Shown one piece after another: positions 1-64,000 of a DNA stretch of 64,000 bases. Source of the DNA: Desulfovibrio aminophilus. Its GTDB lineage: Bacteria; Desulfobacterota; Desulfovibrionia; Desulfovibrionales; Desulfovibrionaceae. The translations under genes were made by a program, and so were the position numbers. Under the pieces are notes generated by a model, which was not told where the DNA came from, searched no databases, and saw nothing but the letters and a program-made list of their open reading frames with translations. The number at the start of each line of letters is the position of its first letter. Positions within the stretch are counted from its first letter, which is position 1. The stretch is from contig NZ_JAMHGA010000018.1 of assembly GCF_023660105.1 (NCBI RefSeq), positions 124,001 through 188,000 of the forward strand, written 5' to 3'.

Positions 1-266
1 GTCTTCTTCACCCGCAGTTCGCGGATGGTCCGCTTGATGCTCCGCACCTGATCCTTGTAGGGGCTGACCGCGCCTTCCTCGTCCTGGATGCCGAAGGTGG
101 TCTTGATGGTGGACACGAGGTCTTCCTTGCTCATGCCCGAAGCGCCCTGGATCTGCGGGATCTTGTCCATGCAGAGCTGGCGCAGCTCCTTGGCGGTCAT
201 CTTCTCGAGGGGCTTGGTCAGGCCCAGGCTCTCAAAGGAAATCTCAATGGTCTTGTCGTCGCTCAT
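1..266 (-). CDS. Conserved hypothetical protein, SAP/Rho-N-like (3' end outside window)
   Basis: Only the first 88 codons are visible because the gene runs off the left edge. The ATG at 266 follows a strong AGGAGG ribosome-binding site. The start lies 23 bp inside the 3' end of the upstream DUF721 gene, so the two are probably co-transcribed and translationally coupled. The visible part is charged and, from about residue 22 to 60 (MTAKELRQLC, then SKEDLVSTIK), has the spacing of a small helix-extension-helix domain of the SAP/Rho N-terminal kind, which would suggest nucleic-acid contact. That domain guess rests on pattern only, and I do not recognise a function. Confidence 0.75.
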   Translation of the reverse strand, partial: MSDDKTIEISFESLGLTKPLEKMTAKELRQLCMDKIPQIQGASGMSKEDLVSTIKTTFGIQDEEGAVSPYKDQVRSIKRTIRELRVKK

Positions 267-780
267 TCTGTCCTCCTGCCCCGCTCGGGGTCGGGTCGTT
301 CTCCTGCGCGGCGAAGAGCCGCAAGTAGGCCCGGTAGCACCGGGCCACGGGCGTGTCCTCGCGCAGCAGCCGCGCCAGATTGCCCAAATTTTCCGGCCGC
401 TTGGGCCGTGCCGGCGGGGGCGTGGGCCGTTCGGCCCGTTGCTCACCCAACGGAATCCTGCCGCTTAGCAGCTCGAAGTGCACTTTGTCAAAGACTTCTT
501 CATTGAAAAATTCATTGATCCGCTCCAGGACGAGCGGGGCCAGGAAGCTCGCCTCCTGGGCCACCACCGGGTCGCCGGTGGACACGAGCAGGGTCCGGCC
601 TCGGTGCCCCAGCGGCCGCATGATTCCGGCCATCTCCGGCCCGAGCAGTTCGTCCCAGGCCCGCCAGAGCCGCACGAGACGCAGGCCGCCCTTCTGGTCC
701 ATGCGCCCGAGCAGGCGGCCCACGGCCGCGCCGATGCGTTTGGGGCCGCCCTTGCGGCGGAAGGGAATTCGGTCCGACAT
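244..780 (-). CDS. DUF721 / DciA-like protein
   Basis: A 178-residue protein starting at ATG 780 (MSDRIPFRRKG). A longer in-frame start at 867 adds 29 residues of low-complexity sequence and is less likely. Residues about 35-115 (LVRLWRAWDELLGPEMAG, then a QEASFLAPLVLERIN block) match the DUF721 pattern. The DUF721 family includes DciA, which helps load the replicative helicase DnaB in bacteria that lack DnaC. The C-terminal third is rich in Pro and Arg and poorly structured. Its 3' end overlaps the start of the next gene by 23 bp. Family assignment is fairly secure; the helicase-loading role here is inferred. Confidence 0.75.
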   Translation of the reverse strand: MSDRIPFRRKGGPKRIGAAVGRLLGRMDQKGGLRLVRLWRAWDELLGPEMAGIMRPLGHRGRTLLVSTGDPVVAQEASFLAPLVLERINEFFNEEVFDKVHFELLSGRIPLGEQRAERPTPPPARPKRPENLGNLARLLREDTPVARCYRAYLRLFAAQENDPTPSGAGGQNERRQDH

Positions 781-883
781 GGTCCTCCGTGCCGGCAACG
801 CCGCCGGGCACTCTTCCTTATAGTAGGTCCGACCGCCTCCGGGCAACCCCCGGCTTCGCCGAGTCATGGAAAGCGGGGGAGGG

Positions 884-912
884 TTGACGTTTGGCCCCGG
901 CTTGGCTACATG
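884..912 (+). promoter_or_regulatory. Candidate sigma70 promoter of the sahR-like/ahcY operon
   Basis: A -35 box TTGACG (884-889) is separated by 17 nt from a weak -10 box TACATG (907-912). The palindromic site at 933-944 lies just downstream of the expected transcription start, a typical position for a repressor. The -10 match is poor, so this is a prediction from spacing. Confidence 0.45.
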
Positions 913-932
913 GAGTTCATGCCTGCATCAAG

Positions 933-944
933 ATATCCAGATAT
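933..944. promoter_or_regulatory. Inverted repeat ATATC-CA-GATAT, candidate operator
   Basis: A perfect inverted repeat with 5-bp arms and a 2-bp spacer lies 13 bp upstream of the GTG start of the ArsR-type regulator. An AGATAT direct repeat overlaps it (931-936 and 939-944). Position and symmetry fit autoregulation by the dimeric ArsR-family protein encoded next to it. No binding data are available here. Confidence 0.5.
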
Positions 945-946
945 AG

Positions 947-3364
<2,418 letters not shown>

Positions 3365-3395
3365 GACGGGGCGGACCAAGCCCTGAAGCGTGAAC

Positions 3396-3435
3396 GCCGC
3401 GCCGGACGCCCGCCTGGGTCCGGCGCGGCTTTTTT
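3396..3435 (+). terminator. Rho-independent terminator after ahcY
   Basis: A perfect 12-bp GC stem (GCCGCGCCGGAC at 3396-3407 with its complement at 3418-3429) is followed by six T residues. It ends the sahR-like/ahcY operon. Confidence 0.9.
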
Positions 3436-3502
3436 CGGCCCGCGCCCGTCGATTGACGGGTCCGGCGCGCCTGTATAGGGTCACGGACCGGGAGGAGAGG
3501 GA

Positions 3503-4588
3503 GTGAGAAAGCTGTTCGCCGCCGCGCTGCTGGTCGCGGCATTCTGCTGGAGCGTGCCGGCCTGGGCCCAGGGGATCACCGTCACCGCCTCCTCCACGGC
3601 CGCCTCCCTGTTCATGGGCTTCAGCCCGGACAACCTGCTGGACGGCGACCCCAACACGGCCTGGGCCGAGGGCGGCGAGGGCGTGGGCGCGGGCGAGTGG
3701 GTGGAGTTCACCTTTCCCGAGGCCGTGACCATGCGGCGGCTGCGGCTGCGCAACGGCGTGCAGGACCCTTCCTGGTTCGAGAAATACAACCGGGTCAAGA
3801 CCCTGGAGCTGGTCTTCCCGGACGGCGCGCGGCGGCGGGTGGAGCTGGCCGACTCCCGCGACGAGCAGGTGGTGGACCTGGGCGGCGCGCGCGGATCCTG
3901 GCTCCGGCTGGTCATCGTGGACGTTTACAACTGCTCGGTGTTCTTCAATTCCAAGACCACCTGCCTGAGCGAGGCGGTCATCGAGACCTCCGCCCCGGAG
4001 CATGCCTCCGAGGGGCCGGCGGCCGCGGCCCTGGCCCAGGCCCTGGCGAAGGGGCCGGAGACCCCGGGCAAGGGCGGCAAAGCCGCGGCCGCGGGCGGGC
4101 ATGATTCCGGGGCGACCGCTCCCGTGCTCAAGACCGAGCCCGCGCCCGCCCGGCCCAAGGGCAAGCCCAGCGACGCCCGCGACGGCGCGGAACTGATGAC
4201 GGAATTCCAGCGCGGCGGGGACGCGGTCGTTGTGATTCGGGAATATTACCGCCGCCTCATCACCCTGGACGATTCCTTCCCCCAGGTCTTCGCCCGCCAG
4301 GTGCGCGAGCAGGAGGCCTTCGTCTTCGAGATGTTCCGGGAGTATCAGCGCAAGCGCAAGACGTACGAAAAGTTCCGCAACGCCCTGCTGGACACGGACA
4401 AGCTGTCCATGAAGTTCCAGGCCATCGACCCGGACCGGGTGCGGGTGGAGGTCAGCGGCACCTACACCATCTTCGTGGCCGACACCTACGAGGACGTCCC
4501 CGAGAACACCGTCTTCGTGCTCCTGCGCGACGACGGCCAATGGCGCATCCTGGAACGACAGGACGGGGCGGCGGAGCCCAAGAAATGA
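3503..4588 (+). CDS. Exported protein with NADase-type glycan-binding (discoidin-like) domain
   Basis: A 361-residue protein from GTG 3503, preceded by GGGAGGAGAGGG. Residues 1-22 form a signal peptide (hydrophobic LLVAAFCWSVPAWA, then cleavage). Residues 24-150 contain SPDNLLDGDPNTAWAEG and EWVEFTFPEAV, the pattern of F5/8 type C-like or NADase-type carbohydrate-binding domains. An Ala/Pro/Lys-rich linker (about 160-225) leads to a C-terminal alpha/beta domain (about 235-355) that I do not recognise by name. It is probably periplasmic or surface-located. It stands alone between two terminators. No catalytic motif is evident, so a binding role is the most one can infer. Confidence 0.75.
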   Translation: MRKLFAAALLVAAFCWSVPAWAQGITVTASSTAASLFMGFSPDNLLDGDPNTAWAEGGEGVGAGEWVEFTFPEAVTMRRLRLRNGVQDPSWFEKYNRVKTLELVFPDGARRRVELADSRDEQVVDLGGARGSWLRLVIVDVYNCSVFFNSKTTCLSEAVIETSAPEHASEGPAAAALAQALAKGPETPGKGGKAAAAGGHDSGATAPVLKTEPAPARPKGKPSDARDGAELMTEFQRGGDAVVVIREYYRRLITLDDSFPQVFARQVREQEAFVFEMFREYQRKRKTYEKFRNALLDTDKLSMKFQAIDPDRVRVEVSGTYTIFVADTYEDVPENTVFVLLRDDGQWRILERQDGAAEPKK

Positions 4589-4590
4589 AA

Positions 4591-4619
4591 GACGGCCCGG
4601 GTATCCGGGCCGTCCTTTT
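4591..4619 (+). terminator. Rho-independent terminator
   Basis: A 10-bp stem GACGGCCCGG with its complement around a GTAT loop, followed by CTTTTC, starts 2 bp after the stop codon of the preceding gene. Confidence 0.85.
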
Positions 4620-4728
4620 CATTTGTTCCGGCGTCTTGGGCGGGCTACTTGCCATGGAGGCCACCCCGCCCGGACGCCCCTTGCCGCAACCCCGGGCTTG
4701 GGCTAGGGTGCTTCCGGTCGGAGGAAGA

Positions 4729-5250
4729 ATGCCGCTAGAGAATCCAGTGTTGACGGCCATCCGGGAGCGCCGCAGCATTCGGCGCTACAGCGCCGATTCC
4801 GTTTCCCGCGAAGAGATCGAGGCCATCCTCGAGGCCGGGCGCTGGGCCCCCAGCGGCCTGAACCATCAGGCCTGGCGTTTCCTCGTACTGCGGCCGGACG
4901 ATCCCCGGCGGGACGCCCTGGCCGGGTTGACCAAGTACGCCCACATCCTGGAGGGGGCCAAGGCCCTGGTCTGCGTCTTCCTGGACCGCTCCGGGATGTA
5001 TCACCCCATGAAGGACCACCAGGGCGCGGGGGCCTGCCTCCAGAACATGCTCCTGGCCGCCCATTCCCTGGGCCTGGGCGCGGTCTGGATCGGCGAGATC
5101 GTGAACCAGGAGCCCCACGTCACCGAGGCCCTGGGACTGAACCCCGCGGACCTGGAACTGCAGGCCGTCGTGGCCCTCGGCCGCCCGGACCAGAAGGGTT
5201 CGGCGGACCGCAAGCCGCTTGCCCAGCTTCTGCTGGAGGACATACCGTGA
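4729..5250 (+). CDS. Nitroreductase-family protein
   Basis: A 173-residue flavoprotein of the nitroreductase fold. ATG 4729 is chosen because GGAGGAAG sits just upstream and the sequence then begins with the family-typical N-terminus: AIRERRSIRRY at residues 9-19 contacts the FMN phosphate, and EAGRWAPSGLNHQAW (about 38-52) is the second FMN-binding block. GLGAVWIGEI is near residue 118. Members reduce nitro compounds, quinones or flavins with NAD(P)H; the substrate cannot be read from sequence. The stop overlaps the start of the next gene by 4 bp (GTGA), so the MBL hydrolase is translationally coupled. Confidence 0.88.
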   Translation: MPLENPVLTAIRERRSIRRYSADSVSREEIEAILEAGRWAPSGLNHQAWRFLVLRPDDPRRDALAGLTKYAHILEGAKALVCVFLDRSGMYHPMKDHQGAGACLQNMLLAAHSLGLGAVWIGEIVNQEPHVTEALGLNPADLELQAVVALGRPDQKGSADRKPLAQLLLEDIP

Positions 5251-5876
5251 CCGATATCCGCGTTTTTCCCCTGGGAATGCTCCAGACCAACTGCTACCTG
5301 CTGACCCGTGGCGAGCGGGCCCTGGCCGTGGACCCCGGGGGCGACCCCGGCCCCCTGCTGGAGTTCCTCCGGGACCGCAACCTCGTGCTGGACCGCATCC
5401 TGAACACGCACCTGCACTTCGACCACATCGCGGGCAACGCGGCCCTGGCCCGGGCCACGGGAGCCCCGATCCTGGCCTCGGAGGAGGACCGCTTCCTGCT
5501 GGAGACCGAGCTGGGCGGGGGCGGCTTCATGGGCCTGCCCGTGGTGGAGACGTTCGACTTCACCCCCCTGGTCGTGGGCGAGACCGAGTTCCTGGGTCTG
5601 CCCTGCCTGGTCCTGCCCACGCCCGGTCACACGCCCGGCAGCGTGACCCTGCATTTTCCCGGCCTGGCGGCCGCCTTCGTGGGCGACCTCATCTTCCAGC
5701 GCTCCGTGGGGCGCACCGATTTTCCCGGCGGCGACATGAAGGCCCTCCAGGAATCCATCCTGAAGCGGATCTTCAACATGCCGCCGGAAACCGCGCTGTA
5801 TCCCGGCCACGGCCCGGCCACCACCGCCGGGGACGAGAAAACCCACAACCCCTTCTTCGGGGCCATGACCTATTAG
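5247..5876 (+). CDS. MBL-fold metallo-hydrolase, glyoxalase II-like
   Basis: A 209-residue metallo-beta-lactamase-fold protein starting at GTG 5247. The metal-binding motif HLHFDH lies near residue 55; a second histidine is in TPGHTPGS (about 130), an aspartate in VGDLIF (about 148), and a last histidine in YPGHGPAT (about 190). Size and motifs match short glyoxalase II-like thioester hydrolases such as YcbL. It overlaps the nitroreductase by 4 bp and precedes a flavodoxin-type gene, forming a compact run of redox and detoxification genes. Substrate unknown. Confidence 0.88.
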   Translation: MTDIRVFPLGMLQTNCYLLTRGERALAVDPGGDPGPLLEFLRDRNLVLDRILNTHLHFDHIAGNAALARATGAPILASEEDRFLLETELGGGGFMGLPVVETFDFTPLVVGETEFLGLPCLVLPTPGHTPGSVTLHFPGLAAAFVGDLIFQRSVGRTDFPGGDMKALQESILKRIFNMPPETALYPGHGPATTAGDEKTHNPFFGAMTY

Positions 5877-5886
5877 GGAGCCCAGC

Positions 5887-6510
5887 ATGGACGAACTCGG
5901 ACCCAAGGCGGCGGTCTTCTCCTGCACGCACAAGGCCCAGGGCAACAGCAATGACGCCGCGCACCTCTTCGTGCGCGGGGTGGAGGCCGCCGGCGGCCAG
6001 GCCGACACCATCTACCTGCGCAAGATCAAGATCCTGCCCTGCACGGCCTGCGGCATCTGCGAGAAGGACCCGGAGAGCCCCTGCATCCTGGCCGAGAAGG
6101 ACTACGCGGCCGAGATGTTCGAACTGCTCATGACCGCGCCGTTCGTGTTCTTCTCCTCGCCCATCTATTTCTATCACCTGCCCTCGATCTTCAAGACCTG
6201 GATCGACCGCAGCCAGCAGGTCTGGGCCGCCAAGCACAAGGGCGACCCCAAGGTGCTGGGCCTGCCCCGGCGTCCGGCCTACGTCTGCCTCCTGGCGGGA
6301 CGCAAGGAGGGCGAAAAGCTCTTCGACGGCGCGCTGCTCACGCTGAAGTACTTCCTGGACAGCTTCAACTTGGAGCTCCGCGACCCCATGACCCTCAAGG
6401 GCGTGGACAAGGTGGGCGACCTGGAGAAGGACGAGGCCGCCACGGACGCGCTCTTCAACCTCGGCAAGACCGCCTGGGAGCGCTACGCCGCCGAGGCCAA
6501 GAAGGGCTAG
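5887..6510 (+). CDS. Flavodoxin-family NAD(P)H-dependent oxidoreductase with Cys motif
   Basis: A 207-residue flavodoxin-like protein. The N-terminal strand and the phosphate loop region (SCTHKAQGNSNDAA) are those of the NADPH-dependent FMN reductase / iron-sulfur flavoprotein superfamily. CTACGICEKDPESPC at about residues 47-61 has the cysteine spacing seen in that group, where some members hold a 4Fe-4S cluster. SSPIYFYHLPSIFKTWIDR (about 95-115) is the second flavin loop. It follows the MBL gene by 10 bp. The electron partner is unknown. Confidence 0.85.
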   Translation: MDELGPKAAVFSCTHKAQGNSNDAAHLFVRGVEAAGGQADTIYLRKIKILPCTACGICEKDPESPCILAEKDYAAEMFELLMTAPFVFFSSPIYFYHLPSIFKTWIDRSQQVWAAKHKGDPKVLGLPRRPAYVCLLAGRKEGEKLFDGALLTLKYFLDSFNLELRDPMTLKGVDKVGDLEKDEAATDALFNLGKTAWERYAAEAKKG

Positions 6511-6512
6511 CC

Positions 6513-7229
6513 GTGCTCGGGCGGCTGCGGCGGGGCCTGTCCGCGCTGGGGCTGCTGGAGTCCCGCTGCCCGGCCTGCGGTTCGCTCCAGGAGGGGCCCG
6601 CCCGGCTCTGTCCGGCCTGCGCCGCGCGCCTCGCGCCGCGCCTGGGCGGATACTGTCCCGGCTGCGGGGCCCTGGCCCAGGACCCCGGCTTGCCGCCGCT
6701 GCTCTGCCTCCAGTGCTCGGCCGAGCCCCGGCCCTGGGACCGGCTCTATTTTCACGGGCCCTACGAGGGGCTGCTGCGCGACCTGATCCTGCGCTACAAG
6801 TTCGCCCGCTCCCTGGGCCTGGGGCGGCTGCTCCAAGGCCTGGCCCTGGACGCCTTCCGGCCCGGCGGCGGGCCCCTGCCCGAGCTGCTGGTCCCGGTGC
6901 CGCTGCATCCCTGGCGGCTGCTCTGGCGCGGCTACAACCAGAGCCTGGAACTGGCCCGGCTGCTGGCGCGGCGTTCGGGCCTGCCCCTGGCGGCGCGGGC
7001 CCTGCGCCGGGTGCGGCGGACCACGCCGCAGACCCGCGTGCCCGGCCACCGGCGGCGCGAGAACATCCGCAACGCCTTTGCCGCCGATCCGGCCCTGGTG
7101 GGAGGACGGCGGGTGCTCCTGGTGGACGACGTGCTGACCACCGGCGCGACCCTGGAAGAGGGGGCCAGGACCCTGCGGCGCGCCGGGGCGGCGCGGGTGG
7201 AGGTTTTGGTCCTGGCCAAGACGCCGTGA
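6513..7229 (+). CDS. ComF-family phosphoribosyltransferase-like protein
   Basis: A 238-residue protein from GTG 6513, 2 nt after the previous stop. The N-terminus carries paired Cys motifs (CPACGSLQEGPARLCPAC, and CPGCG near residue 48), a small zinc ribbon typical of ComF/GntX. YKFARSLGLG precedes the phosphoribosyltransferase domain, which ends with the PRPP-binding loop VLLVDDVLTTGATLEEG (about residues 202-218). ComF proteins take part in DNA uptake in naturally competent bacteria; a role outside competence is unclear. It is the last gene of the run from 4,729. Confidence 0.9.
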   Translation: MLGRLRRGLSALGLLESRCPACGSLQEGPARLCPACAARLAPRLGGYCPGCGALAQDPGLPPLLCLQCSAEPRPWDRLYFHGPYEGLLRDLILRYKFARSLGLGRLLQGLALDAFRPGGGPLPELLVPVPLHPWRLLWRGYNQSLELARLLARRSGLPLAARALRRVRRTTPQTRVPGHRRRENIRNAFAADPALVGGRRVLLVDDVLTTGATLEEGARTLRRAGAARVEVLVLAKTP

Positions 7230-7294
7230 GCAACATGCTGGACTGAATGACTTTTTTCCTCGGCCGGCGGGAAGAAAAAAATGCGCGCCGGGGC

Positions 7295-7322
7295 TTGACT
7301 TTCGACCCCCACTGCGGATAAT
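7295..7322 (+). promoter_or_regulatory. Sigma70 promoter of rplU-rpmA
   Basis: TTGACT (7295-7300) and GATAAT (7317-7322) are separated by 16 nt and lie about 30 bp before the rplU start. This is one of the best promoter matches in the window, fitting a ribosomal-protein operon. Confidence 0.7.
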
Positions 7323-7354
7323 TTCCCCCTTCTCGAACGATGGAGGATTACGCA

Positions 7355-7666
7355 ATGTTCGCAATCATTGAAACCGGCGGGAAGCAGTTTCGCGTCGAGG
7401 AAGGCCTCGAGTTCAACGTGGAGCTCCTGAACGTCGAACCCGGCTCCGAGCTGGCCATCGACAAGGTGCTGCTCGTGGACAAGTCCGGCGACACCAAGAT
7501 CGGAACCCCTTACGTCGAGGGCGCCAAGGTGGCCTGCCAGGTGCTCGGCCATGCCCGCGGCGAGAAGATCATCGTCTTCCACAAGAAGAAGCGCAACGAC
7601 TTTCACAAGAAGCAGGGCCACCGTCAGGACTTCACCCGCCTGAAGGTCACGTCCATCCAGGCTTAG
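7355..7666 (+). CDS. rplU: Large ribosomal subunit protein bL21
   Basis: A 103-residue protein of the usual length, beginning [17 protein letters not shown], the diagnostic N-terminus of bL21. ATG 7355 is preferred over the in-frame ATG at 7340, because GGAGG at 7342-7346 lies at the right distance for 7355. Near the C-terminus, [16 protein letters not shown] is the conserved basic 23S rRNA-binding segment. It heads the conserved order rplU-rpmA-obg-proB and is driven by a good promoter. Confidence 0.98.
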
Positions 7667-7679
7667 CAGGAGGTCAGTC

Positions 7680-7949
7680 ATGGCTCACAAGAAAGCAGGC
7701 GGCAGCTCCAGGAACGGCCGCGACAGTCAGGGCCAGCGCCGGGGCGTGAAGCGCTACGGCGGCCAGCAGGTTCTGGCGGGCAACATCCTGGTGCGCCAGC
7801 TGGGCACCAAGATCCACCCCGGCAAGAACGTCGGCGTCGGCAAGGACTGGACCCTGTTCGCCCTCATCGACGGCGTGGTGAAGTACGAGAAGTACACCCG
7901 CAACAACAAGGTCAAGACCCGGGTTCACATCGTCCCGGCCGAGGCCTAG
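7680..7949 (+). CDS. rpmA: Large ribosomal subunit protein bL27
   Basis: An 89-residue bL27 starting [19 protein letters not shown], the conserved N-terminus that reaches towards the peptidyl-transferase centre. No N-terminal extension of the Firmicutes cleaved type is present. GGAGG lies 9 nt before the ATG. It follows rplU by 13 bp and is closed by a strong terminator before obg. Confidence 0.98.
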
Positions 7950-7969
7950 TCCCTTTTCGGCATCAGCGG

Positions 7970-8007
7970 GGCAGGGGACGCGCGCCGCGCGTCCCCTGCC
8001 TTTTTTT
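7970..8007 (+). terminator. Rho-independent terminator after rpmA
   Basis: A long perfect stem (GGCAGGGGACGCGCG at 7970-7984 with its complement to 8000) is followed by seven T residues. It separates the ribosomal-protein pair from obg, although some readthrough into obg is likely since no other promoter is obvious. Confidence 0.92.
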
Positions 8008-8061
8008 GTCCCGGCGCGCGGATCGCGCCCCGGCGTTGCCCTCGGACCCGGGGCAGGGTAG

Positions 8062-10271
<2,210 letters not shown>

Positions 10272-10275
10272 CCCC

Positions 10276-11430
10276 GTGCGCCCGCTCCACCGCGACCGCA
10301 ACCTCCTGCTCATCTTCGGCGTCACCCTGGTGGCGATCATGAGCGTCGCGGGCCTCATGCCCGCGCTGCCGGTGATGATCCGCGACCTCGCCATCCCGGC
10401 CTCGTCCATCGGCTGGGTCATCACGGCCTTCACCCTGCCGGGCGTGGTCATGGCCCCGGTAGGCGGCGTGCTGGCCGACCGCCTGGGCCGCAAGAAGGTC
10501 CTGGTGGCCGCGCTGGTCCTCTTCGGCCTGGCGGGCGGGGCCTGCTTCTTCGTCCACAGCGCGCCCGCGCTCTACGCCCTGCGCGTGCTCCAGGGCATCG
10601 GCGCGGGCCCCCTGGGCGTGCTCAACGCCACGCTCATCGGCGACCTTTTCGAGGGCCGCGAGCGGGCCACGGCCATGGGCTACAACGGCGGGGTCCAGGC
10701 CCTGGGCACCGCGCTCTTCCCGGCCATCGGCGGCCTGCTGGCCCAGCTGGGCTGGAACTGGCCCTTCCTGATGAACGTCCTGGCCCTGCCCCTGGCCTTG
10801 GCCGTGGCGCTCCTGCTGGACAATCCCGAGCCGCGCCGGAGCCAGTCCTTCGGGACCTACATGCGCGCGGCGCTTTCGCGCATGCGCACGCGCCGGGTGC
10901 TCTCGCTGTTCGCTCTGACCTTCGGCACCTTCGTCCTGCTCTTCGGAGCCTTCGTCACCTATCTGCCCGTGCTCCTGCACGAAAGCTTCGACGCCCGGCC
11001 CGCCGAGATCGGGGGCATCATCTCCCTTTCGGCCCTGACCACGGCCCTGGCCGCCTCCCAGCTCGGCCGCCTCTCGGCCCGCTTCGGCGAGCTCCGGCTC
11101 CTGCGCACGTCCTTCCTGCTCTACATCGCGGCCTTCCTGCTCATGCCGCGCCTGCCCGTCCTCTGGCTCGCCGCGCTGCCCATCGTGCTCCTGGGCCTGG
11201 CCCAGGGCCTCAACCTGCCGAGCCTGATGACCATGCTCTCGGGCGAGGCCGGGCTGGAGAACCGGGCCGCGGTCATGGCCGTGAACGGCATGCTCCTGCG
11301 CCTGGGCCAGACCGTGGCCCCGCCGCTCATGGGCTTGGTCTTCGCGGGCTTCGGCCTGTCCTCCGTGTTCTCGGCGGCGGCGCTCCTGGCCCTGAGCCTG
11401 CTGGCCGTGGCCTGGCTGTCTCTGCGCTAG
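10276..11430 (+). CDS. MFS transporter, DHA1-like
   Basis: A 384-residue carrier with about 12 membrane segments, from GTG 10276, 4 nt after proB. The loop 2-3 motif GGVLADRLGRKKVLV (about residues 63-77) is the major-facilitator signature, and GIGAGPLGVLNATLIGDLFEGRERA (in two halves) is the motif in segments 4-5. This architecture is typical of drug/H+ antiporters. No clear Shine-Dalgarno is seen, so translation may depend on coupling with proB. The substrate is not predictable. Confidence 0.87.
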   Translation: MRPLHRDRNLLLIFGVTLVAIMSVAGLMPALPVMIRDLAIPASSIGWVITAFTLPGVVMAPVGGVLADRLGRKKVLVAALVLFGLAGGACFFVHSAPALYALRVLQGIGAGPLGVLNATLIGDLFEGRERATAMGYNGGVQALGTALFPAIGGLLAQLGWNWPFLMNVLALPLALAVALLLDNPEPRRSQSFGTYMRAALSRMRTRRVLSLFALTFGTFVLLFGAFVTYLPVLLHESFDARPAEIGGIISLSALTTALAASQLGRLSARFGELRLLRTSFLLYIAAFLLMPRLPVLWLAALPIVLLGLAQGLNLPSLMTMLSGEAGLENRAAVMAVNGMLLRLGQTVAPPLMGLVFAGFGLSSVFSAAALLALSLLAVAWLSLR

Positions 11431-11453
11431 ACAATCCCGATCAAAACACTCGG

Positions 11454-11481
11454 TTGACGTCCCATCCCAAGTGGTTATGTA
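11454..11481 (+). promoter_or_regulatory. Candidate promoter of NifX-like gene
   Basis: TTGACG (11454-11459) and TATGTA (11476-11481) are 16 nt apart, about 45 bp before the ATG. The -35 box is good and the -10 box is weak. Confidence 0.45.
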
Positions 11482-11528
11482 GGGGCCTGTCACAGAATAC
11501 CGCCCTGCCGGGCCATTCGGAGGAAATC

Positions 11529-11903
11529 ATGTCCAAGATCGCCATTCCCACCCGCGACGGCGTGGTGGACGAGCATTTCGGTCACTGCCAGGCCTTCACC
11601 GTCTACGAGGTGAACGAGTCCAAGGCCATCGTCGGCGAGACGAGCTTCACCCCGCCGCCGGCCTGCGGCTGCAAGTCCAACCTCATCCCCATCCTGGTGG
11701 AGATGGGCGTCACGGCCCTGGTGGGCGGCAACATGGGCGAGGGCGCGGTGGTGCGCCTGCGCGAGGCGGGCATCGACGTCACGCGCGGGGCCGCCGGTCC
11801 GGTGCGCCAGGCGGCCGAGGCCTGGCTGTCCGGCGAGCTCAAGGACGCCGAGATCATCTGCCACTCCCACGGCGACGGCCACGAGTGCGGCCATCATCAC
11901 TGA
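11529..11903 (+). CDS. NifX/NafY-type dinitrogenase iron-molybdenum cofactor-binding family protein
   Basis: A 124-residue protein with GGAGGAAATC before ATG 11529. The start (KIAIPTRDGVVDEHFGHCQAFTVYEV) is the classic Nitro_FeMo-Co fold signature, and GVTALVGGNMGEGAVVRL is the second conserved block. Small family members bind iron-sulfur or molybdenum-iron clusters during cofactor assembly. The C-terminus HSHGDGHECGHHH is an unusual His/Cys-rich tail suited to metal binding. No nitrogenase gene lies nearby, so a nitrogenase role should not be assumed. Flanked by its own promoter and a terminator. Confidence 0.87.
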   Translation: MSKIAIPTRDGVVDEHFGHCQAFTVYEVNESKAIVGETSFTPPPACGCKSNLIPILVEMGVTALVGGNMGEGAVVRLREAGIDVTRGAAGPVRQAAEAWLSGELKDAEIICHSHGDGHECGHHH

Positions 11904-11929
11904 GCCGCGTCCACGACGCATGAACAAGA

Positions 11930-11963
11930 AGCGGGCCGCCCTAGAGCGGCCCGCTTTCATTTT
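11930..11963. terminator. Terminator between convergent genes
   Basis: A 10-bp stem AGCGGGCCGC / GCGGCCCGCT with a 6-nt loop is followed by TTCATTTT on the + strand. It sits between the stops of the NifX-like gene (+) and the lactate dehydrogenase gene (-). It is good for the + strand and only weak for the - strand. Confidence 0.75.
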
Positions 11964-11975
11964 CGGTCGCGGCGC

Positions 11976-12929
11976 TCAGCGCGCCAGATCGTCCAGGTGT
12001 CCGCGCAGGATCGCCCCGGAGCGCCGGAGGGCCTCCAACTCGCCGGGGTCCAGGGGCGCGTCCAGGATCTGCTCCACGCCGCCCGCCCCCACCACGCAGG
12101 GCATGGACAGGCAGACGTCGGCCAGGCCGTAATGGCCCTCGGCCAGGGTGGATACGGTGAGCACGCTCTTCTGGTCCCGCACCACGGCCTCCACGATGCG
12201 GCACAGGGAGAGGCCGATGGCGTAGGCCGTGGAGCCCTTGCGGTCGATGATGTCGTAGGCCGCCCGGGTCACTCCCTCCTGGGTCGCCTCGCGGAAGGCC
12301 GCGCCGCAGCCCATGCCCCGCTCCTCGCAGAACAGCTCCAGCGGGATGCCCGAGATGTTGCAGCGGCTCCAGAGAAGGACCTCGGAGTCGCCGTGTTCGC
12401 CGAGCACGTGGGCGTGGACGTTGCGGGGGTCCACCCGGCAATGCTCGGCCAGCAGGGAGCGGAAGCGCGAGCTGTCGAGCACCGTTCCCGAGCCCAGCAC
12501 CTGGCCGGGCGGCAGGTTGGAGGCCCGCAGGGCTACGTGGGTCACGATATCCACCGGGTTGGTGGCCAGGAGGAGCAGGGGGCGGCCGCCCGCGGCCGTG
12601 ATCCGCTCCACGATCCCGGCCACGGCCGCGGCGTTGGTCTTCATGAGCTCCAGCCGGGTCTGGCCGGGTTTCTGGGCCGCGCCCGCCGTGATCACCACGA
12701 TGTCGGCGTCGGCGCAGTCCTCGGGCCCGCCCACGGCGATGTTCATGGGCCCCACCAGGGGCAGGCCGTGGCGCAGGTCCATGGCCTCGCCCTCGGCCCT
12801 GCGACGGTCGATGTCCAGCAGGAGGAGGTCCGTGGCCAGACGGCGGATGGTCATGGCGTAGGCGAAGGCGCAGCCGACCTTGCCCAGGCCGACCACGGCC
12901 ACCTTCACCCGGCGGTCCTGGGTCGTCAT
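11976..12929 (-). CDS. ldh: L-lactate dehydrogenase (lactate/malate dehydrogenase family)
   Basis: A 317-residue NAD-dependent 2-hydroxyacid dehydrogenase. The Rossmann glycine motif GLGKVG is near residue 15 and DLRHG follows at about 52. The substrate-specificity loop reads GAAQKPGQTRLEL (about residues 83-95): the Gln in the position that is Arg in malate dehydrogenases points to lactate. ATNPVDI and the catalytic-histidine motif GEHGDSE (near 180) are intact. It would interconvert pyruvate and L-lactate in the cytoplasm. It is followed upstream on the same strand by a CMD-family gene. The lactate call rests mainly on the loop residue, so malate activity is not excluded. Confidence 0.88.
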   Translation of the reverse strand: MTTQDRRVKVAVVGLGKVGCAFAYAMTIRRLATDLLLLDIDRRRAEGEAMDLRHGLPLVGPMNIAVGGPEDCADADIVVITAGAAQKPGQTRLELMKTNAAAVAGIVERITAAGGRPLLLLATNPVDIVTHVALRASNLPPGQVLGSGTVLDSSRFRSLLAEHCRVDPRNVHAHVLGEHGDSEVLLWSRCNISGIPLELFCEERGMGCGAAFREATQEGVTRAAYDIIDRKGSTAYAIGLSLCRIVEAVVRDQKSVLTVSTLAEGHYGLADVCLSMPCVVGAGGVEQILDAPLDPGELEALRRSGAILRGHLDDLAR

Positions 12930-12953
12930 GCGGATATCCTCCCTGGGGCCGCG

Positions 12954-13280
12954 TCAGGAGAAGTGGAGTCCCACTTCGTCCAGCACGACCTTGAGGTACA
13001 TGAGCTTGGGGCCGCCGCCCATGAGCACGGCGAGCCAGGCGGCTTCGAGGATCTCCTCGCGGCTGGCCCCGGACTTCACGGCGTTGGCCACGTGCACGGC
13101 GATGCACCAGTCGCACTGGTTGGCCACGGCCAGGGACACCAGGGTCAGGTTCTTGGCCTTGCCGTCCAAGGCGCCCTCGGCCTTGGCGTTCTTCATGAAT
13201 TCCATGAGGGAGTCGAACTGGGGCGGGGTGGACTTCTTCAGTTCCTTGAACAGGGCATTGGCTTCTTCCAGCAGGGTCAT
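12954..13280 (-). CDS. Carboxymuconolactone decarboxylase (AhpD-like) family protein
   Basis: A 108-residue single-domain CMD protein. NQCDWCIAVHVANAVKSGAS at about residues 53-72 contains the CxxC and downstream His of the AhpD peroxidase-type redox site. Helical packing residues before and after (VSLAVA, EEILEAAWLAVLMGG) fit the family. Likely a small thiol peroxidase or disulfide reductase; true decarboxylase activity is not implied. The lactate dehydrogenase gene starts 25 bp downstream on the same strand. Confidence 0.88.
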   Translation of the reverse strand: MTLLEEANALFKELKKSTPPQFDSLMEFMKNAKAEGALDGKAKNLTLVSLAVANQCDWCIAVHVANAVKSGASREEILEAAWLAVLMGGGPKLMYLKVVLDEVGLHFS

Positions 13281-13313
13281 CTCGGCCTCCTTGGGTTGGG
13301 ATGCGGGGAATGG

Positions 13314-13670
13314 TCAGGGGTCGAAGGCGGGTACGGACAGTTCGCGTTCGATGCTCTCGGCGTCGCCGTAATGCAACTGCACCAGCCTGAGCAGGTGCGG
13401 AAAGCTCTCTTCGTCCACGGCGGTGAATTCCAGGGCCAGACCGGCGGGGTCCGAGCGGATCACGCGGGCCTCGGCCTCGATGGACAGGTCCGGGGCCAGG
13501 GCGATGCGGAAGCCGCATGCCTGCCCCGGTTCGAGGTCCGGCAGGGGGGTGGTCAGGGCGCCCTTGAGGCTCAAGTCCAGGGTCGTGACGGGACGGTCCT
13601 CGCCGTGGACCGTCACCAGGGCCTCGTGTCCGGTGCGCACTCGGGTGCGACGTCTCCTGTTCTCGTCCAT
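13314..13670 (-). CDS. PilZ-domain protein
   Basis: A 118-residue single-domain protein. ATG 13670 (MDENRRRRTRVRTG) is chosen over the track-longest start 39 bp upstream because GGAGG precedes it. The c-di-GMP-binding features are present: an Arg cluster RRRRTRVR at residues 4-12 and TLDLSLKGA near residue 35 (D/NxSxxG). The rest is a six-stranded barrel pattern. Stand-alone PilZ proteins relay c-di-GMP to motility or secretion machinery; the partner is not identifiable here. Confidence 0.85.
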   Translation of the reverse strand: MDENRRRRTRVRTGHEALVTVHGEDRPVTTLDLSLKGALTTPLPDLEPGQACGFRIALAPDLSIEAEARVIRSDPAGLALEFTAVDEESFPHLLRLVQLHYGDAESIERELSVPAFDP

Positions 13671-13774
13671 GGGGCCTCCGCGAATCAAGCAACGCCGATG
13701 GCTGGACAATACCCCCCGTCTGGGCGTATGGCAACCCGCATCGGTCTAATCCGCCCCGTGGAAACGGCCGATAA

Positions 13775-14929
<1,155 letters not shown>

Positions 14930-14938
14930 GAGGCTCCC

Positions 14939-15643
14939 ATGAAGGCCGTCGCCGTGGTCGGCTTCAAGAAGTCCGGCAAGACCGCCCTGACCCTCGAATT
15001 GTTGGAGGCGGCCCGTTCGCTCGGCCTCTCCGTGGCCGCCGGAAAGCACTCGCACCACGGCTTCGACGAGAAGGAGGGCACGGACACGGCCCGCTTCCGC
15101 GCCCTGGGCTGCCCGGTGCTGGCCTGGTCCCCGGGCGGGGCCCAGGTCTTCTGGCCCGACGGCCGCACCCTGCCGGACCTGGCCCCGCTGGTCACGGCGG
15201 ACCTGCTCGTCTGCGAGGGCGGCAAGACCCAGGGCCTCATGCCCCGGATCATCCTGGCCGACGACGAGGCCACGGCCCGGGAACTGGAACCCGAACTGGC
15301 CATCGCCGTCTGCGGCAAGGCCCAGCTGCCCGGCCTGCCCCGGCTGGAGGACCCCGAGGCCCTGGCCCGGCTGGCGGCCGACAAGGGCTTCCTCCTGCCC
15401 GGCCTGAACTGCGGCGGCTGCGGCCGCGAGGACTGCCGCGCCCTGGCCGTGGACATCGTGGCCGGAAAGGCCTCCCCCTCGGACTGCGTCTCCCTGCACG
15501 GAGGCCTGAGCGTGAGCGTGGGCGGCCGCCCCCTGGCCCTGAACCCCTTCGTGGCCCGGATGTTCGGCGCGGGCGTGCTGGCCATGCTGGCCGAGCTCAA
15601 GGGCTTCGGCCCCGGCGACGTCGAGATCAGACTGGAACGCTGA
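14939..15643 (+). CDS. MobB-like P-loop protein with C-terminal four-cysteine domain
   Basis: A 234-residue protein. Residues 1-140 match MobB, the GTP-binding helper of molybdopterin-guanine dinucleotide synthesis: P-loop VVGFKKSGKT at 6-15, then KHSHHGFDEKEGTDTARF and LLVCEGGK (about 89-96). The C-terminal part is not in standard MobB. Cys158, Cys161, Cys166 and Cys183, in the pattern CGGCGREDC...DC, resemble the small 4Fe-4S (FeS) domains of redox proteins. It overlaps moeA by 1 bp, supporting a molybdenum-cofactor role. The cluster is inferred, not shown. Confidence 0.8.
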   Translation: MKAVAVVGFKKSGKTALTLELLEAARSLGLSVAAGKHSHHGFDEKEGTDTARFRALGCPVLAWSPGGAQVFWPDGRTLPDLAPLVTADLLVCEGGKTQGLMPRIILADDEATARELEPELAIAVCGKAQLPGLPRLEDPEALARLAADKGFLLPGLNCGGCGREDCRALAVDIVAGKASPSDCVSLHGGLSVSVGGRPLALNPFVARMFGAGVLAMLAELKGFGPGDVEIRLER

Positions 15644-16881
15644 TGGAACAGGGATTTTTCCAGGTCCTGAGCCGCGCGGCCTTCGAGGGCCTGCTGCGGC
15701 GTTTTTCCCCGCTTCCGGCGGAGACCCTGCCCCTGGGCCAGTGCCTGGGCCGGGTCCTGGCCGAGGACGTGGCCGCGCCCGAGGACCTGCCGCCGCGTCC
15801 GCGCTCCTGCATGGACGGCTACGCGCTGCGCGCCCGGGACGTGTTCGGCTCCTCGGAGAGCGCCCCGTCCTACCTGGAGATCGCCGGAGAGATCGCCGTG
15901 GACCGGGCTCCGGATTTTTCCTTGGAGGCGGGGACCTGCGCGCGCATCCCCACCGGCGGGGTGCTGCCCGAGGGCGCGGACGCCGTGCTCATGGTCGAGC
16001 ACGGGCACGAGATGTCCGGCACCCTGGAGGCCCGCAAGAGCCTGGCCCCGGGCGAGAACGTCATGCTCGGCGGCGAGGACGCACGCGCGGGCGAGACGGC
16101 CCTGGCCGCCGGAACCGCGCTGCGCGTGCCCGAACTGGGCCTGCTGGCGGCCTTGGGTGTGACCCGGGCCCCGGTGCGCCGCCGGGCGCGGGTGGCGGTC
16201 CTGTCCACGGGCAACGAGGTGGTGTCCCCGGACGCCGTGCCCCGGCCCGGCCAGGTGCGGGACGTGAACAGCCTGGCCCTGGCCTGTCTGGCCCGCGAGG
16301 CCGGGGCCGAGGCCGCGACCCTGGGCATCGCGCCCGACCGCCTGGAATCCCTGCGCGCGGCCCTGCTGACCGCCCTGGAGACGAGCGACTGCGTGCTCCT
16401 CTCCGGCGGCAGCTCCGTGGGCTCGCGCGATCTCACCGTGGCCGCCCTGGACTCCCTGCCCGATTCCGAAATCCTGGCCCACGGCGTGGCCCTGTCCCCG
16501 GGCAAGCCCACCATCCTGGCCCGCGTGGGCGGCACGCCCGTGCTCGGCCTGCCCGGCCAGGTCACCTCGGCCCAGGTGGTCATGCTCGTGCTGGTCCAGC
16601 CCTTCCTGCGCCACCTCATGGGCCGGGCCGACGCCTTTGATCCGCTCCTGCGGCCCTCGCGCCCGGCGGAGCTGGCCCGCAACCTGGCCTCCAAGCCCGG
16701 CCGCGAGGACTACGTGCGCGTGCGGCTGGAGCCCCGCGAAGGGCGGCTTCCCCTGGCCCAGCCGCTGCCCGGCAAGTCCGGCCTGCTCACGACCCTGCTC
16801 CAGGCCCAGGGCCTGATCGCCGTCCCGGCCGACCGCGAAGGACTCTACGCGGGCGCGGCCGTGGACGTCTGGCTCATCTAG
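15643..16881 (+). CDS. moeA: Molybdopterin molybdenumtransferase MoeA
   Basis: A 412-residue enzyme that inserts molybdate into adenylated molybdopterin. SCMDGYALRARDVFG (about residues 49-63) is the N-terminal signature. VAVLSTGNEVV starts the MoaB-like domain, followed by VLLSGGSSVGSRD (about 255-267) and GLPGQVTSAQV (about 303-313). The C-terminal beta-barrel domain is complete. The ATG overlaps the TGA of the MobB-like gene (TGATG), indicating coupling. A SUOX-family molybdoenzyme follows 95 bp downstream. Confidence 0.95.
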   Translation: MEQGFFQVLSRAAFEGLLRRFSPLPAETLPLGQCLGRVLAEDVAAPEDLPPRPRSCMDGYALRARDVFGSSESAPSYLEIAGEIAVDRAPDFSLEAGTCARIPTGGVLPEGADAVLMVEHGHEMSGTLEARKSLAPGENVMLGGEDARAGETALAAGTALRVPELGLLAALGVTRAPVRRRARVAVLSTGNEVVSPDAVPRPGQVRDVNSLALACLAREAGAEAATLGIAPDRLESLRAALLTALETSDCVLLSGGSSVGSRDLTVAALDSLPDSEILAHGVALSPGKPTILARVGGTPVLGLPGQVTSAQVVMLVLVQPFLRHLMGRADAFDPLLRPSRPAELARNLASKPGREDYVRVRLEPREGRLPLAQPLPGKSGLLTTLLQAQGLIAVPADREGLYAGAAVDVWLI

Positions 16882-16976
16882 GGCCGCGCCGCCTTCCGCC
16901 GCCTCTGCCGTCCCGCCGCCGAGCGGGTCTTGTCTGCATCGCGTTCGGTGTTATCCTGGATGAAAAGGAGTCCGTC

Positions 16977-17705
16977 ATGGATGCGCCGCGCCGTTCCCTT
17001 CTGAAATGGCTCGGGGCCGGGGCCCTGGCCCTGGCGGGCTGGTGCTGGGGTCTGCTGCCCGGGTCCGTGCGCGCGGCGGTGAACGCCCGCTTTCCCACCC
17101 GCACCGTGGACGACGACGTATTCCGCTTCGACGCCCGCGCGGGCGAGGTGGTCTGGCCGGGAAACCGCCGCGAGCCCTACGTCCTGCGCCTGGACGGCCT
17201 GCTGGAGTCGCCCCGGGAAATGACCTGGGACGAACTGCGCGCCCTGCCCCGGGTGGAGCGCACCGTGGACTTCCACTGCGTGGAGGGCTGGAGCGTCCAG
17301 GACGTGCCCTGGGGCGGGGTGGATTTCAAGAGCCTCTTCGCGGGGGTGCGCCCGCTGCCCACGGCCACGCACGTGGTCTTCCACTCCCTGGGCAAGACGA
17401 AATACCCGCCCGAGGGCGCGGACCAATACATCGAGTCCTTCCCCATCGCGGACCTGCTCCGGCCGGACCTGGGGTACATGCTGGCCCTGGAGCTGGAGGG
17501 ACAGCCCCTGCCGCACGAGCGGGGAGCCCCGGCACGGGTTGTCTGCCCCTTCGATCTGGCCTACAAAAGCATCAAGTTCGTGACCCGGGTGGAATTCACG
17601 GACCGCGCCGTGCCAGGCTGGTGGACCCGGGCCAACCCGATCTATCCCGTGAGCGCGCCCGTTCCCGCGTCCCGGCTGCGGGTCAGGGACCCCCGCCGGG
17701 GCTAG
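16977..17705 (+). CDS. Tat-exported SUOX-family molybdopterin oxidoreductase
   Basis: A 242-residue protein of the sulfite-oxidase/MsrP fold. The N-terminus PRRSLLKWLGAGALALAGW carries a twin-arginine signal and hydrophobic core, so the folded enzyme is exported by Tat. VDFHCVEGWSVQDVPWGGV (about residues 98-116) contains the Cys that ligates molybdenum, and CPFDLAYKSIKFV near the C-terminus is the conserved lid. This short form lacks the sulfite-oxidase dimerisation domain. MobB-like and moeA genes immediately upstream supply the cofactor. The substrate is unknown; methionine sulfoxide or sulfite are family possibilities. Confidence 0.88.
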   Translation: MDAPRRSLLKWLGAGALALAGWCWGLLPGSVRAAVNARFPTRTVDDDVFRFDARAGEVVWPGNRREPYVLRLDGLLESPREMTWDELRALPRVERTVDFHCVEGWSVQDVPWGGVDFKSLFAGVRPLPTATHVVFHSLGKTKYPPEGADQYIESFPIADLLRPDLGYMLALELEGQPLPHERGAPARVVCPFDLAYKSIKFVTRVEFTDRAVPGWWTRANPIYPVSAPVPASRLRVRDPRRG

Positions 17706-17724
17706 GCGCGCCCCAGGAGACCGC

Positions 17725-18663
17725 ATGGACAGCGCCCGCCCCCTGTTGGCCGAGATGGCTCCCGACTTCCCGCTGCAATACGCGGGCAACCTCTTCACGG
17801 ACACCACCGAGTTCATGAGCATCGGCTACGGCGACGTGATCGTCGTGGGCGGGGCGCACTACCTCGTGCTGCGCGACGAGGCCGAGCGCCGCTTCGGCAT
17901 GGAGGACCCCAAGTTCTGGGTCAAGCGCTGCCGCCACCTGGAGAGCGGCGAGCGGCGCATCCTCAAGCTGGAGTTCTTCGAGAACTTCCCGGTGCGCATC
18001 GGCTCCTTCGAGGCCCGCTGCTACCGCAGCCCGCAGAAGGAGTCGCGCATCCTGGACCTCACGCGCGGCGACCCCCGCTTCATGCAGGGCGAGACCTTCC
18101 TGGACGCGGCCGGGCGCAACGTGCGCGTGCTGGAGGTGGTCCAGGGCCGCCGCCTGGACACGCTCATCGAGGACCTGGACATGGACCACGCGACCTATTT
18201 CCGGGAGCGCTTCCCGGAGGTGCTCGACCGGTTCCTGGGGGCCTGCGAGGCGTTGCGCTTCCTGCACGAGCGCGGGGAGAAGCACGGCGACGTGCGGCGC
18301 GACCACATCTTCGTGGAGTACAAGGGCGGGGCTTGGCGCTGGATCGACTTCGACTACGCCTTCGACTTCCACGAGAACCCCTTCGGCCTGGACCTCTTCG
18401 GCCTGGGCAACATCCTCGTCTTCCTCACGGCCAAGGGCACGCCCACGCCCATGAACATCCCGGCCGAGGCGGCGGCCACGCTCACGGGCGGGGACATGTC
18501 CATCGTCTTCGGCAACCGCCTGGTGAATCTGCGCAAGCTTTATCCGTACATCCCGGAGGACCTGAACCGGGTGCTCCTGCACTTCTCGGCCGCCAGCGAG
18601 GTCTTCTACGACTCGGTGGAGGAACTGGCCGGGGACCTGCGGGCCTGCCGCGCCCGGCTGTGA
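17725..18663 (+). CDS. Protein-kinase-fold protein, atypical catalytic loop
   Basis: A 312-residue protein whose layout follows a protein kinase. A beta-rich N-lobe (about 35-140) contains Lys81 in RILKLEFF and a candidate helix-C Glu in RSPQKESRIL. The hinge-like LEVVQGRRLDTLI (about 136-148) leads to ALRFLHERGEKHGDVRRDHI (about 176-194), in which HGD matches HRD but the metal-binding Asn position is His. WIDFDYAFDF (about 206-215) stands for DFG. The C-lobe is shorter than in Ser/Thr kinases. The gene is followed after 13 bp by a universal stress protein. Kinase ancestry is well supported by motif order; activity and target are inference. Confidence 0.6.
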   Translation: MDSARPLLAEMAPDFPLQYAGNLFTDTTEFMSIGYGDVIVVGGAHYLVLRDEAERRFGMEDPKFWVKRCRHLESGERRILKLEFFENFPVRIGSFEARCYRSPQKESRILDLTRGDPRFMQGETFLDAAGRNVRVLEVVQGRRLDTLIEDLDMDHATYFRERFPEVLDRFLGACEALRFLHERGEKHGDVRRDHIFVEYKGGAWRWIDFDYAFDFHENPFGLDLFGLGNILVFLTAKGTPTPMNIPAEAAATLTGGDMSIVFGNRLVNLRKLYPYIPEDLNRVLLHFSAASEVFYDSVEELAGDLRACRARL

Positions 18664-18676
18664 AAGGAGACGCGCC

Positions 18677-19165
18677 ATGAACGAGAAGCACATCCTGGTG
18701 GCCTTCGACGGCTCGGAAAACGCCCTGCGGGCCGTGGACTACGTGGGCAAGATGGCCGGGGGCATGCCCGGGGCCAGGGTCCGGCTGCTCTACGTGGAGC
18801 GCCTGCCGGAGCGGGATTTCTTCGAGACCGAGGCGGCCTGGAAGGACGCCTGCCGGGTTCAGGCCGACGCCGCGCGCCAGGCCCTGGCCTCGGCCGTGGA
18901 GCGGCTCAAGGCGGCGGGCCTGCCCCCGGACGAGGTGGACGACCGCTACCTGCCGAGTTGTCGCTCTCCGCGCAACGAGGCCCCGGCGTGCAGCCTGGGC
19001 ACGAGCATCGCCCGGGACATCGTGGGGGCCATGGACGAGGGCGGCTTCGGCACCGTGGTCATCGGCCGCCGGGGCGTGTCCAAGGCCGAGGAATTCCTGT
19101 TCGGCAGCGTGTCCACCAAGGTCATGCACCTGGCCAGGGACTGCGCGGTCTGGGTGGTGGCGTAA
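18677..19165 (+). CDS. Universal stress protein (UspA family)
   Basis: A 162-residue single Usp domain. HILVAFDGSENALRAVDYV (residues 5-23) is the first strand-helix with the nucleotide-contacting Asp. VVIGRRGVSKAEEFLFGSVS (about 130-149) contains the G-2x-G-9x-G-S/T motif of ATP-binding members. An inserted loop with a CRSPRNEAPAC stretch (about 94-104) is longer than in small UspA proteins. It lies 13 bp after the kinase-like gene and is probably co-transcribed with it. It may signal energy or stress status, possibly under the neighbouring kinase-like protein. Confidence 0.9.
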   Translation: MNEKHILVAFDGSENALRAVDYVGKMAGGMPGARVRLLYVERLPERDFFETEAAWKDACRVQADAARQALASAVERLKAAGLPPDEVDDRYLPSCRSPRNEAPACSLGTSIARDIVGAMDEGGFGTVVIGRRGVSKAEEFLFGSVSTKVMHLARDCAVWVVA

Positions 19166-19195
19166 CCCCGGCTTGAACCCGAACAGGAGGCGGCC

Positions 19196-19780
19196 ATGTT
19201 CGAGGAATGCCATCTGGAAGAATACCGGACGCTGCGCAAGGAGATCGACTCCAACCAGCAGATCGTCTCGAACCTGTTCAAGGTGAACGCCTCCGTGACC
19301 GCGGGCATCATCGGCTTCGGCCTGTCGGAAAACGCGGCGGGCGGGGCCGTGTTTCTCGCCGCCTACGCCCTGCTGATCCCCTCGATCCTCTACACCGCCT
19401 CGCAGCAGGAGGTCATCGCGGGCATCTCGCAGTACATCCGGGTCGTGCTGGAGCCGAAACTCGGCCTGGGCTGGGAGCGGTCGCTCCATCTGTTGCGGAC
19501 GCGCGGGCTGTCGCCGGAAAGGAGCCGGTTCCACAGGGCGATGGTGGGGTTCTACATGATTCTCGCCCTGGTCCCGGTGCTGGCGCTGGCCATGGCTCCC
19601 GACATTCCCTTGATGTCGCCGTCGTTCTGGCTGGCGGTCCTGCTGGGCGGGTTCACGGCATTCTTGTCCCGGAGGATACGGAGGGCCTGCGATGTCGGGT
19701 TCCACCGCGAATACGCCGAGGCTTGGCGCTCGGCGCTTGGATTGCAGGCGGAAGCAGGGGACGGGCCGGACGGCGGCTGA
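19196..19780 (+). CDS. Hypothetical membrane protein, four predicted segments
   Basis: A 194-residue protein, GGAGG before ATG 19196. A hydrophilic N-terminus (about 1-30, LEEYRTLRKEIDSNQQIVSN, coiled-coil-like) is followed by hydrophobic segments near residues 33-43, 48-62, 115-133 and 140-156, and a charged C-terminus. I recognise no named family. It follows the Usp gene by 30 bp and could be the third member of that operon. It ends 29 bp from the convergent recN gene. Confidence 0.7.
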   Translation: MFEECHLEEYRTLRKEIDSNQQIVSNLFKVNASVTAGIIGFGLSENAAGGAVFLAAYALLIPSILYTASQQEVIAGISQYIRVVLEPKLGLGWERSLHLLRTRGLSPERSRFHRAMVGFYMILALVPVLALAMAPDIPLMSPSFWLAVLLGGFTAFLSRRIRRACDVGFHREYAEAWRSALGLQAEAGDGPDGG

Positions 19781-19809
19781 GGCTGTGCTGGCCTCTTCTC
19801 TCCGCCTTT

Positions 19810-21408
19810 CTATGAATGGGGCGAAGCCCCCGAAGCCCCCGAAGCCCCCGGAGCCCCACCGCCGGCCATGCGCGTCAGCTCGGCCGCGATCTCGGCCTGG
19901 TCGAGTCTCCGGCAGCGGGTGTAGGTGGCGCCGTCCTCGACCTCCTTGCTGACCAGGAAGTGCCGCTCGGCCAGGGACGCCAGCTGGGGCCAGTGGGTGA
20001 TGAGCAGCATCTGCTGGCGGCCCGCCAGGGCCTTCAGCTTGTCGCCCACCTTGTTCAGGGTGTGGCCGCCGATGCCCGCGTCCACCTCGTCGAAGATGAG
20101 CGTGGGCGACTCCTCCGAGCTTTTCAGGCTGGTCACGGCCAGGAGGAAGCGCGAGAGTTCGCCGCCCGAGGCGATCTTGTCCAGGGGCCGGGGCGGCTGG
20201 CCCGGGTTGGGCACCCAGAGCAGCCGGGCGCGGTCCTCGATCAGCCCGGGGTAGGGCTCGGAGGGCTCGAAGGCGTATTCCACGCGGGCGTGCTCGGAGA
20301 AGCCCAGGCCGCGCAACTCGTCCTCCAGGGCGCGGCAGAGCCGTTCCCCGGCCGCGCGGCGGGCCGCGTTGAGCCGGGCCAGGGCCTGGCCCAGGCGGGT
20401 GGCGGCCGCGGCCTCCTCCTTGTCCAGGCGCTTCAGGTCCAGGCCGCAGGAATCCAGGAAATTCAGGTTCTCGACGATCTCGTCCTTGAGCGCGAGGATC
20501 TGCTCCAGGCTCTTGTTCAGCTTGCGCTTGAGCCGGGAAATCTCGAACAGCCGGGACTCCAGGGCGTCCAGGTCCACGCTCCCGCCGTCCTCGGCCTCGG
20601 CCCGGCGCAGGCGGTTGGCCAGGGCCTGGAGCCGCAGCCGGAAGTCCTCCACGGCCAGCCGCTCCTCCTCGAATTCGGGCAGCAGGGCGGACACGGCCTC
20701 CATGTCCCGGGCCAGGGCGGCCACGCCTTCGATGAGCGGCGAGTCGCTCCCCAGGATGTCCAGGGCCTCGGCCAGGGCCTTGTCCGCGCGCTCGCGGTCC
20801 CGCGCGCCCTCCTTGCGGGCCAGGAGTTCCTCCTCCTCGCCGGGCAGGGGATCGACCTTCTCGATCTCCGCGCGCTGGAATTCCAGGAAATCCCGCTGGC
20901 GGGCCAGCTCCTCGGTGCGGGCCGTCAGTTCGCGGCGGCGCTCCAGGATGCGGCGCAGTTCGGACAGGGCCTCCTCGCGCTCGGCCAGGAGGGACTGCTC
21001 GGGCAGGAATCCGTCCAGAATGCGGGCCTGGTACGCGGGCTGGAGGAGTTTCTGCTGGCCGTGCTGGGAGGTGTGCAGCACGAGCGAGGGCCGCAGTTCG
21101 AGCACGGCCTCCTGGGAGCCCAGGCGGTCGTCCAGAAAGAGGCGGGAACGGCCGGTTTCGGCCGAGAGTTCGCGGCGGATGACGAGGTCGCCCTCGGGCC
21201 GGGCGAAGAGGGCCTCGACCACGGCCTTTTCCTTGCCCGGCCGGACCATCTCCGCGCCCATGCGCTCGCCGGTGAGGAAGTCGATGGCGCGCAGGATGAA
21301 GGACTTGCCCGCGCCGGTTTCGCCGGTGAGCACGTTCAGGCCCTTGGAGAATTCCAACTCCGCGTCCTCGATGAGGGCCAGGTCGCGGATGCGCAGCAGT
21401 TCGAGCAT
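19810..21408 (-). CDS. recN: DNA repair protein RecN
   Basis: A 532-residue SMC-like ATPase of double-strand break repair. MLELLRIRDLALIEDAELEF starts the head domain; Walker A GETGAGKSF lies at residues 30-38, a central coiled coil spans about 150-360, the signature IASGGELSRFLLA is near 415, and Walker B TLIFDEVDAGIGGH follows. The C-terminal tail GGGAPGASGASGASPHS is not conserved and is encoded by a 9-bp tandem repeat. It is transcribed towards the membrane-protein gene. In many bacteria recN is SOS-controlled, but no clear LexA box was seen upstream. Confidence 0.96.
   Translation of the reverse strand: MLELLRIRDLALIEDAELEFSKGLNVLTGETGAGKSFILRAIDFLTGERMGAEMVRPGKEKAVVEALFARPEGDLVIRRELSAETGRSRLFLDDRLGSQEAVLELRPSLVLHTSQHGQQKLLQPAYQARILDGFLPEQSLLAEREEALSELRRILERRRELTARTEELARQRDFLEFQRAEIEKVDPLPGEEEELLARKEGARDRERADKALAEALDILGSDSPLIEGVAALARDMEAVSALLPEFEEERLAVEDFRLRLQALANRLRRAEAEDGGSVDLDALESRLFEISRLKRKLNKSLEQILALKDEIVENLNFLDSCGLDLKRLDKEEAAAATRLGQALARLNAARRAAGERLCRALEDELRGLGFSEHARVEYAFEPSEPYPGLIEDRARLLWVPNPGQPPRPLDKIASGGELSRFLLAVTSLKSSEESPTLIFDEVDAGIGGHTLNKVGDKLKALAGRQQMLLITHWPQLASLAERHFLVSKEVEDGATYTRCRRLDQAEIAAELTRMAGGGAPGASGASGASPHS
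19823..19858. repeat. 9-bp tandem repeat in the 3' end of recN
   Basis: Three exact units GAAGCCCCC (19823-19849) and a fourth with two mismatches (to 19858). Because the unit is 9 bp, copy-number changes would add or remove Gly-Ala-Ser triplets in the RecN tail without a frameshift. Confidence 0.85.
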
Positions 21409-21460
21409 GGGTGTCCCTTCAGGCTCCCTTAAACTCGGCCGGTGCGGGAATCAAGCGCGG

Positions 21461-22297
21461 TCACTGCTTGAGCCTCGGGTCCAGGAGGTCGCGCAGGGAT
21501 TCGCCCAGCAGGTTATAGCCGAGCACCGTGAGCAGGATGGCCAGCCCCGGGAAGACCGAGAGCCAGGGCGCGATGCCGAGCACGTCCTTGCCCTCCATGA
21601 GCATGTTGCCCCAGGACGGGTCTGGCGGCTGCACGCCCAGGCCCAGGAAGCTCAGCGAGGACTCCACCAGGATGGCCCCGGCCACGCCCAGGCTGGCCGA
21701 GACGAGCACCGGGGCCAGGGCGTTGGGCAGGATGTGCCGGAGCAGGATGCGGCCCGGGCCCGCCCCGGCCACGCGCGCGGCCAGCACGAAGTCCCGGGAC
21801 TTGAGGGTCAGGGTCTCGGCCCGCACGAGCCGGGCCACGCCCATCCAGGAGGTCAGGCCGATGACGATCATGATGTTCGTCAGGCTCGGTTCCAGGAAGG
21901 CGATGACCGCCAGGATGAGGAAGAAGGACGGGAAGCAGAGCATCACGTCCACCCCGCGCATGACGATCTCGTCGGTGAGCTTGCCGAAGTATCCGGCCAC
22001 CAGCCCCAGGGCCAGGCCGATGGCCGTGGAGATGCCCACGGCCACGAAGCCGACCCAGAGCGAGACCCGGCCGCCCCAGAGGATGCGCGAGAACACGTCG
22101 CGGCCCAGGGCGTCGGTGCCCAGGGGGTGGGTCCAGGACGGCGGCTGGAGGATGACGTTCACGTCGATGTCCAGGGGGTTGAAGGGCGCGATCCAGGGAG
22201 CCAGGACGGCGGCCAGGGACATGACGCCCACCAGCCCCAGCCCCAGCACGAGCAGGCCGTGGCGCGAGAGGAACGAGGGCCGTTTCAGCACGCTCAT
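21461..22297 (-). CDS. Dipeptide/oligopeptide ABC transporter permease (DppC/OppC-type)
   Basis: A 278-residue inner-membrane permease. ATG 22297 ([15 protein letters not shown]) overlaps the stop of the DppB-type gene by 4 bp, which fixes the start. The N-terminal part has the OppC_N segment, then [20 protein letters not shown] (about residues 53-72). The EAA loop reads [19 protein letters not shown] (about 176-194), and [20 protein letters not shown] (about 215-234) is the typical end. It pairs with DppB to form the channel. No ATPase or binding-protein gene is adjacent, so those parts are encoded elsewhere. Confidence 0.93.
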
Positions 22298-23289
22298 GCT
22301 GACTCCCCGCCGGAGCGGCGCGCGCGCGGGTCGGCCAGGCCGTAGCCCAGGTCCGCCAGGAGGTTGCCCGCCAGGGTGAGCACCGCGCCGAGCACGAGGC
22401 TGCCCATGATGAGCGGATAGTCCCGGGCCATGACCGCCTGGTAGAAGAGCTGGCCCAGGCCGGGCAGGGCGAAGATGGACTCGATGATCACGCTGCCGCC
22501 GATGAGCCCGGGCACGGACAGGCCGAGGATGGTGATCACCGGCATGAGGGCGTTGCGCAGGGCGTGGCGGAAGATCACCGTCCGCTCGGGCAGGCCCTTG
22601 GCCCGGGCGGTCATGATGTAGTCCTGGCGCAGGACCTCCAGCATGGAGGCGCGCATGAAGCGCGAGAGCCCGGCCAGGGAGCCGAAGGTGTAGATGAAGA
22701 TGGGCAGGGCCAGGTGCCGGGCCAGGTCCGCGGCCTTGCCCCAAAAGGACAGGTGCGGGAAGTCCAGGGAGGTGATGCCCGAGATGGGCAGCACGGGCCA
22801 GTGGATGCCCAGGGCCAGCATGAGCAGCAGGGCCAGCCAGAACCCGGGCATGGCGAAGCCGATGAACACGAGCACGGTCATGGAGCGGTCGAAGGGGCCG
22901 TTGCGTTTCCAGGCCGAGAGCACGCCGATGGGCACGGCCAGGAGCAGGGTCAGGATCAGGGAGGCCACGTTCATGCCGAAGGTCAGCGGCAGGCGCTCCT
23001 CGATCTTGTCCCACACGGGCCGGTTGTCGCCGGACACGGACTGGCCGAAGTCGAAGGTGGCCAGCCGGGCGATCCAGCGGCCGTACTGCACGTGGATGGG
23101 CTGGTCCAGGCCGTAGAGCTTCTCCAGGCGGGCCCGGGCCTCGGGCGTGACCGTGGGGTTCATGGTGGTCTGGAGGTCGGTGGGCGTGCCCGGGGCCAGG
23201 TGGATGACCCAGAAGCTGACCACCGTGATCCCGAGGAAGACCACGGCGATCCAGAGGAGCTTGAGCAGGATGCGGGAGAGCACGCGCAT
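22294..23289 (-). CDS. Dipeptide/oligopeptide ABC transporter permease (DppB/OppB-type)
   Basis: A 331-residue permease, the usual DppB length. The first membrane segment is [19 protein letters not shown] (residues 16-34), followed by a long periplasmic loop with [31 protein letters not shown] begins the channel domain, and the EAA loop is [19 protein letters not shown] (about 233-251), followed by [15 protein letters not shown]. It overlaps the DppC-type gene by 4 bp. The pair could import peptides, nickel or other small solutes; sequence alone does not decide. Confidence 0.93.
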
Positions 23290-23332
23290 GGGCCTTGATA
23301 CGCCAGCATGGGCTTGGAATCAATGCGGGATG

Positions 23333-23362
23333 GCCCCCGGCCGGAGCGCTCCGGCCGGGGGC
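23333..23362. terminator. Perfect 30-bp GC palindrome, terminator-like hairpin
   Basis: Two 15-bp arms (GCCCCCGGCCGGAGC and its exact complement) with no spacer lie 10 bp downstream of the stop of the minus-strand PEBP gene. The position suits transcription termination, but no T-run follows on either strand. A different role, such as protein binding, is possible. Confidence 0.55.
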
Positions 23363-23372
23363 GGGGAAGCGG

Positions 23373-23918
23373 TCAGCGGCCGTAGGTGGCGGTGAGCGAG
23401 GCCGTGCCCAGGGCGTGGGCGTTCAGGTTGAAGCCGACCATGGCCGCCGGGGCGTCCGGCTGGAGGTCCAGGCGCTCCACGTCCAGGGCGAAGAGGGTGA
23501 AGACGTAGCGGTGGGGCTTGCCCGGAGGCGGGCAGGGGCCGCCGTAGCCCGGAGCGCCGAAGTCGGTGCGCGACTGCACCGCCCCGGCGGGCAGGGCGGC
23601 CTTGCCGCTGCCCGCGCCGGACGGCAGCGCCCGGGCCGAGGCCGGGATGTTGAAGACCACCCAATGCCACCAGCCGCTGCCCGTGGGCGCGTCCGGGTCG
23701 TAGACCGTGAGCGCGAGGCTCTTGGTCCCTGCGGGCGGATCGGTCCAGGCCAGGGCCGGGGAGACGTTGGCCCCGGTGCAGCCGAAGCCGTTGAGCACCT
23801 GGGCCGGGGCCACCGTGCCGCCGTCGCGCAGGTCCGGGCTGTTCAGGGCGAAGCCCCCGGCCAGGGCGTTGGCGGCCAGGGCCAGCGTGAGCAGAAGTGT
23901 GAAAAGAATGTGACGCAT
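23373..23918 (-). CDS. Exported YbhB/YbcL-type PEBP-family protein
   Basis: A 181-residue protein with an N-terminal signal peptide (MRHILFTLLLTLALAANALA). The phosphatidylethanolamine-binding fold is shown by GANVSPALAWTDPPAGTKSL, then VYDPDAPTGSGWWHWVVFNI (about residues 73-92) with the DPDAP ligand-site motif, and GPCPPPGKPHRYVFTLFAL (about 127-145). Bacterial members of the Raf-kinase-inhibitor-like family have no firmly established role. It lies upstream of and divergent in spacing from the dpp-type permeases but on the same strand, separated by a hairpin. Confidence 0.92.
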   Translation of the reverse strand: MRHILFTLLLTLALAANALAGGFALNSPDLRDGGTVAPAQVLNGFGCTGANVSPALAWTDPPAGTKSLALTVYDPDAPTGSGWWHWVVFNIPASARALPSGAGSGKAALPAGAVQSRTDFGAPGYGGPCPPPGKPHRYVFTLFALDVERLDLQPDAPAAMVGFNLNAHALGTASLTATYGR

Positions 23919-23987
23919 GACAGACCTCCTTGTTGGGGCCGTTCTGCCATGACCGGGCCGCGCGCGCGGCCCCGAACCGGCCAGAGT

Positions 23988-24830
23988 TCAGCCCGGGGCG
24001 GCCACGCGCAGCACGTCGCTGGGGCTCATGCCGAACTGCTCGCGGAAGCGGGCCGCGAAGCGCGAGGCCGAGGAATAGCCGCTGCGGAAGGCCGCCTCGC
24101 CCACCGGCAGGCCGCCCTGGAGCAGGTTCAGGCCCGTGTTCAGGCGCACGTCGCGCAGGACTCGGCGCAGGCTCGTGCCCTCGGCCTCCAGGTGGCGGCG
24201 CAGGCCGCGCTCGCTCACGCCGAGGCGGCCGCCCATCTCGGAGCAGGTCCAGGCCCGGCCCGGGTCCGTGGCGGCCAGCCCGGCGCAGCGGGCCCGCCAG
24301 GAGGAGGCCGCGCTCCAGAACAGGGAGAAGAAGGCGCAGCGTCCGGCGATGAGGGTCAGCAGGCTTTCCAGGCAGAGATCCAGGACGCGGGCGTCGTCCG
24401 GGCAGGCCAGGGCCATGTCCAGGAGGTGCGCCAGGGCCGCGTCCAGGGCCTCGTTTCGCGGGACGATCCAGGAGGCTGGAGGGGCGGCGGCCGGTTGCGA
24501 CGGCGGGACATGGGCCGCCACGCGGGCGATCATCTCCTCCCGGAACTCCAGGCAGAGCGCGGTGTAGCGCCCTCCGGCCGGGTCCGGGGCGTTCTCCACC
24601 ACCACCCCGGTCTGGGCCGGGAGGAGGAAGAGGGCGCCCGCCGGGGCTTTCAGGATTCCTTCTCCGAGGTAAACGGTCTTGCGGCCTTCGAGCACGAGCA
24701 CGGCCGCGCTCCGGGCCAGGGTGACGGCCCGCAGCCGGTGATGCTCCAGGGCCCGGACCCAGCCCAGGAAGGGCGGAGGCGTCTGGCCCGGGAAGCGGCG
24801 CAGGGCGGTCAGGATGCGGGCGAGGTCCAT
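23988..24830 (-). CDS. AraC-family transcriptional regulator
   Basis: A 280-residue regulator. Residues 1-160 form a cupin-like ligand domain that I cannot assign to a ligand. The C-terminal double HTH (about 185-275) reads EMGGRLGVSERGLRRHLEAEG for the first helix-turn-helix and SRFAARFREQFGMSPSDVLR for the second. It is followed on the same strand by the PEBP gene 69 bp downstream and may control it. The ATG at 24,830 lies about 140 bp from the tRNA-Ala gene, transcribed away from it. Confidence 0.87.
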   Translation of the reverse strand: MDLARILTALRRFPGQTPPPFLGWVRALEHHRLRAVTLARSAAVLVLEGRKTVYLGEGILKAPAGALFLLPAQTGVVVENAPDPAGGRYTALCLEFREEMIARVAAHVPPSQPAAAPPASWIVPRNEALDAALAHLLDMALACPDDARVLDLCLESLLTLIAGRCAFFSLFWSAASSWRARCAGLAATDPGRAWTCSEMGGRLGVSERGLRRHLEAEGTSLRRVLRDVRLNTGLNLLQGGLPVGEAAFRSGYSSASRFAARFREQFGMSPSDVLRVAAPG

Positions 24831-24921
24831 GACGCGACTCTATCCGGGGCTGGACCCGAGTTCAAGCTCGCTCGCCAACAGAGCGAGTTTCCAGGAATTT
24901 TGAATTTTTTCATCTTTCGTG

Positions 24922-24950
24922 TTGACAAGCGGGAGGGGCTTGGCTAAACA
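24922..24950 (+). promoter_or_regulatory. Sigma70 promoter of tRNA-Ala
   Basis: A perfect TTGACA (24922-24927) and TAAACA (24945-24950) have 17-nt spacing. The mature tRNA starts 19 bp after the -10 box, and an AT-rich stretch (AATTTTGAATTTTTT) precedes the -35 box as an UP-like element. Confidence 0.7.
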
Positions 24951-24969
24951 CTCCTTCTGCCATGCGAGT

Positions 24970-25045
<76 letters not shown>

Positions 25046-25056
25046 CGAAAGAACAA

Positions 25057-25090
25057 GGGTTTTGGATGAGATTCCAAAGCCCTTTTTCTT
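25057..25090 (+). terminator. Rho-independent terminator of tRNA-Ala
   Basis: The stem GGGTTTTGGA / TCCAAAGCCC (one T-G wobble) with loop TGAGAT is followed by TTTTTCTT, 12 bp after the tRNA end. Confidence 0.88.
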
Positions 25091-25178
25091 TGGCCTTTGG
25101 TCGGGCAACAATGCTGTTGTGCAATGAATTCGATTGATTATGTCCATTCGACCCGAAGGGACAGCCTGTTGTTCCGGC

Positions 25179-25997
25179 TTACGCCCGTCCAACCAGCTTT
25201 TTCCATGACGGGAGCTGGAGAACACAGTCGTCTGCTTCCTGTTCCATCAGGAAGAAAAGGGGGGCTGGCAGGGTGAGCGTCATGATATCGTCCCGGAACC
25301 GTCGGCGCATGGCGTCGCGGCCATCGCTTCCCGTCATGCCCAGCACCGCCCTGGGGGCTGCCGACTCCGCCTCCGCATAGGCAAACGCCGCGATGCCGCA
25401 GCAATCCGTTCCCTGGGGAGCCCGCAGGGGATCGGTTCCTCGCATCACAGATCCCGCGACGGTCAGAAGCCCCGAGAGTTCAACCGGGTTGACCGGGAAG
25501 ATGACGGCCCGGATGTTCTCCTCGACAGAGGTGAGGCTCAGCGGCTTGAACAGCACATACTCGTGCTCGATGTCGTATCGCGGGAATTCATGGCGAATCC
25601 ACTCCCTCGCCAGTTCCGCGGTACTGTGCCTGCGCTCGCCATACTCGTACAGATCGCGCCAGTTCTTGGGCGCAGCCTCCATTTCGGCCTGATAGGCCGC
25701 CCGGTTGCCTGCGGATTGAAGCCCTTTGCTGAACAGGGCGGCATGCAGATCCAACTGCCCGTCCGATACATCGAAATCGCACCCGAAACCCAGCGCCGCG
25801 CGGCCTCCCGTGCAGGCAATGCTCTCACGGCTGCCACAGGCGATTCTGCCGTCCACGCTTGCCACCGCGAATAAATAGAGGACACACCCGAATTTGCCTT
25901 TCTTGAACTGGAATGCGTCGGCTGGCAGGGTGTCGCTCCAGACAACCGCCACCGGATCGAACTCCGGATGGAGGCTTTTAACGATCGAACTGTCCAT
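25179..25997 (-). CDS. DUF169 domain protein
   Basis: A 272-residue protein, AAAGGAG before ATG 25997. The start (LHPEFDPVAVVWSD) and the distribution of Cys (GRIACGS, IACTGG, DCCGIAAF) fit the DUF169 family, found widely in anaerobes and often near redox or corrinoid genes; no activity is established. No signal peptide or membrane segment. It lies within a stretch that looks less GC-rich than the rest of the window and next to an SMR efflux gene on the same strand, 51 bp downstream of that gene's stop. Confidence 0.8.
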   Translation of the reverse strand: MDSSIVKSLHPEFDPVAVVWSDTLPADAFQFKKGKFGCVLYLFAVASVDGRIACGSRESIACTGGRAALGFGCDFDVSDGQLDLHAALFSKGLQSAGNRAAYQAEMEAAPKNWRDLYEYGERRHSTAELAREWIRHEFPRYDIEHEYVLFKPLSLTSVEENIRAVIFPVNPVELSGLLTVAGSVMRGTDPLRAPQGTDCCGIAAFAYAEAESAAPRAVLGMTGSDGRDAMRRRFRDDIMTLTLPAPLFFLMEQEADDCVLQLPSWKKLVGRA

Positions 25998-26048
25998 GTT
26001 GGCTCCTTTGGACTACTTGCCTCGTCTTGTGAAATCTGAAGTGCGTAT

Positions 26049-26378
26049 TCAATGACCGGCATTTTTCGAGAATACATTGATTACTGCGACGCCGGTCATT
26101 ATCAGCACGATCCCGGCTATTGCCGGGATATCGGGAACTTGATCAAACAAAACCGCGCCTATTATGGCGATGAGCGATATCCCAACCCCTGACCATATTG
26201 CATAGGCGACGCCTACGGGTATCGTTTTCAGCACAATGGACAACAGATAGAGCGATGCGCCATACGCCGCAATCGCCACAATGCCCGGGCACAGCATGGT
26301 GAACCCTTGCGAGGCCTTCAGGGCGCTGGTCCCAACCACTTCCGCCACTATTGCCATGGAAAGATACAGATACCCCAT
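26049..26378 (-). CDS. Small multidrug resistance (EmrE-like) efflux protein
   Basis: A 109-residue protein with four membrane helices, the standard SMR length. The membrane-embedded Glu13 in AIVAEVVGTSALK is the proton/drug site, and YAIWSGVGISLIAI (about residues 59-72) contains the conserved Trp and the helix-packing glycines. It would exchange protons for lipophilic cations. It is divergent from a MocR-type regulator, and the 103-bp shared region contains repeated sites; regulation by that neighbour is a reasonable inference. It closely resembles E. coli EmrE in the parts I can compare from memory. Confidence 0.93.
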   Translation of the reverse strand: MGYLYLSMAIVAEVVGTSALKASQGFTMLCPGIVAIAAYGASLYLLSIVLKTIPVGVAYAIWSGVGISLIAIIGAVLFDQVPDIPAIAGIVLIMTGVAVINVFSKNAGH

Positions 26379-26420
26379 GCGTTCTCCCGTTAGACGATTG
26401 TGAGTTGAGAATATCGATGA

Positions 26421-26467
26421 TATGGCACAATTGATAGAGCCATAAACAAAAATATGATTGAGCCATT
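26421..26467. promoter_or_regulatory. Repeated sites in the SMR/MocR divergent promoter
   Basis: GATAGAGCCATA (26433-26444) and GATTGAGCCATT (26456-26467) form direct repeats with a 23-bp period, about two helical turns. TATGGC (26421-26426) pairs with GCCATA (26439-26444) as an inverted repeat. MocR-type regulators commonly bind direct repeats near divergent targets, so this is a candidate operator. Confidence 0.5.
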
Positions 26468-26481
26468 ATGGGGCGCGGGAT

Positions 26482-27990
26482 ATGCGACGAGCCGCTGACA
26501 TCGAGATCGCCTTGACGCCGAAGCCGGAAGGAATGACGCTGCAACGGTGGCTGTACGATGAAATTCGTACAGCCATCCTTTCGGGAAGGCTGGTGCCGGG
26601 GGCGCGCCTGCCCGCCACCCGCGACTTGGCGTTGCGATTGAAAATTTCTCGCGGCACGGTCCTGGCCGTATATGACCAGTTGGGCGCGGAAGGCTATATC
26701 CGGGGCGCAACGGGAAGAGGCAGCTTTATCGCCCCGGAATTGCCGGACCTGCCTCCCCGGTCGCGCGCTTCGGGCAGCGTGGCGGTGGAATTCATGGGCG
26801 GGAGCGCAGCCGGGACCACGCAGGAGACGATGACTACAACCTTGTCCACCCGGGGGAAACTGCTGACCATGACGCCGTTCGGCGTCGCCGGTCGTCCTTT
26901 TCCGGCCCGGGCATTCCGCACCAATCAGCCGGATGTCGCGGCATTTCCCATCGAGCTGTGGACGCGCATCACCGCCGGCAGATCACGGCGGTTGCGACCG
27001 GAGCTCCTTACGGATGTGGACGCCCGCGGCTACCAACCGCTGCGCGAGGCCATCGCCGGTTATCTCCGTCCCAACCGTGGTATCACCTGCTCCGCCGACC
27101 ATGTGGTGCTGGTGAACAGTGTCCAACAGATACTTGATGTCAGCGCCCGGCTCCTGCTTGATCCGGGCGGAGCCGTATGGGTCGAGGACCCCGGCTATCC
27201 CGGCGCGCACGCGGTGTTCGCCGCCGCAGGCGCAAAAGTCGTGGACATTCCGGTGGATTCAAACGGCATGGACGTGGCTTACGCGCGCGGTCAGGCTCCC
27301 GATGCGCGATTGGCCTATGTCACTGCCGGAAGGCAGGCGCCCATGGGCTCGGTACTGGCGCTGGACCGTCGCCTCGCCCTGCTGGCCTGGGCCCACCGCA
27401 ACGACGCCATGTTGATCGAGGACGACTACGACAGCGAATACCGCTACGAGGGCGCGCCGCTCTCCGCTATGAAGAGTCTGGATGAAGCGGGCCGGGTGAT
27501 CTATTGCGGAACCTTCAGCAAGCTGCTCTTTCCCAGTCTCCGCATCTCCTACGCCGTGCTGCCTGATCAATTGATCGACCCGTTCGCCGCCGCCTTGTCC
27601 CTTACGGCACGCTACGCCGCGCTCACGGCCCAGATCACGTTGCACGAATTCATTGCCGAGGGCCATTTGGGCCGCCACATGCGGCGGATGCGGCTGCTCT
27701 ATGCCGAGCGCGCCCAGGCCCTGCGGCAAGCGGCCCGCGAGTACCTGGAGGGGCTGCTTGAAGTCCCGGAAATCGCCATGGGACTGGACACGCCGACATT
27801 TCTTCCGGCCGATCGGGATGACCAGGATGCCGCCCGCCTGGCGGCCCGGGCGGGAATCGAGAGCATCCCGTTGTCGCTGTATGCCAGAACGCACTCCGTG
27901 AGGCCGGGATTGCTGCTCGGATTCGCCGCCGTAGGCCCGGCCGAGATCGCTTCCGGGATGCGTACCCTCGCCCGAGTGTTGGGCGTCTGA
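26482..27990 (+). CDS. MocR/PdxR-type GntR-aminotransferase regulator
   Basis: About 502 residues from ATG 26482; an in-frame TTG at 26458 is possible but overlaps the candidate operator. Residues 15-85 form the GntR winged helix (GARLPATRDLALRLKISRG, then TVLAVYDQLGAEGYI). The rest is a class I aminotransferase fold with VEDPGYPGAHAVF, IEDDYDSEYRYEG and the PLP-lysine motif YCGTFSKLLFPSLR. MocR proteins sense PLP or amino-compound ligands rather than act as enzymes. The adjoining divergent SMR gene is the likely target. The strand-loop normally reading SHQFP here reads GRQAP, a small departure from the family. Confidence 0.9.
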   Translation: MRRAADIEIALTPKPEGMTLQRWLYDEIRTAILSGRLVPGARLPATRDLALRLKISRGTVLAVYDQLGAEGYIRGATGRGSFIAPELPDLPPRSRASGSVAVEFMGGSAAGTTQETMTTTLSTRGKLLTMTPFGVAGRPFPARAFRTNQPDVAAFPIELWTRITAGRSRRLRPELLTDVDARGYQPLREAIAGYLRPNRGITCSADHVVLVNSVQQILDVSARLLLDPGGAVWVEDPGYPGAHAVFAAAGAKVVDIPVDSNGMDVAYARGQAPDARLAYVTAGRQAPMGSVLALDRRLALLAWAHRNDAMLIEDDYDSEYRYEGAPLSAMKSLDEAGRVIYCGTFSKLLFPSLRISYAVLPDQLIDPFAAALSLTARYAALTAQITLHEFIAEGHLGRHMRRMRLLYAERAQALRQAAREYLEGLLEVPEIAMGLDTPTFLPADRDDQDAARLAARAGIESIPLSLYARTHSVRPGLLLGFAAVGPAEIASGMRTLARVLGV

Positions 27991-28459
27991 AAACCGCATG
28001 GAATGATGGTCGGCGTGGCAGCGTCGTGCTGGCTCTGGTGCAACCCGCGGTGTTGATATGGATGCGCGCAAGGCGGAGGTAGCGAGTTCCTGCCAAGACC
28101 TGTGGGGAGAGGAACTGGGCAAAAATCCATACACAAAAAAAGGAGAAGGGCCATGAATGCCCGTCCCTCCGTCCATGATCGGAGGAACGGCCTTGCGGCG
28201 TCCGTGGGAGGTGGAGGCGAGGCCGTTTTCCTGCCGAGCATGAGCGCGAAGCCCACGGGCATGAAGATATTCAGTCCCCGGGCGTGGTTGGAGACGCGGG
28301 GGATACGATTTCACGGAAAATCACGTGGAATGTCTTTGACAGGATGGCTCTGGGAAAGGAGTCTGAAGAAACCCGGCCTCCGGGCGGTTGGCCCGCCCTT
28401 CGCCAGACCACTCGCCGTCCGCTCCCTCCGGCGGCGGCGCAAGCTCCAAGGAGTCGCCC
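27991..28459. other. Non-coding stretch between MocR gene and hydrolase
   Basis: About 470 bp with no convincing gene. It holds a decayed copy of a permease 3' end (28,171-28,272). An isolated AAAGGAGAAGGGCC ribosome-binding site precedes ATG 28,153; the frame it opens runs antisense to that remnant and then into the hydrolase in a different frame, so it is not accepted. The base composition moves from the less GC-rich island back to the window norm across this stretch, so it is probably the island's right boundary. Confidence 0.6.
28171..28272 (-). pseudogene. Remnant of an amino-acid permease 3' end
   Basis: Aligned by eye with 29,771-29,870, the end of the intact APC permease and its terminator region. 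Shared blocks are GGAGGAACGGCC, GCGGCGTC and GCATGAGCGCGAAGCC. On the minus strand the remnant reads PVGFALMLGRKTA where the intact protein ends in ALGFALMRDRKKA. The stop codon and the rest of the gene are missing. It looks like the scar of a duplicated or replaced permease gene. Confidence 0.6.
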
Positions 28460-29728
28460 ATGCCGCATCGACGTCTTTTCCCGTTCGTCCTCGCGCTGTT
28501 TTCCCTCCTGTTCGCCGCTCCCGTTGCGGCTGGCCAGGACGGGGAGTTCGACATGCATGCGCCCTACGTGCGCTATCATTTCCAGGACCAGGACATGGAT
28601 TTCACCTTCGGTTCGGTGGTGCTGGGCTCGGTGTCCAGCGGGGGCGCGGAGATCGGCGAGGCCTTCGCCGCGGCCGCGCGCATCGCCGACGGGGACGCGG
28701 CCTCCTGGCAGCGGGAGTGGCTCAAGGCCGCCGAACTGGCCCAGGCCCGGGGCGAGAAGGCGCTGTCCGGCGGGCACGCGGTCAGCGCGCGCCGGCAGTT
28801 CCTGCGGGCGTCCAACTATTTCCGCATCGCCCTTCTGGCCATGCTGCCCGACGATCCGCGCCTGCCCCGCGTGGCAGCCATGAGCCGGGAGCTCATGCGC
28901 CGGGCCGGGGCGCTCATGGAGCCGCCCCTGGAGTCCATCGAGATTCCCTTCGAGGACACGCGGCTTCCCGGCTACTTCCGCCCGGCCGATGCGGGCGGGA
29001 AGGCGACGAAGACGCTCATCATGCTCGGCGGCGGCGAGACCTTCGCCGAGGACCTGGTTTTCTACATCATGGCCCAGGCCCACGAGCGGGGCTACAACTT
29101 CCTCACCGTGGACCTGCCCGGACAGGGGCTCATGCCCATGCGGGGCAAGTTCTTCCGGCCGGAGATGTGGAAGCCGGTCATGGCCGTGGTGGACCATGCG
29201 CTGAAGCGGCCCGAGGTGGATCCCCGACGGTTGGCGGTCTACGGCATCAGCGGGGGCGGCGGATTCGCGCCCCAGGCGGCCCAGCACGACCGGCGGATCA
29301 AGGCCGTGGCCATGAACAGCTGCGTGGTGGACGCTCATCGGCTTTTCGCGGCCATGACGCCGGTGACCTCGGCCACGCCGGAACGCGTGGCGACCTGGAA
29401 CAGCTTCCACGCCAATACGGTCAAGGCCGTGGCCTGGCGCTGGAACGTGCCCCTCGACGACATTCCCGGGCTGGTGGAGGCCAACAGGGGCTTCGCCTTC
29501 GATCCCGCCGAGGTGCGGATTCCCGCGCTGATCCTGGTGGGCGAGGGCGAGTACGGCAATCCCGAGGTGCGCCGCCAGCAGGAGGCCTGCCTGTCCGGCC
29601 TGGCCAATCCGCGCAAGCGGCTGGTGGTCACGCCCCTGGCCGAAGGCGCGACCAACCACTGCATCATGGAGAACCGGAGCCTCATGGCCCAGGAACTCTT
29701 CGACTGGCTGGACGAGACGCTGCGCTGA
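28460..29728 (+). CDS. Exported alpha/beta hydrolase
   Basis: A 422-residue protein. ATG 28460 (MPHRRLFPFVLALFSLLFAA) has AAGGAG upstream and begins a signal peptide ending near AAG; a longer frame to 28,388 adds a Pro/Ser-rich stretch before the signal and is rejected. A helical N-terminal region (about 60-150) precedes the hydrolase core: LIMLGGGETFAED (oxyanion region, about 190), YGISGGGGFAPQAA with the nucleophile Ser (about 262), LVGEGEYGNPE with a likely acid and ATNHCIMENRSL with the likely His (about 395). The layout resembles FrsA/DUF1100-type or pseudooxynicotine hydrolase-like enzymes. Substrate unknown. Confidence 0.85.
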   Translation: MPHRRLFPFVLALFSLLFAAPVAAGQDGEFDMHAPYVRYHFQDQDMDFTFGSVVLGSVSSGGAEIGEAFAAAARIADGDAASWQREWLKAAELAQARGEKALSGGHAVSARRQFLRASNYFRIALLAMLPDDPRLPRVAAMSRELMRRAGALMEPPLESIEIPFEDTRLPGYFRPADAGGKATKTLIMLGGGETFAEDLVFYIMAQAHERGYNFLTVDLPGQGLMPMRGKFFRPEMWKPVMAVVDHALKRPEVDPRRLAVYGISGGGGFAPQAAQHDRRIKAVAMNSCVVDAHRLFAAMTPVTSATPERVATWNSFHANTVKAVAWRWNVPLDDIPGLVEANRGFAFDPAEVRIPALILVGEGEYGNPEVRRQQEACLSGLANPRKRLVVTPLAEGATNHCIMENRSLMAQELFDWLDETLR

Positions 29729-29745
29729 TCCGGGCCGCGCGCACG

Positions 29746-29782
29746 AAAAAGGCCGTTCCCCCCTGTCGGCGGAGGAACGGCC
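29746..29782 (-). terminator. Terminator after the APC permease gene
   Basis: On the minus strand the stem GGCCGTTCC / GGAACGGCC is followed by five T residues (AAAAA at 29746-29750 on the + strand). It sits between the convergent hydrolase and permease genes. Confidence 0.8.
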
Positions 29783-29807
29783 TCGCGGCGTCGGGAGAAG
29801 GCTGGGG

Positions 29808-31133
29808 TTAGGCCTTTTTCCTGTCGCGCATGAGCGCGAAGCCTAGGGCCAGGATGCCCAGGGCCAGGACCAGGAAGTGCAGGAACATGTCCTTCTGGAT
29901 CGCGCCCCAGATGATGTACAGGGAGCCCATCCCAGCCAGCAGCGGGCAGAGGTAGCGGCTGAAGGGGCCCAGGTCCGTGAAGGTCTTCATCACCCAGATG
30001 TAGATGGAGATGTAGATCACGTAGAGGATGGCGATGGGCAGTTCGGAGACGTCCATGAACTGGCCCCACCAGCCCGCGAAGTTGCCGTACCAGACCAGGA
30101 GCCAGAAGCAGGACAGGAGGTAGCCGAGCAGCGCTGAGTTGATGGTGCTGTTGGTCACGGCGTTGATCCGGCGGAAGAACGCCGGGCAGGGGCCCATGTC
30201 GCGCGCGGCGATGCAGTACATGCCTCGGGCCGAGCCCATGATCAGGCCGTTGAGCGTGCCCAGGCAGGAGATGATGACGAAGACGGTGAGCAGCGTTCCG
30301 CCGATGGTGTTGAACACGAGCCCGATGACCTCCACCGGCGCGGCGTCGCCCGCTTCCAGCACCTGGGCGTTGGTCAGCACGCCGGAGATGCCGAGGTAGT
30401 AGAGCATGTAGATGGTCACCACCGCGATGGTCCCGGCGATGAGGGCCCGGGGCAGGGTGCGCTTGGCGTCGCGCAGTTCGGCGTTGATGACCGTGGCGAT
30501 GATCCAGCCCTCGTAGGCGAAGGCCGTGGACAGGGTGGCCACGGCGAGGCCGCCCTGGCCGGACACGCCTTGGGCGGTCTGCATGAAGTTGCCGATGGTC
30601 ATCCCGTTGCGCAGTCCCGCGATGCCGCCCACCACGGCCACCAGGCCCAGGGGGATGAGCTTGATCACGGTGGCGGAGACCTGCCACGCGCCCGCGAGCC
30701 GGGGCGAGAAGTAGTTCAGCAGGAAGAAGCCGGTCAGGTAGGCGACGGCCAGGGGCCAGAGGCCGTCCTTCATCCCGAGCAGCCCCACGGTGTATTTGGC
30801 CGAGACCCAGGCGAGCACCGCCACCAGCGTGGGGTAGTAGATGAAGGTCATGAACCAGGCCACCATGTAGCCCGCCTTCCTGCCGTAGGCCTGTTCGAAG
30901 TAGTCCACCACGCCGTTGACCCGCTCGATGCGGGTGGCGATCTTGGAGAAGACGTAGGCGGTCACGACCATGATCGAGCCGCCGATGAGCCAGGCGAGCA
31001 GGGCCGTGGTGAGGCTGCCGCCGGAGGCCTTGAGCACGTCGTCGGCCTTGAAGAACACGCCGGAGCCGATGACGATGCCGACGACCATGGCGGCCGCGGT
31101 CCAGAAACCGTATTTTTTTTGTAGGTCAGGCAT
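29808..31133 (-). CDS. Amino-acid permease, APC superfamily (LAT/SteT-like)
   Basis: A 441-residue carrier with about 12 membrane segments. GFWTAAAMVVGIVIGSGVFF (residues 9-28) is the first helix with the GSG substrate motif of APC proteins. STAFAYEGWIIATVINAE (about 205-222) is the helix-6 region; the sequence PRALIAGTIAVVTIYML follows. A close relative of L-amino-acid exchangers such as SteT. The gene is convergent with the exported hydrolase and divergent from the NCS2 transporter. A decayed copy of its last codons lies 1.5 kb away on the same strand. Confidence 0.9.
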   Translation of the reverse strand: MPDLQKKYGFWTAAAMVVGIVIGSGVFFKADDVLKASGGSLTTALLAWLIGGSIMVVTAYVFSKIATRIERVNGVVDYFEQAYGRKAGYMVAWFMTFIYYPTLVAVLAWVSAKYTVGLLGMKDGLWPLAVAYLTGFFLLNYFSPRLAGAWQVSATVIKLIPLGLVAVVGGIAGLRNGMTIGNFMQTAQGVSGQGGLAVATLSTAFAYEGWIIATVINAELRDAKRTLPRALIAGTIAVVTIYMLYYLGISGVLTNAQVLEAGDAAPVEVIGLVFNTIGGTLLTVFVIISCLGTLNGLIMGSARGMYCIAARDMGPCPAFFRRINAVTNSTINSALLGYLLSCFWLLVWYGNFAGWWGQFMDVSELPIAILYVIYISIYIWVMKTFTDLGPFSRYLCPLLAGMGSLYIIWGAIQKDMFLHFLVLALGILALGFALMRDRKKA

Positions 31134-31393
31134 TCCTTTCTCGCGTTTCCTTGGTGTGGACCCCGCGAAACGGGGCGAAAACCGGCGGATTTCGCCGTCG
31201 GCCCCGCTCCTCTCTCACCTTTCCCGCGCGTTATCAAGGGCGGCCTGGTCCATTTCGGCGGAAATCGCCGTATTTTCGGGACGCGCTCAGGCGATGACGC
31301 CCAATCCGTCTTGGATCTTGATTTGGCGTGGCTGATCTGAAAGAATCCGCAGGCTTCAATATCCCATGATCCTTCAGGAGAGGGGCGCAGCAC

Positions 31394-33091
31394 ATGATCC
31401 GCGACAAGCTCAAGTTCGACGTGGGCCAGACCCCGCCGCCGCACACCACGGTCTGCATCGCGCTCATGCACGTGTTCCTGGTCTTCGACGCGGTCATCTT
31501 CATCCCCAACGTGCTCGGCAAGACCACGGACATCGCGCCCCAGACCCTGGCCTTCATCACTTTCGCCATCATCATCGTCGCGGCGGCGTTCACGTTCCTG
31601 CAAAGCCGGACGCGGTTCGGCGTGGGCGCGGGATTCGTGCTCTTCACCGGCTCCTACAGCGCGTTCCTGCTCTGCTCCCTGGACGCGGTGAAGATGGGCG
31701 GGCTGCCCCTACTGGCCACCATGACCCTGCTTACGGCGCCGGTGGTCTTCCTGTACACCTTCTTCATCCGCTTCTTCCGGCACATCATCACCCCGGCGGT
31801 CGGCGGGGTGGTCATCCTGCTCATCGCCACCTCCATGGTGCCCATCGGCCTCGGGCTCTGGGCGGGCGAGACCGCCTCCGTCACCCGCCTGGGCATCGGG
31901 GCGGTCACCGTGCTCATCCTGACCCTGATGATGCTCTTCGCGCCGCCCTCCCTGCGCCTCTGGGGCCCGCTGCTGGCCATGGCCGGGGGCTACGGCGCGG
32001 CGGCCCTCACCGGGGAGCTGCATTTCGAGCACGCGGCCCACGCGGCCTGGTTCGGCCTGCCGCAACTCTCCGCCTGGCCCGGCCTGGAACTGAACCTCCA
32101 CTCCGCGCACCTGCCGCTCTTCCTCGCCTTCGGCATGGGCATGGTGGCCAGCATGATCGAGAGCACGGGCAACATCATGCTCGTGCAGCAGATCTCCATG
32201 CGGGACTTCCGGCGGGTGTCCTACGACCGGGTGCAAAGCGGCCTGTACTGCGACGGGCTGAGCAAGATCACGGCCGCGCTGCTCGGCACGGCCGTCCCCT
32301 CGCTCTACTGCGACAACCTGCCGCTCATCGAGATGACCGGCGTGGCCTCCCGTCGCGTCGGGGCGGCCGGGGCCGCGATCCTGCTCCTGCTGGCCTTCAT
32401 GCCCAAGGTCAGCGGCTTCGTCCTGGACATGCCCGGCCCGGTGATCGGCGGGTTCCTCATCGTCATCGCGGCCCTGCTGTTCCACGCGGGCTTCGGCTTG
32501 GTAGCCATGACCCGGCTGAACAACCAGCACGGCGTGATCCTCGGCCTGTCCCTGGTGGTGGGGCTGGTGGCCGGGGGCAGGTCGTTCTTTCCCGGCGTGG
32601 TGCCGTCCAGCCTGAGCCCGCTGCTCCAGAACAGCGTGGCCATGGGCGGGTTCACGGCCTTCCTGCTGAGCACCCTGGCCTATCTCGCGCCCCGGCGCGG
32701 GCTCACCGGCGTGTTCCGGGCCGACCCCGCCGAGGTCCGCGCCCTGCACGATCTGCTGGCCTCCGGCAGGCATCGCCTCCACCTGCCCCAGGAGCGCTTC
32801 AACGTCCTCTCCCTGTGCTGCGAGGAGGTCTTCCTGCACATGGTCGGGCAGGGGGGCCGGAGCGGCGACACGTTGAGCCTGCGGGTTTCCAGGACCGAGG
32901 AGGGCTGGGCCGTGGAGATGGTCTGCGGCCACATGATGGACGACATCAACAACTTCGCCCTGCCGGAATCCCTGCTGCAGGCCTCGCCGGACGAACTCGG
33001 CCAATTGGGCCTGGCCCTCTTCTCCCAGTTCGCCCGGGACGTGAAGCACATGGAGATCTCCGGTTACTCCTACATCTCCTTCCTGGTCTGA
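31394..33091 (+). CDS. NCS2 (SLC23) nucleobase transporter-like protein with C-terminal RsbW-like domain
   Basis: A 565-residue protein, CAGGAGAGG before the ATG. Residues 15-435 carry about 14 membrane segments with NCS2 features: FGVGAGFVLFTGSYSAF, GMGMVASMIESTGNIML (about 250-266; the helix-8 acidic residue region) and DMPGPVIGGFLIV. Residues about 440-565 are soluble. RFNVLSLCCEEVFLHMVGQG and ELGQLGLALFSQFARDVKHM resemble the N-box helix and the GLGL-lid and last helix of anti-sigma HATPase (RsbW/SpoIIAB) domains, but the N-box Asn and the DxGxG box are degenerate. The transporter call is solid; the C-terminal domain is by eye. Confidence 0.82.
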   Translation: MIRDKLKFDVGQTPPPHTTVCIALMHVFLVFDAVIFIPNVLGKTTDIAPQTLAFITFAIIIVAAAFTFLQSRTRFGVGAGFVLFTGSYSAFLLCSLDAVKMGGLPLLATMTLLTAPVVFLYTFFIRFFRHIITPAVGGVVILLIATSMVPIGLGLWAGETASVTRLGIGAVTVLILTLMMLFAPPSLRLWGPLLAMAGGYGAAALTGELHFEHAAHAAWFGLPQLSAWPGLELNLHSAHLPLFLAFGMGMVASMIESTGNIMLVQQISMRDFRRVSYDRVQSGLYCDGLSKITAALLGTAVPSLYCDNLPLIEMTGVASRRVGAAGAAILLLLAFMPKVSGFVLDMPGPVIGGFLIVIAALLFHAGFGLVAMTRLNNQHGVILGLSLVVGLVAGGRSFFPGVVPSSLSPLLQNSVAMGGFTAFLLSTLAYLAPRRGLTGVFRADPAEVRALHDLLASGRHRLHLPQERFNVLSLCCEEVFLHMVGQGGRSGDTLSLRVSRTEEGWAVEMVCGHMMDDINNFALPESLLQASPDELGQLGLALFSQFARDVKHMEISGYSYISFLV

Positions 33092-33110
33092 GCGGCCGGG
33101 AGGAGGCCCC

Positions 33111-33443
33111 TTATTTTTTCCTGAATTTGTCCCTGCCGCCGAAGACGTCGAACGAGAGCGCGTCGGTCCTGTAGCGCCCGGAGTGCAATACCCCCTCGGG
33201 GATGAAGTACGTATCGCCCTTGCCGTACCGTGTCGTCATGCCGTCGATGGTGATTTCGAACTCGCCTTCGAGGATGACGCCCCATTGGACCTCGTGCCGG
33301 TGCTCGGGAAAGAAGACCCCGGCCTTGGCCCTGAAAAAGACTCCCTGGACGTTGTCGCTTTGCAGCAAATGTCCCTCGATGCCTTCCATCGGCAGATCAA
33401 TCATGGGCAGGCCGGTGAGCAGGGGGGGGAGTTCGAGCGGCAT
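33111..33443 (-). CDS. Small cupin-domain protein
   Basis: A 110-residue single cupin. The metal-binding motif 1 HRHEVQWGVILEGEFEITIDG (in two parts, about residues 48-68) has two His and a later Glu; motif 2 is GDTYFIPEGVLHSGRY (about 76-91), with the final His. AAAGGAGGAATCC precedes the ATG. Such proteins may be small dioxygenases, isomerases or sensors. The gene stands alone on the minus strand, 19 bp from the convergent NCS2 gene. Confidence 0.88.
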   Translation of the reverse strand: MPLELPPLLTGLPMIDLPMEGIEGHLLQSDNVQGVFFRAKAGVFFPEHRHEVQWGVILEGEFEITIDGMTTRYGKGDTYFIPEGVLHSGRYRTDALSFDVFGGRDKFRKK

Positions 33444-33588
33444 GGATTCCTCCTTTTTATTTGCCTGAGACGGAACGACATGCGCCGCGTGCCTTGCGGC
33501 GCAATGTTTCCGCGCGCTGAGGCGTGACGTTCGGGGGGCATGTCTATTTGTTGGGCGATAACAAATGGAGCGTCGCTGTCAATGGGGG

Positions 33589-33605
33589 CGGCGATCGCCG
33601 TTTTT
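33589..33605 (+). terminator. Short palindrome with T-run
   Basis: CGGCGATCGCCG (33589-33600) is followed by TTTTT. The stem is perfect but the hairpin has no free loop, and both flanking genes are on the minus strand, so its use as a + strand terminator is doubtful. Confidence 0.3.
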
Positions 33606-33607
33606 CT

Positions 33608-34666
33608 CTACATCAGAAGGTGCTCCTGGTAGGCGTTTTCGCAGGGCGGACCGAAGGAGATCCATAGGACTCCCTTGCCTGGCAGCATGATGATCGAGGC
33701 CCGCGACTCCGTGGCCAGGACCGGCGGGACGTTGGGGTCCGGGTGGCGGCAGATGGAGTAGGGGAGCCCGTCGTGGTCGCGGAGCATCTCCATCACCTCC
33801 TCGATCCCGAGGCGGCCGTGGTGGTCCGCGATGAGCCGAGTCATGCGTTGCGAACGCAGCGGGCTGTCCGGCATGTACGCCAATCCCTGGTCCAGGGGGC
33901 GAAACTGTTCGCTCTCATAATGATTGGCGTGGACCAGGACGCCGTTTCGCGGCCGCAGTTCGACCTGCGCGCCGGGCACGCTCTCGATGCCCAGCGCGTT
34001 CCCCGAGGCGTCGGCGAGATGGTAGTATCCGAGGCCGTTGGCGGCGGATCGGATGACCGATATGGCCTCGCCCAGGCCGGGCGCGCGCATGGCCTTGGAA
34101 AGATAGACCGTGAGCGGCACCTGCGCCCCCGGCATGCCCGGTCCGAAGGTCAGGTTGGCGCAGTTGCAGATTCCGGCCGAGGTCATGAAATAGTAAGGTA
34201 CGCCGAAGAGGCAGACCGCGAAGGCCCGGGAGCCGTCCGCGTGGAGCAGGCGCAGCAGGTCTACGGGCGAGCAGGTGAACCAGTCGATGTTTTGCCCGGC
34301 GATTGTTCCGCCGTCCTTCGTGGCCGGGCCGGTGAGCGCCAGGGAGGTGCACATGGACGACAGGTTCGCGTAGTTGAACATGATCTCCAGGAAGCAGTGC
34401 AGGCAGAAGACCTCTCTGAAGTCCGCCCGCGCGCCTTCGGCCTGTCCCCGGATGAAGCCCACGGCGTCGGGGTCGAAGGCCGCGGCGGGTTCGAGCAGCC
34501 GCCGGGCGGCCCGGACGAGTCCCTGGCGGTCGGCCGGGTGCGGAAAATGGGAAAAGAGCCCGAAGAAATCCTCCAGTGCCCGCGTCAACTCGTCGGCGCG
34601 CGCCTCGCCGTACTGCCGCCCCATTTCGTACAGGCCGCCCCGGCATTCGATTGCAGCGTGGTGCAT
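33608..34666 (-). CDS. C45-family peptidase / acyl-CoA:6-APA acyltransferase-like protein
   Basis: A 352-residue Ntn-hydrolase-type protein. YEMGRQYGEARADEL (residues 13-27) is the conserved helix of the penicillin-acyltransferase-like group. SSMCTSLAL at residues 103-111 holds Cys106, the expected self-cleavage site and N-terminal nucleophile. GGTIAGQNIDW and GICNCANL follow with expected spacing, and SICRHPD lies near 305. Family members process amide bonds in peptides or antibiotic precursors; the substrate here is unknown. It is followed by none of its family's biosynthetic partners. An AraC regulator lies upstream on the same strand. Confidence 0.85.
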   Translation of the reverse strand: MHHAAIECRGGLYEMGRQYGEARADELTRALEDFFGLFSHFPHPADRQGLVRAARRLLEPAAAFDPDAVGFIRGQAEGARADFREVFCLHCFLEIMFNYANLSSMCTSLALTGPATKDGGTIAGQNIDWFTCSPVDLLRLLHADGSRAFAVCLFGVPYYFMTSAGICNCANLTFGPGMPGAQVPLTVYLSKAMRAPGLGEAISVIRSAANGLGYYHLADASGNALGIESVPGAQVELRPRNGVLVHANHYESEQFRPLDQGLAYMPDSPLRSQRMTRLIADHHGRLGIEEVMEMLRDHDGLPYSICRHPDPNVPPVLATESRASIIMLPGKGVLWISFGPPCENAYQEHLLM

Positions 34667-34757
34667 GTCCGTCCTCCTGGTTCCTTCGCGCCGAGCATAG
34701 CTGAACCGTTGGCCGGGTATTGGAGAAACGCGACAACCTGAAGGGCGGGAGCCGGGA

Positions 34758-35594
34758 TCACTCCATGCGGATGAGCGTGGCGTCGGCGGGCACGGCCTCC
34801 ACGGCGAACATCCGGCGCTGAGCCTGGGCCACCTGGCCGGGCGGCCTGCCGGTCAGGGCGTTGAATTCGTGGATCATGTGCGCTTGGTCCGCGTAGCCGC
34901 AGGCTGCGGCCAGTCCGGCGCGGCTGGAGGGCGGCCCGCCCAGACCCTCGAGGGCCTTCTGAAGTCGGATGAGGCGCAGGAGCATCTTGGGGCTGAGCCC
35001 GAGATGCGCCTTGAAGGCTCGTTCAAGGGTTCGGACGCTGGCGCCCGCCTCGCACGCGATCCGCGCCACGTCGGTTCCTCCGTCCAGGTTACGCGCCAGG
35101 GTCGCGGCCCTCCGGCACAACGGGTCGGCCATGAATCCCGGTTCGGCATGAAGGAACAGCCGGATCAGCAGGTCGCGCATTCCGGCCAGATCACGCTTCC
35201 GGATCAACCGCTCGCCGAGCTCCGTGCGCGATACGCCGCAGAGCGAATCCAGCCTGACGCGCGCGTTGAGCAGGTCGGCATGGGACAGGTCCGCCAGCCG
35301 GAGCGCCTGCCCCGGATGGAAGCGGACGCCGAGATAGATGGTTTCGCCGCTGGTCGCGACGAACAGGGGGCGGGTCGCCGGACCGTAGAGATGGATGCGG
35401 CAGTCGGAATCCGTGAGCGCGATGAGCAGATCGACGTTGCCGTCGGGGATCACCTCCGTGAGGAGGCGCGTTCGGCAGGCTTGGCCGCCGCCGAGCCAGA
35501 ACCTCTCGATCGTCCATTCCCAGTCCGGAGTGGGGAGGACGGCGGAGAACGGGAGCCTTGCGTGGTCCAGCGCGTCGGCGGGGTGCGAGTTCAT
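34758..35594 (-). CDS. AraC-family regulator
   Basis: A 278-residue regulator. ATG 35594 (MNSHPADALDHARL) is chosen because longer in-frame starts run into the divergent gene's promoter. The N-terminal half resembles the DUF6597-type sensory domain of many AraC proteins (LTEVIPDGNVDLLIALTD). The double HTH is at about 180-265: RIACEAGASVRTLERAFKAH and AAACGYADQAHMIHEFNALT. It is divergent from the AcfC-like binding-protein gene (119 bp apart) and upstream of the C45 peptidase gene, either of which it may control. Confidence 0.87.
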   Translation of the reverse strand: MNSHPADALDHARLPFSAVLPTPDWEWTIERFWLGGGQACRTRLLTEVIPDGNVDLLIALTDSDCRIHLYGPATRPLFVATSGETIYLGVRFHPGQALRLADLSHADLLNARVRLDSLCGVSRTELGERLIRKRDLAGMRDLLIRLFLHAEPGFMADPLCRRAATLARNLDGGTDVARIACEAGASVRTLERAFKAHLGLSPKMLLRLIRLQKALEGLGGPPSSRAGLAAACGYADQAHMIHEFNALTGRPPGQVAQAQRRMFAVEAVPADATLIRME

Positions 35595-35676
35595 GGCTAC
35601 CGCAGTATGCCACCATCCCCGGTGCGTGCCAAGGCCGCTCGGCCGGGCCCGGCGGCCGTCGCGCGCGTCCGCCATA

Positions 35677-35706
35677 TTGACCCCGGCGATGCGCTTTGGA
35701 TATATC
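35677..35706 (+). promoter_or_regulatory. Candidate promoter of AcfC-like gene
   Basis: TTGACC (35677-35682) and TATATC (35701-35706) are 18 nt apart. The box is so close to the ATG at 35,713 that the message would be nearly leaderless from that start. Confidence 0.4.
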
Positions 35707-35712
35707 GCCGGT

Positions 35713-36468
35713 ATGAATCGGATGGTCCGCGTTCTGGCGATCCTGCTGCCCCTGACTCTGACCTGTTGCGCCTGGAGGTGGGCCATGGCCCAGCCGTCCC
35801 CCTTGCCCGCCGGAGAAAGCCTGCGCGTGTACGGCCCCGGCGGCCCCTATCCGGCCATGAAGGAATGCGCCGCGCTGTTCACGGCCCGCACCGGTATTCC
35901 GGTGGAGGTGGTCAAGGGCCAACCCGACCTGCTCGTGGAGGCCGTCCGCTCCGATGGAGACCTGTTCTACAACGGCGCGGAGTACATGATGGGCGACTTC
36001 CTGGCCGCCCATCCCGGCGTGCTGGACGCGGCCGGAGTGACTCCGCTCTTCGCCCGGCGCATGGGCATCATCGTCCGGGCGGGCAACCCCAAGGCCATCG
36101 CGGTTCCCGAGGATCTGCGGAAGCCGGGGGTCGCGGTCCTGGACGTGCGCCTGGAGAACATGGCCGGTCCCCGGCATGATCCGCCGCAAGGCCTGCCCGG
36201 GGTGGCGCTCTCCGTGGTCACCGGAGAGCAGGGGTTCGCCGCCTGGGAGGAACGGCCGGACCTGGACGCCTGGGTCACCTACCGCACCTGGCACGCCCAG
36301 CTCACGGACGGCTCCCTGTTCCTGCCCCTGCCGGGGGCAGGAGGGCTGCGGAGCGTCGTGGTGGCCGAGGTCGTTGGAGCGCGGCGCCCGGAAGCGGCCC
36401 GGCGGTTCCGCGACTGGCTGACTTCGGAAGAGGCCCACGCCGTCTTTGTCCGACACGGCTTTGAATAG
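35713..36468 (+). CDS. Periplasmic substrate-binding protein, AcfC-like
   Basis: About 251 residues from ATG 35713; an alternative in-frame ATG lies at 35689. The N-terminus is a signal peptide (VRVLAILLPLTLTCCAWRWA). YGPGGPYPAMKECAALFTAR, then EYMMGDFL and ARRMGIIVRAGNPKAI are the pattern of AcfC, an accessory colonisation factor related to molybdate/sulfate-type binding proteins. LTSEEAHAVFVRHGF at the end is typical of that fold. No permease or ATPase gene adjoins, so it is an orphan. It is followed after 9 bp by a flavodoxin-family gene. The ligand is unknown. Confidence 0.78.
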   Translation: MNRMVRVLAILLPLTLTCCAWRWAMAQPSPLPAGESLRVYGPGGPYPAMKECAALFTARTGIPVEVVKGQPDLLVEAVRSDGDLFYNGAEYMMGDFLAAHPGVLDAAGVTPLFARRMGIIVRAGNPKAIAVPEDLRKPGVAVLDVRLENMAGPRHDPPQGLPGVALSVVTGEQGFAAWEERPDLDAWVTYRTWHAQLTDGSLFLPLPGAGGLRSVVVAEVVGARRPEAARRFRDWLTSEEAHAVFVRHGFE

Positions 36469-36477
36469 GGAGGCCGC

Positions 36478-37140
36478 ATGAAGATCCTGGGCATTCACTC
36501 CAGCCCCAACGGCAAGAGGAGCCAGACCCTGCGCCTGGTAAACGCGGTGCTGCGCGGCGCGGCCGGGGAGGGCGCGGAGATCGAGGTGGTGGAGCTTTGC
36601 AAGCTGCGCATCGAGTTCTGCATCGGCTGCCGCAAGTGCTTCAAGACCGGAGCCTGCGTCTTCGACGACGACTACGCGCCGCTGCTGGAGAAGATGCTGG
36701 CCGCCGACGGCCTCGTCTGGGGCTCCCCGAACTACTCCTTCTGCGTCACGGCCCGCATGAAGGCGCTCATCGACCGCATGGCCGACGTGATCCATCTCCA
36801 GTCCTTCGACGGCAAGTACAGCTGCGCCGTGGCCACGGGCGGCCGGGACGACGAGGTCATCACCCGCTACCTGTCCACCAATCTCATGGATTTCGGGGCA
36901 TACGTCAGCGGCACGGCCGGGGCCGTGGTCACCCGGGGGCCCGAGGCCGTGGACCGGGCCGAGGAGCGGGCCCTGGAGCTGGGCCGGGTGCTGGTGAACG
37001 ACATCCGCGCCGGGACGCTCTACTTCGACCAGCGCCGGGCCATGGACGCCAACCGCCGTGAGTTCCAGGCCAAGATCAGGCAGGCCGGAGAGGCCTGGAA
37101 GCACGAGTTCGACTACTGGGAGAGCCGGGGCTGGGCCTGA
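36478..37140 (+). CDS. Flavodoxin-family NAD(P)H-dependent oxidoreductase
   Basis: A 220-residue protein starting MKILGIHSSPNGKRSQTLRL, the FMN phosphate loop of the NADPH-dependent FMN reductase group. FCIGCRKCFKTGACVFDDD (about residues 47-65) carries the CxxC plus Cys arrangement of iron-sulfur flavoproteins and related reductases. GSPNYSFCVTARMKALIDR (about 82-100) is the second flavin loop. It is in an apparent two-gene operon with the AcfC-like gene. It differs clearly from the other flavodoxin at 5,887. Confidence 0.85.
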   Translation: MKILGIHSSPNGKRSQTLRLVNAVLRGAAGEGAEIEVVELCKLRIEFCIGCRKCFKTGACVFDDDYAPLLEKMLAADGLVWGSPNYSFCVTARMKALIDRMADVIHLQSFDGKYSCAVATGGRDDEVITRYLSTNLMDFGAYVSGTAGAVVTRGPEAVDRAEERALELGRVLVNDIRAGTLYFDQRRAMDANRREFQAKIRQAGEAWKHEFDYWESRGWA

Positions 37141-37146
37141 TCCGCC

Positions 37147-40100
37147 TCAGAAATTCCAGTTCACGGAACAGCCGCCCTGGAGCGAGGAATAGCCGCCGCG
37201 GAACAGCTCGGTGCCCGCGAAAAGGCTCAGACTGAGGTCATCGTCCTGCAGCACGCCCACGTCGCCCAGCAGGGCCAGGCTGTCCCGGCCTGGTCCGGGC
37301 GTGCTCGCCTCGAAGCTCTGTGAACCGTCCACGAAGGACGCCCGCGTGGTCGCGGCCTCGTTGACCAGGGCGTGCATCCACTGGGCGCTGATCCCGGCCC
37401 GCAGCACGGCGCGTTCGTTGAAGCGCGTCTCGGCGTCCAGGTGCGCGCCCAGGGCCGAGCGCAGGCTGTGGGTGGATGCCGCGTCCGTCTTCAGCGCCGC
37501 CGCGCCGCCGCTGCGCTCGGTCAGGCCGGGCCGCCAGGCGAAGGCGTAATCCAGGCCCGCCAGCGGGCCGAAGATCAACGCGCCCGCCTGCCAGTCATAC
37601 CCCGCCCCGAGGTTCGCCGCGCTGGACAGCCCCGTCCACTCCGACTCGGCCGTGCGTTGGAAGCCGCCGAAGGACACGGAGCGGCGCGCCTCGTTGTTTT
37701 CCACTCCCATGCGGGCCATGCCGAAGAAATAGCCGCCGTCCCACTGCGGCGGCCGCATGAGGGCCTGTGCGCCGAAATGCAGGCTGTCGGTCTCCGTATT
37801 CGACCCCGCCTCCGTGTGCACGTCGGTCCGGGAGTGGATGACGGCCGCGTGCACTCCGGCGGTGAGTCCGCTGTCGAAATGCCGCTCCATGCCGCCGAAA
37901 AGTCCTGCGTCCGTTGCGCTGTAGCCCAGGGTCTCGCCCCGGGCCCGCTGGAACCGGGCGCCGCCCACGGGCATGAGGAAAGCGGACCATTCGGAGGTCT
38001 CGTCTCCGCCGTTGAGCCCGGTTTCCTGGCTCTGGGGGGCTTGGAGCATGACGCGGAACAGGGAACCGGAAAGCGCGCGGTTCGATTCAAGGGAGGCCTG
38101 GGCCGCGTTGTTGTATGCTTCCGGCGAGAGCTGCTCCAGGGCGGAAGCCACGGTCGCGCCGCCCGGAGCGGAGAAGTCCAGGGCGGCCACGAGATTCCGC
38201 ATGTCGCCCGTGGCCGAACCGGAGAGCGCGTCGACGGCCGCGCCCACCCGGCCTCCGGCGTCGCTGGCGGCATAGCGGCTGTAGGCTCCGGCGGCCCGCG
38301 CGACGGTCATGGTGTAGGGCGGCCCGGCGGACATTGTCATGGTCAGCGTGGGCGAGTTGAATGGCAGAAAGGTGTCGATGATGGAGGGCAGGGTGCTGCC
38401 CGCTCCGCCGGAGAACATGCCCGCGAAGGGGATGGCCGTTGAGCCCGAGTAGTAGTCCTGGTCGGGCGTGACCGTGAGCGTGGCGCCGCTGCCGGTGTTG
38501 TGGGCGAAGACGCCCGTGACGTTCAGGTGGTCGGACTCGCCCTGGGAGTTGAATTCCATGAGCAGGTCGCCGTTGTTGGTGAAGTCGCCCCCGATGGTGA
38601 TCGTGCCGATGCTGTTGCCCGGGGCAACGACGCCGTTGTTGGTGAGGCGGCCCGCTCCGGCGGCGGCCTGGGAGGCGGGCGTGCCGTCGCCGTAGAGGAA
38701 ATAGGTCGCGGAGCCGCGCAGCGTCGCGCCGGGATGCACGGTGGCCTCCAGGCCGCTGAAGGAGCCGTTGAGCGACAGGCTGCCGCCCGCCACGTGCAGG
38801 TTGAAGCTGGCGGGCCCGGAGATCGCGCCGTCGTAGCGCATGTTGAATTCCGGGTCGCCCGCGCCGAGCATGGTCACGCCGAAGGTCAGGTCCGTGGCGT
38901 AGTCCTCCGGCGGGTTCGGCGCGATGGCGGCGATGCTCCAGGGATTCCATTCCGAACGGATGTCGCCGTCCACGTCCGCGCCGCGCAGGAAATTGATGTT
39001 CTCCACGTGCGCGTCGGCCTCGATCATGACGGCCGCGTATGTCCCGGACAGTCCGCCCGAGACGTTGAGGGCGTTCACGAGCGCGCCGTTCAGGTCGGAG
39101 TTCATCTTCGTGTAGAAGTAGCGGTCATCGGAATTGGTGAGCGCATCCGCGCCCGCTTGGTGGAAATAGGACGTGATCCCCGGCATGCCGATGCCGAAGT
39201 GCGCGCCGATGCCCATTTCCCCCTCGGCCCGCACGACGCCCTGGACGTTGACGACGTTTTCCTTGCCGTAGGAGACGAGCAGGCCGGTGCCGTAGCCGCC
39301 GTCGGCCGCCACGGTCACGCCTTCCGGCACGGTTACGGTGTTTCCCACGCCGTCGACGCGGATGCCGCCCGCGCCGTGTCCTCCGGCGGAGATGTCGGCG
39401 GCCTGGGTGACGTTCAGCTTGTCGCGGTAGACGTGCAGTCCCGTGGCGTAGGAAGCGTCGCCGCGGAAGCCGTCGGCGTTGGTCACGACGAGGGCCGTCT
39501 CATCGAGATAGGCGCCCACGCGTCCGGCGGGCATGGCCGCGTCCGTGGTCAGGAGCCCGCCGAGGCGGGAGGGATAATAGCTCTTGCCGAAGAACTTCTT
39601 CAGGTCGATCTGGTAGCCCATGTCCTTGAGCACGGCCAGTTCCACCTCGGTGAAGAGCATGTTCCGCAACGGGGAGTAGGACATGATCGAGCCGAGCAGG
39701 GCGGGGTGTCCCAGGACGTTGCCGCCGTCCAGTTCGTAGCCGTCGCCCAGGCCCGCCATGACGGGCATGCCCTGGCCGTTGGTCAGGGCGTCCACGGCGT
39801 CCCCGTGGAAGGTCGGGAAGAAGGTCGCTTGGCCGGGATGCCCCGCCATTGGAGCGGTGGGGTCGGCGTTGAAGTCCGGCATGACGAAGACGCCGTTGGA
39901 TCGGACGGCTGAAATCGCGGGATCGAAGACGATGTCGCCGTCCACGGCCTGCCTGCCGTTGACGTCGTACAGGCGCGAACCCCAGGCGGATTTGGCGTTG
40001 ATGGTCCAGGACGTCAGATCCCAGGAGGCGGCGCTCTCGTCGGTGCCGATCAGCACGCCGCCCATGTCCAGGGCGTGCATCAGCTCGTGGGTGATGGTGG

Positions 40101-40572
40101 AGGTGATGGAGGCGTCGTCCAGGAGCTGGCGGGTGACCACCGTGGTGTAGGGGACGTTGAAGATGATTTCGGTGTGGTAGCCGTAGAACGGATTCGGGGC
40201 GTGGTATGCGCCGCCGACGATGTAGTCGTAGACGTCGGAGAAGGGCCTGCCGGTTTCCGGCGTCCAGCTGTAGGCCGTGCCGCTCGGGTCGTCGATCTTG
40301 GCCAGGTTGATGATGATCCTCGCCCCCTGGGCCTCGCCGATCCGCTCCACCCAGTAGCGCATGCCGCCCATGATCGAGTCCAGCTCGGCCTGGGAGAAAT
40401 CGCCGGTGGCCGTGGATTGGGGGTGGGGCTGGGGATAGGGCTCGTAAAATGACTCACCGGTGGAACGCACATCGAAAATGAATGGCCCGATCGGGTATTC
40501 CGTGGAGGCGGCGACGGGCGACGCCAGAGCGACGCAGGCCAGCAGGAAGAGGGCGATGGTCCGTATCTTCAT
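37147..40572 (-). CDS. Autotransporter with N-terminal zincin-like region
   Basis: A 1141-residue surface protein. ATG 40572 begins a signal peptide (MKIRTIALFLLACVALASPV); the longer frame upstream is rejected for that reason. Residues about 50-400 look like a metalloprotease domain: ITHELMHALDMGG contains HExxH with His162, Glu163 and His166. The middle (about 440-800) has beta-helix-type repeats (GAYLDETALVVTNADGF, NNGVVAPGNSIGTITIGGDF). The last 270 residues form an autotransporter barrel ending in CSVNWNF, with the terminal Phe used for outer-membrane insertion. It starts downstream of a 371-bp region without genes. Confidence 0.88.
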   Translation of the reverse strand: MKIRTIALFLLACVALASPVAASTEYPIGPFIFDVRSTGESFYEPYPQPHPQSTATGDFSQAELDSIMGGMRYWVERIGEAQGARIIINLAKIDDPSGTAYSWTPETGRPFSDVYDYIVGGAYHAPNPFYGYHTEIIFNVPYTTVVTRQLLDDASITSTITHELMHALDMGGVLIGTDESAASWDLTSWTINAKSAWGSRLYDVNGRQAVDGDIVFDPAISAVRSNGVFVMPDFNADPTAPMAGHPGQATFFPTFHGDAVDALTNGQGMPVMAGLGDGYELDGGNVLGHPALLGSIMSYSPLRNMLFTEVELAVLKDMGYQIDLKKFFGKSYYPSRLGGLLTTDAAMPAGRVGAYLDETALVVTNADGFRGDASYATGLHVYRDKLNVTQAADISAGGHGAGGIRVDGVGNTVTVPEGVTVAADGGYGTGLLVSYGKENVVNVQGVVRAEGEMGIGAHFGIGMPGITSYFHQAGADALTNSDDRYFYTKMNSDLNGALVNALNVSGGLSGTYAAVMIEADAHVENINFLRGADVDGDIRSEWNPWSIAAIAPNPPEDYATDLTFGVTMLGAGDPEFNMRYDGAISGPASFNLHVAGGSLSLNGSFSGLEATVHPGATLRGSATYFLYGDGTPASQAAAGAGRLTNNGVVAPGNSIGTITIGGDFTNNGDLLMEFNSQGESDHLNVTGVFAHNTGSGATLTVTPDQDYYSGSTAIPFAGMFSGGAGSTLPSIIDTFLPFNSPTLTMTMSAGPPYTMTVARAAGAYSRYAASDAGGRVGAAVDALSGSATGDMRNLVAALDFSAPGGATVASALEQLSPEAYNNAAQASLESNRALSGSLFRVMLQAPQSQETGLNGGDETSEWSAFLMPVGGARFQRARGETLGYSATDAGLFGGMERHFDSGLTAGVHAAVIHSRTDVHTEAGSNTETDSLHFGAQALMRPPQWDGGYFFGMARMGVENNEARRSVSFGGFQRTAESEWTGLSSAANLGAGYDWQAGALIFGPLAGLDYAFAWRPGLTERSGGAAALKTDAASTHSLRSALGAHLDAETRFNERAVLRAGISAQWMHALVNEAATTRASFVDGSQSFEASTPGPGRDSLALLGDVGVLQDDDLSLSLFAGTELFRGGYSSLQGGCSVNWNF

Positions 40573-40943
40573 GCGGCGGACCGGTTCCCGCGCCGTTTTC
40601 CGTCGGAACCGCCCACCGCATCCATCCCAGGGTGCGGAATCGCTGCAGTCATGCTTATGACCATTGCCCGCGTGGGCCCATTGGTTCCACGCAGCGGGCG
40701 GGATGTTATTTGTTCCGTCAAAAGACCATGCCCAACAATAAGATGACAGAATTGCAAGTATCGGCATCCTGCCGCAATGGCAAGCGTGGAATGCCCTGCC
40801 CGCTTGAGAATGTGCCGGTCGTTAGGGAAAAGGCGGGCGGTCGGGCCGTGTGCCGGATGGAATTTCAACCGTCCGCGGGCCTCATGGTCGGCCGGTGTTT
40901 TTCCGGTGTGCCCGGCCACGCGCCTCCTCGGCGTGGAAGGCCG
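40573..40943. other. 371-bp intergenic region upstream of the autotransporter
   Basis: No gene is supported here; several + strand frames cross it but run antisense into the deaminase. It should contain the autotransporter promoter on the minus strand, but no convincing -35/-10 pair was found. A hairpin at 40,666-40,699 (GCCCGC and GTGG paired with CCAC and GCGGGC, with a GCA bulge) would lie in the 5' leader and might affect translation. Confidence 0.6.
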
Positions 40944-41840
40944 TCACTCCTGCTCCAGCACGATCATTTCCTCGCAGTGCGGCGCCCGCGGGCGCAGTTG
41001 GTCGTAGTTTCTTCGAAAAACGAGGCGCGGGTGGATCTGGCGCAGAAGATCCGTGGTGGGGCCTTCCGTCAGATGTCGGCAGACCTCCCGCGTGTCCAGG
41101 CCCAGGATGGAGCAGGCCTCCAGTGTGGGGCAGAAGTTCTTTGAGTGGATGACGATCCGCGAATTCGACCGCTTCACGACCGGAGCCTCCTCGGCGGTGA
41201 TCCCCAGCTTGGCCAGAAACAGGGCGTAGGCGTCGTCCAGGGGCGAGCCCGAGGGAGCGTGGGACGGGGCATGGCGTTCTCCGTACCAGCGGATTCTCCG
41301 CGCGCTCATCTGTTCCGCCAGCCGATCGAGCGAGGGCGTGTCCGCCCCGCGCAGGAGGGCGATCTCGTCCCGCACGGCCTTGTTGTAGAGGATGGAGCAG
41401 GCGTCGTGGAGCACTCCTTCGTGGATCGTGACGTCCTTCCCTCCAAGGTCGAACATGCGCCGCGCCGGGAGGTCGATGCGCCTCCGTCCCTGGGCGAGGG
41501 CCTCCCGGATGCTGAAGCCGTAAGCGATTTCCCCGATCCCGGCCCAGAGCGCCGCCGCCGCGCACATGGGGCAGGGTTCGTGGGTCGCGACGAGCAGACA
41601 GCCGGAGAGAGTCCCCCCCAGGCGCTTCGCCGCCGCGCGGATGGCCTTCAGCTCCGCGTGCGCCGTGGGATCATGGTCCGTTGCGTCCGTGTCGTGGGCC
41701 AGGGCCAGGATTTCGCCTTCCCTGACGACCAGCGCGCCGAATCCGCTATTGCCCTCGCGCAGCGAGGCCCTGGCCTCCTCGACCGCGAGGCGCATCCATT
41801 CCTCCAGGCGGGCTTGGTCGGCGGCGTCTTCCGTCTTCAT
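40944..41840 (-). CDS. CMP/dCMP-type deaminase with extra C-terminal domain
   Basis: A 298-residue protein. ATG 41840 is chosen because GGAGG lies 5 nt upstream. Residues 11-150 are a nucleoside-deaminase fold: zinc ligands HAE at 61-63 and PCPMC at 89-93, with Glu63 as the proton carrier. After an Ala/Ser/Pro-rich linker (about 205-222), a C-terminal region of about 75 residues follows. It contains VIHSKNFCPTLEACSILGLD and HPRLVFRRNYDQLR and is not part of any deaminase I know. Its cysteines suggest a ligand or metal site. The substrate could be guanine, cytosine or a tRNA base. Confidence 0.82.
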   Translation of the reverse strand: MKTEDAADQARLEEWMRLAVEEARASLREGNSGFGALVVREGEILALAHDTDATDHDPTAHAELKAIRAAAKRLGGTLSGCLLVATHEPCPMCAAAALWAGIGEIAYGFSIREALAQGRRRIDLPARRMFDLGGKDVTIHEGVLHDACSILYNKAVRDEIALLRGADTPSLDRLAEQMSARRIRWYGERHAPSHAPSGSPLDDAYALFLAKLGITAEEAPVVKRSNSRIVIHSKNFCPTLEACSILGLDTREVCRHLTEGPTTDLLRQIHPRLVFRRNYDQLRPRAPHCEEMIVLEQE

Positions 41841-42027
41841 CTCGGCCTCCATTCGGTCGCTGTTCCGCTTCGATGCTCGGGGCGGCATGCCTCATGGCCG
41901 GAGCATGTACCGAAGAGCAGGGCTGAGGCAAGCCCATTCGAATGGAGGGTGGTCGCGAGTGAGCATGCACACCTGAAATGCCCGCGCCTCTTCAAGCAGG
42001 AGTCGGAGGTGGACATGCACGAGCATG

Positions 42028-42056
42028 TTGACTGCCGTATTGCATCCTTGTAGCGT
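42028..42056 (+). promoter_or_regulatory. Candidate promoter of HbpS-like gene
   Basis: TTGACT (42028-42033) and TAGCGT (42051-42056) are 17 nt apart. An inverted repeat CATGT-N6-ACATG (42062-42077) lies just downstream and could be an operator. Confidence 0.45.
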
Positions 42057-42093
42057 TGCATCATGTCATTCAACATGAATGGAGGTGCGAGAC

Positions 42094-42594
42094 ATGCAAA
42101 AGATCATCAAGTCCGTGGCGTTGGCGTGTTGCATGCTGTTCATGGCCGGATCGCTCGCCCTGGCTGACGGGCCGAAGAAGACCCTGCCCGGCGAACTGAC
42201 CCTGGAGCAGGCCCAGAAGGTTCTCAAGGCCGCCGTGGCCAAGGCCGAGGAGATCAAGGTGCCCATGAACATCTCGGTGGTGGATTCCGGCGGCAACCTG
42301 AAGGCGTTCTATCGCATGGACGACGCCTTCATCGGCAGCGTCGACATTTCCATGAAGAAGGCCGTCACGGCCCGCTATTTCAACATGCCCACCCGGGCCC
42401 TGGGCGCGGCCTCCCAGGTGGGGGCTCCGCTCTACGGCATCGAGGTCAGCAACAACGGACTGATCATCTTCGCCGGCGGCGTGCTCCTGGTGGACAAGAA
42501 CAACGTGATCATCGGCGCGGTCGGCGTCAGCGGCGGCAGCGTGGACGAGGACGAGAGCGTGGCCATGGCCGGGGCCAAGGTGCTGGCCAAGTAG
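42094..42594 (+). CDS. Exported GlcG/HbpS-family protein
   Basis: A 166-residue protein with a signal peptide (KSVALACCMLFMAGSLALA). GGAGGTG lies 7 nt before ATG 42094; an in-frame ATG 15 nt upstream has none. The mature part has the GlcG/HbpS fold: LTLEQAQKVLKAAVAKAEE, then MNISVVDSGGNLKAFYRMDD, and VGVSGGSVDEDESVAMAGAK at the end. HbpS-type proteins bind haem and act in redox sensing; GlcG members are of unknown role. It may be a periplasmic haem-binding sensor, but its partner is not encoded nearby. Confidence 0.9.
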   Translation: MQKIIKSVALACCMLFMAGSLALADGPKKTLPGELTLEQAQKVLKAAVAKAEEIKVPMNISVVDSGGNLKAFYRMDDAFIGSVDISMKKAVTARYFNMPTRALGAASQVGAPLYGIEVSNNGLIIFAGGVLLVDKNNVIIGAVGVSGGSVDEDESVAMAGAKVLAK

Positions 42595-42609
42595 CGCCGC
42601 GGGATGTTC

Positions 42610-42655
42610 GGCAGCCGGACCCCGAGCGGAGCGGTGTTCGCGGGTCCGGCTTGCC
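42610..42655 (+). terminator. Possible terminator hairpin after HbpS-like gene
   Basis: GGCAGCCGGACCC (42610-42622) pairs with GGGTCCGGCTTGCC (42642-42655) with one bulge and a 19-nt loop. No T-run follows, so efficiency is doubtful. Confidence 0.4.
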
Positions 42656-42749
42656 GCGGGATCTTCCCTTGGTTTGATAATAACACCGCCCGCGTTGTCC
42701 CCGCCGGAACAGCCGTGCTATCCTGGCCCCAAAATTCCGGGAGGACAGC

Positions 42750-42965
42750 ATGGCTGACTGCGAAATGCTCGAACGCTGCATCTTCTTCAACGACAAGATG
42801 GCCAGCATGCCGACCATGGCCGACATGATGAAGAAGAAGTATTGCCGGGGCGACAACTCCAAGTGCGCGCGCTACATGGTCTGCAAGAAGCTCGGCCGCG
42901 AGGCGGTTCCGCCGGACCTGACCCCGAGCCAGACCGACCGGGCCGAGGGCCTGCTCAGCGCCTAG
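42750..42965 (+). CDS. Small Cys-rich conserved protein
   Basis: A 71-residue protein, GGGAGGACAGC before the ATG. Five cysteines at 4, 10, 32, 39 and 45 follow a fixed-looking pattern (ADCEMLERC, KKKYCRGDNSKCARYMVC). It contains many Met and Lys and no membrane segment. Similar small proteins are widespread in anaerobic deltaproteobacteria, where they are annotated as hypothetical. The cysteines suggest a metal or iron-sulfur site. It is a single-gene unit between the HbpS-like and methyltransferase genes. Confidence 0.78.
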   Translation: MADCEMLERCIFFNDKMASMPTMADMMKKKYCRGDNSKCARYMVCKKLGREAVPPDLTPSQTDRAEGLLSA

Positions 42966-43044
42966 GCCGGACCCGCTTGCGCCGGGGCCGCATTGTTGGC
43001 ATGGTGCGCCTGATCCGCCAAAGGCGCGGACGAAAGGACGGCGC

Positions 43045-43707
43045 ATGGACATCTTCGGCTTCGACACCGGCAAGGTCTGGGACTACGAGAACGGCTTCAA
43101 CCTGACCTCGGACATCAGCCGCATGGGCAAGATCGTGGCCCATTACGAGCTGTACAAGCGGATCGTCCATCTGCCGGGGCACGTGCTGGAGTTGGGGGTC
43201 TTCAAGGGCGCGTCGCTGCTGCGTTTCCTGACGTTTCGCGAGCTGCTGGAGTCGCCCCAGTCCCGCAAGGTCGTCGGCTTCGACGCCTTCGGCTCCTTTC
43301 CCCAGGCCGCCAACGAGGCGGACAAGCGCTTCGTGGAGCGCTGGGAACTGGGGGCCGGGGCGGGCATCCCGCTGGAAGAGCTGGAGAAGTCCCTGGCCCT
43401 GAAGAAACTGGGCAACTATGAGCTGGTGCGCGGGGACATCCTGCGCAGCCTGCCGGAGTACCTCGAGCGCAATCCCCAGCTCAAGGTCGCCCTGCTGCAC
43501 ATCGATACGGACATCTACGAGCCCGCCAAGGCCGGGCTGGAGCTGCTCTGGGACCGCGTGGTGCGCGGCGGCCTGGTCGTGCTGGACGACTACGGCACGG
43601 AATTCGGCGGCACCAAGGCCGTGGACGAGTTTCTCCGCGACCGGAACGTGCTCGTGCAGAAGCTGCCGCAGTCGCACGCCAGCCCGGCGTTCATCGTCAA
43701 GCCGTGA
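43045..43707 (+). CDS. TylF/MycF-type class I methyltransferase
   Basis: A 220-residue SAM-dependent methyltransferase. VLELGVFKGASLLRFL (about residues 48-63) is motif I; KVVGFDAFGSFP (about 75-86) is motif II with the acidic loop typical of the macrocin O-methyltransferase group. LLHIDTDIYEPAKAGLELL (about 151-169) is the metal-binding region, and GGLVVLDDYG is the second metal ligand stretch. In tylosin/mycinamicin synthesis such enzymes methylate sugar hydroxyls in a Mg-dependent way. Here it probably modifies a sugar or surface glycan. Confidence 0.87.
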   Translation: MDIFGFDTGKVWDYENGFNLTSDISRMGKIVAHYELYKRIVHLPGHVLELGVFKGASLLRFLTFRELLESPQSRKVVGFDAFGSFPQAANEADKRFVERWELGAGAGIPLEELEKSLALKKLGNYELVRGDILRSLPEYLERNPQLKVALLHIDTDIYEPAKAGLELLWDRVVRGGLVVLDDYGTEFGGTKAVDEFLRDRNVLVQKLPQSHASPAFIVKP

Positions 43708-43787
43708 CCTGGAATGCCCGCCGGGCAGGGATTCCCATTCTGGCGTCCCGCGCTTTTCAGGCGTAGAAGGCCTTCGGGAGGTGCGCC

Positions 43788-44483
43788 ATGCGCGACGTGC
43801 AGTATCTGCCGACCGCCGAGGGCTATGATCGCTGGTCCGACTTCTACGACACCGAGGGCAATCCGCTGCTCGACCTGGACGAGTCCGTGGTCCGCGAACT
43901 CCTGCCCGACCCGCGCGGCCTGCGGGTCCTGGACCTGGGCTGCGGCACGGGCCGTCACCTGGGCCGCTTCCTGGACGCCGGGGCGCGGGTGGTGGGGCTG
44001 GATTTCTCTGCGGGCATGCTGGCCCAGGCCCGCCGCAAGCACGGCCACAGGCCGGACCTGACCCTGCTGGAGGCCGACGCCTCCGGGGACCTGCCCCTGG
44101 AACAGGGCTCCTTCGACCTCGTCTTCTCCAGTCTGGTCCTGGAGCACGTGGCCGACGTGGCCGGCTTCTTCCGCCAGGCGGCCGGCCTCTGCCGCCCCGG
44201 CGGGACCCTGCTGCTGACCACCATGCACCCCGCGCTCTTCCTGCGCGACGTGCAGGCCCACTACGTGGACCGTGAGTCCGGCCGCGAGTTCCGTTTCGAG
44301 AGCCATCCGCATCAGGTTGGGGCGTTCATCCTGGCGGCCCTGGGCGCGGGGCTCGCGCTGCGGGACATCCGCGAGGCGGCTCCCGGCCGGGAGCTGGCGG
44401 CGGCCAACCCGCGCCTGGAAAAGTTCCTGGGCTGGCCCATGCTCCTGGCCCTGCTCCTGGAACGCCCCCGGATCGCCGCATGA
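43788..44483 (+). CDS. Class I SAM-dependent methyltransferase
   Basis: A 231-residue protein with a Methyltransf_11/25-type fold. VLDLGCGTGRHLGRFLDAG (about residues 46-64) is motif I, VVGLDFSAGMLAQAR motif II, and FDLVFSSLVLEHVADV (about 105-120) is motif IV. The C-terminal part (AAPGRELAAANPRLEKFLG) fits small-molecule or quinone-precursor methyltransferases. It overlaps the LysE exporter gene by 4 bp, so the two are coupled. The substrate is unknown. Confidence 0.87.
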   Translation: MRDVQYLPTAEGYDRWSDFYDTEGNPLLDLDESVVRELLPDPRGLRVLDLGCGTGRHLGRFLDAGARVVGLDFSAGMLAQARRKHGHRPDLTLLEADASGDLPLEQGSFDLVFSSLVLEHVADVAGFFRQAAGLCRPGGTLLLTTMHPALFLRDVQAHYVDRESGREFRFESHPHQVGAFILAALGAGLALRDIREAAPGRELAAANPRLEKFLGWPMLLALLLERPRIAA

Positions 44484-45103
44484 TCGGCTCCCTGTGCGCC
44501 GGGGCCCTGCTGGGCCTCTCCGCCGGACTCTCGCCCGGCCCGCTCCTGGCCCTGGTCATGGCCCAGACCCTGCGCCACGGCCCCCGGGAGGGGGCCAAGG
44601 CGGCCCTGTCCCCGCTCGTCACTGATCTGCCCATCATCCTCGTCTGCGCCCTGGTTTTGGCCGCGGCGCGCGGCCAGAGCACGGTCCTGGGCGCGATCTC
44701 CCTGGCCGGAAGCGCTGTGCTCCTGCGGCTGGGCCTGGACAGCCTGCGCGCCCGGGGGCTGCGCCCGGACCCCAGGGCCGCCGCGCCCAGGTCCCTGCTC
44801 CAGGGCGTGCTGGTCAACGCCCTGAGCCCGCATCCCTATCTCTTCTGGCTCGGCGTGGGCATGCCCCTGGTCTACCGGGAGTGGGCCCGCGATCCCGTTT
44901 CGGCGGCCGCCTTCCTGATCGCCTTCTATGCCTGCCTCGTGGGCTCCAAGCTGGGCGTGGCCCTGCTCTGCCACCGGGGACGCCGGCTGTTGGCCGGGGC
45001 GGCCTACGTCTGGACCATGCGCCTGCTGGGCGTTCTGCTCCTGGCCTTCGCCGGACTCCTGGTCCGCGACGGGCTGCGGCTGCTGGGCCTGCTTCCCGCC
45101 TGA
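44480..45103 (+). CDS. LysE-family translocator
   Basis: A 207-residue exporter with about six membrane segments. LGLSAGLSPGPLLALVMAQT (about residues 9-28) carries the LysE/RhtB signature SPGP, followed by GPREGAKAALSPLVTDLP. VLVNALSPHPYLFWLGVG (about 114-131) is the repeated second half. It would export amino acids or related solutes by proton exchange. It overlaps the methyltransferase gene by 4 bp. Confidence 0.88.
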   Translation: MIGSLCAGALLGLSAGLSPGPLLALVMAQTLRHGPREGAKAALSPLVTDLPIILVCALVLAAARGQSTVLGAISLAGSAVLLRLGLDSLRARGLRPDPRAAAPRSLLQGVLVNALSPHPYLFWLGVGMPLVYREWARDPVSAAAFLIAFYACLVGSKLGVALLCHRGRRLLAGAAYVWTMRLLGVLLLAFAGLLVRDGLRLLGLLPA

Positions 45104-45211
45104 TTTTTCCTCCCGCCTTGCTTTGACGCTCTCCTTGCCTGTTTCCCGGGCGGGCTTTTCCCGTGCTCTTTTTGCGGATGGTCCTTGACAGGAGGAACCG
45201 GGAAAGACTAC

Positions 45212-45250
45212 TTGTCAATTGTCGACAATATACAAGATAAGATCGACAAT
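45212..45250 (+). promoter_or_regulatory. Promoter and palindromic operator of the lyase-nhaC genes
   Basis: TTGTCA (45212-45217) and GATAAG (45236-45241) with 18-nt spacing form a promoter. A perfect 12-bp palindrome ATTGTCGACAAT (45218-45229) lies inside the spacer, and a half-site TCGACAAT (45243-45250) follows the -10 box. Repressor binding here would block RNA polymerase. The GntR gene downstream (48,008) is the obvious candidate regulator. Confidence 0.65.
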
Positions 45251-45306
45251 AAGGTGGACAGCCGGGCCGGACGGCCCGGAAAAGCAACAAGGAAAAGGAG
45301 AGAGTC

Positions 45307-46332
45307 ATGAACCTGGCGAAGTTTCCCCGACGCAACTACGTGAAGGAGCCGACCCCCATCGAACCCTTGCCGCGCCTGTCCGGCCTGCTGGGCGGCAAGG
45401 TGAACCTCTGGATGAAGCGGGATGACCTGCTTCCCGGCACGGCCGGCGGCAACAAGACCCGCAAGCTGGACTTCTGCATCGCCGACGCCCTGAACCAGGG
45501 CGCGGACACCATCATCACCTGCGGGGCCGTGCAGTCCAACCACTGCCGCCTGACCCTTGCCTGGGCGGTGAAGGAGGGCCTGGAATGCCATCTGGTGCTT
45601 GAGGAGCGGGTCAAGGGCAGCTTCAAGCCCGAGGCCTCGGGCAACAACTTCCTCTTCGACCTGCTCGGCGTCGCCGGGATCACCGTGGTTCCCGGCGGCA
45701 CGAACATGATGGCGGCCATGCAGGCCGCGGCCGACCGGCTGCGCGGCTCGGGCCGCAAGCCCTACATCATCCCGGGGGGGGCCTCCAACTCCATCGGCGC
45801 CATGGGCTACGTGGCCTGCGCCCAGGAAACCCAGGAACAGCTCTTCCGCATGGGACTGACCATCGACTGCATGGTGGTGCCCAGCGGCAGCGCCGGAACC
45901 CATTCCGGCATCGTGGTGGGCATGCGCGGGTGCAACGCCAACATTCCCGTGGTGGGCGTCAACGTGAGCCGCACCAAGGAGGCGCAGGAGCAGCTCGTGC
46001 GCAAGCTCTCCGGCGAGACCGCCGAGCGGGTCGGCGTGAGCGGCGGCGTCCCGGACGGCGACGTGACCTGCTTCGGCGACTACGTGGGCGCGGGCTATTC
46101 CCTGCCCACGGAAGGAATGGTCGAGGCGGTCCGCCTGCTGGCCTCCAGCGAGGCCATCCTTCTGGACCCCGTGTATTCGGGCAAGGCCATGGCCGGATGC
46201 ATCGACCTGGTGCGCAAGGGATATTTCCCCGAGGGCTCCAACGTCCTCTTCCTGCACACCGGCGGTTCCCCGGCGCTCTACGCCTACCGCGACGTCCTGG
46301 CCTCCGGCTACGACGCGAGAAGGAACGGGTAG
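45307..46332 (+). CDS. PLP-dependent L-cysteate sulfo-lyase / D-cysteine desulfhydrase
   Basis: A 341-residue PLP enzyme of the ACC-deaminase/D-cysteine desulfhydrase fold. The PLP lysine is in GTAGGNKTRKLDF (about residues 45-57), then GAVQSNHCRLTLAWAVKEG (about 75-93) and YIIPGGASNSIGAMGYVAC (about 155-173). From memory, the SNHCRLT and LEERV segments match CuyA, L-cysteate sulfo-lyase, better than enteric DcyD. CuyA releases sulfite, ammonia and pyruvate from cysteate; DcyD releases sulfide. Either would suit a sulfate reducer. It is followed by an NhaC transporter and a GntR gene. The choice between the two reactions is inference. Confidence 0.8.
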   Translation: MNLAKFPRRNYVKEPTPIEPLPRLSGLLGGKVNLWMKRDDLLPGTAGGNKTRKLDFCIADALNQGADTIITCGAVQSNHCRLTLAWAVKEGLECHLVLEERVKGSFKPEASGNNFLFDLLGVAGITVVPGGTNMMAAMQAAADRLRGSGRKPYIIPGGASNSIGAMGYVACAQETQEQLFRMGLTIDCMVVPSGSAGTHSGIVVGMRGCNANIPVVGVNVSRTKEAQEQLVRKLSGETAERVGVSGGVPDGDVTCFGDYVGAGYSLPTEGMVEAVRLLASSEAILLDPVYSGKAMAGCIDLVRKGYFPEGSNVLFLHTGGSPALYAYRDVLASGYDARRNG

Positions 46333-46377
46333 ACAATCCGGCTCAAGATAGGTCAACCTTCTTCAGGAGGATTCTCC

Positions 46378-47775
46378 ATGGATTCCCCCATGATGGAAAA
46401 GCGTCTTGAGATGCATGGCGGCCTGTTCGGCGGCATGGTGCCGCTGCTGGTCCTGATCTCCGGCCTGGTCTGGCTCTCCGTGGCCGAGCGCGGCGGCACC
46501 AAGCCCTTCTGGGCCTGCGCCTGGATCGCGATCGTGGCCGGGCTCTTCTTCGCCAAGAACAAGAATGAATACTGCCAGGCCGCCATGCGCGGCATCGGCG
46601 ACTCCACGGGCATCGTGATCGTCACGGCCTGGCTCTTCGCCGGGGTCTTCGGCAGCCTCATGGCCGCCGGCGGCCTGGTCAAGGGACTGCTCTGGCTGGG
46701 CATGACCACCGGGGCCCAGGGCGCGGTGTTCACCCTGCTGGTCTTCGCGGCGGCCATGCTCTTCTCCCTGGGCACGGGCACGAGCACCGGCACCTGCCTG
46801 GCCCTGACCCCCGTGCTCTATCCTGCGGGCTGCTTCCTCGGGGCCGACCCGGCCATGCTGGCGCTGGCCATCCTGTCCGGCGCGGCCTTCGGCGACAACC
46901 TGGCGCCCATCTCCGACACCACCATCGTCTCGGCCTTCACCCAGGGGGCCACCATGCGCGACGTGGTGCGCAGCCGGGCTCCATTGGCCCTGGTGGCGGC
47001 GGCCATCGCGGCGACGGCCTTCGCCGTGTTCGGGGGCGGCGGGGTCGCCCGGCCACTGCCCGAGATCCAGGCCCAGATGGACCCGAGCGGGGCCTTCATG
47101 CTCGTCGCCCTGGTCATCGTGGTCATCGCCGCGCTCGCCGGGCGGCACATCATCGAGTCGCTCATTTACGGCAACGTGGCCGCGGCGGTGATCGGCATGC
47201 TCACCGGCAACATCACCCCGGCGGCCATCTTCTCCATCCCGGCCAAGCGCGGCGACTCCACCGGCATCATCCAGAACGGGATCAACGGCGTGGTCGGGGC
47301 GATCATCTTCGCCATCCTGATCCTGGCCGTGACCCAGATCCTGGTGGAAAGCGGCATCATGCGCCGCATCCTGGACGTGGCGGAGCGCGTCATGGCGCGC
47401 ACGGTGCGCCAGGCCGAGCTGTTCATCATCGGCATCACGGTGCTGGCCTCGATCCCCATCTCGGCCAACGCCCCGGCGGAGCTCCTGGTGGGGCCGAGCC
47501 TGGTGCGGCCCCTGGGCGAGAAGTTCAACCTGGCTCCGGCGCGGCGCGCCAACCTCATGGACTGCGCCGTGTGCACCGTCTTCTTCACCCTGCCGTGGCA
47601 CATCGTGGTCGCGGCCTGGTACGGGGCGGTGGTCTCCTCCTCGGCCACCTACGGGCTGGAAGCCCCCTCGGTGGGCATTGCACTCTACAACCCCTACTCC
47701 TGGGCCCTTCTGGCGGTCATCGTCTTCTCGGCGATCACCGGCTGGAACCGGCGCTACGCCGCCGAGCAGGCCTGA
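46378..47775 (+). CDS. NhaC-family Na+/H+ antiporter-like transporter
   Basis: A 465-residue protein with about 12 membrane segments. CAGGAGGATT precedes the ATG. LFSLGTGTSTGTCLALTPV (about residues 123-141) and SGAAFGDNLAPISDTTIVSA (about 166-185) are the NhaC signature around the ion site. Members exchange Na+ for H+, or organic anions such as malate and lactate. Its position 45 bp after the lyase gene suggests that it moves the lyase's substrate or a product ion, but direction and substrate are inferred. Confidence 0.9.
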   Translation: MDSPMMEKRLEMHGGLFGGMVPLLVLISGLVWLSVAERGGTKPFWACAWIAIVAGLFFAKNKNEYCQAAMRGIGDSTGIVIVTAWLFAGVFGSLMAAGGLVKGLLWLGMTTGAQGAVFTLLVFAAAMLFSLGTGTSTGTCLALTPVLYPAGCFLGADPAMLALAILSGAAFGDNLAPISDTTIVSAFTQGATMRDVVRSRAPLALVAAAIAATAFAVFGGGGVARPLPEIQAQMDPSGAFMLVALVIVVIAALAGRHIIESLIYGNVAAAVIGMLTGNITPAAIFSIPAKRGDSTGIIQNGINGVVGAIIFAILILAVTQILVESGIMRRILDVAERVMARTVRQAELFIIGITVLASIPISANAPAELLVGPSLVRPLGEKFNLAPARRANLMDCAVCTVFFTLPWHIVVAAWYGAVVSSSATYGLEAPSVGIALYNPYSWALLAVIVFSAITGWNRRYAAEQA

Positions 47776-47800
47776 ACCAGGTCCGCATCCCGCACATCAG

Positions 47801-47824
47801 GGGAGGGCTTCGGCCCTCCCTTTT
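47801..47824 (+). terminator. Terminator after the nhaC-type gene
   Basis: GGGAGGGC-TTCG-GCCCTCCC followed by TTTT, a stable tetraloop hairpin 25 bp after the stop codon. The GntR gene would then need its own promoter or readthrough. Confidence 0.85.
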
Positions 47825-48007
47825 CATGCCCAGCGGAGTTCCCGCCGCGACGACCGGAGCCTGTTGCGTCCCCCTGCCGGTGTTGCTACAAGGGCGCAGT
47901 TCGCCGACGGGGAATGGAGCGTGTTTCCCTCCCACCGGGGCCCTTCGGCTCCATCGCGGCGGTAATTCCCCTCGACCGGCCCGCTCCGAAGCGGGCGCGT
48001 GGACCCT

Positions 48008-48667
48008 ATGCCAATCAGCAAGCAGACCTACGGCGAACAGGTCGTCCAATACATCAAGCAATCCATCCGCGCGGGCACGCTCCGGCCGGGCGACCGGATC
48101 AGCGAGGAACAGCTGGCCAAGGAGCTGTCCGTAAGCCGGGCCCCCATCCGCGAGGCCATGCAGACGCTGGCCAACGAGGGCGTGCTGGTCTCCGCGCCGC
48201 ACAAGGGCAAGCGCATCACCGAGATGTCCCCGCAGGAAATCCGCGACAGCTATTTCATCGGCGGCGCCCTGGAGGGCGCGCTCGCGGCCTCCTCGCTGTC
48301 CGCCTACACCGAGGAGGATTTTCGGAATCTGGCGGACATCGCGGAGCGCATGCGCACGTCCCAGCAGGACCCCGTGAACGTGGAGATGCTGGAGGCGCTG
48401 GACAACGAGTTCCACGGAATCATCTTCTCCCGGACCTCCAGCCGCATGATCGTGGACATCATCCGCCGGTCCTGCCAGGGCGTGTCCAAGCTGCTCTATT
48501 ATCCCCGCTGGAAGCGGCTCTTCTCGCGCAGCGAGGTCTACGAACGGCACCAGAAGATCATCGACGCCCTGCGCTCGGGCGATGTCGCGCGCATCGAGAC
48601 CACCTTCCGCGACCACTACAACGAGATCGGCGAACGCATGTCCCGCGGCGGCCGTGAGTCGGGGTGA
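48008..48667 (+). CDS. GntR-family (FadR-type) regulator
   Basis: A 219-residue regulator from ATG 48008. The winged helix (about 1-70) contains GDRISEEQLAKELSVSRAPI and REAMQTLANEGVL, the GntR signature. The C-terminal FCD-type helical domain (about 78-215) has DNEFHGIIF near 135 and RHQKIIDALRSGD and DHYNEIGERM near the end, with the Asp/His metal-binding residues of that group. The palindrome ATTGTCGACAAT in front of the lyase gene suits a GntR dimer. It probably represses the lyase-nhaC genes until an organic acid ligand binds. Confidence 0.88.
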   Translation: MPISKQTYGEQVVQYIKQSIRAGTLRPGDRISEEQLAKELSVSRAPIREAMQTLANEGVLVSAPHKGKRITEMSPQEIRDSYFIGGALEGALAASSLSAYTEEDFRNLADIAERMRTSQQDPVNVEMLEALDNEFHGIIFSRTSSRMIVDIIRRSCQGVSKLLYYPRWKRLFSRSEVYERHQKIIDALRSGDVARIETTFRDHYNEIGERMSRGGRESG

Positions 48668-48685
48668 GCCGTCGACTTCCGTTTG

Positions 48686-48723
48686 TGGCTGTTTCTCAAT
48701 AAATTTTTATTGACAAACAACCA
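48686..48723. repeat. 38-bp AT-rich inverted repeat
   Basis: Arms of 18 bp (48686-48703 and 48706-48723) match at 16 of 18 positions around a TT centre; the inner 8 bp (TCAATAAA/TTTATTGA) are perfect. It begins 19 bp after the GntR stop and ends 53 bp before the DUF2975 gene. A TTGACA box (48710-48715) lies in the right arm. It could be an operator for the downstream XRE protein or a terminator lacking a T-run. Confidence 0.7.
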
Positions 48724-48775
48724 TAGTGGGGCGAAAAGGGGCCTCGGGGCAGACAAGCGCCCCGTGGAGGTCCGC

Positions 48776-49312
48776 ATGGACGGCATGGACAGGATTCGCA
48801 AGGTGAGCGGGACGTTCCGCCTGTTGAGCACCCTGGCGATGGTGGCCATTCCCCTGGTGCTGACGGTCTATTGGCTGGCCTTCGACCATCTGCCCGAGGA
48901 CATGGTGGCGGGTGTGCTGCCCGGAAACACGGCGCGGCCCCTGGGACTCGTCCCGAGTCTGCTCGCCCTGGCGGCCTGTCTGCCCCCGACAGCGGCCCTT
49001 GTGCGCGGCTTCGCGCTCCTGCGCCGCCTGTTCGGGCTCTACGGCCAGGGCCGGGTCTTCAGCCAGGACGTGGTCGGCTGCTACCGGGGCCTGGGGCGGA
49101 CGCTCCTGGCCTGGGGCGCGGCCCTGTTCCTCCAGACTCCCTTGCTGAGCCTGGCCCTGACCAGCGGCAACCCTCCCGGCAGCCACGTGATCAGCGTGGG
49201 CATCGGCACGGGCGAGCTCACGGCCGTTTTCCTGGGCGGCTTGGCGCTGCTCATCTCCTGGGTCATGGACGAGGGCCGCAAGCTGGACGAGGAACAATCC
49301 CTGACCGTGTGA
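48776..49312 (+). CDS. DUF2975 membrane protein
   Basis: A 178-residue protein with GGAGG 7 nt before ATG 48776. Four membrane segments at about residues 17-38, 55-75, 97-118 and 135-160, with an intracellular loop LLRRLFGLYGQGRVFSQDVV (about 75-95) that is characteristic of DUF2975. Its role is unknown. Families of this type are nearly always followed by a small XRE-type regulator, as here (6 bp between the genes), which suggests a membrane-linked control of the DNA-binding partner. Confidence 0.85.
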   Translation: MDGMDRIRKVSGTFRLLSTLAMVAIPLVLTVYWLAFDHLPEDMVAGVLPGNTARPLGLVPSLLALAACLPPTAALVRGFALLRRLFGLYGQGRVFSQDVVGCYRGLGRTLLAWGAALFLQTPLLSLALTSGNPPGSHVISVGIGTGELTAVFLGGLALLISWVMDEGRKLDEEQSLTV

Positions 49313-49318
49313 GGACGC

Positions 49319-49537
49319 ATGCCCATCGTCGTGAATCTTGACGTGGCCCTCGCGCGGCGCAAGATGTTCTCCAAGGAGCTGGCCGAGGCCGTGGGCATCA
49401 CGGTCCAGAACCTCTCCATCCTCAAGACCGGCAAGGCAAAGGCCATCCGCTTCTCCACCCTGGAGGCCATCTGCCGCCACCTGGACTGCCAGCCCGGCGA
49501 CATCCTGGAGTACCGGCCCGGCGACGATCAGGAGTAG
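49319..49537 (+). CDS. Small Cro/CI-type HTH regulator
   Basis: A 72-residue protein that is almost only a helix-turn-helix: MFSKELAEAVGITVQNLSIL (residues 16-35), then RFSTLEAICRHLDCQPGDIL (about 44-63), the YozG/XRE_2 pattern. It is co-transcribed with DUF2975 and probably regulates the pair through the inverted repeat at 48,686. Its end overlaps the convergent gene by 10 bp. Confidence 0.9.
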   Translation: MPIVVNLDVALARRKMFSKELAEAVGITVQNLSILKTGKAKAIRFSTLEAICRHLDCQPGDILEYRPGDDQE

Positions 49538-50316
49538 AGCGCCCGGATGCGGCGGAAGAGGGCGGGCTTGCGGTCGTACTGGTGAACCAGGGCGGCCGGG
49601 AGTCCGGCCTCGTTGAGCGCCTCGCCCGCCTCGGACAGCTCCGGTTCCCCGGGCGTGGAGCCCAGGGTCAGGATCGGTCCGTCGTTGCCCAGGAAGCGGA
49701 GACTCGGCGGCGGGTCGCGGCGCAGGAGATGGTTGTGCAGGCCCTGGTCGTACCCGGCCATGCGCGGCCCCGGCGTGAAGGGCAGCAGCCGCGCGGTCAT
49801 GCGCTCCAGGTAGTCGAGCACCGCGCCGGGTTCGCCCACGCTCGTGCCGGAGCAGGACAGGGGCTCGGCCGCCACCTCGGCCAGCGCCGCCTCGCCCAGA
49901 TGGCCGCGCAGCCAGTGCGAGGTGTGCGGGCAGGAGCCCACGCTGGCCGAGCGGTGCTCCAGCGCGGCGCAGAACGCGCCGGGCCAGTCCACGGACGCCG
50001 GGTTGCGCTGGAAGATCACGTCCCGGGTGTCGGTGAGAAGCACTCGGCCGAACTCCCGCGAGTGTTCCCGCAACCAGTCCCGGTAGAGGAAATAGCGCCA
50101 GGCGTTGTAGGGAACGTGCTCCATCTCCGCCGGGCGGTTGAAGAGCAGCGTTTCCACGCCGTGGGGCTCCAGGCGCTCCGCCTCCCTGGTGGTGGGCGAG
50201 ACGAAGAGCAGGCAGCGGCCTCGGAAGCCGGAGCGCTCCAGGGAGGCGGCGAAGGGCCTCATGTCGCCGTAGTGGTATCCGGCGGCCAGGCCGAGGACGA
50301 GAAAGGCGTCGGGCAC
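49528..50316 (-). CDS. Glycosyltransferase-like protein
   Basis: A 262-residue protein. RVLLTDTRDVIFQRNP (about residues 90-105) contains a DTRD motif positioned like the DxD metal site of GT-A glycosyltransferases. MPDAFLVLGLAAGYHYGDMRPF starts the fold, and AGYDQGLHNHLL (about 187-198) resembles the acceptor side. I recognise no named family, though similar stand-alone proteins occur near surface-polysaccharide genes. Its 3' end overlaps the XRE gene by 10 bp (convergent). Confidence 0.65.
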   Translation of the reverse strand: MPDAFLVLGLAAGYHYGDMRPFAASLERSGFRGRCLLFVSPTTREAERLEPHGVETLLFNRPAEMEHVPYNAWRYFLYRDWLREHSREFGRVLLTDTRDVIFQRNPASVDWPGAFCAALEHRSASVGSCPHTSHWLRGHLGEAALAEVAAEPLSCSGTSVGEPGAVLDYLERMTARLLPFTPGPRMAGYDQGLHNHLLRRDPPPSLRFLGNDGPILTLGSTPGEPELSEAGEALNEAGLPAALVHQYDRKPALFRRIRALYS

Positions 50317-50507
50317 GGGACCTCCTGACGACCGCCGAGGCTAGCCCAGGGGCGGGGGCGGGTCAATTCCATCGGGAACGGCGGCCCCGTTTCGCGCTTG
50401 CCTTTCGCCGTCGTGGAAAGCAGAATATGATTCTGCCCATCCGAGTCCCAAGACGAGAAACCGTCTCCAACCCGCCGTAAGCCCGGCGGTTCATGAGGTC
50501 GGCCAGG

Positions 50508-51230
50508 ATGTCCACCTACTATGACTCGTTGTTGGAACGCCTCCGGGCCCTCATCGACGCGGGGTTGGATGCGCGGAGCACTGGCCGGGCTCTGGAACTC
50601 TTGGGCGGTGTCGCTCCGGCCGAGGAGGCATTGGAGCAACTGCGGCTCTATAACGAGACCTTGCCCAAGGCCGAGGAGTTCCCGTTCACTCGGCAAACCC
50701 GGTTCCTGCACTTCCTTTGGGATGCATTCGACAAGCTGCCCCGCTGTCTGTCCGTGAATTTCTCCATTCCCTTCCGCAGGCTCCTGGCTGAGCGGCTTTT
50801 CGCCCGGTGCGGCCCGGGGTTCATCTGCGAGGAGAACATGCGTTTCAACTTCGCGGCCCTGCTGCGCGTGGGCGAGGGCGTGTTCATCAACCGGAATGTG
50901 TTTCTGGACACCAAGGGCGGAGTGGAGATCGGCGACTTCGCGGCCCTGGCCGAGGACGTGCGCGTCTTCTCCCACGGCCACTCCGAGTCCTCGCATCTGG
51001 AGCGGAGCTACGCTCCGGTGCGCATCGGCGCCTACGCCAAGGTCTACTCCGGGGCCGTGATCCTGCCCGGGGTTACGGTGGGCGACGAGTCCATCGTGGC
51101 CTCCCATGCCCTGGTCAACCGTGACGTGCCTCCGGGCATGGTGGTGGCCGGGATGCCCGCCAAAATCATTCGCGAACGCCGTTCCGATGGCCGCCACGGC
51201 GTGGATCTGGAGCATATCTGGCTCTATTGA
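50508..51230 (+). CDS. Maltose O-acetyltransferase-like acyltransferase (left-handed beta-helix)
   Basis: About 240 residues from ATG 50508 (an in-frame ATG lies 15 nt upstream at 50493). A helical N-terminal region (1-85) precedes hexapeptide repeats (about 115-220): GEGVFINRNVFLDTKGGVEI, GDFAALAEDVRVFSHGH and RIGAYAKVYSGAVILPGVTV. The His in FSHGH is the expected catalytic residue. The N-terminal region resembles the Mac domain and family members acetylate sugars with acetyl-CoA. It may modify a surface sugar. It is followed by an AraC gene. Confidence 0.85.
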   Translation: MSTYYDSLLERLRALIDAGLDARSTGRALELLGGVAPAEEALEQLRLYNETLPKAEEFPFTRQTRFLHFLWDAFDKLPRCLSVNFSIPFRRLLAERLFARCGPGFICEENMRFNFAALLRVGEGVFINRNVFLDTKGGVEIGDFAALAEDVRVFSHGHSESSHLERSYAPVRIGAYAKVYSGAVILPGVTVGDESIVASHALVNRDVPPGMVVAGMPAKIIRERRSDGRHGVDLEHIWLY

Positions 51231-51293
51231 TTCGGCGTGGGGCGGGCAATTTTTTCCAAGACGAGCCCGCCCTCGGGTGGTAGAGACGGACGC

Positions 51294-52133
51294 ATGGCGC
51301 ATCACGAAGGGTTCCCGGGCCTGGAGGAGGTCCGCTTCGCCCGCGACGAGGATCTGGGCGGCCTGGAGGTGCGTCTGGCGCGCTACAAGGACTTCGCCTT
51401 CGCCAACCACTGGCACGACTGCTTCTCCATCGGCGCGGCCCTGAACGGCGGCAGCCTCTGCATCCGCAACCGCGACAACAGCGTCATCCGCACCGGCCAG
51501 CTCTGCCTGCTCAACCCCGGGCAGGTCCATTCCGGCGTGCCCGCGCGCGACGTGGGCATCACCTACCTCATGTTCTACGTGGACCCCGGGGAGATGCGCC
51601 GGGTGGCGACGCGGGTCACGGGCCGGGACGACGGCTGCCCCGAGTTCCACTCCGTCATCTCCGCCGACCCGGAACTGTTCCAGGCCATGCTGCGCCTGGA
51701 CCGGGCCGTGTTCGGCAAGGGCGGCCTGCTCACCCGCGAGAGCCTGTCGCTCTCGGCCCTGGCCGAACTGCTCGTGCGCAACGGACACCTCCGGCCGGAC
51801 GCGCGCCGCGACGGCGACGAGCCCGGGGCCGTGTCACGCGCCCGGGAGTACCTGGCCGACAACCTGTCCGGCCCGGTGAGCCTGGACGACCTGGCCCGGG
51901 CCGCCGGGCTCTCGGCCTACCACCTCCTGCGGGTCTTCAAGAAGGCCGTGGGCGTCACGCCCCACGCCTGGTTGACCCAGCTGCGCGTGGAACGGGCCCG
52001 GCGTCTCCTGCTCCAGGGCGTGTCCCCGGCCGAGGCGGCCCTGGCCACGGGTTTCTACGACCAGAGCCACTTCACCAACACCTTCCGCCGCTTCATGGGG
52101 GTCACGCCCCGCCGCTACCGCCTGCTCCGCTGA
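51294..52133 (+). CDS. AraC-family regulator (cupin N-domain), EamA-linked
   Basis: A 279-residue regulator from ATG 51294. The N-terminal cupin has HWHDCFSIGAAL (about residues 38-49) and RTGQLCLLNPGQVHSG, the ligand pocket. The double HTH (about 180-275) reads DLARAAGLSAYHLLRVFKKA and ATGFYDQSHFTNTFRRFMGV. It is followed after 73 bp by an EamA transporter gene on the same strand and closely resembles the AraC protein at 54,054. It probably controls its neighbouring exporter in response to the exported compound. Confidence 0.88.
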   Translation: MAHHEGFPGLEEVRFARDEDLGGLEVRLARYKDFAFANHWHDCFSIGAALNGGSLCIRNRDNSVIRTGQLCLLNPGQVHSGVPARDVGITYLMFYVDPGEMRRVATRVTGRDDGCPEFHSVISADPELFQAMLRLDRAVFGKGGLLTRESLSLSALAELLVRNGHLRPDARRDGDEPGAVSRAREYLADNLSGPVSLDDLARAAGLSAYHLLRVFKKAVGVTPHAWLTQLRVERARRLLLQGVSPAEAALATGFYDQSHFTNTFRRFMGVTPRRYRLLR

Positions 52134-52206
52134 GGCAATTCCTTCCAAGAAATTTCGGCGCGCACGCGCTAGGAAGGGGGCGACGCCGAGGCGTCAGGAG
52201 GCTTTC

Positions 52207-53127
52207 ATGCGCGACCGTTCCCTGCTTCCCGTGCTGGCCCTGTTGACCACCGTGGTCCTCTGGGGTCTGTCCTACCCGGCCATGAAGACCGCGGTCACGG
52301 CCCTGGACCCCCAGGCCGTGATGTGGGCCCGCATGGTCGTGGCCCTGCTCACCCTGCTGCCCGTGGCCACCCGCGTCTGGCCCCGCATGCGCCGGGCCGA
52401 CCTCCCGGCCCTGGCGGCCATGTGCCTGCTCATGCCCTGCGCCTACTTCTTCTTCGAGTCCAACGCCCTGCGCTACACCACCTCGATGCAGGCCGGGATC
52501 GTCTCGGCCACCGTGCCCCTGCTGGTGGCCGTGGGGGCCTGGATGTTCCTCAAGGAGCCGCTCACCGCGCGCGCCCTGGCCGGGCTTCTGCTGGCCCTGG
52601 CCGGGGTCAGCCTGATGAGCCTCCAGGGCCGGGCCACGGAGACCGCCTCGGACCCCCTGCTGGGCAACGCCCTGGAGGTCTGCGCCATGATCTGCGCCGC
52701 CGGGTCCATGCTCGTGCTCAAGCGCCTCTCCGCGCGCTACGGCTCCTGGTCGCTGACCATGCTCCAGACCGTGGCCGGGATGCTCTTCTTTCTCCCCGGC
52801 GCGCCGATCCTCTTCGACCGTTGGGATGCACTGCTCCACGGGGGGCAGCTCTGGATTCTCCTCTTCCTCGGCGCGGGCGCGAGCCTGGGAGCCTTCGGCC
52901 TGTACAACTGGGGCATGAGCCGCATGGAGGCGGGCCGGGCCTCGGCCTACATCAACCTCGTGCCGGTGATGGCCGTGGTCTTCGGTTGGTTGTTCCTGGG
53001 CGAGAGCTTGACTCTGGGGCAGATCTGGGCCGCGCTGCTCGTGCTGGCCGGGGTGGGCCTGAGCCAGATGCGCTCACGGCCGCGCCGGGGGCGGTCAGCA
53101 CTCGGCGCGGAGGCCGCCGGTCGCTGA
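52207..53127 (+). CDS. EamA/DMT-family transporter
   Basis: A 306-residue protein with ten membrane segments in two EamA repeats (about 8-140 and 150-285). WGLSYPAMKTAVTALDPQAV (about residues 19-38) and RYTTSMQAGIVSATVPLLVA (about 91-110) are the first repeat, and GMSRMEAGRASAYINLVPVM the second. Members export amino acids or metabolites. It is second after the AraC gene, and its last 33 bp overlap the convergent EamA gene. Confidence 0.9.
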   Translation: MRDRSLLPVLALLTTVVLWGLSYPAMKTAVTALDPQAVMWARMVVALLTLLPVATRVWPRMRRADLPALAAMCLLMPCAYFFFESNALRYTTSMQAGIVSATVPLLVAVGAWMFLKEPLTARALAGLLLALAGVSLMSLQGRATETASDPLLGNALEVCAMICAAGSMLVLKRLSARYGSWSLTMLQTVAGMLFFLPGAPILFDRWDALLHGGQLWILLFLGAGASLGAFGLYNWGMSRMEAGRASAYINLVPVMAVVFGWLFLGESLTLGQIWAALLVLAGVGLSQMRSRPRRGRSALGAEAAGR

Positions 53128-54012
53128 TCGCCGCCGCGCCGGGGCCGAGAGCAGGGCGATGCCGCCGAGCACGCAGATGCAGCCCAGCACATGGCCCCAC
53201 CCCAGGGGCTCGTCCAGGAAGGCCCAGGAGAAGAACAAGGCGCTCACCGGCATGAGCCCGCTGTAGACTCCGGCCGTGGCGGCCGGAACCCGCGCCACGC
53301 CGTAAAACCAGAGCACGTAGGCCAGCACGCTCACGGCTCCGCCGTAGTAGAGGAGCAGGAGCCACTGCCCAAGTCCCAGGGCGGCGAAGTCGAAGTGTGC
53401 CGCCTGCCAGGCCGCCGGGCCCAGGAACTGCGCCAGGCCGATGCAGCTCACGGCCGTGGACGCGGCCAGGGCCGAAAGCGAAGCAGGCAGGGCCTTGCGC
53501 AGGAGCAGGAAGACCGCCTCTCCGATCACCGCCCCGAGCACGAACAGGTCGCCCGTGAGGGACGACTCCCCGCCGTTTCCGGCGTTCAGAGCGGCGATGC
53601 TCATGGTCCCGGCCAGGGCCAGGAGGATGCCCAGCGTGCCCCTTTTCCCCGGGCGCTCCTTGAGGAAGATCAGGGCCAGGAACGCGATCCAGGCCGGAGT
53701 GGTGCCCGTGAGCACCCCGGCCGAGGCCGCGTCCGTGCGCAGCAGGCCGAGCAGGAGCAGGACGTTGAAGAGGAAGACCCCGCAGAAGGTCTGGAGGAAG
53801 AGCAGGCCCCAGTCCCGGGCCCGCAGGCGGGGCAGGCCGCCCTCCAGCAGCCGCAGCAGGGGCAGGGCCAGGGCGCAGGCCACGAGAAAGCGCAGGCCCA
53901 GCGCCAGATGCAGGGGCATGGACAGGGCCACGGTCTTGCCCACGGCCACGGAACTTCCGACGATGCACATGGCCCCGGCCAGACAGGCCCGGGCGGCGAA
54001 CGGCGACGACAT
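53095..54012 (-). CDS. EamA/DMT-family transporter
   Basis: A 305-residue protein from ATG 54012 (MSSPFAARACLAG); the longer frame reads through the neighbouring AraC gene. Ten predicted segments in two EamA repeats: GSSVAVGKTVALSMPLHLAL and LRTDAASAGVLTGTTPAWIA, then GVARVPAATAGVYSGLMPVS. It lies divergent in order to the EamA gene at 52,207 and overlaps it by 33 bp at the 3' end. An AraC gene lies 41 bp downstream on the same map side (upstream of it in transcription). Confidence 0.9.
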   Translation of the reverse strand: MSSPFAARACLAGAMCIVGSSVAVGKTVALSMPLHLALGLRFLVACALALPLLRLLEGGLPRLRARDWGLLFLQTFCGVFLFNVLLLLGLLRTDAASAGVLTGTTPAWIAFLALIFLKERPGKRGTLGILLALAGTMSIAALNAGNGGESSLTGDLFVLGAVIGEAVFLLLRKALPASLSALAASTAVSCIGLAQFLGPAAWQAAHFDFAALGLGQWLLLLYYGGAVSVLAYVLWFYGVARVPAATAGVYSGLMPVSALFFSWAFLDEPLGWGHVLGCICVLGGIALLSAPARRRSATGGLRAEC

Positions 54013-54053
54013 GGGAGCCTCCTTGCGATGGCCCCAGCATGTCGCGTCCCGGC

Positions 54054-54890
54054 TCAGCGGTCTTGAAGGGAATTGCGGTAGGCCGCCGGGGTGACGCCGG
54101 TGAGCCGCTTGAACTGGCGGGTGAGGTGGCTCTGGTCCGCGAAGCCGGTCTCGGCGGCCACGCTCGCGGGGTCCAGGCCGCCGCGCAGGAGCTCCTGGGC
54201 CCGCCGCACCCGGCACTGGACCAGGAAGGCGTGCGGGGTCAGGCCCGTGGCCTTGCGGAACACGCGCAGGAAATGGAAGGGCGAGAGCCCGGCCACGCGG
54301 GCGGTTTCGGCCAGGCCCGGGTCCCCGGCGCGGCGAGCGGCCAGGAACTCCCGGGCCAGGGCCACGGCCCGAGGCTCGGCGCCCGCCCGGGGCGGGGTTC
54401 CGCCGTCGTCGGCGTGGCGGGTGATCCAGGCGGCCAGCAGGGCCAGCAGGCCGGACTGGGCGGCCAGCCGGTCCGCGCCGGACTCCAGCAGGCGGTGCAG
54501 GGCGAGCAGGTCGCGGGCCAGGGCCGGGTCGCGCAGCACGCCCGCGTGGAAGTGCGGCAATCCCGGGCGGCCCAGCTCCGCCGCCACCGCGCCCGGCAGG
54601 GCCGGGTCCAGGTAGAGCATGCGGTAGGCCCAGCCCCGCTCGGTGGCGGCGCGGCCGTCGTGGGCCAGACCCGGCACCACGAGGTTCACCTCTCCCGGCG
54701 CGGCCACCAAGTCCGCCCCCTGGTAGCGGAAGGCCAGGGCCCCGGACTCGATGACGCCCAGGGCGTAGCCCTCGTGAAAGTGGCGCGGGAAGGTCTGGGT
54801 GCGGAACGAGGCGCGCATGAGCTCCAGCCCGTCCAGGCCGGGAACCCTCCAGGCGATGCTCCGTTCCGTCGTGTGTCCGCTCACGGCCAT
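54054..54890 (-). CDS. AraC-family regulator, EamA-linked (mirror copy)
   Basis: A 278-residue regulator. The cupin N-domain has FPRHFHEGYALGVIESGAL (about residues 34-52) with the expected His pair. The double HTH (about 185-275) reads ETARVAGLSPFHFLRVFRKA and ETGFADQSHLTRQFKRLTGV, sharing most positions with the AraC protein at 51,294. The EamA gene follows 41 bp downstream in transcription, so the pair forms the same regulator-then-transporter order on the opposite strand. Confidence 0.88.
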   Translation of the reverse strand: MAVSGHTTERSIAWRVPGLDGLELMRASFRTQTFPRHFHEGYALGVIESGALAFRYQGADLVAAPGEVNLVVPGLAHDGRAATERGWAYRMLYLDPALPGAVAAELGRPGLPHFHAGVLRDPALARDLLALHRLLESGADRLAAQSGLLALLAAWITRHADDGGTPPRAGAEPRAVALAREFLAARRAGDPGLAETARVAGLSPFHFLRVFRKATGLTPHAFLVQCRVRRAQELLRGGLDPASVAAETGFADQSHLTRQFKRLTGVTPAAYRNSLQDR

Positions 54891-55111
54891 GCCGCCTCCC
54901 GTCCTGAAGATGCGACAGCGACCCTACGCGGTCAAGACCTCCGGGGCTTGAAGAAAATTGCTTCGGGAGCCGCCCCCGAGGTGGACGGCGCGGCCCTCGC
55001 CGGGTATAGGGAAACGTGCCTCGGCCAAGGGCCGTCGGCCTTGCAACTCGGCTCCCGTTGCGCTACCAACGGACCTTCCCGGCGAACAAACCCTGAAGGA
55101 GGGGAGTGGTT

Positions 55112-55894
55112 ATGAAACGGATTTTCCTGCTTCTCGCGCTCGTGCTGTTTTCCGTGTCCGCGGCCTACGCCGCCGACGGCTCCTGGGACGCCGTGAAGGC
55201 CAAGGGCGAACTGGTCATCGGCCTGGACGACGCCTTCCCGCCCATGGGCTTCCGCAAGGACGACAACAAGCTCTACGGCTTCGACATCGATGCGGCCGAG
55301 GAAGTCGGCAAGCGCCTGGGCATCAAGATCGTCTGGCAGCCCACCGCCTGGGACGGCGTGATCCACTCCCTGGACGCCAAGAAGTTCGACTGCATCTGGA
55401 ACGGCATGACCATCACCGAGGAGCGCGCCCAGAAGGTGCTCTTCACCAAGCCCTACATCATGGACGGCCAGATCGTGGTCGTGGCCCTGAACAGCAAGGC
55501 CGCCAAGTTCGAGGACCTGGGCGGCAAGCCCGTGGGCTGCCAGAAGGGCTCCTCGGCCGTGGAGGCCGTGAAGGCCCTGCCCAAGGCCCCCTCGGAAGTC
55601 CGCGAGTATGACGCCAACCCCAAGGCCTTCCTGGACCTCGAGGCCGGCCGCATCGCCGCCGTGGTCATCGACAACGTCTCGGGCCGCTACTTCATCTCCA
55701 CCAACCCCGGCAAGTTCAAGGTCCTGCCCGGCTTCATCACCAAGGAGCCCTTCGGCGTGGCCTTCCGCAAGGCCGACGTGTCCCTGAAGGACATGGTCCA
55801 GAAGACCATCGACGCCATGGTCGCCGACGGCGCCATGGGCAAGATCTCCCGCAAGTGGTTCGGCGAGGACATCACCAATCCCAAGAAGTGGTAG
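55112..55894 (+). CDS. Amino-acid ABC transporter substrate-binding protein
   Basis: A 260-residue periplasmic binding protein. GAAGGAGGGGAG precedes ATG 55112. The signal peptide is MKRIFLLLALVLFSVSAAYA. KAKGELVIGLDDAFPPMGFR (about residues 28-47), GFDIDAAEEVGKRLG and WNGMTITEERAQKVLFTKPY (about 97-116) are the polar amino-acid (HisJ/GlnH) family pattern. It starts a three-gene operon with permease and ATPase. The exact amino acid is not predictable. Confidence 0.94.
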   Translation: MKRIFLLLALVLFSVSAAYAADGSWDAVKAKGELVIGLDDAFPPMGFRKDDNKLYGFDIDAAEEVGKRLGIKIVWQPTAWDGVIHSLDAKKFDCIWNGMTITEERAQKVLFTKPYIMDGQIVVVALNSKAAKFEDLGGKPVGCQKGSSAVEAVKALPKAPSEVREYDANPKAFLDLEAGRIAAVVIDNVSGRYFISTNPGKFKVLPGFITKEPFGVAFRKADVSLKDMVQKTIDAMVADGAMGKISRKWFGEDITNPKKW

Positions 55895-55898
55895 ACGG

Positions 55899-56945
55899 GT
55901 GACCTGCTTCCTGACGACGATCCGGAGCGGGGCGCGCCGCGCCCCGCTCCTCTTGCTTCTCCTGGGCCTGCTCGCCGGGACGCTCCTGTCGTCCCTTCCG
56001 GCCCGGGCCGGAACGCCGGACGAGTATCTGCGCCAGGCCCGCGAGGCCCAGTCCACGGGCGACCTCCAGGCCGCCGAGCGCTTCTTCCTCATGGTTCCGA
56101 AGCCCGGCCCCCAGGGCGATGACGGCCAGTTCGTGGAGAGCCGCATGCAGGTGGCCCGCCAGCGCTTCGCCCTCAAGGACCTGGACGGCGCCGAGGCGGC
56201 CGCCCGCGAGGTCCTGGCCGTCTACCCGGACAACGCCGAGGCCGGGAACGTGGCCGCGGCCGTGGAGCGGGAGCGCCTGCCCAAGTGGCGGCGCTACCTG
56301 GACGACACCCTGCGCTTCCTGCCCACGCTCCTGCACGGCAGCCTGATGACCCTGCTGCTCGTGATCTTCACCATGGCGATTTCGCCTTTCGGCGGCCTGC
56401 TCATCGCCCTGGGCCGGATCAGCCCGGTGAAGCTCCTCTCGGGCGCGTGCTGGTTCGTGATCTGGTTCTTCCGGGGCACGCCGCTGCTGCTGCAACTTTT
56501 CTTCATCTATTACGGCCTGCCCGCCCTGGGCGTGACCCTCAAGCCCCTGAGCGCGGCCTTCCTGGGCCTGGGGCTGAACTACTCGGCCTATCTCGCCGAG
56601 ATCATCCGGGGGGCCATCCAGAGCATCGACCACGGCCAAACCGAGGCGGCCAAGGCCCTGGGCATGACCCCCTGGCAGACCATGCGCCGGGTCATCATCC
56701 CCCAGACCTACAAGCGCCTCGTGCCTCCGGTTGGCAACGAGTTCATCGCCCTGATCAAGGACACGGCCCTGGTTTCGACCATCGCCATGGTCGAGCTCAT
56801 GCGCTCGGCGGACCAGATCTTCAACGCCTATTTCAACGTCACGGTGCTGGTCCTGGCGGCGGCCATCTACCTCTGTTTCACCTCGGTCTTCACCTTCGTC
56901 TTCGAGCGCGTGGAACACCGCCTCGGCGTCTACGAGAGGCGGTAG
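55899..56945 (+). CDS. Amino-acid ABC transporter permease with N-terminal periplasmic TPR-like region
   Basis: A 348-residue protein from GTG 55899, 4 nt after the binding-protein gene. Residues 1-36 form a signal or first membrane segment (APLLLLLLGLLAGTLLSSL). Residues 38-125 are predicted helical and soluble (TPDEYLRQAREAQSTGDLQA, AEAAAREVLAVYPDNAEAGN), the spacing of tetratricopeptide-like repeats. From about 135 it is a HisM/GlnP-type permease (HGSLMTLLLVIFTMAISPFG, with the EAA loop EAAKALGMTPWQTMRRVIIP). Typical family members are 215-250 residues and lack the extra region. Start is set by the GTG-overlap spacing. Confidence 0.88.
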   Translation: MTCFLTTIRSGARRAPLLLLLLGLLAGTLLSSLPARAGTPDEYLRQAREAQSTGDLQAAERFFLMVPKPGPQGDDGQFVESRMQVARQRFALKDLDGAEAAAREVLAVYPDNAEAGNVAAAVERERLPKWRRYLDDTLRFLPTLLHGSLMTLLLVIFTMAISPFGGLLIALGRISPVKLLSGACWFVIWFFRGTPLLLQLFFIYYGLPALGVTLKPLSAAFLGLGLNYSAYLAEIIRGAIQSIDHGQTEAAKALGMTPWQTMRRVIIPQTYKRLVPPVGNEFIALIKDTALVSTIAMVELMRSADQIFNAYFNVTVLVLAAAIYLCFTSVFTFVFERVEHRLGVYERR

Positions 56946-57710
56946 ATGGACTACATCCTGGAGCTCAGGGACATCGTCAAGCAGTTCGGCGGGCACACGG
57001 CCGTGGACCACGTGAGCCTGTCCATCCGCCGGGGCGAGAAGGTCGTCATCGTGGGGCCCAGCGGCTCGGGCAAGTCCACCCTGCTGCGGACCATGAACTT
57101 TTTGGAGACGGCCGATTCCGGCGAGATGCTCTTCGAGGGCCGCCCGTGCGGCTCGACGGTCTGGGGCAAGCGCCGCACCCGGGAACGCCAGCGCATGGTC
57201 TGCGGCCTGCGCTCCGAGATCGGCATGGTCTTCCAGCAGTTCAACCTCTTTCCCCACATGACCGTGCTCGGCAACGTCATGGAGGGGCCCGTGACCGTGC
57301 TCGGCCAGGGCCGGGGCGAGGCCCGCGAGACGGCCCTGTCCATGCTCCGGCGCGTGGGCATGGAGCGCTGGGCCGAAGCCTACCCCGTGACCCTCTCCGG
57401 CGGCCAGAAGCAGCGCGTGGCCATCGCCCGGGCCCTGGCCATGAGTCCCAAGATCATGCTCTTCGACGAACCCACCAGCGCCCTGGACCCCGAACTGGTG
57501 GGCGAGGTCTTCGACACCATCCGCCAGCTGGCCCTGGACGGCATGACCATGGTCATCGTGACCCACAACATGGGCTTCGCCCGCGAGGTGGCGGACACGG
57601 TGATCTTCATGGAGAACGGCCGCTTCCTGGCCCAGGGCGCGCCCCAGGAGTTCTTCGCCTCCGGGGCCGAGCTGCCGCGCATCAAGTCCTTCCTGGAAAA
57701 GATGCTCTAG
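56946..57710 (+). CDS. Polar amino-acid ABC transporter ATPase (GlnQ/HisP-type)
   Basis: A 254-residue ATP-binding subunit starting directly after the permease stop. Walker [10 protein letters not shown] (about residues 37-45), Q-loop [13 protein letters not shown] (about 97-109), signature [16 protein letters not shown] (about 153-168) and Walker B ILLF-type [13 protein letters not shown] (about 174-186) are intact. An insert of about 12 residues before the Q-loop ([19 protein letters not shown]) is as in some GlnQ relatives. Its stop overlaps the 3' end of the convergent chemoreceptor gene by 4 bp. Confidence 0.95.
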
Positions 57711-59380
57711 CCGCCCACCCGCACGTCGGCGGCGATGACGCCGAGAATCCGGCCCGAGGCGTCTCGGAAGGGGCAGGACACGGTGATGCAGGCCGCGCCC
57801 GAGGCCTGGGACACGTATACGTCCGAGACCTGCATGGTCTGCTTGCTCATGGCCTCCGCGAACCACGGCCGCCCCGACCAGTCCTTGCCCAGAGCGGCGT
57901 GGTCGTCGGCCGACCCGCTTCCGGGCTGGGGGATGTTCTCCACCAACTGGCGGCCGGCGGCGTCCGTGACGTAGAGCAGTTCCAGGAAGGGCTTGCGCTT
58001 GATCTGGGAACGCAGGGAGCGTTCCATGCGGCCCCGGTCCAGGGAAAGGATGTCCGCGTCGGCCGAGAGTTCGGCCACGACTTCCTTGAGCGCGCCGCCG
58101 CCCACCAGTTCGAAGACCCGGGTCATGGTCGCCAGGGAGGCGATGCTCCGGGTCAGGCCGCGCACGGCCGTGTCCGCCGTGCCCATGGCTTCGCCGGTCT
58201 CGGCTGAAATGGCGTTGACCTCCATGACCGTCCTGTTGAGATCCTCGCTGGCCTGGGACTGCTGCCCGGCGGCCACGGCGATGGCCTGGACCCGCTCCGT
58301 GGTCCCGCCCACGAGGCGCACGATCTCATCCAGGGCCGCGCCGGACTCCTGGGCCACGCGCACGGTTTCCCCGACCATCTCCCCGGCCTCCTCCACGCCC
58401 CGGCGGGTCGTGCCGACCTTGTCCCGGATGGCCTCGATCTCCCGGCGCACGTCCAGGGTGGCGGCCTGGGTCTTCTCGGCCAGCTTGCGCACCTCGTCGG
58501 CCACCACGGCGAAGCCGCGTCCGGCCTCTCCGGCCCGGGCCGCCTCGATGGCCGCGTTCAGCGCCAGAAGGTTGGTCTGGTCCGCGATGTCGCTGATCAC
58601 GCCCATGATTCGGCCGATGGCCTCGGCCTGGCCGCCGAGCACGACAACGGCCTCGCCCAGTTCGGCGGACTTGGCCGCCACGGCCTCGATGGAGCGCACG
58701 GTGCGCACTACGGTGTCCGCACCCGCCCGGGCCCGCTCCACGGCGGCGGACGCCTCGCGGGACGCTGCTTCGGCGCCCGTGGCCGCCTCGGAAATGGAGG
58801 CGGTCATTTCCTCCATGGCCGAGGCCGCCCCGGCCATGAGTTCCTGCTGCTTGCGCGCGCCCTCGCCCGCCCGGGCCGAGGCCTTTTCCAGATCGCCGGA
58901 GGCCCGCTCGATGCCGCCGACGGCCTGTTTCAATGTCTTGGCCGCCGAGTGCAGGGCCTGGAAACGGGCGTTTTCGGACTGTTCCTTGGACAGCTCGGCC
59001 TCCTCAAGGCAGACGGTGAGGTCGCGGCGTTGGGCCGCCAGTTCGGAACGTGTCGCGGCCAGCTCGGATTCCAGTCCCGACGAGCGTTCGACGGCTTTCG
59101 CCACCAGCGCGGCGAGAGTTGCAAAATTGTCAGGGCAGGTGTCCTGGACGGGCCGCTCGCCGGCCAGGGAAAGCAGGCCTGAGGCCATGTCCCGGGCGGC
59201 CCGGCCGCAGCGCGCCGTCAGGGCCAGCCCCGCGCCGAGACTCAGCGCGGCGACAAATCCGGTCATCAACACGGTTTGGTTGGACAAAAACGGTAAATCC
59301 GAACTGAATCCGGCGGCCAGGGCCGTGAGAAGAAAGAGGAAGAAATTTCCAATTGTTACAATGAGAATAGTGGTTCGCAT
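57707..59380 (-). CDS. Methyl-accepting chemotaxis protein with C-terminal PDC-like sensor
   Basis: A 557-residue chemoreceptor. Two membrane segments (about 4-24 and 38-56) are joined by a short loop, so no periplasmic sensor domain is present. The coiled-coil signalling domain (about 100-430) contains the hairpin tip [20 protein letters not shown] (about 280-299). The C-terminal 110 residues (about 447-557) look like a PDC/dCache sensor: [33 protein letters not shown] and [20 protein letters not shown]. Sensing would therefore be cytoplasmic. It is convergent with the amino-acid transporter operon. Confidence 0.88.
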
Positions 59381-59458
59381 GCGCCAACTCCCGCTTCCTT
59401 TTGGAGTGTTTCCAGCGGGAGGTGTGCAAGGGCGGGGCCAAGACGGCCCGGGCGGGAG

Positions 59459-60829
59459 TCAGGAATTCTTCGATCCCAGCAGGACCATGCCGCGGATGGT
59501 GTGCAGGAGCAGCCCCTCGGGTTTCTTCAGGTCCGGCAGTTCCTCGCCCGGGGTCAGGGTCGTCACGGCCGCCCGGCCGATGATGTGCCGTCCCTCGCGG
59601 CCCCGTTCCTCGGTGCGCAGGCCCCAGACGTCGTGCAGGATCATGGCCCGTCCGCCCTGTTCGCCCACGTAGAGCATGATGTGTCCGGGCTTCCAGAGCA
59701 GGGTGGCGAAGGGCACGCCCCGGGCCAGGATGGCGGCCTCCTTGTTCTGGTCCGCCAGTCCCTCCAGGGAGACGTATTCCCCGGCCTTGCCCTGCTGCCG
59801 GGAGTTGCGCGGCAGGCCCAGGCCGAAGGGCGTGTAGAGGTCCAGGAGCAGGGCCGAGCAGTCGCGGTGGCCGTACATGCCGCCCCAGCCGTAGGGCTCG
59901 CCGAGCATGGAGTCGCCCACGCGGGCCAGGTTGGCGGCCGTGGCGGGCAGGGGCAGGGGCGCGGCGTCGGAGGGGGGCAGCAGGCCGCGTACAGTAGTAG
60001 CCTCGCCCTGGGCGTCGCGCACCGGGAGGAGCACCTCGTAGCCCCGGGCCGTGGCCCGGGCCAGGGGCAGGAGCATGCCCACCCGGGCCTGGAAGCGGAA
60101 CAGCCCGTGCTCGTCGGCCAGGGACACCCGGTCGCGGGTCACGGCCACCAGGGGGGCGGCCTGGAACTTCTTGCGGAACTCGGGCCCGGCGAAGGCCACG
60201 TCGGACACGGGCACCCAGCCCGAGGCGTAGCGGCAGTGGGCCAGGGCGAAGGCCCCGTCGGCCGAGAGGTGAGAGAGGTAGAGCGGGGTTCCGGCCCAGA
60301 CCGCCGTGTTCTGCAGGTAGTCGAAGGGGAAGCCCTCGCCCGGCAGGTGGCGGTTGAGAAAGGCCGGTTCCAGGGTGGGCAGCACCCGCAGGGAGGTGTG
60401 GACCACGGCCACGGCCGGGCGGCCGAAGTTGGGGAAGTCTTCGGGCCGGGAGAGGCGGCGCATCTCCTCCATCCAGGCCGGACCCCGGCGCAGGAGGTTT
60501 TCGCCGTAGACCGTTTTGCCCGAGAAATGGTTCAGGCCCCAGAAGGCGTCGCCCGGGTCCTTGGGAGGAACCGTGCGCTCCCAGGGCGCGAAATAGCCGG
60601 TGAGGAAGCCGCGCAGCATCCCGGCCTGGACGTCCGGCGCGAACAGGAGGCGGCCGCCGCCCTGGCCCACGTAGGCGAAGAGGTCCTGGGGCAGGGCGGC
60701 CACGTCCCGCACTTCCCGCGGATCGGGCGGCACGAGCGGGGCCTTGGCCGCGCAGGCCGAGAGAAGCAGGAGCAGGCAGAGCGCCGGAAACGCCGCATGG
60801 ACACGGGGCGGGGCGGTGAAGGTGCGCAT
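59459..60829 (-). CDS. NlpC/P60-type lipoprotein with SH3-like domains
   Basis: A 456-residue protein from ATG 60829 (MRTFTAPPRVHAAF), GGAGG upstream. The lipobox LLLLSACAAK at about residues 20-29 makes Cys26 the lipidated residue. Two SH3-like regions (about 120-290) lead to a C40 peptidase: YGHRDCSALLLDLYTPFGLG contains the catalytic Cys (about 340) and LWKPGHIMLYVGEQGGRAMI the His (about 390). Such SH3-NlpC/P60 lipoproteins cleave peptidoglycan stem peptides. The architecture matches the family found in Desulfovibrio and its relatives. Confidence 0.88.
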   Translation of the reverse strand: MRTFTAPPRVHAAFPALCLLLLLSACAAKAPLVPPDPREVRDVAALPQDLFAYVGQGGGRLLFAPDVQAGMLRGFLTGYFAPWERTVPPKDPGDAFWGLNHFSGKTVYGENLLRRGPAWMEEMRRLSRPEDFPNFGRPAVAVVHTSLRVLPTLEPAFLNRHLPGEGFPFDYLQNTAVWAGTPLYLSHLSADGAFALAHCRYASGWVPVSDVAFAGPEFRKKFQAAPLVAVTRDRVSLADEHGLFRFQARVGMLLPLARATARGYEVLLPVRDAQGEATTVRGLLPPSDAAPLPLPATAANLARVGDSMLGEPYGWGGMYGHRDCSALLLDLYTPFGLGLPRNSRQQGKAGEYVSLEGLADQNKEAAILARGVPFATLLWKPGHIMLYVGEQGGRAMILHDVWGLRTEERGREGRHIIGRAAVTTLTPGEELPDLKKPEGLLLHTIRGMVLLGSKNS

Positions 60830-60941
60830 GGGGTTCCTCCTTAACAGGTTCACCCGGACGGCGAAAGTCCCGCCTTTTTCATTGAGCGCGGCGACGCTTG
60901 GGGATAGGATGCCGCAACCCATACGCCGAGGAGGAAAACGC

Positions 60942-61532
60942 ATGCGGTTCATTCGATTGTTGGCCCTCTTGTTCTGCCTCGCCGCCCCGGCGGCCGCCCT
61001 GGCCGCCGACGGTCCCGCTCCCGTGGTGGTCTTCGAGACGAGCAAGGGCATGATCTTCATCCAGCTCGACAACCAGAAGGCCCCCGTGACCACGGCCAAC
61101 TTCCTGAAGTACGTGAACTCCGGGTTCTACGACGGGACCATCTTCCACCGCGTGGTCAACAACAAGGGCATGGGCATCGTCCAGGGCGGCGGCTACGACG
61201 CCTCCTTCCACCAGAAGCCGACCATGCCGCCCATCGCCTGCGAGTCCCGCAACGGCCTGGAGAACAAGGCCGGGACCATCTCCATGGCCCGTACCGCCGA
61301 CCCGGACAGCGCCACCTCGCAGTTCTTCGTCAACGTCCGGGACAACGACTTCCTGAACTTCCGTTCGGCCACGCCCGAGGGCATGGGCTACGCCGTGTTC
61401 GGCCGGATCATCCGGGGCATGAACGTGATCCAGGACATCGCCAACCTGCGCACCGCGCCCCGGGGCATGATGGACGACGTGCCCGTGGAGCAGGTGGTCG
61501 TGCGCAAGGCCTACCTCTACAAGGAGCCCTGA
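60942..61532 (+). CDS. Periplasmic peptidyl-prolyl isomerase (cyclophilin)
   Basis: A 196-residue protein from ATG 60942, GAGGAGGAAAACG upstream. The signal peptide is MRFIRLLALLFCLAAPAAALA. The cyclophilin core shows NFLKYVNSGFYDGTIFHRVV (about residues 58-77), with the catalytic Arg in FHRV, and SMARTADPDSATSQFFVNV (about 112-130). VFGRIIRGMNVIQDI is the conserved end. It assists folding of proteins in the periplasm. Confidence 0.95.
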   Translation: MRFIRLLALLFCLAAPAAALAADGPAPVVVFETSKGMIFIQLDNQKAPVTTANFLKYVNSGFYDGTIFHRVVNNKGMGIVQGGGYDASFHQKPTMPPIACESRNGLENKAGTISMARTADPDSATSQFFVNVRDNDFLNFRSATPEGMGYAVFGRIIRGMNVIQDIANLRTAPRGMMDDVPVEQVVVRKAYLYKEP

Positions 61533-61558
61533 GCCCCATTTCCCGCCTGAAGCGAAAA

Positions 61559-61588
61559 GGCCGGACCCGCGAGGGTCCGGCCTTTTTT
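61559..61588. terminator. Bidirectional terminator between cyclophilin and cooC
   Basis: A 10-bp stem GGCCGGACCC-GCGA-GGGTCCGGCC is followed by six T residues on the + strand and preceded by AAAA, so it can serve both convergent genes. Confidence 0.9.
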
Positions 61589-61610
61589 CGTCCCGCCGCG
61601 CGGGCCCGGG

Positions 61611-62369
61611 TCAGGACCGGCGGCCCAGGCGGGCCAGCAGCCGGGCGCAGAAGGCGTCCACCAGGGGCTCCTCCTCCAGGCCGAGCACCGAGCCCGTGTC
61701 CAGCTGCCGCCGGGCCAGGCCGGGCAGGAAGGGCAGGGTTTCCGACTCCCCGGGCAGGCCCGGGATGTCCGGGACGCCGACGCCGTCCGGCCGACGGTTG
61801 AGCACGAGCACCTGCCGGGACAGGCCCAGGCCGTCCGCCATGCGGGCGATGTCCGCGGCCGTCTCCAGGCCCCGGCGGCTCGGCTCGCTGACCACGAGCA
61901 GGGCGTCCACCGAGGCGGCCGTGCCCCGGCCCAGGTGCTCCACCCCGGCCTCCAGGTCCACCAGGACCCAGGCGTCGGGCCCCAGGAGGAGGTGGGCCAG
62001 CAGGGACTTGAGCAGGGCGTTGGCCGCGCAGGCGCAGCCGCCCCCGGCCTCGCCCAGCCCGCCCATGACGAGCAGGCGCTTGCGCCCGGCGGCCCCGGGC
62101 AGGGTCACGGCCAGCTTGTCCGGCAGGTCGTCCACCTCCGGGGTCAGGTTCAGGATGCCGCGCCCGATGCGTTCCTCCACGAGGTCGCCGCGCTGGGCCA
62201 GGGGCGTGGGCAGCTCCTCCCGCGAGAGCCCGCTGGCCTGCCCCAGGGACAGGGCCGTGTCCGCGTCCACCATCCACACCGACTGGCCTCGGCGGGCCAG
62301 ATAGTCGGCCAGCCAGGCCGTGATGGACGTCTTGCCCACCCCGCCCTTGCCGGCCACGGCCAGTTTCAT
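61611..62369 (-). CDS. cooC: CO dehydrogenase maturation ATPase CooC
   Basis: A 252-residue P-loop ATPase. The deviant Walker A is GKGGVGKTS at residues 7-15, and VDADTALSLG follows at about 34. GGCACAANALLK (about 109-120) holds the CxC that binds nickel in the CooC dimer. VDLEAGVEHLGRG (about 137-149) is the downstream conserved motif. It delivers Ni to the C-cluster of CooS. GGGAGGACGAC lies before the ATG. It is 54 bp downstream of cooS in one transcription unit. Confidence 0.95.
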   Translation of the reverse strand: MKLAVAGKGGVGKTSITAWLADYLARRGQSVWMVDADTALSLGQASGLSREELPTPLAQRGDLVEERIGRGILNLTPEVDDLPDKLAVTLPGAAGRKRLLVMGGLGEAGGGCACAANALLKSLLAHLLLGPDAWVLVDLEAGVEHLGRGTAASVDALLVVSEPSRRGLETAADIARMADGLGLSRQVLVLNRRPDGVGVPDIPGLPGESETLPFLPGLARRQLDTGSVLGLEEEPLVDAFCARLLARLGRRS

Positions 62370-62423
62370 GTCGTCCTCCCGGGAAGGCGGGCGGCGGCCG
62401 GAAACTGCCGCCGCCCGGGGTTG

Positions 62424-64000
62424 CTACGCCTTCAGGCCCAGGGCCCGGCGCTTGTCGGCGATGATCGCGTCCAGCTTTTCGGCCGCGGCCACGGGGTCGG
62501 GCTCCACCAGGAAGGCCGCGCCCACCACGTTCTTGAGCCCCTCCAGGGCCAGGCCGGTGACCAGCTCGCTGCCCAGGATGTTCGGCGGCAGGCCGAGGTG
62601 GGTGTGGATGCCGCTGGCCACGGCGTAGAGCCCGATGGTGGCGGCCTTCTCCGAGTACCACTCGGGCGCGCTGGCCACCACGGGCAGGTCCGCGATGTCC
62701 GCGCCCAGGGCGTCTGCCAGCACGGCGCAGAGGTGCAGGATGCGCGAGTTGTCCACGCAGCTGCCCATGTGCAGCACCGGCGGGATGCCCAGGGATTTGC
62801 ACACGGCCGAGAGCCCGGGCCCGGCCTGCTCGGCGGCCGAGGGCGTCAGCAGGCCCGCCTTGCCCATGGCCACGGTGGCGCAGCCGGTGATGACCACCAG
62901 CACGTCGCGCTTGATGAGCTCGCGGGCCAGGGTCACGTGGCAGTGGTCGTGCTTGAGCTTGGGGTTGTTGCAGCCCACGATGCCCGCCACGCCGCGCACC
63001 GCGCCGGAGGCCACGGCGTCCAGCAGGGGCTTGGGCGTGCCGCCCAGGGCCCCGAGGATGGCCTCGTTGGAGAAGCCGCTCATGATCTCCACCGGCTCGC
63101 CGGGAATGAGCACCCGGCCCGGATCGCGCTTGGCGAAGGCCTCGATGGCCATCTCCACGACCTTGCGGCCCTGGGCCCGGGCGGTGTCGAAGTGGAACTC
63201 CACGTGCTCGGCCCCGGAGAAGTGAGCCTTGTCCGAGGTGCTGATGAAGCGGGTATGGTAGCAGGCGGCCACGCCCACCAGGCTCGGCATGATGCACTGG
63301 TAGTCGGCCACCACGGCCTCCACCGCGCCGGTGACGATGGCCAGCTCGGTCATGAGATGGTTGCCCGCCATGGGGATGCCCTGGCGCATGAGCACCTCGT
63401 TGCCCGTGCAGCACAGGCCCGCGATGTTGATGCCCGAGGCCCCGGCGGCCTTGGCCCTGGCCAGCATCTCCGGCTCGCGCGCGGCGGCCAGGACCATCTC
63501 CGAGACGATGGGGCTGTGGCCGTGAACCAGGATGTTCACCTGGTCCTTTTTGAGCACGCCCAGGTTGACCTTGGAGGAGACGGGCCTGGGCGTGCCGAAG
63601 AGGATGTCCGAGACCTCGGTGGCGATCATGGAGCCGCCCCAGCCGTCGGCCAGGGCCACGCGGGCGGCGTGCAGACAGATGCTCGTGGGGTCGCTGTCCA
63701 CGCCCATGTGCGTGCGGTGGAGCATCTCCACGGGCTCGCGGTCGATGCCGCGCGGGGTCACGCCGAGCTTGGCCCAGAGTTCGCGACGCTTGGCGGGCAC
63801 GCGCGGCAGGAAGGCCAGGCGGCCCTTGCGGCAGCCGAAGTCCTCGTAGAAACGGTCGGCCAGTTCGGCCGCGATCCGGGTCGCGTCCTTGCCCGCGCAG
63901 TCGATGCCCGCCTCGGCCGCGATGCGGGCGAGCTTCTCCTCGTCGCGCACGGCGTAGTCCTTGGTGGTTCCCTGGCCCACGGCCTCCAGGGTCTCCAGCA
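62424..64000 (-). CDS. cooS: Anaerobic carbon-monoxide dehydrogenase, catalytic subunit (5' end outside window)
   Basis: The frame stays open to the right edge, so the N-terminus (with the B/D cluster ligands) is missing; about 525 residues are visible, against about 630-640 for the family. The C-cluster ligands appear intact in order: HGHSPIVSEMV, GLCCTGNEVL, ADYQCIMPSL, IVGCNNPKLKHDH, VITGCATVAMGKAG and HMGSCVDNSR. It oxidises CO to CO2 with water. cooC follows downstream. The presence of this monofunctional type in an organism with hydrogen or sulfate respiration fits a Desulfovibrio-like host. Confidence 0.96.
   Translation of the reverse strand, partial: LETLEAVGQGTTKDYAVRDEEKLARIAAEAGIDCAGKDATRIAAELADRFYEDFGCRKGRLAFLPRVPAKRRELWAKLGVTPRGIDREPVEMLHRTHMGVDSDPTSICLHAARVALADGWGGSMIATEVSDILFGTPRPVSSKVNLGVLKKDQVNILVHGHSPIVSEMVLAAAREPEMLARAKAAGASGINIAGLCCTGNEVLMRQGIPMAGNHLMTELAIVTGAVEAVVADYQCIMPSLVGVAACYHTRFISTSDKAHFSGAEHVEFHFDTARAQGRKVVEMAIEAFAKRDPGRVLIPGEPVEIMSGFSNEAILGALGGTPKPLLDAVASGAVRGVAGIVGCNNPKLKHDHCHVTLARELIKRDVLVVITGCATVAMGKAGLLTPSAAEQAGPGLSAVCKSLGIPPVLHMGSCVDNSRILHLCAVLADALGADIADLPVVASAPEWYSEKAATIGLYAVASGIHTHLGLPPNILGSELVTGLALEGLKNVVGAAFLVEPDPVAAAEKLDAIIADKRRALGLKA

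Follow-up and report, generated by a model that had tools for sequence, protein, structure and literature searches.

A putative RsbW-like pseudokinase fused to an NCS2-type carrier in Desulfovibrio aminophilus, and its possible place in a STAS partner switch

Why would an NCS2-type membrane carrier end in a domain that resembles an anti-sigma-factor kinase, and what could such a domain do there? The question is raised by one gene in the window, a stretch of 64,000 nucleotides from the genome of Desulfovibrio aminophilus. A first-pass annotation had read the first 435 residues of the product as an NCS2 carrier and the remainder as a degenerate RsbW-like domain, and had proposed that the protein could report substrate flux to a partner-switching system or bind a regulator at the membrane. 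The features of the gene are collected in Table 1. The tail begins directly after the last membrane helix, and, going by the usual NCS2 topology, we take it to be cytoplasmic. The neighbouring genes in the window encode an amino-acid permease (PF13520, E 6.8e-38) and a cupin (PF07883, E 2.4e-11).

Table 1. Features of the fusion gene, with positions in the window.
Feature	Position	Strand	Remarks
Fusion gene, NCS2-type carrier with RsbW-like putative pseudokinase	31394..33091	+	ATG start, open frame, 565 aa, stop included
NCS2/SLC23 membrane domain, residues 1-435	31394..32698	+	PF00860 and TIGR03173 matches
TM8 acidic residue E256	32159..32161	+	E 21, K 8, Q 4, M 2 (n = 35)
TM10 motif D307-N-L-P-L-I-E-M-T-G316	32312..32341	+	Deviates from the NAT signature
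RsbW-like GHKL (HATPase_c_2) tail, putative pseudokinase, residues 436-565	32699..33088	+	Profiles, hhalign, AlphaFold2, Foldseek, VIA-align
Degenerate N-box E477-E478-V-F-L-H482	32822..32839	+	E478 in 35/35; His for Asn
Degenerate D-box and lid C511-G-H-M-M-D-D-I-N-N-F521	32924..32956	+	D-box Asp in 0/35
L538-G539-L540, glycine box remnant	33005..33013	+	G539 in 35/35

The carrier half was recognised without difficulty. The Xan_ur_permease profile (PF00860) matched residues 19-392 with 128.2 bits against a cut-off of 27 (E 4.1e-37), in agreement with the NCS2 assignment of the first 435 residues, and it matched all 26 aligned members, the window protein among them, at E ≤ 1. The xanthine permease profile TIGR03173 (pbuX) matched residues 23-427 with 189.1 bits, which is below its curated cut-off of 414.15; the window protein also stayed under the curated cut-off of TIGR00801 (153.7 vs 291.8 bits). 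By profile, the solved relatives of the membrane domain were UapA, SLC23A1 and UraA chains, and a phmmer search of the PDB with the whole protein returned nine sequences, all of them carriers. At E ≤ 10, Pfam gave PF00860 and HATPase_c_2 only, with no C-terminal STAS domain of the SLC26/SulP type and no SLC5, STAC or histidine kinase domain.

The residues of the substrate site were compared across 35 proteins of clade A, the group to which the window protein belongs; near-duplicates, L014 and L045 (internal TAG) and L042 (early stop) were excluded. The TM1 His and the TM10 Asn were each kept in all 35. In TM8, we take E256 to correspond to Glu241 of UraA, on the basis of an alignment to UapA. 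Glu241 is essential in UraA (PMC5539350). The NAT signature is given as [Q/E/P]-N-x-G-x4-T-[G/R/K] in PMC5972032, and the window TM10 does not conform to it. The position of the NAT Gly is occupied by Pro in 31 of the 35 proteins and by Ser or Ala in the others, and the first position of the motif varies among D, E, S, P and A. Judged by its sequence, the window carrier is a member of the Pfam family but not a canonical NAT; its substrate is uncertain, and no nucleobase can be named on this basis.

The tail was identified by several routes. HATPase_c_2 (PF13581) covered it from profile position 1 to 113 of 127, with E 9.6e-6 (26.1 bits) for the tail alone and E 2.2e-4 (21.6 bits) for the whole protein, the gathering score being 27.4. 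We do not regard the match as chance, because 15 of the 26 alignment members, the window protein included, matched the same profile at E ≤ 1 (best E 9.6e-10) and because hhalign aligned 23 clade-A tails with three intact RsbW domains over 114 columns (probability 95.1, E 3.3e-8). The AlphaFold2 model of the tail, made from the window sequence and 12 relatives, had a pLDDT of 83.8 and a pTM of 0.81; its elements follow the order E-H-H-E-E-H-H-E-E (E, strand; H, helix), with the lid region weakest. The best 19 Foldseek matches of this model in the PDB were RsbW, SpoIIAB and anti-sigmaF (UsfX) chains, with E from 1.5e-6 (RsbW 6m36, the top match) to 1.5e-3. Moreover, VIA-align gave Z of 12.5-14.7 for the RsbW/SpoIIAB/UsfX group and the RsbW domain of Rv1364c (best 8ih8_C, Z 14.7, rmsd 2.3, 111 aligned), and lower values for a chain of the SiaB-SiaC complex (10.9), LvrC (10.1) and histidine kinases (≈ 7). 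The tail is thus predicted to be a GHKL/Bergerat fold nearest to RsbW, as first read by eye; a structure with no GHKL fold, which would have spoken against that reading, was not obtained. Searched as a profile against the sequences of the PDB, the tail gave two matches, both NELL2 (E 0.7), which we took as chance. The full-length AlphaFold2 model (13 sequences) had a pLDDT of 46.6, and we argue no domain placement from it.

In GHKL kinases, the N-box Asn coordinates Mg and the D-box Asp contacts adenine. Neither residue is present in the clade-A tails: the Asn position holds His (29), Tyr (5) or Arg (1), and the D-box position holds Asp in none of the 35. The altered N- and D-boxes that had been noticed in the window protein are therefore a property of the whole set. 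On inspection of the alignment, no G1 motif could be recognised in the lid. All 35 proteins retain the N-box Glu (E478) and the Gly of the glycine box (G539). The loop found in place of the D-box and lid (GHxMDDINNF) shows strong conservation in close relatives and weaker conservation further out. Six tail residues are invariant across 26 proteins, with identity down to 28%. Between the window gene and its nearest relative, dN/dS was 0.119 for the tail and 0.123 for the membrane part; the ranges over five other pairs were 0.13-0.36 (tail) and 0.09-0.22 (membrane part). Of the six pairs, five had the higher value in the tail, yet the tail value was well under 1 in all six. Apparently, the tail is a kinase-dead pseudokinase that is held under purifying selection.

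The fusion occurs well beyond the window. Matches spanning both domains were found in 28 of 199 family genomes, the own genome included, and 27 of the 28 ran without a stop. At the level of the order, matches at E ≤ 1e-100 were present in 38 of 348 genomes, and others came from further families of the phylum; named fusion carriers include Humidesulfovibrio, Pseudodesulfovibrio and Desulfobotulus records. Broken copies were also seen: one relative (G029) has an in-frame TAG within the tail, another (L042) has an early stop, and in G077 the gene was found in pieces only. Outside the phylum, the survey covered plasmids: a tblastn search gave 18 records, none covering 80% of the fusion query; in the Niallia plasmid, the match that extended beyond residue 435 proved to be a tailless ORF of 440 aa.

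A more distant NCS2 set, clade B, has its own tail of ~ 130 residues, mostly with an LHFEH-like end. When 13 clade-B tails were compared with intact RsbW, hhalign gave a probability of 96.5 and E 7.5e-10 over 128 columns, and by inspection the N-box Asn was present in none of the 13. HATPase_c_2 matched only three of 14 clade-B members at E ≤ 0.1 (best 5.5e-5), and the direct comparison of clade-A with clade-B tails was weak (probability 42.6, E 2.6e-4). The clade-B sets leave out a tailed fragment (G623:C178), and the tailless L107 was removed from the clade-B alignment. A FastTree tree of the membrane part was built from 92 sequences, some genes being present twice, and rooted on the second NCS2 protein of the own genome. 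Clades A and B formed one group with a support of 1.00 (A 1.00, B 0.79), and tailless members were nested within clade B. The simplest reading of this tree would be one old fusion followed by losses of the tail, within the limits set by the rooting and by sampling that comes almost wholly from one phylum. Only a part of the tailless-looking or weaker NCS2 matches was taken into the comparisons.

Around the clade-B genes, we scanned stretches of up to ~ 6 kb per side, several of which end early at contig ends, with SpoIIE, STAS and RsbW profiles grown from own-genome seeds on the same loci. Eighteen tailed loci, L175-L178 among them, stem from draws at family and phylum level that were blind to neighbours, with the exception that a SpoIIE end beside L088 (the L117 gene) was known before the longer stretches were taken. 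Another 25 tailed loci came from the class of G264 and were searched because G264 shows the link. SpoIIE together with STAS lay near the NCS2 gene in three of the 18 blind-draw loci (L115, L116 and L117), and 11 of the 25 loci of the G264 class had SpoIIE and/or STAS (L142-L146, L154-L159; L155 with SpoIIE only before the contig ends, L159 with STAS only). In total, 14 of 43 tailed loci had such a neighbour vs none of 13 tailless loci (Fisher p 0.025, phylogeny ignored; nine of the 13 controls are close relatives of one another). The broader idea that NCS2 genes generally lie near SpoIIE found no support in these 13 tailless loci.

Pfam confirmed SpoIIE in L115, L116 and L117, STAS in L117 and RsbW in L116. 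In L117, the SpoIIE, STAS and NCS2-tail genes lie end to end on one strand. L116 has the order Bmp/PnrA-like protein, NCS2-tail, NMT1-like protein, Cache-HAMP-SpoIIE, STAS and intact RsbW. The linked orders were SpoIIE-STAS-NCS2, NCS2-SpoIIE-STAS, SpoIIE-NCS2 (with RsbW-STAS nearby), NCS2-NMT1-SpoIIE-STAS-RsbW and STAS-NCS2; that they differ between lineages speaks for a functional linkage and not for one inherited arrangement. At E ≤ 1e-8, we counted 37 SpoIIE genes in 13 genomes, one to seven in each. From this, a SpoIIE gene within 3 kb would be expected by chance at ~ 0.5% of loci, as compared with the three of 18 observed (p 1e-4, phylogeny ignored). G637 and G695 each yielded a single SpoIIE gene, and in both it lies at the NCS2-tail locus.

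Clade A gave fewer links of this kind. The profile scan found no SpoIIE, STAS or RsbW gene within ~ 6 kb of the window gene. Among 49 other clade-A neighbourhoods (L123-L140, L032-L045 and L184-L200, with L044 the same as L140 and some cut short at contig ends), a directly adjacent STAS gene was seen in one, L041, whose carrier is 65% identical to that of the window. Here, the STAS gene (5581-5982; Pfam E 5.3e-17) lies 18 bp upstream of the carrier gene (6001-7710) on the same strand. At L195, a STAS-RsbW pair lies on the opposite strand, at a distance of 4.3 kb from the carrier gene; at L186 and L187, a protein with an RsbW domain is encoded on the same strand, 0.9 and 3.2 kb away respectively (HATPase_c_2 E 1.4e-18 in L186). 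The RsbW match at L132 was rejected, being the carrier's own tail and not a neighbour. Over 15 loci (the window and L032-L045), no family shared by at least three loci includes the window. A subset of the 15 has a FAD-dependent protein upstream, a sigma-54-type activator downstream and an ECF-type sigma gene further upstream.

We also looked for partners encoded elsewhere. The own genome, with seven PF01740 and four PF13466 matches, has one STAS-only protein (G000:C44:230177-230503), a candidate for the STAS partner that the first-pass annotation suggested looking for. With the operonic STAS of L041 this protein shares 42% identity over 125 residues, and its similarity to the STAS of L195 (54%) and L157 (46%) is of the same order. 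At G000:C23, the genome also encodes a SpoIIE-RsbW protein with, by eye, intact N- and D-boxes; its gene overlaps that for an NMT1-like binding protein (E 5.2e-41). STAS proteins like that of the own genome (L066-like, called at E ≤ 1e-18, a threshold we set ourselves) were present in all 28 family genomes with the fusion vs 61 of the 171 without it, and in 43 of 98 family genomes with other NCS2 matches. By genus, the figures are 11 of 11 with the fusion vs 14 of 33 without (p 9e-4, phylogeny ignored).

The reading we prefer, with moderate confidence, is that the tail is a STAS-docking pseudokinase through which a partner switch, composed of SpoIIE and an intact RsbW acting in trans, controls the carrier. 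In the classical form of the switch, RsbW is both binding partner and kinase of RsbV (PMC8256260). In our proposal, the tail would dock an RsbV-like STAS-domain protein in its dephosphorylated state, the phosphorylation state being set by a SpoIIE-type phosphatase together with an intact RsbW kinase that is separate from the carrier. The carrier would be the client of the switch, and STAS binding would change its transport or assembly. In D. aminophilus, the candidate partners would be the STAS-only protein and the SpoIIE-RsbW protein described above. We infer the STAS binding, its dependence on phosphorylation and the role of the carrier as output rather than input from the following: the fold and homology of the tail, its retention despite the loss of catalytic motifs, the purifying selection, the linkage to SpoIIE and STAS, the STAS gene of L041, and the co-occurrence in 28 of 28 genomes. 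Several observations count against it. The window copy and most clade-A copies have no partner-switch neighbour; the strong operon links belong to clade B, where 25 of the 43 loci come from a class selected for the link; and STAS proteins of this kind also occur in 61 genomes without the fusion. On the same side weigh the poor Pfam matches of the clade-B tails and their weak similarity to the clade-A tails, the higher dN/dS of the tail in five of six pairs, and the own STAS being no closer to that of L041 than to those of L195 and L157. The tie to partner switching that had been proposed for the window protein gained genomic support; as to its direction, a carrier that is controlled by the switch is no less likely than a carrier that reports flux to it. 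More tentatively, we extend the proposal to the whole of this SLC23/NCS2 lineage, which may be run by, or feed, a phosphorylation-dependent partner switch, with STAS acting in trans on a carrier-borne pseudo-RsbW.

Compared with known systems, the protein combines familiar parts in an unfamiliar way. XanQ and PbuX are nucleobase carriers of the NCS2/NAT/SLC23 family. With UapA and UraA, the window protein shares the PF00860 membrane domain and the conserved TM1 His and TM10 Asn, but it differs in the Pro for Gly exchange and in its C-terminal domain, which is predicted to be folded. SLC23 proteins are described as having no carboxy-terminal domains in PMC6497670. The same paper assigns to SLC26 carriers the same 7 + 7 membrane architecture with a regulatory STAS domain fused at the C-terminus. 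SLC26/SulP proteins resemble ours in architecture and in taking the C-terminal domain from the partner-switch repertoire; unlike theirs, the window tail is of the STAS-binding type, and STAS is encoded separately in the linked operons. To RsbW, SpoIIAB and UsfX the tail is related by its predicted fold, best structural matches and the kept N-box Glu, but it lacks the N-box Asn and D-box Asp, is fused to a carrier and would not be expected to have kinase activity. The SLC5/STAC proteins (CbrA, CrbS) also join a carrier to a kinase-type signalling region; they are, however, sensor kinases with a STAC domain, whereas the window protein has a single degenerate RsbW-type domain on a carrier of an unrelated family. 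With the RsbU-RsbV-RsbW module, the linked loci have in common that SpoIIE and STAS, in some cases also an intact RsbW, are encoded together with the tailed NCS2 gene; they differ in that they showed no sigma factor with our narrow profile and that a carrier-borne pseudokinase is added.

Carrier-kinase fusions of the SLC5/STAC type and partner switches are already known, and we found no description in the PubMed Central open subset of a carrier with a dead RsbW domain encoded with SpoIIE and STAS. What the present data add is that an SLC23-type lineage in several families of one phylum has a C-terminal domain of a STAS-binding protein family. This points to membrane transport as a possible direct output of SpoIIE/STAS/RsbW modules, which are commonly treated as switches of transcription. 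If the preferred reading holds, an RsbU/V/W module would have a carrier as its client instead of a sigma factor, in what would be the mirror image of SLC26/SulP, where STAS sits in cis. SLC23 and SLC26 would then carry the two reciprocal parts of a single regulatory pair on a shared membrane fold, and the role of STAS in SLC26 carriers could be approached from the other side.

The main rival reverses the direction of control. In this alternative, which we consider rather unlikely, the protein is a transceptor: substrate binding or transport alters the tail, STAS is released or sequestered, and a sigma factor or other target responds. The linkage to SpoIIE and STAS genes would be the same as for a client of the switch, and the non-canonical, variable substrate site (TM8 E/K/Q/M; TM10 D/E/S/P/A) could befit a receptor. 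The L116 gene is flanked by genes for periplasmic binding proteins (the Bmp/PnrA-like and NMT1-like ones), and signalling fusions of carrier and kinase exist (SLC5/CbrA). Sigma factors had been named as possible partners, and here the outcome was divided: an ECF-type sigma gene lies ~ 3 kb from the carrier gene in six clade-A loci of one genus (L035, L036, L039, L040, L045 and L136; Pfam Sigma70_r2 and r4 in L035), but none was found near the SpoIIE/STAS-linked loci or in the window with an ECF-type profile, which is narrow and lets distant sigma factors escape. A coarser scan for sigma-factor motifs in 14 linked loci, one that ECF genes would escape as well, also gave nothing. Also against this rival, the linked SpoIIE protein in L115-L117 either contains sensor domains itself or comes after them (Cache, HAMP, 5TM-LYT).

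Next to it stands a purely cis-acting domain, which we judge unlikely. The tail would need no separate partner and, much as the STAS domain does in SLC26, would stabilise or gate the dimer of the carrier. The position of the tail directly behind the last membrane helix would suit such a role, as would the fact that most clade-A genes have no partner-switch neighbour; transport by SLC26 carriers is impaired when their C-terminal domain is deleted (PMC6497670). This alternative leaves unexplained why SpoIIE and STAS are linked to tailed but not to tailless NCS2 genes, and why STAS adjoins the carrier gene in L041 and accompanies the fusion in every family genome that has it.

Two further readings are much weaker. 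It is very improbable that the tail still has a nucleotide-binding function, one that does not involve classical Mg-ATP chemistry, and controls uptake by sensing the adenylate or purine pool: the Glu and Gly of the ATP site are invariant and nucleotide feedback would suit a purine-type carrier, but the N-box Asn and D-box Asp are absent from all 35 proteins, the lid has no recognisable G1 motif, and the STAS/SpoIIE linkage is left unaccounted for. That the tail is a functionless relic of a kinase domain is scarcely credible, for although the broken copies (G029, L042, G077), the tailless members nested in clade B and the higher dN/dS of the tail in five of six pairs could be read as decay, dN/dS of 0.12-0.36 is well under 1 in all six pairs, 27 of 28 full-span family matches have no stop, and the six invariant residues persist in proteins with identities down to 28%.

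A second membrane-type protein encoded in the same genome as the window also ended in an RsbW-like domain. Following the 4Fe-4S domains Fer4_5 and Fer4_10 (Pfam), the L054 protein was closed by HATPase_c_2, which scored 28.0 bits against a Pfam cut-off of 27.4, and in its N-box, read by eye, Tyr took the place of Asn. Membrane proteins bearing pseudo-RsbW tails may represent a broader theme. The same genome encoded an RsbW-like domain fused to a GNAT acetyltransferase domain (L047; Pfam E-values of 6e-13 for HATPase_c_2 and 2.1e-8 for GNAT). At loci L186 and L187, an RsbW-domain protein of similar length was encoded near the clade-A carrier gene; the L186 protein gave no GNAT match in Pfam.

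Other neighbors were also observed. In one genus, an ECF-type sigma factor gene lay ~3 kb from the carrier gene (L035, L036, L039, L040, L045, L136), followed by a small ORF with no Pfam match. NMT1/THI5-like periplasmic binding proteins were repeatedly encoded close to SpoIIE, STAS or RsbW genes (Pfam; L116, L041, L179), hinting at an input that senses substrate.

Within the carrier binding site, the protein alignment revealed charge swaps between subclades (L022-L029, L076-L081). The TM8 Glu was replaced by Lys, Gln or Met, and the TM10 Asp by Ser, Pro or Ala, or by Glu with a Lys nearby. These swaps suggest that the subclades would differ in substrate or have altered coupling.

One clade-A copy of the fusion gene was interrupted: an in-frame TAG fell inside the tail, after 534 of the copy's own residues. 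In another genome, two short fragments matched residues 22-97 and 515-565 and adjoined each other close to a contig end; perhaps they are a remnant of the fusion gene with an internal deletion.

Coordinates of the interrupted copy, the fragments and other RsbW-like domain proteins
Feature	Locus	Coordinates	Source
Clade-A copy with in-frame TAG	L014 / L045	G029:C8:383281-384993	
Two short fragments matching the fusion protein		G077:C39:243-614	
Membrane-type 4Fe-4S protein, C-terminal HATPase_c_2	L054	G000:C38:162868-166299, ORF 10-1983	Pfam
RsbW-like domain fused to GNAT acetyltransferase domain	L047	G000:C34:97407-100784	Pfam
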